A DNA stretch of 25,499 nucleotides, taken from a virus. This document shows positions 1 through 25,499 of this stretch, piece by piece. Position 1 is the stretch's first letter. Each line of letters begins with the position of its first letter. Under the pieces are notes generated by a model. It worked only from the letters and a program-made list of their open reading frames with translations, was not told where the DNA came from and ran no database searches. The position numbers and the translations under genes are program-made. The stretch is taken from positions 1 to 25,499 of IMG/VR virus record IMGVR_UViG_3300023192_001116. One strand, 5' to 3'.

Positions 1-156
1 GGATTGGTGAAGCGCGCATAACTTTTCTTCTGTAACAACTTCTTTCTGTTCTTCTCTGTAAAACGTTCGTTTCTCGTAAATCGGCTTTTCATCAATTGGA
101 ATCATCTCAGTGAACTTTCCGTTTTCGTCATAACAATAACCGTAATATTTAGCCAT
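1..156 (-). CDS. Small phage tail-region protein, partial (C-terminus outside window)
   Basis: An open frame starts at an ATG (154-156) and runs off the left edge after 52 codons. It begins MAKYYGYCYDENGKF and is rich in Lys, Glu and Tyr. A strong AAGGAGG site lies 7 bases before the ATG and overlaps the stop codon of the upstream baseplate gene, so the two are probably translated together. I do not recognise a domain. Its position just after the BppU-type gene is where short tail-associated proteins, or proteins preceding the holin and lysin genes, are usually found. No transmembrane segment is visible in the part present. Function is unknown. Confidence 0.75.
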   Translation of the reverse strand, partial: MAKYYGYCYDENGKFTEMIPIDEKPIYEKRTFYREEQKEVVTEEKLCALHQS

Positions 157-168
157 TTGGTTTCCTCC

Positions 169-1950
169 TTAATCTGTAACATATGTGCAAGTAACAAAGA
201 AGTTTTTACCCGCTACGTCTGTAGCAGTAGCGTTTTGAATAGTTACTTCCCCCGCGGTTGAAACAGTGAATATTGCGGATACCCCGTCAATTGATACTAT
301 TCCTTGTTGAACGGTGAACCCTACTGGGCGCATATCGGCAGGTAACGTGAATAAAACTGCTAAATTTCCGCTTCCTGCTTTTCTCCGTATAGGCGCTCTT
401 AGGCTAACTGTGTTCCCTCTTCTTACTGCGATTACACCGTTAGCACCTGTCAATTCAGCATCAGCAGTTAAGGTAATATTGCTAATGCCGTCTTTATCTG
501 CCGTTTTAACATCCTTACCTTTGTAGGTTAAAAACGTAGGGCTAACTCTCAAACCTGCGGTACTATTCCACGGGCTACTTCCATGTCCCATATACATAAA
601 GTCTTCACCAGTGTCATTCACATATCGACCTACGCCCGCAACTGTAGTAGCTGAGCCCTCATCTGTGTAGAAAATACCTTTTGCATTTGCATTTCGTTTA
701 TGTTGTTCTTGTTGAATAATGGCATTTGTACCCATTTTTTGAGTACCTGTAATCGTGTCACCTGTTTTCTTCACAAGGTTATCAGCGTTTACTGTGAATG
801 TACCATCTGCATTTTTAACCCAAAAGTATTTACCACCTGCTTCGTCCCACGAGTAGAATCTACCATTAGAATCAATCCCTATATTACTTTTACGATTGCC
901 GTCTTTATCGTTAAAATCTATAGGTTGTGCCTTATCCATTACTAATTTACCTGTCATTGCATCTCCTGTTTTTTTCACTAATCCATTTTGATTTCCCCCT
1001 AGATATACTGCGTTAGCCCAGTCTCTAGAGCCACTTCCCGGGGCTGTTTCAGGGATTACTACAATACCCTCTTGGGATTTAGCTAACCAAACGGACTTAG
1101 TTGTCGTTCCATCGCCTTTGAACAGCATTTGTTGGACAGAAGTCGCGCCTTCAAATCTCAGTTCGTTATTTAGGGCTAAAGAGCCTGTTATCGTTCCACC
1201 TGTGGTTTTTAACAAGTTTGTATCTGACAAGACTGTAAGTCGTTTAGCTACAGGGTCGTACTGCCAAACTCTAGCCGAGTTTTTATAATCGTATAATATA
1301 AGCGCCCCATCTGTAGCATATTCTAAGCCGAATAAAGCGCCAGTAGCATCTCTCCAACGATAACCTTTACTCTTAGACCCGACTGAAACATCCATGTCTA
1401 CATTACCCGTCATAGTACCGCCTGATTTAGGTAACGCCGCATCTGCTTTCGCACCTGCTGCAATAATCCCGTTAATATCTACACCTTCAAGTTTCTCCCC
1501 TGCTTCAATTGCTTTTTGAATAACTGGAAATTCATTTGTAGATTTCATTGCTTCATCAGACATTATCGATTCATCAACAGCAAAAACAAATTTGCATGTT
1601 TCAATTACTTTATTATCAGGGAAGGTTAATCTTAATTGCGCAACTACGTTTCCGTAGGCAATAAGTGTTTGCGTGCTTAATACTACATAATACTTACCTT
1701 GCATTTGATTTACATTCTGTACATCTTGGAACACTCTCTTGCCATCAGGCTTTAAAAATGCAATTTGTACCTTTGTAGCTGTCGAGAAATCCGTAACTAC
1801 TTTGTCATGAGTTACATTGATTAATAGCTTGGCAGAGTTTAAATCATTCTGATAAAACCGCATTACCTTTAGTTCTTCTTCTTTTGTGGCGAAATCTTTA
1901 TGTTGCATTGTGTCAATTGTTATTTCTCTTACCTTTAATAGTTCTGCCAA
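169..1950 (-). CDS. BppU-type baseplate upper protein / receptor-binding fibre
   Basis: A 593-residue tail-tip protein. Its first 130 residues resemble the N-terminal domain of BppU family baseplate proteins (DUF2479), which attaches host-recognition parts to the baseplate. Counting from the first possible GTG, there are four copies of a fibre motif L-x-K-x-x-G-x-x-x/I-T-G near residues 176, 249, 327 and 395 (for example LVKKTGDAMTG). Such motifs mark repeats in phage tail fibres. The last 110 residues form a beta-rich module. Start choice: an upstream GTG at 1957-1959 overlaps the AAAGGAG ribosome site, whereas the TTG at 1948-1950 lies 8 bases after it, so I use the TTG. It follows the Tal/S74 gene across a weak hairpin. 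Baseplate identity is confident; the receptor is unknown. Confidence 0.85.
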   Translation of the reverse strand: MAELLKVREITIDTMQHKDFATKEEELKVMRFYQNDLNSAKLLINVTHDKVVTDFSTATKVQIAFLKPDGKRVFQDVQNVNQMQGKYYVVLSTQTLIAYGNVVAQLRLTFPDNKVIETCKFVFAVDESIMSDEAMKSTNEFPVIQKAIEAGEKLEGVDINGIIAAGAKADAALPKSGGTMTGNVDMDVSVGSKSKGYRWRDATGALFGLEYATDGALILYDYKNSARVWQYDPVAKRLTVLSDTNLLKTTGGTITGSLALNNELRFEGATSVQQMLFKGDGTTTKSVWLAKSQEGIVVIPETAPGSGSRDWANAVYLGGNQNGLVKKTGDAMTGKLVMDKAQPIDFNDKDGNRKSNIGIDSNGRFYSWDEAGGKYFWVKNADGTFTVNADNLVKKTGDTITGTQKMGTNAIIQQEQHKRNANAKGIFYTDEGSATTVAGVGRYVNDTGEDFMYMGHGSSPWNSTAGLRVSPTFLTYKGKDVKTADKDGISNITLTADAELTGANGVIAVRRGNTVSLRAPIRRKAGSGNLAVLFTLPADMRPVGFTVQQGIVSIDGVSAIFTVSTAGEVTIQNATATDVAGKNFFVTCTYVTD

Positions 1951-1973
1951 ATGGATCACTCCTTTTGTAAATT

Positions 1974-2006
1974 AAAAAAAGACCAGCTTATGGCTGCTCT
2001 GGTTTC
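1974..2006 (-). terminator. Weak intrinsic terminator or attenuator between Tal and BppU genes
   Basis: On the minus strand a short stem ACCAG...CTGGT (1999-2003 with 1982-1986) is followed by C and then seven T residues. The stem has only five perfect pairs around a 12-base loop, so any termination is probably partial. It lies between the two tail-tip genes. Confidence 0.4.
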
Positions 2007-2030
2007 TCATTTATTAATTGTTGTTTCGGT

Positions 2031-5000
2031 TTATTTGTTTAGTAATTGTTGCACTAATACCTTTAATTCATCAATTTCAGCTTTCATTGAAATTTTCTCA
2101 AGTTTTTCTGCTTCAAGTTGTTCTTTAAGAGTGTCAACTTCCTGCTTCAACATACCGTGGTCAAATTGAAGATTTTCAACTTTAAAGTCAACTTCTTGTA
2201 TTGCTTGAATAGAAATTGCAACAGAGCTATAAAGTTTTATAGCGTCTTTCTGTGGTGTGGTGAATACATCGTCAGTGTCCTCCGCAATCATACCGTAATT
2301 AATTGGAAGTGTAATAGACTCCCCTGACTCGAAGCGTTCAACATCTCTTATAAAGTGATACTGTTTGATGTTTACAGAGTTGATTTTATCTAAAGCAGAG
2401 AATGGAAGGTCTTCTATGTCCATTTTAAGCGCACGAGAAGAATTAGGGATAAATTCTTGCGCCCACATACGCCCTGTAGCAGATATATTTTCAGTAGCTC
2501 GTAGTGTTCTTAGCTTAATGTCTCGGAAAGCGTCACCTGTCGCACTTTTAATCTGTAATCCTTCACCTACATAGTCAGGATGCCTTGCCATTCTAAACAT
2601 GATCTGATTTGCAAAAGTAAAATCTACATCTCCTTGAGCAGTTGGAGCTAAGTCTTTAATTGTCATTGCAGGGAATGACTTGTTATCACTTGTATAAAAA
2701 TTAAAGTAGCCACGCTTAGCGGTCAAATTGATATCTTTAGAAGAACTCAAGGTGATAAAACCTGTAGTACCACCTGTAGAACTAGCAGTAAGAGAGATGT
2801 TGCCGTTCGTATTAGTTAAACTCATATCGCCTACAGAGTTAATTTGCATTGCTCCATCATATCTGTAGAAATTGATATAGGAAGATTTAATGACGTCATT
2901 TCCATTACGACCTGTAGCAATCCCAATCGAAGCCACTGAGTTAGTGAATACGTTTGAATTTATTGTAGTTTGGTCAATTACTAATGATCCGTTTAACGTC
3001 CCTGTTGTCTCATAATCATTACCAAGAATTAAAGCGGACTGAATGTTCCCGTCTGTACGCTCAATGAATCCTAAATAACCTCTACTACGTCCACCACCGT
3101 ATACAGTTAAATTCTGTGCATTTAAACGAATATGATTGGCGCCTGAACCTGCAGGAGCAGTTTGAATTGTTACCCCTTGCAAAGTCTGCGCTTTAAGATG
3201 TTTTGCTTCAATGTAACCATCAAGATAAATTTTACTCGCTTGAATTAATACAGATTGAGCTGTTTGGTTGATTGTGGAAGCAATTTCGTTATTTTTAACT
3301 CGTAAGTTAATCTCATCACTCATTAAAGATAATTGTGAAGTATGATTATCTACTATAGCTTTACTCCCAAAACGCCCGTCAGAATCTGTTTTATTGTAAA
3401 CATCATTTTTCTCTGCTTTGAGATTAATGCAGTCAGATTGTTGATTTATACTGGTTTCAATAGTAGATACCTTAGAGTCGAATTCAGAAGTAGCCACTTT
3501 TTTTGCAATCTCTCCAACAAGTTGGTCGTAGTTAGCATAATCTTTAGGATTTTCCATGAAACTCGAAGGATTCTCACCTTGTTGAAATTGTGGTTGAGAA
3601 GCCCAAATAAGGCCGTTTTTATTTATTCCTATACAAGCTTCAGCATGAGTAACAGCGCTTGAAGGTACATCAGCAGTAACGGAAATAAATGTCCATACGC
3701 CATCAGTTAACTTATCTTTTAAAGTTACATTCGTAGTTGCAACTACAGTTAACCCATTCCGAAACTTAATTTCCAAATATCCATCTTGATCTAAGCCATC
3801 TTTACTATTCGTAAATATCCATGCAGATAACACTACTTTCCCTGAGTTAGATGCAACAGGAGTCATCTGGCTTATTCCTGTCAAAACGTTTCCTGTTAAC
3901 CCTGTAGCTTGAATCTGAACAGAATTATACCCGTCATGTCTTTTGGATGTTGTAGGTGTAACCGCTGTTCCTGCAGTAGCTGTCACACTCCACTTACTAA
4001 GGCTTGGGGTTCTAGAGATAATCACACCAGAACTTGGGTTAATTTCTCTATCTTCAAATGCAGAATTGAATAGAATATTTGTACTGCCTAAACCACCTAA
4101 ATAATCTTGCATTTGTTTTTCAGAGATTTTCGACTTCATAGATTCATTAGTGAGTTCAAGATCCCTTTTAACTTCCTCGACATCCGGAACGACAACATCC
4201 CACGCTGTACCTGTCCATATTTTCAAAATACCAGGCTTACCACCACTAATATCACGCCATAGCGTTTTATTTGGTTTAAGACCCGCGATAGGAGGAGAAA
4301 CACTTTCTATAATATCGACCATGTTTTGATCCATATAATCTTTTGTAGCAGTAGCTAAATCTTTAGCTGTTTTCGATTCTTCAACAGCTTCATTCGCCTT
4401 TTTAGCTGTATCATTTGCTTTTTCTTCTAATGCAGCAAACCATTCTTTCGATACTTTGTCATTAATCATGGAAAGCATCTTTTGATACAGTCTTCGCAAC
4501 GCTTCATCTTGGTTGACTATTTCTACATAGTTTCCAAATTTGTGCTTGTTTTGATGCTTATCCTTATAGGAATTGTCTCCTACAATAGCTCTTGCTTCTA
4601 GGTAAAGAGTCGGTGTCATACCTTCGTCGATAATACGGATTGTGTCACCTTCTCTAACATCCTCATGCTCATATCCAAATACGCTAGAGATGTCAACGGA
4701 ATTCACTTCGTAAGTTACGATTGTAGAAACGCGCTTTTTCAGCTCCGTTTTGGCTAATGTTAACAATCGGGCCGGAGTAAGTTCATCTTTTTCAGATTCC
4801 GGTGTATAAAATCCAAATTGGTGCTTCCCGTTCACATTCCAACGTTGAAATGCTGCTTCATCAACAATATATTGAACTCCGTTATTAACTGATTCGATAG
4901 TAATTAACTTGTCGTTTCCATCTGCATCTTGCCCTATATAATACGGGACTAATGCCGTAATAATGTTCTCTGAATTCTCTATGCGCTTGATTCCTACTAA

Positions 5001-5600
5001 ATCCTTACCAAGCGTAACCTCTTTATTTGTTTCTCTACCACGCTTCTTAACAAGGTCGATGAATCTTCTTGGTTTTCCTGTTCCAATTTCGATTCTGTAT
5101 TGGATCTCGATGTTGTCGAAGAGAGTTGCAATTTGCTGAATGAATTGTAAAGGGCTTATGAACTTTTCGATTTTAAAAGAACGCTTACCTTCCGCTTCGA
5201 TAAGGCCGATTTCCCATCCAGTACCTGTGATGCCCAGTGTTAAATACTGTTCAGCACTCCAACTTTTAATCTCTTGCGGTTTTAAATAATTATCTTTATC
5301 AAGTAAAATCCACTCACCTGATGCATAGATAGTAACATTATGAGCTTCAGAGTCTTTTTCGATAGAAGTGATTACATAGGGAGTAATAACACCAGGGTTA
5401 GTTTCTTTTAATATCAAATTCTTTTGTTGGATATAATCTAGAAACGGAGAATCTTCTAATAGTTTGAAGTCCAGTATGTCGACGTTATCTTTGATTTCCC
5501 AGTGCCTTAGATCATCGAAATAATCCGCTGGCTGAATAGTAGCGATAATTTGCTTTGTTTTAAAATCTACAATGTGTAAATCTCCGCTTACCTTCTTCAT
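2031..5600 (-). CDS. Tal-type tail endopeptidase/hub protein with carbohydrate-binding-like domain and C-terminal S74 chaperone
   Basis: A 1189-residue tail-tip protein. Residues 1-380 look like the prophage endopeptidase tail family (Tal, gp27-like hub), which closes the tail tube and carries host-facing modules. Residues 383-430 and 475-500 are predicted coiled coil. Residues 508-682 resemble a CBM_4_9-type jelly roll, from NILFNSAFE to the closing QFQQGENPSSF. Residues 690-1050 have heptads and Ser/Thr/Asn-rich beta repeats typical of a trimeric stalk. From about 1054 comes a peptidase S74 intramolecular chaperone (SSRALKMDIEDL, the Ser-Lys pair of the family), ending in a coiled coil. In the known family the chaperone trimerises the stalk and then cuts itself off just before the serine. 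The ATG overlaps the Dit stop as TAATG. No obvious lytic peptidase or muramidase domain is visible, so the lysin role is unproven. Confidence 0.88.
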   Translation of the reverse strand: MKKVSGDLHIVDFKTKQIIATIQPADYFDDLRHWEIKDNVDILDFKLLEDSPFLDYIQQKNLILKETNPGVITPYVITSIEKDSEAHNVTIYASGEWILLDKDNYLKPQEIKSWSAEQYLTLGITGTGWEIGLIEAEGKRSFKIEKFISPLQFIQQIATLFDNIEIQYRIEIGTGKPRRFIDLVKKRGRETNKEVTLGKDLVGIKRIENSENIITALVPYYIGQDADGNDKLITIESVNNGVQYIVDEAAFQRWNVNGKHQFGFYTPESEKDELTPARLLTLAKTELKKRVSTIVTYEVNSVDISSVFGYEHEDVREGDTIRIIDEGMTPTLYLEARAIVGDNSYKDKHQNKHKFGNYVEIVNQDEALRRLYQKMLSMINDKVSKEWFAALEEKANDTAKKANEAVEESKTAKDLATATKDYMDQNMVDIIESVSPPIAGLKPNKTLWRDISGGKPGILKIWTGTAWDVVVPDVEEVKRDLELTNESMKSKISEKQMQDYLGGLGSTNILFNSAFEDREINPSSGVIISRTPSLSKWSVTATAGTAVTPTTSKRHDGYNSVQIQATGLTGNVLTGISQMTPVASNSGKVVLSAWIFTNSKDGLDQDGYLEIKFRNGLTVVATTNVTLKDKLTDGVWTFISVTADVPSSAVTHAEACIGINKNGLIWASQPQFQQGENPSSFMENPKDYANYDQLVGEIAKKVATSEFDSKVSTIETSINQQSDCINLKAEKNDVYNKTDSDGRFGSKAIVDNHTSQLSLMSDEINLRVKNNEIASTINQTAQSVLIQASKIYLDGYIEAKHLKAQTLQGVTIQTAPAGSGANHIRLNAQNLTVYGGGRSRGYLGFIERTDGNIQSALILGNDYETTGTLNGSLVIDQTTINSNVFTNSVASIGIATGRNGNDVIKSSYINFYRYDGAMQINSVGDMSLTNTNGNISLTASSTGGTTGFITLSSSKDINLTAKRGYFNFYTSDNKSFPAMTIKDLAPTAQGDVDFTFANQIMFRMARHPDYVGEGLQIKSATGDAFRDIKLRTLRATENISATGRMWAQEFIPNSSRALKMDIEDLPFSALDKINSVNIKQYHFIRDVERFESGESITLPINYGMIAEDTDDVFTTPQKDAIKLYSSVAISIQAIQEVDFKVENLQFDHGMLKQEVDTLKEQLEAEKLEKISMKAEIDELKVLVQQLLNK

Positions 5601-7078
5601 TATTTGTACCTCTCCCTGTAAACAATTCGAGCTGTCCCTATGTTATATGGACGTACAATAATATCATTGCGCCCTCTTTTTACAATAGGGAATCTACTAA
5701 ATATATCTTTTAATCCAATTGCATTTGTTCCATTTATTGTTACTAATGATCTCTCTGTATCTATCTGAACTTTATCCCCTACATCAAAAATATAAGGTGT
5801 TTCGTCAAGCGTTAAAGTATTAATCTTCCAAAACTTAACATCTTCAATAAACGCTATGTCAGCCGGCGGATTAGGACCATAAGCAATACATCCTACAGCT
5901 ACCTTCGCGACTGGTCTAGAAGTCATAGGGTTGCTATCGGACTCGTCTCTCCAGGTGCGGACAAAACTAGCATCATCTATTTCGGTATTTTTGCGATACT
6001 TAGCAAAATAGAAACTCCACTCTTTACCTCTACGTGCTACTGAAACATGACCTCTGAAATTATTAAATGTATCAGAATACATGCCCATTTCATCAGCAAT
6101 CCATTTTCTAGCCCCTCCTGAATCAATAATTGCTTGTGCCGTTGTCATTTCATGACTCATATATTCATCAGCCATCGCTAATTCAACTATTACATTGTCA
6201 TTAGCATCTAAAAGCATTACCACCGTTTTGCCCATTCTACTCCAATGACCTGACTGAAAATACATTTGCACATCAAGCCTAAAGTCTTGAATAACACCAC
6301 CCGTATTAGGGATAGTTCGTTTCATAAAGGGGCCATGCCACTCAGTAGCAGTTCCTATTCCGTATGATTCAGGTGTAAAAGCGTATCCTTGCCATATTTT
6401 CATTGCTCCTGAACTTTTATAAATCCCTATTTGACCAGTTACAGCTGTCCAAGGTGTTAAACTGTTCATTTCGTCCCATATCAGGCGTTCGTCTTGTTTT
6501 ACTACACGAGTTTTAACTCCAGTAGGATAACCGAGCCTGAAATATTCGTCATCATTCCATACATCCAAGAATGGACTAGGATTTGCCACTTCTATATCGA
6601 TAATAGGGGTTGTTTCTACTGTTCCCTTATTTTCAAATGTCGCTTTTAATTCTTGATTCCGCACCAGCATAACTTCTGTTTTAATAGCCCCTAATTTATA
6701 AGGCATAGGGCAGACAAATGTAATCTTTCCTTTTCCTCTAAAAATTAATTCATCTATATCTGCTTCACCATCAATTACAGCCATGTATGTGCGATCTGGT
6801 TCATCATCAAAAATTAATTCGCAAGGTTGATCTGTCACAAGCCAATCCGCTAAATCTTCTTTCATCTTTTGCATTTCACTTTGACTACCCGCCCTAATAA
6901 TGACAGGAACTTCTATTGTTCTTACATTTGTATTCGTTTGTAGGAGATACCCTCCTGCTTTAGAAGGAACCTTTAAGATATCTCTCTCAACAGGAGACCA
7001 TGCAGGTCGGTTAAATCCCATTAAGATAAAGATGTAGTCTTTACGTATTCCATTAAATGAAAAACTACCTGATGGCAT
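5600..7078 (-). CDS. Distal tail protein (Dit, Sipho_tail) with large inserted domain
   Basis: A 492-residue protein encoded between the tape measure and the Tal gene, the standard Dit position. Dit forms the hexameric ring joining tail tube to tail tip. Residues 1-190 match the Sipho_tail N-terminal ring domain (opening MPSGSFSFNGIRKDYIFI, then a GGYLLQTNTNVRTIEVP stretch), and about 421-492 form a second short beta domain. Ordinary Dit proteins are about 250 residues. Here about 220 extra residues (roughly 200-420, rich in Trp and aromatic residues) are inserted, the arrangement called evolved Dit, in which the insert usually folds as a carbohydrate-binding jelly roll. The sugar-binding role is inference. 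Its stop overlaps the next start as TAATG. Its own start has a GGAG-type site (AGGAAGGAGATAG) upstream. Confidence 0.85.
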   Translation of the reverse strand: MPSGSFSFNGIRKDYIFILMGFNRPAWSPVERDILKVPSKAGGYLLQTNTNVRTIEVPVIIRAGSQSEMQKMKEDLADWLVTDQPCELIFDDEPDRTYMAVIDGEADIDELIFRGKGKITFVCPMPYKLGAIKTEVMLVRNQELKATFENKGTVETTPIIDIEVANPSPFLDVWNDDEYFRLGYPTGVKTRVVKQDERLIWDEMNSLTPWTAVTGQIGIYKSSGAMKIWQGYAFTPESYGIGTATEWHGPFMKRTIPNTGGVIQDFRLDVQMYFQSGHWSRMGKTVVMLLDANDNVIVELAMADEYMSHEMTTAQAIIDSGGARKWIADEMGMYSDTFNNFRGHVSVARRGKEWSFYFAKYRKNTEIDDASFVRTWRDESDSNPMTSRPVAKVAVGCIAYGPNPPADIAFIEDVKFWKINTLTLDETPYIFDVGDKVQIDTERSLVTINGTNAIGLKDIFSRFPIVKRGRNDIIVRPYNIGTARIVYRERYK

Positions 7079-7105
7079 TTGACTATCTCCTTCCTATTTC
7101 ATCTA

Positions 7106-7140
7106 TAAAAAACACCTCCCTTAGTTAAAAGGAAGGTGTT
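7106..7140 (-). terminator. Intrinsic terminator after tape measure gene
   Basis: On the minus strand a 12-base-pair stem with one G-U pair (7129-7140 with 7111-7122) encloses a 6-base loop and is followed by a run of T. The upstream arm overlaps the last codons and stop of the tape measure gene. It probably reduces transcription into the tail-tip genes. Confidence 0.85.
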
Positions 7141-10100
7141 ACAGTTGGTTTAAATTGTGCAAGACGTTGCTTTCGTCTGTTGTTCGTAGTCTCTACGGGT
7201 TGTGCTAATACTTCTCCAACAACCTTTTTATCCATTACGATGTACGTGTTGTTTTGGTTGCTCTGATTATTATCTTGAGGTGTTGTTTTAACTTGTCTCT
7301 CTTGTTTAGGTGCTATATAAGCAGCCTGTTGTGCCGTAGGATTAACGTTAACCATATCATTCACAAATCTCTTAGAGCTTGAAAATGCGGAATTCAGAGC
7401 TGCGTTATCAATATCACCACCGACGATATCACCCATAACGATATCATCCTTCAGTGACGAGAATCCATCTAATACAGATTCGGCTAATGTACGTGCTTTT
7501 TTAACCGCATATTTAGTCATACCGACAACACCATTAGCAAGACCTTCAGTGACAAATTCGCCCATCGCATAAGTTACGCGAGATGGGGAATGAATATCGA
7601 AGAAATCGGCAATCCCTTCTTTGATACTGCTTGCTACACGTTTAACAGCAGATACTGCACTTCCTACCATTCCGGAAATACCATTAATAAGACCTTGAAT
7701 TATATTTCTACCTATGTTAGTTAGCATCGTTCCAGCGTTACTAAAGCAATTTTTAATGCCACCAATTACCTCTCTTCCGATAGTGGATAGTAGTTTTCCA
7801 ACTAAAGAAATAATACCGTTAATTAAAGCCTCTAGTATCTGTTTACCTGCAGATAAAATTTGCGGCAAATTACTAATAATCGCTTTCGCAATTTCTACAA
7901 TCAACTTTAATCCAGTTTCAATTAGCTTAGGAAGAATTTTTATAATCCCATCTATTAATGCTAATAAGATTTTCATACCTGCATCAATCAACTTAGGTAA
8001 GTTTTGGATTAGAGTCTCAACTAATTTGACGATCAGTTTAATAGCTGCATCTATTAAACTTGGAAGCATTTTTATAATACCATCAATCAACGCTAATAAG
8101 ATTTTCATACCTGCATCAATCAACTTAGGTAAGTTTTGGATTAACATATCGCATATTTTTGTAATTAACATAACGGCAGTATCAATTAAATTAGGAAGGA
8201 TTTTTATAATACCATCGATAAGGGCCATTAGAATTTTTATTCCTGCATCAATAATTTGCGGTAGTAATTTAACTATAGTATTAATCAATGAGTCTATTAT
8301 TTTTAATGCAGCGTCTATAATTTTCGGTAAATTTTGTACAATCCCATCAATGATAGCCATTAGTATTTTTATGCCCGCATCTAAAATGACAGGCAGTAAA
8401 GTCCCAATAGTGTTAACAAGTGTGTTGATTAGAGTTGTCCCTACTTCAACTAATGTAGTAACTACGACGGGTAACACTTGCAATATTCCTTCTATTAGAA
8501 CTGTGAGGATTTTGATACCTTGCTCAAGGAATTGTGGTAGGTACGTCGTGATTATTGTTACAATGCCGGTGATTATGTTTGTTATCGTTGATGTTAAAAG
8601 CGGCAACATCGTATTAATCCCGTTCACGATTGTAGGAAGAAAATGAGATGCTGTAATTAGCAATGCAGGTAAACCGCCGAGTAGCATCCCGATTAGTGTA
8701 GGCATAATTGTCATGAAGATCTGCCCTAGTTGAGATGTATCTCCGCCTAAAGCTAATCTAACAGCCTCTACTAAACTAGAAATAGCTGTTTTGATAGTTA
8801 GAACCGCATTCCCTATAAGAACACCTGCCGTTTGGAACCCAACAGGCATAAGGTTTAACCATCCGTTCATTAAACTGCCTGTAGATGCGACAGAAAGAAG
8901 ATATCTACCTAAATTAAGAAACGCATAACCAACTTGATTAAGTGGACCGAATAAAGATGTAAACGATGTTGTCATGGATACTATGGTATTCGCAATAGAT
9001 GTCGCTGCCGCTTGCCAACTTACAGGAAGATGTGTGATCCAATCGTTCATTGCGTCTCCATCTAACGCAGCGAAATACAAATACTTCCCTAGCGCAACAA
9101 TGGATTGTCCGAACGAATTAACCGCTAGCATTGCCGGTGCAAACGAACTTGCTAATCCTTGCACACTTGGCGGTAAAGCATTTAAGGCATCAGAAAAGAT
9201 GTTTCCTGTAAATGCTACGTTTGTTAAATAGCTACCTAGCTGTAGTAAATCTTTCCCTAGCTGCATCGTAGCGCCGAATAAAGAGCTGATATGACCTCTT
9301 ATCGTCGATACAGCTTGTCCTGTAGCCATTGCAGCGCCTTGCCAAGATTCAGGGAGATGAGTAATCCAGTCGTTGAGATGGTCGCCGTCTAAAGCCGTGT
9401 AGTAAAGGTATTTACCTAAACTAACCATATTAGAGCCAAACTCTAAGGATTTCTTCCCTGCTGTAGCGAATCCCGTTCGCAGAGCTTTTATGCTATTCTG
9501 CACCATATCAGATTTGTAAGCACTTTGAATTAATTCAGAGGTATTTTTAACAAGAGCACTGCCGAAATCTTTAATACTTTTAATGGTCCCGTCTACAAAT
9601 CCCTTGAATTTTTCGTTCGTTTTATAAAAGTGGGTGAATCCTACCGTTAATCCTGCTATAGCTGCCGCTAATATCCATACAGGAGTCGACATTGTAGCAA
9701 ATGCAGTCACAACAGGCATTATAATGGGTCGCAATGCAAATAAAATCGCTCTCAAACCTCGGAAGTATCCAACACCAAGAGCTAGAGGTAGCATAAGTGC
9801 CATCAATGCAGGGACTAACATAATGGTACCTTGAATAAATCGTGCCATTGACGGATGAGCTTCGTTAAACGCTATAGTCAATTCTGCTAGTTTCGTAACA
9901 AAGTTAAAGATAGGAATCGCAACAGCAGCGAAAGCTTGTCTCATTGGTTCTAAAGCCTTTGTTAGTTTCTCCATCATCTCGTTAAACGCTTCTGCGTATT
10001 TAGGGTTCATTTCCATGTTAGCTTTGTGTAAAGCTCCATACATGAATAGAGCAGACATCCCAACACCAATCGCAACGATAGGCATCCCCATCATAACTGT

Positions 10101-10832
10101 ATTAAGCCTCATCGCTTCATCCGTTAGGGTTTTCATGCTCGCTTGCGGTCCGTGCAATTCCAGAGCGATCTGAGCAGCAGAACCACTTCGAGCCACTCTA
10201 TCCAAGCTATCTACCAAAGCTAGGGCGGGACGGGCGGTGTTATATAATGGGTTTTTCATCTGATCCAAGTTCTTAGTTGTCTTAGATGCTGCAGAAGACA
10301 TTGCATTCATAGCGCCGATAGTCTGGAGCATACCCATCATCGCTAAACGATTGGCGTTAATTTGTGCGTCTTGTGAGGCTTTCATTGCCTTCCCTATATC
10401 GTTAGCTTGATTTATGAAATCTTGGTTTGTTCCCTGGAAGTCCTTAGATGCTTGAGCCATCTTATAGAATCCGTAAGTCGCTTTAATCTGGTCTTCTTTA
10501 AAAGGAATCATAGCCATTTTCTGAGCGTAGAATCCTTGTCTCATTTCTTCCATCATGCCCCTAGCTTCCGCAGACATATAACGGTATGAACTGCCAATGT
10601 CACCCATAAGACCGCCTATCTCGTTTCCATAAGCACGGCGGTACTGTCTCGCATAATATTCCGAGTCTCCAACCATTCCTTGCATTCCTCGACCCATTTC
10701 GTTACGCATTCCCTGAGCTGCTTGTCCCATGTTATTCCCGATGCGACCTAATTCAGCATTAACGCGTTGCACATCCCTACGGATGTTATCTGATTCTAAC
10801 CGGGTTTCTATATCAACACGTCCGTCAGCCAT
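7125..10832 (-). CDS. Tail tape measure protein
   Basis: A 1235-residue protein that sets tail length and is ejected with the DNA. Evidence is its size, its position after two tail-assembly genes and before Dit, a helical Met/Gln-rich N-terminus, hydrophobic segments near residues 240-270 and 330-405, and the motif DIHSPSRVTYAMGEF at about 1079, recurrent in tape measure proteins. It has two repeat systems: four units of about 60 residues with the pattern LGxYL...LP...Q (about residues 470-700), and about eleven 22-residue amphipathic units xLPxLIDAGxKILxALIDGIIx (about 763-1009). The start ATG has an AGGTGA site and overlaps the upstream gene by 8 bases. The usual 0.15 nm per residue would predict a tail near 185 nm, which is inference. 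No peptidase domain is evident. Confidence 0.95.
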   Translation of the reverse strand: MADGRVDIETRLESDNIRRDVQRVNAELGRIGNNMGQAAQGMRNEMGRGMQGMVGDSEYYARQYRRAYGNEIGGLMGDIGSSYRYMSAEARGMMEEMRQGFYAQKMAMIPFKEDQIKATYGFYKMAQASKDFQGTNQDFINQANDIGKAMKASQDAQINANRLAMMGMLQTIGAMNAMSSAASKTTKNLDQMKNPLYNTARPALALVDSLDRVARSGSAAQIALELHGPQASMKTLTDEAMRLNTVMMGMPIVAIGVGMSALFMYGALHKANMEMNPKYAEAFNEMMEKLTKALEPMRQAFAAVAIPIFNFVTKLAELTIAFNEAHPSMARFIQGTIMLVPALMALMLPLALGVGYFRGLRAILFALRPIIMPVVTAFATMSTPVWILAAAIAGLTVGFTHFYKTNEKFKGFVDGTIKSIKDFGSALVKNTSELIQSAYKSDMVQNSIKALRTGFATAGKKSLEFGSNMVSLGKYLYYTALDGDHLNDWITHLPESWQGAAMATGQAVSTIRGHISSLFGATMQLGKDLLQLGSYLTNVAFTGNIFSDALNALPPSVQGLASSFAPAMLAVNSFGQSIVALGKYLYFAALDGDAMNDWITHLPVSWQAAATSIANTIVSMTTSFTSLFGPLNQVGYAFLNLGRYLLSVASTGSLMNGWLNLMPVGFQTAGVLIGNAVLTIKTAISSLVEAVRLALGGDTSQLGQIFMTIMPTLIGMLLGGLPALLITASHFLPTIVNGINTMLPLLTSTITNIITGIVTIITTYLPQFLEQGIKILTVLIEGILQVLPVVVTTLVEVGTTLINTLVNTIGTLLPVILDAGIKILMAIIDGIVQNLPKIIDAALKIIDSLINTIVKLLPQIIDAGIKILMALIDGIIKILPNLIDTAVMLITKICDMLIQNLPKLIDAGMKILLALIDGIIKMLPSLIDAAIKLIVKLVETLIQNLPKLIDAGMKILLALIDGIIKILPKLIETGLKLIVEIAKAIISNLPQILSAGKQILEALINGIISLVGKLLSTIGREVIGGIKNCFSNAGTMLTNIGRNIIQGLINGISGMVGSAVSAVKRVASSIKEGIADFFDIHSPSRVTYAMGEFVTEGLANGVVGMTKYAVKKARTLAESVLDGFSSLKDDIVMGDIVGGDIDNAALNSAFSSSKRFVNDMVNVNPTAQQAAYIAPKQERQVKTTPQDNNQSNQNNTYIVMDKKVVGEVLAQPVETTNNRRKQRLAQFKPTVTPSF
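7807..8545 (-). repeat. 22-codon tandem repeat array in tape measure gene
   Basis: About eleven in-frame 66-base units encode alternating amphipathic helices with a conserved LP...IDAG...ALIDGI pattern, one unit being 4 codons longer. The pattern alternates, giving a 132-base superunit. Two neighbouring superunits share a 52-base perfect direct repeat (7960-8011 and 8092-8143, offset exactly 132 bases), which suggests recent duplication or gene conversion. Confidence 0.9.
8720..9421 (-). repeat. Four degenerate ~60-codon repeats in tape measure gene
   Basis: Protein-level repeats begin LGKYLYYTALDGD, LGSYLTNVAFTGN, LGKYLYFAALDGD and LGRYLLSVASTGS, spaced 60, 59 and 60 residues. Copies 1 and 3 are much closer to each other (both continue NDWITHLP.SWQ) than to copies 2 and 4, implying duplication of a two-unit block. 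The DNA has diverged more than in the 22-codon array. Confidence 0.75.
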
Positions 10833-11493
10833 TTGAAGTCACCTGCCTTTTTTGCGCCTCTACTCTTTTTAGGTACGCCTTATACTCCATTTCTTCTCTA
10901 ATGGCTTTTGCTTCTGGCAGTTCGTACCGCTCTTTCATTTTCTTGATTCGCTTTCGTTCTTCAGCGTTATGTTTATCTTTCTTAGGTATTTCGCAAGTCC
11001 GATAGTGTATCGCAGTACGCATTGGCGTCTTTTCAGACAGGTTATTAAATAAAGCTAAAAACTCTCCCCATTGCAATATCCCTTGTTGTTCAAATAAATT
11101 GATATTATAGTCATACAAAAAAGACGCAAATATCATTTCTGCGTCTAATGTGAAATTAACAACAGGTATTTCTGGAGATTCTTCTTCATTTAACGGATTT
11201 TCTAACTCTTCCGTCCTCTCATTGGTCTTCTTACCTGACGTTAAATCAATATTCAATTTATCTTTAAACACATCGACGAGAAGTTTTTCCTTTTGTGATG
11301 GATTTAATTGCGCTAATAGCGAATGATCCACAATAATCATATTCAACGCAATGTTTGGTTTCATCCGATCTGGTATATTAACATCGTCAAAAAGCTCCAT
11401 CATTTTCAAAACATTATCGAAGGATAGGTTCAACTCTATTGCTACTCCTGCCCATTCGTAAATGTCCCTGTTTCTATCGGTGAGTTTAAACAT
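10825..11493 (-). CDS. Gp15-like tail assembly protein
   Basis: A 222-residue protein resembling the phage Gp15 family (opening MFKLTDRNRDIYEWAG; WGEFLALFNNL in the middle; Lys/Glu-rich helical C-terminus). Members sit just before the tape measure gene, where the second tail-assembly chaperone is expected, and probably help coat the tape measure during tube assembly. The ATG has an AAGGTGAT site 5 bases upstream. Its end overlaps the tape measure start by 8 bases. In many siphophages this product is made by frameshifting from the preceding gene. Here it has its own good start, and the minus-one frame is closed by a TGA just past the upstream stop, so separate initiation is more likely. Confidence 0.8.
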   Translation of the reverse strand: MFKLTDRNRDIYEWAGVAIELNLSFDNVLKMMELFDDVNIPDRMKPNIALNMIIVDHSLLAQLNPSQKEKLLVDVFKDKLNIDLTSGKKTNERTEELENPLNEEESPEIPVVNFTLDAEMIFASFLYDYNINLFEQQGILQWGEFLALFNNLSEKTPMRTAIHYRTCEIPKKDKHNAEERKRIKKMKERYELPEAKAIREEMEYKAYLKRVEAQKRQVTSNG

Positions 11494-11504
11494 TACCGAT
11501 CACC

Positions 11505-11909
11505 TTACTTTTTAAGGTTAGCTAAATATTTAGACTGTTCTTTTTCTGATTTCTTCAATGTTTCTTCTACATATAAATCATTTAGATACCAAACAAGAGA
11601 TAATAGATTTTTAGCTGATCTACCCGCTTTTTCATATAGTTCTTCGAACGTATCTTTACCTAAGAAAGTTTCAACAACATGCTTTGTAACTTCTTTCTGC
11701 TTCTCCATAAGTTCTTCGATTTCTTCGTCAGAAGCATCTTTATAGCTTTCTACAAGCGTTTGTAATTCTTCCGACTCTTCTTTAAATCTTTTAATTTCTT
11801 TTTGGTATTTAACTAAAGCGTCATCATTGAACTCAACGCGGTATACCTTACCAGCAACATCTACATCTTTGTGAGTTTGTTCAAAATTAAATTGAAATAC
11901 ATTTGACAT
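11505..11909 (-). CDS. Tail assembly chaperone-like protein
   Basis: A 134-residue acidic helical protein (MSNVFQFNFEQTHKDVDVAGKVYRVEFND, cut here at its beta-rich start, then long Glu/Lys helices). Size and position between the major tail protein and the Gp15-like gene fit the first tail-assembly chaperone of siphophages. I cannot name a family with certainty. The ATG is preceded by GGAGAGTG. Eleven bases separate its stop from the next start. It lies downstream of a strong terminator, so its expression is probably lower than that of the major tail protein, as expected for a chaperone. Confidence 0.7.
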   Translation of the reverse strand: MSNVFQFNFEQTHKDVDVAGKVYRVEFNDDALVKYQKEIKRFKEESEELQTLVESYKDASDEEIEELMEKQKEVTKHVVETFLGKDTFEELYEKAGRSAKNLLSLVWYLNDLYVEETLKKSEKEQSKYLANLKK

Positions 11910-11952
11910 CTATTTACACTCTCCATTTTTATAGTTTGATATATTATTTAAA

Positions 11953-11980
11953 GAAAAAGGAGCCGCATTAACGACTCCTT
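11953..11980 (-). terminator. Intrinsic terminator after major tail protein gene
   Basis: On the minus strand a 9-base-pair stem with one G-U pair (11972-11980 with 11957-11965) and a 6-base loop is followed by TTTTTC. It begins 4 bases after the major tail gene and should separate abundant tail tube mRNA from the chaperone genes. Confidence 0.88.
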
Positions 11981-11983
11981 GTT

Positions 11984-12427
11984 TTACAACGTTGGTGTTG
12001 CTTTAGTGAATTTTGGCACGCCATCAAAACTGATTGTGAACTCAATTTCTCCTTTAGCGTTTGCATCTCCGCCAGGAGCTTTAATTTCTGAAATAGTACA
12101 ACGACCTTCCCACTTGTCTCCATTCGGTTCAGTTACTCTAAAATCACTTTTACGAGCGCTCCCTACTTGGTTAATACGTTTAAAAATGAAATCTTGTGCT
12201 TCGTCACCATAGTATCGATGCCCTTCAAATCCATAAGACATCATGAAACCGGTAATATCACGTTCTGCAGCTCCACCACCATCGTAATAATACGTTTCAT
12301 CTGATTCTTCATTATTGTCCGGATCTACCGAAGTAATCCCTTTCGCGATAACCGCATACTTAGCTGTACTCGTTTCTGATACGTTTAACTCAAATTTATA
12401 ACCATGATTCATTAAAAATCCGCCCAA
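11984..12427 (-). CDS. Major tail tube protein
   Basis: A 147-residue beta-rich protein (NHGYKFELNVSETSTAKYA ... EGRCTISEIKAPGGDANAKGE ... FDGVPKFTKATPTL) in the slot after the tail terminator and before the chaperones. It polymerises as hexameric rings around the tape measure. The most likely start is the TTG at 12425-12427, placed 8 bases after an AGGAGG site; the in-frame ATG five codons later is too far from it. A strong terminator follows immediately, consistent with a highly made structural protein. No additional Ig-like C-terminal domain is present, so this is a minimal tube protein. Confidence 0.85.
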   Translation of the reverse strand: MGGFLMNHGYKFELNVSETSTAKYAVIAKGITSVDPDNNEESDETYYYDGGGAAERDITGFMMSYGFEGHRYYGDEAQDFIFKRINQVGSARKSDFRVTEPNGDKWEGRCTISEIKAPGGDANAKGEIEFTISFDGVPKFTKATPTL

Positions 12428-12428
12428 A

Positions 12429-12851
12429 TTAATTACCTCCTATTTCTAATTCCGCCACAAATAGAGCGGTATATATTTGCTCGTTTGCCTCTGTTTTATC
12501 GACCCAATTAGGCTCCACATACTTTTCCATCGTAATGAGATTATAAGAATCATCAATACTATGAAACTTACGCATATGGAGGTTATGAAGCTCGTCTGCG
12601 ATAGCTTCGATACTAGACATCGCTTCTAAACCGTCAGGACTCTTAACGAGTATTTGAAACTGTTTACGGATTGTTTCACCTTCGAAATACTGTTCACCTG
12701 GAGCGGAGGGGATAATCCGTAAAGCTATGCTCTTTCTTGGTGTGTTATTAGTTCCCACATCTAATACATTCGCTTTGATAGGCGCGTACACAATATTTGG
12801 AGGTAAAACAGCAGTTAAATGTTTGATCGCGCTTTCTACTAACCATTTCAT
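12429..12851 (-). CDS. Tail terminator / Minor_capsid_3-like protein
   Basis: A 140-residue alpha/beta protein (MKWLVESAIKHLTAVLPPN; LRIIPSAPGEQYFEGE) resembling the phage minor capsid 3 / tail terminator group, whose members form a hexameric ring at the top of the tail and cap the tube before head joining. It stands between the Minor_capsid_2-like gene and the major tail gene, as expected. The ATG has AGGTGATC immediately upstream. Its stop lies one base from the start of the major tail gene. Confidence 0.8.
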   Translation of the reverse strand: MKWLVESAIKHLTAVLPPNIVYAPIKANVLDVGTNNTPRKSIALRIIPSAPGEQYFEGETIRKQFQILVKSPDGLEAMSSIEAIADELHNLHMRKFHSIDDSYNLITMEKYVEPNWVDKTEANEQIYTALFVAELEIGGN

Positions 12852-12862
12852 GTGATCACCTA

Positions 12863-13213
12863 CTATAAGTTTTCTTCCATTGTTTGTTTAACGATTCTTT
12901 TCCAGTCTCCTATATGAGCAGCCTTAGCAGCTTCGAACCACAAGCCCTGCGCATTAGGATTTACATCTTTAGAGAAGTTGTACTGCGGATTGTAATACAA
13001 GCGCCTCGCATATGGCGTATCCCAACCAACATGCCCTTCGCCTGGTCTGCTGTATCTGACTCCAGAACGCTTTAATTCCGTTGTATCCTCAGGAGCATAA
13101 TAATTACTGTCCTTTAGAACTTGTTGGTCTAATGCGAACTGGGATTTTTCAACAGCATTCATAACGTTAGGTTCAATTTGAGAAGTATTAACTCGTACAT
13201 TAACCCTAATCAT
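12863..13213 (-). CDS. Minor_capsid_2-like head-tail joining protein
   Basis: A 116-residue protein (MIRVNVRVNTSQIEPNV; middle YYAPEDTTELKRSG; WDTPYARRLYYNPQYNF). The YAPEDTG.L..S and PYARRLYY patterns are typical of the phage minor capsid 2 / HK97 gp10-like connector families, which link the portal and stopper to the tail terminator. It overlaps the preceding gene by four bases (ATGA), indicating coupled translation. The family call rests on motifs and position. Confidence 0.8.
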   Translation of the reverse strand: MIRVNVRVNTSQIEPNVMNAVEKSQFALDQQVLKDSNYYAPEDTTELKRSGVRYSRPGEGHVGWDTPYARRLYYNPQYNFSKDVNPNAQGLWFEAAKAAHIGDWKRIVKQTMEENL

Positions 13214-13566
13214 CGTAAGTACAACTCCGTATGGTGCGGTCTGTTCGGATTTGTTGTATAAAGTGGTTCAACCTCTTTAATAAACATTTCCTTTCCATTC
13301 CACACGATTTTTGATTTCTCTTTAAAAACCTGATTAGGATGAGCTGAGTTAATAGAATCATGGAATAGAATAGATTGGAATGTCACGCTATCACCCGTTG
13401 TAGCGTTATACACCTTTTCATTTGGTTGCACACGCACTCTTTCGATAATGATAGGTTCAGCATATGAAGCAGATCCACCGCCCCAAACGTCATCCTCTCC
13501 AATGTACTCATGGTATTCAACGGTATGGATTAGCAAATGCAATGGGATAGGAATGACATTAATCAT
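13210..13566 (-). CDS. Minor_capsid_1-like head closure protein
   Basis: A 118-residue beta-rich protein (MINVIPIPLHLLIHTVEYHEY; end NRPHHTELYLR). The sequence and its position before the Minor_capsid_2-like gene fit the minor capsid 1 / stopper family that closes the connector after packaging. It overlaps the preceding connector gene by 8 bases and the following gene by 4 bases. The long overlap and absence of a separate spacer suggest translational coupling with its neighbours. Confidence 0.8.
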   Translation of the reverse strand: MINVIPIPLHLLIHTVEYHEYIGEDDVWGGGSASYAEPIIIERVRVQPNEKVYNATTGDSVTFQSILFHDSINSAHPNQVFKEKSKIVWNGKEMFIKEVEPLYTTNPNRPHHTELYLR

Positions 13567-13960
13567 GAACTGACACCCCTGAATAAAGCAAACCTGTAGG
13601 CCTTAGAAAGGCGATTGTACCTTGTGCTATTCGAGCGTCTTTCCCTGCACCTTCAGATTTACCACCTCTCAACAATCCATATCGGAACTTACCAACCTGC
13701 ATAACAGGTGTATCAATCATGGTATTTGCAGAGGTTTCACCATATAAAGCGATATACTCTGTTTGAGCAGCAGTAGCTTTCATTACTTGCTCCTTGATAA
13801 ATGGTGCTAATTTATCAAAATCAACACCACTCAATTTACAGTTAATAATCTGATCAACTACATCAGAAGCCCTTGCAATCATACGATTTAACATATCCGG
13901 GTCCTCAACAGGCATTCCCTTGTATATGTTCGTATAGTAATCAGCATCTATATATGCCAT
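13559..13960 (-). CDS. Head-tail connector (adaptor) protein, gp6-like
   Basis: A 133-residue protein starting MAYIDADYYTNIYKGMP with a helical segment DPDMLNRMIARASDVVDQI and ending in a short beta region. Similar small helical adaptors (HK97 gp6 / SPP1 gp15-like) sit under the portal and receive the stopper. It is the first connector gene after the capsid block. An AGGTGATTG site precedes the ATG. The gene ends inside the next one (8-base overlap). Confidence 0.8.
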   Translation of the reverse strand: MAYIDADYYTNIYKGMPVEDPDMLNRMIARASDVVDQIINCKLSGVDFDKLAPFIKEQVMKATAAQTEYIALYGETSANTMIDTPVMQVGKFRYGLLRGGKSEGAGKDARIAQGTIAFLRPTGLLYSGVSVHD

Positions 13961-13968
13961 ACAATCAC

Positions 13969-14208
13969 CTACTTAGCAGCAGACTTTTTCGGTGCTTTTA
14001 AATCAGCTAATTCTTTTTTCAGCTCTTCAATTTGGTCAAGTGCTTTGTTATATTCGCCTAACGTGACATTGCGCCCGCCTGTAGCACGCTTGATTACTTT
14101 ACCTTCTTCGGTAATATGATCAAACCCATCATTCAGATAGCTAGGGAGAAAGTCTTTTTCAATGTGCAGTACTTTATTCAAGCGTTGCACTTTTACTGTG
14201 TTACTCAT
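13969..14208 (-). CDS. Small capsid-associated hypothetical protein
   Basis: A 79-residue protein (MSNTVKVQRLNKVLHIEKD) with a C-terminal coiled-coil helix (KALDQIEELKKELADLKAP) and a basic Lys/Ala tail. Short proteins of this kind often stand between the major capsid gene and the first connector. Some decorate capsids, but many are uncharacterised, and I do not assign a function. It lies behind the capsid-gene terminator, with an AAAGGAATGG ribosome site slightly further than usual from the ATG. Confidence 0.75.
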   Translation of the reverse strand: MSNTVKVQRLNKVLHIEKDFLPSYLNDGFDHITEEGKVIKRATGGRNVTLGEYNKALDQIEELKKELADLKAPKKSAAK

Positions 14209-14233
14209 TTAACACCATTCCTTTCGTAATAAG

Positions 14234-14260
14234 AAAAAAGAGAAGCTGTAAAAACTTCTC
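14234..14260 (-). terminator. Intrinsic terminator after major capsid gene
   Basis: On the minus strand the stem GAGAAG/CTTCTC (14255-14260 with 14240-14245) around a 9-base loop is followed directly by TTTTTT. It starts one base after the capsid stop codon and would favour capsid mRNA over the downstream connectors. Confidence 0.85.
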
Positions 14261-14261
14261 A

Positions 14262-15158
14262 TTATGCAGTAGTGATATTGAATTTAACACCTGCTACTTT
14301 TGCACCTAAGATGAATACATCCCAGTATTTGCGCTCGTAGTAAAGGTATTTGCCACCAGTAGCAGCACTAGGAGTATCTAAGTCAACGAATTCGTATTTT
14401 TGTGGAGATACAACTGCTAAAGGATGAACTAAGATCATGTTGATTTGTTTTGCAGCAGCATCTGGAACAGCTCCATTTGTGAAATTATAAGCTGTTTTCA
14501 TACGAGAAGAAGGAACAGTAACAATTGTCACGTCATCTAATGAATACACGTTACGATTAACTGCATTTTCACCAGCGCCTTTGATATCAAGCGTACGTTG
14601 AATTTGCTCTGCTTCTTTTAATAATTTCTTAACCGCAGGAGTTACATAAAGTAGACGTCCATCTTGTGGTACTTCTGCTTCATCCTGTTCTAACATCATT
14701 TGGTCGAATACACTTAAGATGTTTGCAGCAGTTAATACCGTAGCATCTGCAGTTTTACCTGCTCCAGTGAATTCAGAGTATAATTTTGAAGCCATGTATT
14801 TATCATGCTCAGGGATACTCTCTTCATTAAGGAATACGCGTGTAATGTTAGCGATAGATACAGCCATGTTCGTTTCGTCGATATCTACTGGATCAACTAA
14901 AGTGCGGAATTCACGGTCATGACCTAAAGTCTTAGGTTCAAATGAGTTATCAACACGGCGAGTGTAATTTCCTACAACGTCACGGTTAACGTCTGTATAT
15001 CCACCTACTTTGATACTTGGAATTTGAATCGTTTTAGGACCTGTCCATTTAACGATATTATTGTTAGGTGTATTGTATAATGCACCAAATGCAGCGCCTT
15101 GTGCAAACTTCTGTACTAATGCCTCTTGATATTGTGCAGCATAATTTAATGTAGCCAT
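14262..15158 (-). CDS. Major capsid protein
   Basis: A 298-residue protein (MATLNYAAQYQEALVQKFAQ) that builds the icosahedral head. It follows a scaffold gene, has the length and alpha/beta composition of a coat protein without a fused protease or long scaffold arm, and is followed by a terminator. The frame can be opened at a GTG four codons earlier, but that GTG overlaps the AGGAGT ribosome site, so the ATG at 15156-15158 is preferred. An HK97-like fold is expected for this family. No separate prohead protease gene is visible nearby, so maturation may not involve proteolysis. Confidence 0.9.
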   Translation of the reverse strand: MATLNYAAQYQEALVQKFAQGAAFGALYNTPNNNIVKWTGPKTIQIPSIKVGGYTDVNRDVVGNYTRRVDNSFEPKTLGHDREFRTLVDPVDIDETNMAVSIANITRVFLNEESIPEHDKYMASKLYSEFTGAGKTADATVLTAANILSVFDQMMLEQDEAEVPQDGRLLYVTPAVKKLLKEAEQIQRTLDIKGAGENAVNRNVYSLDDVTIVTVPSSRMKTAYNFTNGAVPDAAAKQINMILVHPLAVVSPQKYEFVDLDTPSAATGGKYLYYERKYWDVFILGAKVAGVKFNITTA

Positions 15159-15186
15159 GTAATAAATCACTCCTATTATTTAAAAT

Positions 15187-15807
15187 TTAGATTTTAGAAA
15201 AAGCAGCTTTCCATTTTTCAGCTTCAGTCAACGTTTGTTTCTGATGCTGACCAGTTGTAAATGTAGGTTTGGGAGCTCCTTGCGGTTCTTCCACTACATC
15301 TTTAAAATGAGGAAACTCTTCAACTACCATTTCGATAGCCTTTGTAATGTTTATATCGTCACTAACCTTTGTTTTTGCTAGAGTAATAACTGCATTTAAG
15401 TTCTTTTCCTCTGTAATACCTGACTTAATAGCAGCGTTTTCTGCTTGCAAATTAAAAAGAGACTCATTCTTTTCTTGCAACTGAGTCTCAAAGTCTGTTA
15501 ATTTTTCATTTGTTTTTTCTTGCTCTGTTTTCTGTGATTCCTGATACTCATTCCAACCTTTTACCGTTTGTTTTAGCTGATCTAAGTTCTCTACACCAAG
15601 TTTCTTTAGCAAAGCTGCTTCTTGTTGCTGTTTGGCTTCTTCCAATTGTTCTTGGGTAAAAGTAACTTGCGGTTCTGGGTTTGTTGGTGGTGTAGTTTCT
15701 GGTGTCGCTACATTAGGCTCACCTCCTTCCGGTGCAACTGGTGGATTTTCTCCCCCTTCAGAGAAGAACTGCATTTCATTTAATCGTAATCTATATGGTT
15801 TTATCAT
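15187..15807 (-). CDS. Capsid scaffold protein (DUF4355-like)
   Basis: A 206-residue acidic protein immediately upstream of the major capsid gene. After a short N-terminus comes a Pro/Glu/Thr-rich stretch (about 18-48), then a long coiled coil (about 50-130, many Gln, Glu and Lys), and a basic C-terminus ending KWKAAFSKI, where scaffold proteins contact the coat. The composition matches the DUF4355 phage scaffold family. The ATG has a perfect AGGAGG site. The protein should guide prohead assembly and leave before or during packaging. Confidence 0.85.
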   Translation of the reverse strand: MIKPYRLRLNEMQFFSEGGENPPVAPEGGEPNVATPETTPPTNPEPQVTFTQEQLEEAKQQQEAALLKKLGVENLDQLKQTVKGWNEYQESQKTEQEKTNEKLTDFETQLQEKNESLFNLQAENAAIKSGITEEKNLNAVITLAKTKVSDDINITKAIEMVVEEFPHFKDVVEEPQGAPKPTFTTGQHQKQTLTEAEKWKAAFSKI

Positions 15808-15818
15808 CGTAATTCCTC

Positions 15819-16940
15819 CTAAACAATTTGTTCACGGTTATATTGGCGTTTACGCTTCGTTTGGTTAATGAATTCCTTCATAGCAGCCTGACGTTGCGAA
15901 ACCTTATTCTTCGCTTCCTTCACGCCATCCGCATCACCTAGCGCTTCCATAACCTTTACTTCTTTCTTCGCTTTCCTAATTTGTCGTTCTAAGCTTCTTT
16001 GTTGTTGGCTTTCCTTATATACTCTGTCATTTTCCGAAGTATCATATGGTTCGTAACGTTTAGTTGACTTACCTTGAATGTAAGGGTAGATTATATGCCG
16101 GCAATTTATCCCTAAGATCCCACTTGGTTCACCATAAGAAGTACTAGAGAACGGTGGATATCTCTTACTTTTTCCACTTCGAGAGTAAATACGGCCCTGA
16201 TACGGGCTGCAACCTGGACGCGCACCACTATGAGAGCTAACCTCTATTAAATCGACGTCATACTCTTCAGCACGTTCCCTCTGCATTTCATTAGCAACAT
16301 TTTGACTTGTAGACCTAGCAACCATACTAACGTATCCTTCTACTCCCCACCTTCTTCCCGCTTTATCAATCAAAGCCGGAATTCCACGCTGAGACCACTC
16401 AGAAACAGTTTGCCTAAGTGCCTGTTGTGGCGTTATGACACCACCTAACAGTTTACCTACCGTCTTGTTTAAAACATCAAGATAAACCTGTTGTGACTGC
16501 TTCAGCATCGTTGTATTTACAAGGTTCAATGTATCTAACGCCTGTTGCTCATACGTGTTAAGAATGCCAATTAGTGCGGCGCTCGTATGCATTGCAGGAG
16601 CAGCAACTATACTTCCCGCTTGTACTGCTTCCTGGTATAACGGTTCATGTTGTTCTACCGCTGTAAATCCAGCGGTTTCTAACATCTTCCGCACTTCTTC
16701 AGCCGTTTTACCACTATGACTAGCAATAGTATCCATTTGTTGTTGATTCAACTTACCTAGCTTATTTAACTGAACTATTCGCCAATGTTGGTATTGTTCG
16801 AAGTTCTCAGCAGTAAGTAGCAATTCCCTGTCATACTTGAGCATTCTGGCCATATTTAAAAGCAACTCTTCTTCAATTGCATTGTAGATATCTACTACAA
16901 ACATAGAGAGTTGCTGTAACTTTTCAGGAGGGAGTGCCAT
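15819..16940 (-). CDS. Phage minor capsid protein 2 (MuF-like)
   Basis: A 373-residue head protein encoded directly after the portal. The N-terminal 200 residues are helical. Residues 235-290 carry the conserved core of the minor capsid 2 / MuF-like family: SSHSGARPGCSPYQGRIYS (His237, Arg241, Cys244) and GINCRHIIYPYIQG (Asn279, Cys280, Arg281, His282). The C-terminus (from about 300) is very basic and helical, possibly DNA-binding. The start overlaps the portal stop as TAATG. Such proteins are present in few copies inside the head and may be ejected with DNA. No toxin domain is fused to the C-terminus, unlike some MuF proteins. Confidence 0.88.
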   Translation of the reverse strand: MALPPEKLQQLSMFVVDIYNAIEEELLLNMARMLKYDRELLLTAENFEQYQHWRIVQLNKLGKLNQQQMDTIASHSGKTAEEVRKMLETAGFTAVEQHEPLYQEAVQAGSIVAAPAMHTSAALIGILNTYEQQALDTLNLVNTTMLKQSQQVYLDVLNKTVGKLLGGVITPQQALRQTVSEWSQRGIPALIDKAGRRWGVEGYVSMVARSTSQNVANEMQRERAEEYDVDLIEVSSHSGARPGCSPYQGRIYSRSGKSKRYPPFSSTSYGEPSGILGINCRHIIYPYIQGKSTKRYEPYDTSENDRVYKESQQQRSLERQIRKAKKEVKVMEALGDADGVKEAKNKVSQRQAAMKEFINQTKRKRQYNREQIV

Positions 16941-18445
16941 TACCCTTCATCTCCTGGGCTATTATTTTGTTTTTTGCTGTTCATACCGAAGAAATCGACA
17001 TCCTCAGGGAGAACTATTTTATTTTCTTCCTGTATTTCCTTAAGTATCCTCTTCGCTTCTTCTTCTGTTACCTTTAAAACCTTCATAATTGCCATTTTTG
17101 CAGATGTCAGGCCGTTCAATTTAAGTTTTATCCAGTAATCCGCATTTGTGTTTCTGTCTTCTGCAATACTATCGTCAAAGTTTACAGATACATCAATATC
17201 TTCAGGAGCAGAATACAGATCGTATAGTTTCGAAATCTCTAAAATGACAGTAATTAGATCTTTTAATGCTTCTTCAATAATCGTTACGTGCCCATTTCGA
17301 GTACGGTACGTTTTACTATTTTGACTCACTACTTCGGTAGCTGTTTTTAACCCTTCCGAATCAAAAGTGAATGAACCTGTACTAAATCCCGTCTGCATTG
17401 ATAAGATATTTAACAACGCATTGATAGCAGAAACATGTTCCTCTACACGAAGTTCGAATGATATCTCTTTTACAGCTCCACTGTCCATACCTAACTCCAA
17501 AGACTCATAAGCTTCATCGTTCGCATCGAAGTAACGGCGCATTTCACCCGTCATAGGATCTACAATTGTTTTCACTGCACTTGTTGGGACAATAATTCGC
17601 TTCTTACCTAATCTAAATTCTCTTTCGAATGAATCAAATGCCACATCTAATTCTTGTAATGTATCTAAAGCAGAAGAATAGATACTCACACCTAAATTAC
17701 TAGTTAATTCGATGTTATTAGCAAGGTTAGGCTTGATATATACAAATAAGGAACGCTTCAAGTTTTCAATCTCTACTACTTCTTTTAGATTAGGATACAT
17801 TTTCGCTAATGGTATTTTCGTTCCTAATTCAGAACCATCAGACTCGTATAATTCATTCCTGATCACATATTTACCATCTATCCAACTATGCCATTCTAGT
17901 AACGTATATTTCTTATTGTTTTTCCTTGTTTCATTTACAAAAACACCTTCTGTCACTGTTTTCCCATTGTCAGCAGTTGGGATAAAGCAATCTGCATTTA
18001 CGAAACCAATCCGAACTCCTTGATTGTCAACATATGCTTTAGCCACAATACCACCTAAAGCAAACATATATTCTAAATAGTTTTGGAATTGAAGATAAAA
18101 CGAACTATTTTTAAGAACTTCAGTTATATAATCGTGCGTTTTCTCATCAGATAGGCTAATCTCACATTTCTCATTAAAAACAAGGTTAGCCATTTCTGAC
18201 GCAATTACTTTCGGCATCCCCATACTTCTCATTTGGCGTTTATGAGAGTTACCGTCTACTGTTTGATACGTAACGTCATGCCACTTCGGAAAATACCCCA
18301 TATATAACTGCTTCCATTTTTCTATGTTGTTATACATTGAATCAGTCATCATAACATCTTTCATATCTACAGCATTTTTAATCCCTTTAATCAGGCCCAA
18401 TTTGTACATCCACCTCCTTACCTTCGCAACGATGTTTCCAAACAT
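16940..18445 (-). CDS. Portal protein
   Basis: A 501-residue protein between the large terminase and the MuF-like gene. It forms the dodecameric ring at the packaging vertex. It resembles SPP1 gp6/A118-type portals: helical N-terminus, a central wing region (VDNQGVRIGFVNADCFIPT; LLEWHSWIDGKY), the long helix region around residues 340-400 (INALLNILSMQTGFSTGSF) and a Lys/Asn-rich tail. The ATG follows AGGCGGTGATAAC. It ends as TAATG with the next start. Portal identity is confident from order and sequence; the exact family is less so. Confidence 0.9.
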   Translation of the reverse strand: MFGNIVAKVRRWMYKLGLIKGIKNAVDMKDVMMTDSMYNNIEKWKQLYMGYFPKWHDVTYQTVDGNSHKRQMRSMGMPKVIASEMANLVFNEKCEISLSDEKTHDYITEVLKNSSFYLQFQNYLEYMFALGGIVAKAYVDNQGVRIGFVNADCFIPTADNGKTVTEGVFVNETRKNNKKYTLLEWHSWIDGKYVIRNELYESDGSELGTKIPLAKMYPNLKEVVEIENLKRSLFVYIKPNLANNIELTSNLGVSIYSSALDTLQELDVAFDSFEREFRLGKKRIIVPTSAVKTIVDPMTGEMRRYFDANDEAYESLELGMDSGAVKEISFELRVEEHVSAINALLNILSMQTGFSTGSFTFDSEGLKTATEVVSQNSKTYRTRNGHVTIIEEALKDLITVILEISKLYDLYSAPEDIDVSVNFDDSIAEDRNTNADYWIKLKLNGLTSAKMAIMKVLKVTEEEAKRILKEIQEENKIVLPEDVDFFGMNSKKQNNSPGDEG

Positions 18446-18456
18446 GTTATCACCGC

Positions 18457-19755
18457 CTAAAATTTCAATCCGAGTTTTTGTAAGTTATCATTAACGTAGT
18501 ACTGAAATGCATCACAAGTATGATCATCTACCTTCATTACTTTTGGATCATCACTTTGAAGAGTGCTTGCATCCCATTGGTACTTCTTGTGTTCTTCTAT
18601 AAAAATTTTATTTCTTTCTGTTTTCAATACAAAGAAACGCCCCTGAGCTAACAAGTCCTGGACGTTATCGATCATATCTATTTTCTTTTTCTTCGCTATT
18701 GGATGCAGTCTTATACCGTAATCTTTAAAAACCTGATTACGAAGCGCTCCTTCTGCAGAATCAATTGTCTGTTTATCAAAATACCTGTTATACATTTTGA
18801 TTATACTATCCTGCCATTCTTTGAAGTCTTTAGACAACTCACTTGGAGCTTTCTTAACTACCTTATTAGCAGGGCTATAGTAATAGGTATCTAGCAAGAT
18901 AACGTTTCTTTTCTTAGTGAAAGCTAGCGATAAATGAGTAGTAGCAGATACCTGATGTCCTGTATCGGATGCTGTATCGATTAAAATAATGTCATCATCA
19001 TGTGGGAGTTCGTCAATTTCTTGTATATGATTCATGTTATAGACCATATCACCTAAACCGATAACTTCTCCACCGTACATCCACCGCCAATAATCTAAGT
19101 CATGTATCTTATACTTCTCAATTTTCCTAATCATCTGCTGAGATAAGAAACCTTTTTTATCATCCATGTATGTTGAGTGATGGATGAAATAGTCCTCATC
19201 TCCTGCTTTGCTATCTAACCACTCGTTAATCCAACTGTATGGATTTCGTGGCGGATTGTATGAGAAGTACACCTTTACTTCCTTACCTTCGATTTCTTGA
19301 CGGATGAAAGTATCCTCAACAATATCAATATCTTCTACCCCAGCGAATTCCGCTGCTTCCTCGAACCAAAGTGCCATTACATAGCCTTTAGCAATCTTAG
19401 CCGACTTAAGTTTCAAGGGATCGTCGCAGCCATAGAAATAAAATGCAGTGTTGGTCTTCTTATGCCTAATGATTAAAGGTGATTTACCGAAGTAAAACTC
19501 GCTCTCTACACCAAGCATATAAATGGCCCATTTGATTTGTTCATAAATAGAAGTAGATAGGTACTTACCGACTTTCCTCAAACAAACTACATTGCCTTGC
19601 TCATCTTCAAGAAAATCAGTTACGAGCTTCATTGAGATAACGGAAGACTTCATAGATGAACGGCCGCCTTTTGCAACGATATGTGACTGCTCTGCAAGCC
19701 ATAACGAGTAGAAATTGATATTCATCAAGTCCATAATATTAACTGTCTTGGTCAT
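18457..19755 (-). CDS. terL: Terminase large subunit
   Basis: A 432-residue packaging motor. The ATPase half has the Walker A variant GGRSSMKSS (30-38), Walker B VMALWFEEA (126-134) and coupling motif YFSYNPP (163-169). The nuclease half has acidic residues of an RNase H-like site: Asp260 in DDIILIDTASD, Asp332 in IDSAEGALRN, and Asp415 in DDHTCDAFQYY. These features fit the Terminase_3/PBSX XtmB group. The start overlaps the end of the small subunit by 17 bases, with AAGGCGA before the ATG. It pumps DNA through the portal and cuts the concatemer. Whether cutting is cos or headful cannot be read from the protein. Confidence 0.95.
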   Translation of the reverse strand: MTKTVNIMDLMNINFYSLWLAEQSHIVAKGGRSSMKSSVISMKLVTDFLEDEQGNVVCLRKVGKYLSTSIYEQIKWAIYMLGVESEFYFGKSPLIIRHKKTNTAFYFYGCDDPLKLKSAKIAKGYVMALWFEEAAEFAGVEDIDIVEDTFIRQEIEGKEVKVYFSYNPPRNPYSWINEWLDSKAGDEDYFIHHSTYMDDKKGFLSQQMIRKIEKYKIHDLDYWRWMYGGEVIGLGDMVYNMNHIQEIDELPHDDDIILIDTASDTGHQVSATTHLSLAFTKKRNVILLDTYYYSPANKVVKKAPSELSKDFKEWQDSIIKMYNRYFDKQTIDSAEGALRNQVFKDYGIRLHPIAKKKKIDMIDNVQDLLAQGRFFVLKTERNKIFIEEHKKYQWDASTLQSDDPKVMKVDDHTCDAFQYYVNDNLQKLGLKF

Positions 19756-20683
19756 TTCCCATCGCCTTTCTCATGGCTTCCTTATCGTTTACAATGATGA
19801 CTTTACCACCGTTACTATTATCATCAGTCAGTTCTTTTATTTCAGCCCTCATCTTCTCAATGTGTACCTTTTGCACTTCCTTCTGCATCTTGTGGCGTTC
19901 CTCTTCAATTTGGCGCTTGAAGTTGTCAGGAACTAAGTCAAAGTACTGAGATAGCTTATCCAGAGCCTTCATTTTGTCAGCAAGTTTAATGGAAATACCA
20001 TCACGCCCCTGCTTCACTTCAGTAATTATTGAACCATCCACCATATCAGACTCAGTTAAATCAACAAAGTTCATCATTCTTGTTTCAGTAATAAACTCCG
20101 TCACTTCATTTCCATCTTCATCTACTGATGTTTTCTCTAACGGTTCTAGTTCAACTTCTCTTTGCCCAAAGGTCACATAATTGGTAATATCAGCAAAAGC
20201 AATCTTAATGTACTCTTTCAGCACATCCATCGCTTCTACAAACACATTTTCAACTAACTCACCTTTAAGCTCTTTTATATAGGAAGAAACTCGTTCACGC
20301 CTTAGTAACCGACTCGCTTGTACATGAGCACCATCTTTAGAGTATCCAGCTTTCAGTGCAGCTTGTGTACCATTGAAGTATTTCACGTAATACAAACAAA
20401 AAAGCCGTTCCTTTTCGGTCAGCTCTTCATCTTCTAAAATCTCTTTTAGTTTTTCTTTTGTTTTGGGATTTTTAACATTAGTAACGCTCCTTTTTGCAAT
20501 AGTTACGTTACCATTTATTTTTTCGTCCCATTTGTCCTGTGATTTCCACTTTCTAATTTGCGAAGGGTTCTTTATACCTAACTCTTCAGCAATTTCAACC
20601 AGCGGTTTCTCACCTTTACTTGCTTTATATATTTCAAATGCCTTATCTCTGTCTGGGCTACGTTGTCGTGCCACGACCACCAC
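19739..20683 (-). CDS. terS: Terminase small subunit
   Basis: A 314-residue DNA-recognition subunit of the PBSX/Terminase_2 type. The N-terminal 55 residues form a helix-turn-helix (KPLVEIAEELGIKNPSQIRKW). A second typical block follows near residues 85-140 (ELTEKERLFCLYYVKYFNGT, then AALKAGYS and SRLLRRERV). The C-terminal half is acidic and then Lys-rich (HKMQKEVQKVHIEKMRAEIK), the likely contact with the large subunit. GTG codons at 20681-20683, 20678-20680 and 20672-20674 are possible starts. The last is best spaced from GAGGTGG, which would make the protein three residues shorter. It follows a small hypothetical gene by about 30 bases. Confidence 0.92.
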   Translation of the reverse strand: MVVVARQRSPDRDKAFEIYKASKGEKPLVEIAEELGIKNPSQIRKWKSQDKWDEKINGNVTIAKRSVTNVKNPKTKEKLKEILEDEELTEKERLFCLYYVKYFNGTQAALKAGYSKDGAHVQASRLLRRERVSSYIKELKGELVENVFVEAMDVLKEYIKIAFADITNYVTFGQREVELEPLEKTSVDEDGNEVTEFITETRMMNFVDLTESDMVDGSIITEVKQGRDGISIKLADKMKALDKLSQYFDLVPDNFKRQIEEERHKMQKEVQKVHIEKMRAEIKELTDDNSNGGKVIIVNDKEAMRKAMGNDQDS

Positions 20684-20711
20684 CTCACGATAATCTCTTT
20701 TAGTATTTTAT

Positions 20712-20927
20712 TTATTCTTTTAAAAACTCATCAATTGTTTTATCCAACGCACTAATAAGAGCCTCTCGACACTGTTTTGGCGTCATATCATCATTCATTT
20801 CATTATGCAAAGCTACAGCCTTCTCTAATTTCTGTGGATCAATGTGTTGCTTAACTAATTCTAATCCAATAACATTGTTGATTAAATGACCGACAATAAC
20901 TGTTTGTTCTTGTTTATTTAGTTTCAT
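20712..20927 (-). CDS. Small hypothetical protein upstream of terminase
   Basis: A 71-residue helical protein (MKLNKQEQTVIVGHLINNVI ... CREALISALDKTIDEFLKE). I do not recognise its family. A perfect AAGGAGG site lies upstream of the ATG, so translation should be strong. It stands between a terminator and the small terminase gene, a place often used for small packaging or regulatory helpers, but nothing in the sequence proves such a role. A tiny five-codon reading frame (MEELP) with GGAG-like spacing lies just before its ribosome site; I do not call it a gene. Confidence 0.75.
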   Translation of the reverse strand: MKLNKQEQTVIVGHLINNVIGLELVKQHIDPQKLEKAVALHNEMNDDMTPKQCREALISALDKTIDEFLKE

Positions 20928-20963
20928 CTGTCTAACTCCTCCTTATGGTAATTCCTCCATAAA

Positions 20964-20990
20964 ATAAAAAAGCAGCGGATTCGCTACTTT
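20964..20990 (-). terminator. Intrinsic terminator upstream of the packaging genes
   Basis: On the minus strand the stem AAAGTAGCG/CGCTGCTTT (20982-20990 with 20969-20977, one G-U pair) with a 4-base loop is followed by a run of T. It overlaps the stop of the upstream small gene. No strong promoter is apparent between it and the terminase genes, so read-through, or an unrecognised promoter, is needed for late expression. Confidence 0.85.
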
Positions 20991-21193
20991 TACAGAATGA
21001 CTTCGAATTCTTCGTATTCCTCTTTTGAAATGGATTGGAAACTAACTATTCTATAATCTTTGGTGCTGCTATACTTAATTCGTTTATACCATATTGATGG
21101 ATGCTCATTTATAACCATATGTTCCGGAGTCCAACTTATATTTCTTTCAACATCTTCCCACATATAAGAAACAAAATAGAACTTTTCATCCAT
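20990..21193 (-). CDS. Small hypothetical protein
   Basis: A 67-residue acidic protein rich in aromatic residues (MDEKFYFVSYMWEDVERNIS; end SKEEYEEFEVIL). The frame extends 11 codons upstream, but AAAGGAGCGGTAACT places the start at the ATG at 21191-21193. I do not recognise a domain. The WxP-H-x-V pattern and size recall small phage proteins of unknown function from Bacillus. It has its own terminator and sits downstream of a gene-free spacer with nested dyads, so it may be transcribed alone. Confidence 0.75.
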   Translation of the reverse strand: MDEKFYFVSYMWEDVERNISWTPEHMVINEHPSIWYKRIKYSSTKDYRIVSFQSISKEEYEEFEVIL

Positions 21194-21527
21194 AGTTACC
21201 GCTCCTTTTCTTCCAGAATAACACAAAAAGAATCATATTTTAAAAAATCCATAACGAAAACTAATTTATGCAGGGAAATGAATATAATATACTAATAGCT
21301 TCATATCTTGTTTACATAACCATTCTTATCGGCAGTTGATAAAAGTTGATATTACGGGAAATCGTTGAAAACACTCACTTCCTGTAACGTATCATTCCAA
21401 TTCTTTATGCATGATTTTATACATAGCGTAGTTTAGCGGGTTTTCAGCACCTAATCACCGTTATTTCCTGCATAAACTTCACCTTGTTAACTATCTCTAT
21501 TTTCGTTCGTTGTGTTCGTTTGTTTTG
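21194..21527. other. Gene-free spacer with nested inverted repeats
   Basis: No credible gene is seen in about 330 bases. The spacer holds two inverted repeat pairs with a common centre near 21370 (described separately). It also has AT-rich stretches that could serve as minus-strand promoters (for example TATAAA near 21415), but I see no convincing -35 and -10 pair. A nine-codon frame (MQEITVIRC) with an AAGGTG site overlaps the D arm of the repeat. It is too short to call. Confidence 0.6.
21265..21476. repeat. Two nested inverted repeat pairs sharing one dyad
   Basis: Outer pair: TTTATGCAGGGAAAT at 21265-21279 and its reverse complement with one base missing at 21463-21476. Inner pair: GATATTACGGGAAAT at 21348-21362 and the related inverted ACTTCCTGTAACGTATC at 21377-21393. 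Both pairs centre on 21370-21371 within 1-2 bases. All four arms share a GCAGGgAAAT or TTACgGGAAAT core, two on each strand pointing to the centre. They look like four binding sites for one protein, or a cruciform. Confidence 0.7.
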
Positions 21528-21725
21528 TTAGTTGTTATCAAATACCACTGAGACTACATATTTAGCATTTAACATTGCCACAATGTTTCCATCGTCATCT
21601 TTGATGTCTAAAATAATATCTGTCGTAAATAACTTATTGCCGTTTTGCTTGTACAAACCTAGCAATGCTGGCCCATTCATAATATGAACATCGTCATTAA
21701 CGGTTTTTAATACCGCTCTTTTCAT
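21528..21725 (-). CDS. Small hypothetical protein
   Basis: A 65-residue protein (MKRAVLKTVNDDVHIMNGPA; end LNAKYVVSVVFDNN), mostly beta strand. The frame opens eight codons earlier, but GGAGGGG just before the ATG at 21723-21725 marks the real start. Its beginning lies 4 bases after the stop of the preceding small gene. It is the last gene of a run of very small proteins before the dyad spacer. I do not recognise a family. Confidence 0.72.
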   Translation of the reverse strand: MKRAVLKTVNDDVHIMNGPALLGLYKQNGNKLFTTDIILDIKDDDGNIVAMLNAKYVVSVVFDNN

Positions 21726-21729
21726 CCTC

Positions 21730-21870
21730 TCACCCCTCCTCAATCTCATCCATAAAACTTACGATTTCATTCGGGTCTATCTCCAACGCTTTCATTACAG
21801 TACATAAAGGAATATCAGCAACATCATTTACTCTTTCGGAGGCAATCTGATAGATGTCTTTTATCCCCAT
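21730..21870 (-). CDS. Very small hypothetical protein
   Basis: A 46-residue acidic protein (MGIKDIYQIASERVNDVADI; end SFMDEIEEG). A longer reading of the frame, starting at 21933, would add 21 residues, but these lie over a better-supported gene in another frame, which ends exactly at this ATG (the ATG and TAA of the two genes share the bases ATGGGGATAA). I therefore place the start at 21868-21870. The ribosome site (GGGTGG) is moderate, consistent with coupled translation. The fold may be a short helix-turn-helix-like bundle, but this is uncertain. Confidence 0.65.
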   Translation of the reverse strand: MGIKDIYQIASERVNDVADIPLCTVMKALEIDPNEIVSFMDEIEEG

Positions 21871-21983
21871 ATAAGCCACCCTGTTCCTAATCCGATTAAG
21901 AATGTAGGTAAAAGGAATGCTAACAAGAACCATCTAGACTCCCATAACACGCACAGTACTAAAGACCATCCGAATCCACTCAT
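21861..21983 (-). CDS. 40-residue membrane protein hidden in an alternative frame
   Basis: An ATG at 21981-21983 is preceded by a near-perfect AAGGAGTGAGGGA site and opens a 40-codon frame ending at 21861. The product (MSGFGWSLVLCVLWESRWFL, then LAFLLPTFLIGLGTGWLIWG) is almost entirely hydrophobic, with one or two membrane-spanning helices separated by a short charged ESR turn, and many Trp. It begins 5 bases after the upstream gene and its stop overlaps the next start. Tight packing and the ribosome site support a real gene. The role is unknown; small membrane helpers of superinfection exclusion or lysis are possible but not shown. Confidence 0.68.
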   Translation of the reverse strand: MSGFGWSLVLCVLWESRWFLLAFLLPTFLIGLGTGWLIWG

Positions 21984-21987
21984 TCCC

Positions 21988-22161
21988 TCACTCCTTATCT
22001 TTCCTTTCAAGATACTCAGCAAATTTCTTTCTTACAAACTTCAATCGCTCTTCTCTGATTTCTCTTTCCATTTGCTTCTTTCGCTTATCTTTCCTTAACA
22101 ACAAACAAGACACCACCAAGATCACAGCAGCGCCTACGATAATTGCTATTGATTTAATCAT
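21988..22161 (-). CDS. Small single-pass membrane protein
   Basis: Beginning at the ATG at 22159-22161 (MIKSIAIIVGAAVILVVSC), the protein has one N-terminal transmembrane helix (about residues 3-22) followed by a highly charged Lys/Arg/Glu helix to the end (about 57 residues). Other starts lie up to four codons upstream; none has a clear ribosome site, so the exact start is unsure. It overlaps the end of the preceding gene by 8 bases, suggesting coupling. The layout (membrane anchor plus basic cytosolic helix) is common in phage proteins of unknown role. It is followed 5 bases later by another small membrane protein. Confidence 0.7.
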   Translation of the reverse strand: MIKSIAIIVGAAVILVVSCLLLRKDKRKKQMEREIREERLKFVRKKFAEYLERKDKE

Positions 22162-22351
22162 TGTCATCCGCAATTAGATGCTCTAGCCCCTTTACCGCCT
22201 TATCATCTAAACGAATCTCCATTAGGCTCAAGATTTTAATTACATCATCCAATGTTTTAATTTTATTTCCGTCAATCTTATGGGGGAATGTTGGTCTAAA
22301 ATGAATACTATCTTTATCTTTCTTTTCTACTGTTAATTTATGTTCACTCAT
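22154..22351 (-). CDS. Small hypothetical protein, first gene of the small-protein cassette
   Basis: A 65-residue acidic protein (MSEHKLTVEKKDKDSIHFRP; helical end KAVKGLEHLIADDND). The ATG has a strong AGGAGG site. It is the first gene downstream of the large noncoding region and of a possible promoter at 22410-22439, so it may open the late operon. I do not recognise a family. Its 3' end overlaps the start of a single-pass membrane protein. Confidence 0.75.
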   Translation of the reverse strand: MSEHKLTVEKKDKDSIHFRPTFPHKIDGNKIKTLDDVIKILSLMEIRLDDKAVKGLEHLIADDND

Positions 22352-22409
22352 TATTATCCTCCTATTTAAATGTCCATTTTGTTCTGTTTTACGTTTAATG
22401 TGTAATTTC

Positions 22410-22439
22410 TATATAGTAAATAATTTTATTCTCTCTAAA
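22410..22439 (-). promoter_or_regulatory. Possible promoter of the late small-protein operon
   Basis: On the minus strand TTTAGA (22434-22439) and TATATA (22410-22415) are spaced 18 bases in AT-rich DNA, after the terminator of the RNA-like region and about 60 bases before the first gene. The -35 is weak. It overlaps an inverted repeat that could bind a regulator. Confidence 0.35.
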
Positions 22440-22473
22440 CTAGGAACTAACATAATTGATAATCCCTAGTTTA
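22436..22473. promoter_or_regulatory. Inverted repeat, possible operator
   Basis: A perfect 9-base inverted repeat, TAAACTAGG (22436-22444) and CCTAGTTTA (22465-22473), with a 20-base spacer. It lies between the terminator of the RNA-like region and the putative promoter, overlapping the -35 position. No T-run follows on either strand, so a protein-binding site is more likely than a terminator. Confidence 0.5.
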
Positions 22474-22509
22474 CAAAAAACAAAAAGCCATCACCAAAGT
22501 GACAGCTTT
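22474..22509 (-). terminator. Strong intrinsic terminator ending the noncoding region
   Basis: On the minus strand an 11-base-pair stem with two G-U pairs (22499-22509 with 22484-22494) and a 4-base TTTG loop is followed by TTTTTG and TTTTTT. No gene precedes it on this strand for about 890 bases, which implies a noncoding transcript ends here. Confidence 0.9.
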
Positions 22510-23310
22510 CAAGGGGATGGGAGAAAAGAGAGAAAACAAATGGCAAAAGTTTCTCTTAGATCAAGACTGAGTACTCTCAACCTTCTCCAAGCCACCGCAT
22601 CAACTAGTTTGGCTACACGCCCTGTGTTCAGTGACTGGGAGAAGAGCAAGAGCTTCCTATATCTCTTTCAGCACTCATATGTTGCTTCTCTTCTCGTTTA
22701 TACTCCGTAGAGATTGTCCTGTGATTTTAGGGCATCACATACCACATGTCGAATGAGAGCTATGGTGTAACTCTCTTATAAAGGGTTTTTAATTTATATC
22801 AAGACGTATATGTTTCTTCCGACGCCTTGTTTGAACCAATACACTAGAGGGACGGAAGGGGAATGTTTCCGCTGTATTGGCTCAAACAAAGAGTGGAACT
22901 CTTTGCCCTCGTTTTGGTCATTAATAAGAATCGTTAGTAATTACTAATGTACGAGATACGTATACTGTTTTAGATTTTTAGAACGGCATTCATTCAATCA
23001 TGAAAACCATCCCCATTCTTAGAAATCAACATAACAGGAATATTGAATTTTATATCAATATTCAATACAGAAGGTGGATTCTGTACTGATCGATTGATAC
23101 AAATTAGAAACAGCATGACGAGTGCGAGTTATCTCACACCCGCCACACTGGAATATGTCATTATAATTATTCATTGGTCTTTTCGTCTTAACGCGGGTTC
23201 TTACCGCCTTGCCCGCCCTACTATGCGGTATACGTTACCGTGACATTCTCGCATAAGAACGTTTCACTGATAGGTGTACTAATCCTCTTCGATATGCAGT
23301 TGTCAAAGGG
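22484..23310 (-). ncRNA. Candidate large structured noncoding RNA (~0.8 kb)
   Basis: No credible gene exists here on either strand, but there are many stable minus-strand helices: 15-17 bp with one G-U pair (22827-22843 with 22873-22889) enclosing a small hairpin; 10 bp (23063-23072 with 23079-23088); 8 bp (22887-22894 with 22898-22905); 7 bp (23122-23128 with 23133-23139); 7 bp (23243-23249 with 23256-23262); 7 bp (22582-22588 with 22638-22644); and shorter ones at 22590-22614, 22720-22739, 22755-22775, 23193-23216 and 23226-23240. It ends in a strong terminator and starts near a promoter-like region behind the late regulator. Size, phage location and ornateness recall the GOLLD and ROOL classes, but I cannot confirm membership. 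The 5' end is approximate. Confidence 0.7.
23278..23306 (-). promoter_or_regulatory. Possible promoter of the noncoding RNA
   Basis: On the minus strand a perfect TTGACA (23301-23306) stands 17 bases before the weak ATTAGT (23278-23283). An alternative is a TATTAT -10 about 20 bases downstream of the phased TTATC boxes, without a good -35, as for an activated promoter. The two cannot be separated by eye. Confidence 0.4.
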
Positions 23311-23346
23311 CTTGTAAGATAATAATAATTTGAATCGCGCATCTAC

Positions 23347-23387
23347 TTATCCGCTCCTTTATCGTTAATTTATCCGCATTTTATCCG
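23347..23387. promoter_or_regulatory. Four helically phased TTATC(C)G boxes
   Basis: TTATCCG occurs at 23347, 23370 and 23381, and TTATCG at 23359, with starts 12, 11 and 11 bases apart, about one helical turn each. On the minus strand they read CGGATAA. They fill the gap between the DUF3307 gene and the noncoding region, 35-90 bases upstream of its likely start. This suggests a multimeric activator site, possibly for the ArpU-type protein encoded nearby. Confidence 0.6.
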
Positions 23388-23397
23388 TGTTTTTTAA

Positions 23398-23733
23398 TTA
23401 CATATTCTTATAAAATAGGAACACTATGATTTGCAAAATGTGTATCGCTTGATCGATTAACAATCCTGATTTTAATGAATCTAATTTCTTATAGAAGCCT
23501 ACAGGTTTCGCTTTCATGTAATCTGCAACAACGTGAACAACAAACATCCAAGCTACATCAATATAAGTAATGTTATAACCTAAGAAATATGCCGCGATTA
23601 ATACTGTTCCTGTCCATATCCCTGCGTGTGTAGCTAGTACAATATGATTCTTACCTTTCATATTCGCTAAGAAATCTCCTTGTAACGGGTAATCTGCCAA
23701 TAAGTGTGCAAATAACAATACTAAAAAATTCAT
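23398..23733 (-). CDS. DUF3307 family membrane protein
   Basis: A 111-residue integral membrane protein with about four hydrophobic helices. The start MNFLVLLFAHLLADYPLQGDF, with HLLADYPLQ, and the later HVVADYMKAKP are characteristic of the DUF3307 family, whose biochemical role is unknown. Members often occur in phages next to regulators. The ATG has AAAAGGAGAATG upstream and lies 15 bases after the ArpU-type gene. No terminator follows; the next element is the phased box cluster. Confidence 0.85.
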   Translation of the reverse strand: MNFLVLLFAHLLADYPLQGDFLANMKGKNHIVLATHAGIWTGTVLIAAYFLGYNITYIDVAWMFVVHVVADYMKAKPVGFYKKLDSLKSGLLIDQAIHILQIIVFLFYKNM

Positions 23734-23748
23734 ATATCATTCTCCTTT

Positions 23749-24135
23749 TTATATAATCAATAGCGCTTCAGCTAGTGCCATAATCGCATGTCTCTTTTGT
23801 GTATAGAACCAATTATTCTCCATCATCATTTGTGCCTTTACAGCTTTATCGCTCATCAATCCATTATTAAGATACTTCCTTTCAATAATTTCTCTCTGCT
23901 CCGGATCAAGAGCATGTTCTAACGCTCTCTTCATTTGAATGTACTTTATATCCTTTATCTTTTTTGTATTACGTATTTCAACAAAAGGACTACTGATATT
24001 CTCCGCGGCACACTCTTCCTGATTAATCATACGAACTTTTAAAGCTCTATAATTAAGCAATGCCTTTGCAACTTCTCTCTGTATATCTTTGTACTCCTCA
24101 TTCGTGATTTCTGGAAAGAATGCTAATTGCTCCAT
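23749..24135 (-). CDS. arpU: ArpU family late transcription regulator
   Basis: A 128-residue protein (MEQLAFFPEITNEEYKDIQ; ALLNYRALKVRMINQEE; KYIQMKRALEHALDPEQREI; end MALAEALLII) closely matching ArpU-type phage regulators. This family resembles sigma region 4, and members activate late packaging and lysis transcription. The C-terminal helices (about 85-125) form the predicted DNA-binding part. A GGGGG site precedes the ATG. Its position just before the late region fits. The phased boxes 360 bases downstream of its end are candidate targets, which is inference. Confidence 0.88.
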   Translation of the reverse strand: MEQLAFFPEITNEEYKDIQREVAKALLNYRALKVRMINQEECAAENISSPFVEIRNTKKIKDIKYIQMKRALEHALDPEQREIIERKYLNNGLMSDKAVKAQMMMENNWFYTQKRHAIMALAEALLII

Positions 24136-24146
24136 CTGTAATCCCC

Positions 24147-24275
24147 CTATTTCCGAATTTGTCTTTTTACATTCACATCAGGTACGTGAAATTTTACTAT
24201 CTCTTTGTTGAATAAGGGAAACATGCTTAGTAAAGTAGCCCCCACCAATCTACTCTGCATGGTTCCATTATTCAT
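24147..24275 (-). CDS. 42-residue hypothetical protein
   Basis: This short frame (MNNGTMQSRLVGATLLSMFP; basic end VNVKRQIRK) starts with an ATG overlapping the stop of the preceding gene as TAATG and ends 11 bases before the ArpU-type gene. The overlap and the filling of the whole gap support a real, coupled gene, although there is no separate ribosome site. It has a short hydrophobic patch (about 10-22) but no convincing membrane helix. Function is unknown. Confidence 0.55.
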   Translation of the reverse strand: MNNGTMQSRLVGATLLSMFPLFNKEIVKFHVPDVNVKRQIRK

Positions 24276-24466
24276 TAAGCTGTTGTCTTCCTATAAAACG
24301 CCGCTATACGTTTCTCTTCATCGTGAATTCTCCATCCGTCGTCTAAATGATTCATTAGCTCCTTGTACGTAAATACATCGAAATTCCATACACGTTGTTT
24401 ATCTCCAAAACCATCTTCATTACGGTGCAACATGAACTCTCTTGTACCTTTGTATTTTGGAATCAT
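24275..24466 (-). CDS. Small hypothetical protein
   Basis: A 63-residue charged protein (MIPKYKGTREFMLHRNEDGF; end EEKRIAAFYRKTTA) with several aromatic residues and a DDGWRIHDEE segment. I do not recognise a family. The ATG has an AAAGGGAGC site and lies 14 bases after the nuclease-like gene. Its stop overlaps the next start. It belongs to the short-gene run that precedes the late regulator. Confidence 0.72.
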   Translation of the reverse strand: MIPKYKGTREFMLHRNEDGFGDKQRVWNFDVFTYKELMNHLDDGWRIHDEEKRIAAFYRKTTA

Positions 24467-24480
24467 CTACTCAGCTCCCT

Positions 24481-24867
24481 TTATTTTCTTACCCAACCTT
24501 TCTGCTTGTCCTTCATAACAACAACTAACTCCTGTTTATAGCGATATTCGAACATTTTCTTCATATACGGAAAGCGATCATTAGCATAGCCTTTGACATC
24601 AATTACTTCCTGTGTTCCATCTTTATAAGTGACGAGGAAATCGGCTGTAAATTTCCAGTCTCTTCGCTTCTTTCGTTTGCCCTCTCGTGTGGTAATATAA
24701 AACCCTTCAAGGAGCAGGTACTGAGGTTGTAGCTCAATCTCAACAACCTCAGGATTACTCTTCAATACCAGGTAATACTCCGCTTCTGTTTTACTATCAA
24801 ACTCAATTCCTAGTGCGACTGTTTTTCTACTATTAATACGGCCTGTCTTCTTTTTATGTTTGAACAA
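24481..24867 (-). CDS. DUF1064 nuclease-like protein
   Basis: A 128-residue basic protein of the DUF1064 phage family. It carries the layout of a PD-(D/E)XK nuclease core: Glu28 in FDSKTEAEY, Asp76 in FTADF and Asp90-x-Lys92 in VIDVKG. The protein may act on branched phage DNA like small Holliday junction resolvases, but activity is inferred from motifs only. The start is a TTG (24865-24867), 7 bases after GTGAGG; no ATG is suitably placed. It follows a 57-residue gene by 16 bases. Confidence 0.85.
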   Translation of the reverse strand: MFKHKKKTGRINSRKTVALGIEFDSKTEAEYYLVLKSNPEVVEIELQPQYLLLEGFYITTREGKRKKRRDWKFTADFLVTYKDGTQEVIDVKGYANDRFPYMKKMFEYRYKQELVVVMKDKQKGWVRK

Positions 24868-24883
24868 CTTATATCCTCACTTT

Positions 24884-25057
24884 CTATTCCATTTGCTCTT
24901 TACACTCTTTAAGAAAATCAATAACTTCCTGAACATGCTCCCTCGTTGTCATACTCTCCATCACATATCCTGCATCGTTATAAACATTAACCTTATCCCC
25001 TGTAAACTCCATTCCACACATTCCGTCTGCACCTAATAGCTTTATATTACCTTCCAT
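24884..25057 (-). CDS. 57-residue hypothetical protein
   Basis: This frame starts at an ATG (25055-25057) after an AAAGTGAGG site. The product reads MEGNIKLLGADGMCGMEFTG, has a middle part VYNDAGYVMESMTTREH and an acidic helix ending EQMEX-free (last residues CKEQME). It looks like a short beta hairpin followed by a helix. I do not recognise a family. The gene directly precedes the DUF1064 gene and is divergent from the plus-strand gene, with 84 bases between their starts. Confidence 0.7.
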   Translation of the reverse strand: MEGNIKLLGADGMCGMEFTGDKVNVYNDAGYVMESMTTREHVQEVIDFLKECKEQME

Positions 25058-25088
25058 TCTTTTAACCTCACTTTCTATTTCTACTATA

Positions 25089-25117
25089 TTGACAAAGACT
25101 GTCTACAAACTTACACT
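25089..25117 (+). promoter_or_regulatory. Sigma-A-type promoter of the plus-strand gene, with internal dyad
   Basis: A perfect TTGACA (25089-25094), a 17-base spacer and TACACT (25112-25117). The spacer contains the perfect dyad AGACtGTCT (25096-25104), which could be an operator. The gene starts about 25 bases downstream. Confidence 0.75.
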
Positions 25118-25141
25118 TTCATCAAACAAGGAGGTAATCCC

Positions 25142-25330
25142 ATGAATGAAAAAGAAATGATTATGTTTTTACCAGATGGTAGATACGAATATTTACGTAT
25201 TAATGTCTATACCCAAGATGGTAAAGAGAAATTTGATTATAAAAATGCTTATAAACGAATACTGACTGCTAAAGAGCAGCAACGTTATTTATTACATAAC
25301 GAACTTCCTAAACCGATTGTGATTGTGTGA
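25142..25330 (+). CDS. Lone plus-strand small protein, moron-like
   Basis: A 62-residue protein (MNEKEMIMFLPDGRYEYLRI; end LPKPIVIV) with a likely N-terminal beta hairpin and a basic helix. The ATG follows a perfect AAGGAGG site. It is the only convincing gene on this strand. It has its own promoter (TTGACA/TACACT) and a hairpin directly behind it, the arrangement of an independently expressed accessory gene. I do not recognise its family. Possible roles include a regulator or host-modifying protein, with no direct evidence. Confidence 0.75.
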   Translation: MNEKEMIMFLPDGRYEYLRINVYTQDGKEKFDYKNAYKRILTAKEQQRYLLHNELPKPIVIV

Positions 25331-25350
25331 GGGCCCTAAACCCTCACTTA
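25327..25350 (+). terminator. Probable terminator of the plus-strand gene
   Basis: A perfect 7-base-pair stem GTGAGGG/CCCTCAC (25327-25333 with 25341-25347) with a 7-base loop overlaps the stop codon, followed by a short TTATT. The T-run is poor, so efficiency may be moderate. Confidence 0.6.
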
Positions 25351-25377
25351 TTACTAAAAGGATTATTTTGTTGAGTT

Positions 25378-25499
25378 TTATTCTTTGTACTCTGTTTCAA
25401 CAGCCTCAGCGACTTCAATTTCTTTTTTTACTAAGTCCTCTAAAAAATAAAACGCTGCCGCTTCGCCTTCTTCCACTCTTACATGCTCAAACTACTCTC
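25378..25499 (-). pseudogene. 3' part of a small gene, interrupted or starting near the window edge
   Basis: A minus-strand frame ending at 25378 reads VEEGEAAAFYFLEDLVKKE and ends VETEYKE, with clearly coding composition. Upstream it continues as FEHVR and then meets an in-frame TAG at 25492-25494, five bases from the edge. The only start inside is a GTG at 25474-25476 without a good ribosome site (32 residues). It is therefore either a short GTG-started gene or the end of a gene broken by a stop codon. The missing sequence to the right would decide. Confidence 0.35.

Follow-up and report, generated by a model that had tools for sequence, protein, structure and literature searches.

A structured RNA of two exchangeable modules behind the probable late promoter of ArpU-type phages

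The minus strand of the viral DNA analysed here (IMG/VR record IMGVR_UViG_3300023192_001116, whose 25,499 nt we call the window) encodes a highly folded noncoding RNA whose two modules can be exchanged: a 5' module of ~165-200 nt, proximal to the promoter, and an ornate 3' domain. From sequence, we infer an undescribed, highly structured RNA of ~0.2 to 1 kb that would be the first transcribed in the phage late gene set. In the window it spans ~840 nt (22476-23315, minus strand) from its inferred 5' end to a terminator, as delimited by fold, homologues and covariation; conservation and promoter features make ends at ~23315 (5') and ~22476 (3') likely. A first-pass annotation of this DNA had placed a large structured noncoding RNA between an ArpU regulator gene pair and the packaging operon, a proposal that the fold, homologues and covariation bear out, and its span of 22484-23310 is nearly exact against these ends. 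It missed that the RNA lies immediately behind a probable late promoter, that it is a composite of two modules, and that traits of an antitermination leader occur in its 5' part.

Folded as RNA, the minus strand of 22470-23400 reaches -277.7 kcal/mol (z -7.7), a stability equalled in 0 of 20 shuffles, compared to -232.7 kcal/mol (z -2.9) for the plus strand of the same region. Read from the opposite strand, the helix arms form weaker pairings, and we therefore assign the RNA to the minus strand. Scanning for hairpins identified an 18-pair hairpin, CAGUGUGGCGGGUGUGAG-AUAA-CUCGCACUCGUCAUGCUG (23111-23150, minus strand), which includes G-U pairs and is nearly invariant among homologues. The intrinsic terminator expected at the end of the RNA was found at 22483-22510 (minus strand), with TGTTTTTTGT after it. 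Five terminator-like sites were found compared to 1.1 in shuffles, and unrelated terminators occupy the place of the one at 22483-22510 in relatives.

The region had been described as lacking credible genes, and this extends to its relatives: no open reading frame of the region is conserved among 81 homologous elements. For each of five candidate frames, only 8-12 of the 81 elements leave 90% or more of the length open, so the conserved frames that might have spoken for a coding region were looked for and none was seen; element lengths are spread over all three residues modulo 3. Several types do carry short open frames with an RBS-like sequence at the RNA 5' end. We rejected this 5' short ORF as a gene, as it lies in different frames or stops early depending on type while the nucleotides are fixed.

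Structure is directly evident in two helices of the 3' domain (22483-23099, minus strand; ~615 nt here), where compensatory changes, which the first-pass annotation had named as a check, occur and are missing from slid and swapped controls. In pair counting, with rows picked for diversity among distinct sequences, helix M1, the first of the domain (23053-23099, minus strand), had 98.3% of cells paired and eight pairs changed on both sides, against two at most in slid controls. Helix H (GAGCCAAUACA...UGUAUUGGUUC; 22833-22883, minus strand) was 98.2% paired with 5 of 11 pairs doubly changed, its slid controls being 27-38% paired; taken together, slid controls for the two helices were 27-46% paired with 0-2 doubly changed pairs. 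Swapping arms between phages weakened both: M1 arms average -21.9 kcal/mol within one phage and -15.8 between phages, the within-phage value being reached in 0 of 2000 permutations, and helix H arms -16.8 versus -12.6 kcal/mol. The same test extended to hairpin G2, which holds a conserved UGAUUGA loop region (22985-23014, minus strand; -5.8 within phage versus -4.0 kcal/mol swapped, difference -1.9; 0 of 2000 permutations). Most shifted windows show nothing, with a largest control difference of -0.8; permutation counts ignore relatedness, and the stronger argument lies in the energy differences and slid controls. We used helix-wise tests in place of full-length covariation because variable regions align poorly over the full length, where a phylogeny-aware analysis gave six pairs below E 0.05, two of them consistent with base pairs. 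The core hairpin and the terminator gave no covariation signal because both hardly vary.

Homologues were found in ~100 contigs by exact-pattern scans of IMG/VR, and 90 distinct cores were left once duplicates were removed, counts that mirror the sampling of sequenced isolates. Among 72,556 plasmid records, searched with the region and also with a short query, one matched. This record is a complete prophage-plasmid of Bacillus paramobilis in which the RNA region has no annotation and is flanked by the ArpU gene on one side and a DUF3908 gene on the other. From this one named relative, the contigs would be prophages of the B. cereus group. The prophage-plasmid also encodes two exosporium leader peptide-containing proteins on the opposite strand of its replication gene region (L001:3734-5431). 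Neither the long nor the short form showed similarity to any of 50,697 GenBank phage records, and 11 pattern matches in genome contigs, a set possibly lacking the B. cereus group, included none that was convincing (best E 0.018). The idea of a new class, one of the options left by the first-pass annotation, is supported by Rfam, in which no family matches the RNA locus of the window or its homologues, a permissive scan returning chance matches only. Two other Rfam hits, to a group II intron in L178 and to SNORA68 in L222, are unrelated to the RNA. The RNA is undescribed in the open full texts of the literature, a search that largely excluded subscription journals and preprints.

We examined the place of the RNA in 59 loci collected by the ArpU protein alone and then scanned with R1, a covariance model built from both forms that contains only six base pairs and is mainly a sequence profile. 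R1 gave strong matches in 38 of the 59, all on the arpU strand and ~120-900 nt downstream of arpU, with four weaker matches at the same spot and no match elsewhere in 346 kb. Many training sequences came from the same contigs, so the match rate is not independent; the position and the lack of other matches are the informative part. Core and 3' domain occur together in 23 loci and the core alone in 15 (L182 being truncated), while in 7 the 3' domain stands behind a different, unrelated 5' module and 14 have neither. Because all three arrangements occur, the RNA consists of two exchangeable modules. The 3' domain, present in 30 of the 59 loci, varies from ~450 to 700 nt across relatives.

The core of the 5' module, common to long and short forms, lies at 23150-23244 (minus strand; R1 score 87.4 bits, E 1.3e-15). 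It contains hairpin Pb (GCGG-UAAGAAC-CCGC; 23193-23207, minus strand), which is invariant or register-shifted across variants and whose UARGAN-type loop has relatives in sister RNA modules, and element Pc (GACGAAAAGACC; 23176-23187, minus strand), swapped in some relatives for a hairpin with a UAAGAU-type loop. A gapped-pattern search identified the short form, ~200 nt with its own terminator, which has in common with the long form only a central motif, Pb as GCGG-UARGAAY-CCGC followed by GGACGARRAGACC. L146, L153 and L110 are chimeras. The 5' module of L010, L013, L053 and L056 has two copies of the GGATTAG hairpin close to its 5' end (GGATAGGATTAGAAACCCTAT then AAAGGATTAACACTCC). One contig, 2908933813_000003, carries two differing copies of the short RNA (L135:3128-3156 and L130:2737-2765), and the gene end preceding the L135 copy is unlike arpU.

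Just upstream of the RNA, as in an ArpU late regulator system, is a gene for an ArpU-family late transcriptional activator (23749-24135, minus strand; TIGR01637, E 4.1e-12, over the cut-off; PHROG 248, transcriptional activator). TIGR01637 also scores over its cut-off in L132 and under it in L139. Between arpU and the RNA lies a small membrane protein gene (23398-23733, minus strand; PHROG 2470, E 1.4e-27), called DUF3307 in the first-pass annotation; relatives usually have the RNA directly behind arpU. Upstream of arpU are a gene for a small protein weakly similar to TnsA-like endonuclease subunits in the window (24481-24867, minus strand; NF033179, below cut-off) and group II intron remains in L178 (1-121 and 635-719).

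Four direct repeats with an 11-12 bp period (CGGATAAA / CGGATAAA / CGATAAA / CGGATAAG; 23346-23387, minus strand) form a probable binding array for the late activator, and we take them to be the probable ArpU late promoter, with ArpU predicted to bind the repeats. The exact repeat pair at 11-bp spacing is the sole mismatch-free site in the window, and the array occurs once in a complete 53.5-kb relative. Relatives have two to four direct repeats of the same period directly upstream of the RNA; the repeat sequence varies between phages and the copies agree within each phage. Between the repeats and the RNA, an AT-rich, -10-like stretch (TTATTATTAT; 23320-23329, minus strand) closely precedes the inferred start; every variant is AT-rich at this position, immediately ahead of the TACAAG/ACAG at which conservation begins.

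Near the inferred 5' end is a boxA-like site, GCCCTTTGACAAC (23299-23311, minus strand), which in the long form reads GCYCUUUGAMAAC. The pattern GYYCTTTGAMAAC, written after seeing the sequence and hence not blind, matches once in the window and 0 times in 100 shuffles, and, of 103 distinct elements, 89 contain CTTTGANA. In Priestia and B. amyloliquefaciens the ribosomal spacers contain GTTCTTTGAAAAC, in agreement with the boxA-like site, and the E. coli counterpart in this comparison is GCTCTTTAA. In rrn operons and in lambda, boxA and boxB nucleate antitermination complexes, and B. subtilis conserves the elements (PMC7819879). The site forms one arm of a hairpin in some elements; it is absent from several short forms (L132, L133 and L140 types) and from the most divergent sister RNAs (L191, L192 and L197 types).

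In 65 loci, the stretch from the RNA core to the first large gene contains 171 terminator-like sites in the sense and 30 in the antisense direction, or 1.05 versus 0.18 per kb (~6-fold); among the sites counted are the terminator of the RNA itself and, in long forms, perhaps hairpins inside the RNA. Sigma-A-like promoters in the same interval show no sense excess (27 sense, 50 antisense, 47-52 in shuffles), although consensus scans can miss real promoters. In the window, sense terminator-like sites inside the late operon lie at 22107-22135, 20967-20991, 11956-11980, 11121-11146 and 7110-7140 (minus strand), one of them just behind the gene at 11984-12427.

In phages of the ArpU/RinA type, which infect Gram-positive bacteria, the activator alone fails to explain how one late promoter serves an operon of more than 20 kb with terminators in front; a conserved RNA where the late operon begins is a testable answer. 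Given the fixed place of the 5' module downstream of arpU and right behind the repeats, the boxA-like site, the excess of sense terminators without one of promoters, and the precedent of the HK022 put RNA, we favor, with confidence just short of even, a 5' module that acts in cis as an antitermination leader of the phage late operon. Its occurrence without the 3' domain, as the common part of the RNA, also supports this reading. ArpU would drive the repeat promoter (~23387-23346) and transcription would start at ~23315. The first ~165 nt (23315-23152), with the boxA-like site and the UARGAN-loop hairpins, would then act on the transcribing polymerase, probably together with Nus factors of the host, and carry it past the terminator of the RNA itself and past others in front of terS and the structural genes. 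The 3' domain, variable and ~615 nt long here, would be an ornate, optional RNA domain distinct from the 5' module; with the terminator, it would come free as a stable RNA whenever polymerase stops there. Against an antitermination leader, the boxA-like site is not universal, no known antitermination RNA matches by model, and a role in cis leaves the long 3' domain unexplained.

The put RNA of HK022 is a promoter-proximal phage RNA that by itself lets polymerase ignore terminators before phage genes; its two stem-loops span ~70 nt, it belongs to early operons and it works without a dedicated protein (PMC9378689). Like put, the RNA described here lies just downstream of a probable promoter, has terminators ahead of the next genes and would act in cis, but it differs in size and number of hairpins, and we found no shared sequence. 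It resembles lambda nut and the boxA-boxB leaders of rrn operons in having a boxA-like site near the start, structured RNA next and a long operon downstream. Unlike in those leaders, the boxA-like site is not in all subtypes, the structured part is far larger, and no N-like protein was identified. As at lambda pR', a late promoter would give a short terminated RNA before the late operon (~200 nt in the short form; lambda 6S RNA is 194 nt), but Q acts through a DNA site whereas the conserved element here is an RNA structure. The EAR element (epsC motif, RF01735) is a processive antitermination RNA of Bacilli; its model matched the B. subtilis control and 0 of 6 records of ours. ANTAR target RNAs carry a pair of hairpins, each with a loop of six nucleotides in which A comes first and G fourth (PMC3369931). 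By eye, the UARGAN loops have G at position 4 but U at position 1, and the other hairpins lack six-base loops.

The RNA may also be free-standing and act in trans in the manner of GOLLD and ROOL, as an abundant late product, perhaps oligomeric and set free at the terminator, with the late genes reached by leakage past it or from other promoters. We consider this account on the unlikely side. In its favor are the likeness to these large ornate phage RNAs in size and fold, the compensatory helices of the 3' domain, a terminator kept in place even where its sequence is replaced, and the phage late context, as GOLLD rises during lysis and both GOLLD and ROOL form cages (PMC12286853). The 3' domain, however, is absent from 15 of the 38 core-bearing ArpU loci (L182 being truncated), which leaves ~200 nt, and the RNA always heads the late operon. 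GOLLD and ROOL are often encoded near tRNA islands (PMC12286853), whereas no tRNA or tmRNA was detected in the 25.5-kb window and the RNA sits at the late promoter. In GOLLD the 3' region is universally conserved and the 5' region less so (PMC12286853); here the pattern is reversed, with a conserved 5' module and a variable or absent 3' domain. Membership of either class, considered in the first-pass annotation, finds no support in the window and its homologues from Rfam as a whole or from individual models. The GOLLD model (RF02032) has no match in the window and reaches 9 bits at best (cut-off 150), elsewhere in relatives; the ROOL model (RF03087) matched 0 of 6 records, a weak result by itself as no control genome matched either, and the Rfam scan also returned none. 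Since the 5' part has antitermination-leader features, a role in cis is at least as likely as a free-standing GOLLD- or ROOL-like RNA, and the 3' domain may still be a separate trans-acting RNA as these are. If it does act in trans, it would join GOLLD and ROOL as one more giant RNA of phages. A wider reading, in which the late operons of ArpU phages of Bacilli begin with a superfamily of swappable RNA modules that modify polymerase in cis, some fused to an independent ornate domain of ~0.5-0.7 kb that works in trans after release at the terminator, is speculative and slightly less probable still; if true, these modules would be an RNA counterpart of lambda Q, and one transcript would hold two new RNA classes.

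Other accounts fare worse. It is rather improbable that the RNA is a regulated attenuator, switching between termination and read-through on a ligand, a phage protein or a leader-peptide ribosome: the terminator at its end, the 5' short open frames of several types and the overlapping pairings around ACCG in the RNA would suit such a switch, yet the frame shifts or stops early by type, 500-800 nt separate the conserved module from the terminator in long forms, and no pairing that could act as an antiterminator was identified. A phi29 pRNA-like packaging RNA would be structured and phage-encoded too, and terS and terL are the nearest major genes, but the size of the present RNA, the swapping of modules, the several small genes in between and the lack of any relation to known pRNA in Rfam make this very improbable. 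We give hardly any credence to the RNA being a mimic of 23S rRNA around A2058 (ACCCGCG..GGACGAAAAGACC) that titrates a ribosome factor. The short form is identical to Priestia 23S at 21 of 23 positions (score 17 versus at most 14 in 1000 ungapped shuffles), in a comparison picked after seeing the sequence, but shuffles can attain the window's own match (2 of 300, ungapped). We rejected mimicry as the leading idea since the element is exchanged among relatives, those of the L110, L146, L153 and L158 types having an unrelated hairpin in its place. The resemblance of ACCCGCG-N3-GACGAAAAGACC (23176-23197, minus strand; L132:1098-1195) to the bacterial 23S macrolide site is probably fortuitous. Equally remote is a locus with no RNA function, either a conserved DNA site such as a recombination hotspot or operator, or the remains of a gene. 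Mosaic exchange of modules and the adjoining operator repeats would fit such a site, but this reading is largely refuted by the compensatory changes, which are stronger when the minus strand, and not its complement, is read as RNA; the fold excess is strand-specific and frames are not conserved.

As a new large structured class, the RNA comes with natural variants (the short form, swapped 5' modules and swapped terminators) that ease its dissection. ArpU loci without an R1 match mostly carry, by eye, other structured-looking RNAs at the same spot. In these sister RNAs a 5' hairpin is accompanied by a UUAUCAA..CGUUACUCGG-like stretch and, in many cases, by a hairpin whose loop is UAAGAG. Further structured-looking RNAs without an Rfam match lie downstream of arpU in L178 (3351-3560), L191, L192, L197, L198, L200, L202, L208, L215 and L220, and sister RNAs of this kind show a possible H-type pseudoknot that would pair GGGG with CCCC and GCGU with ACGU.
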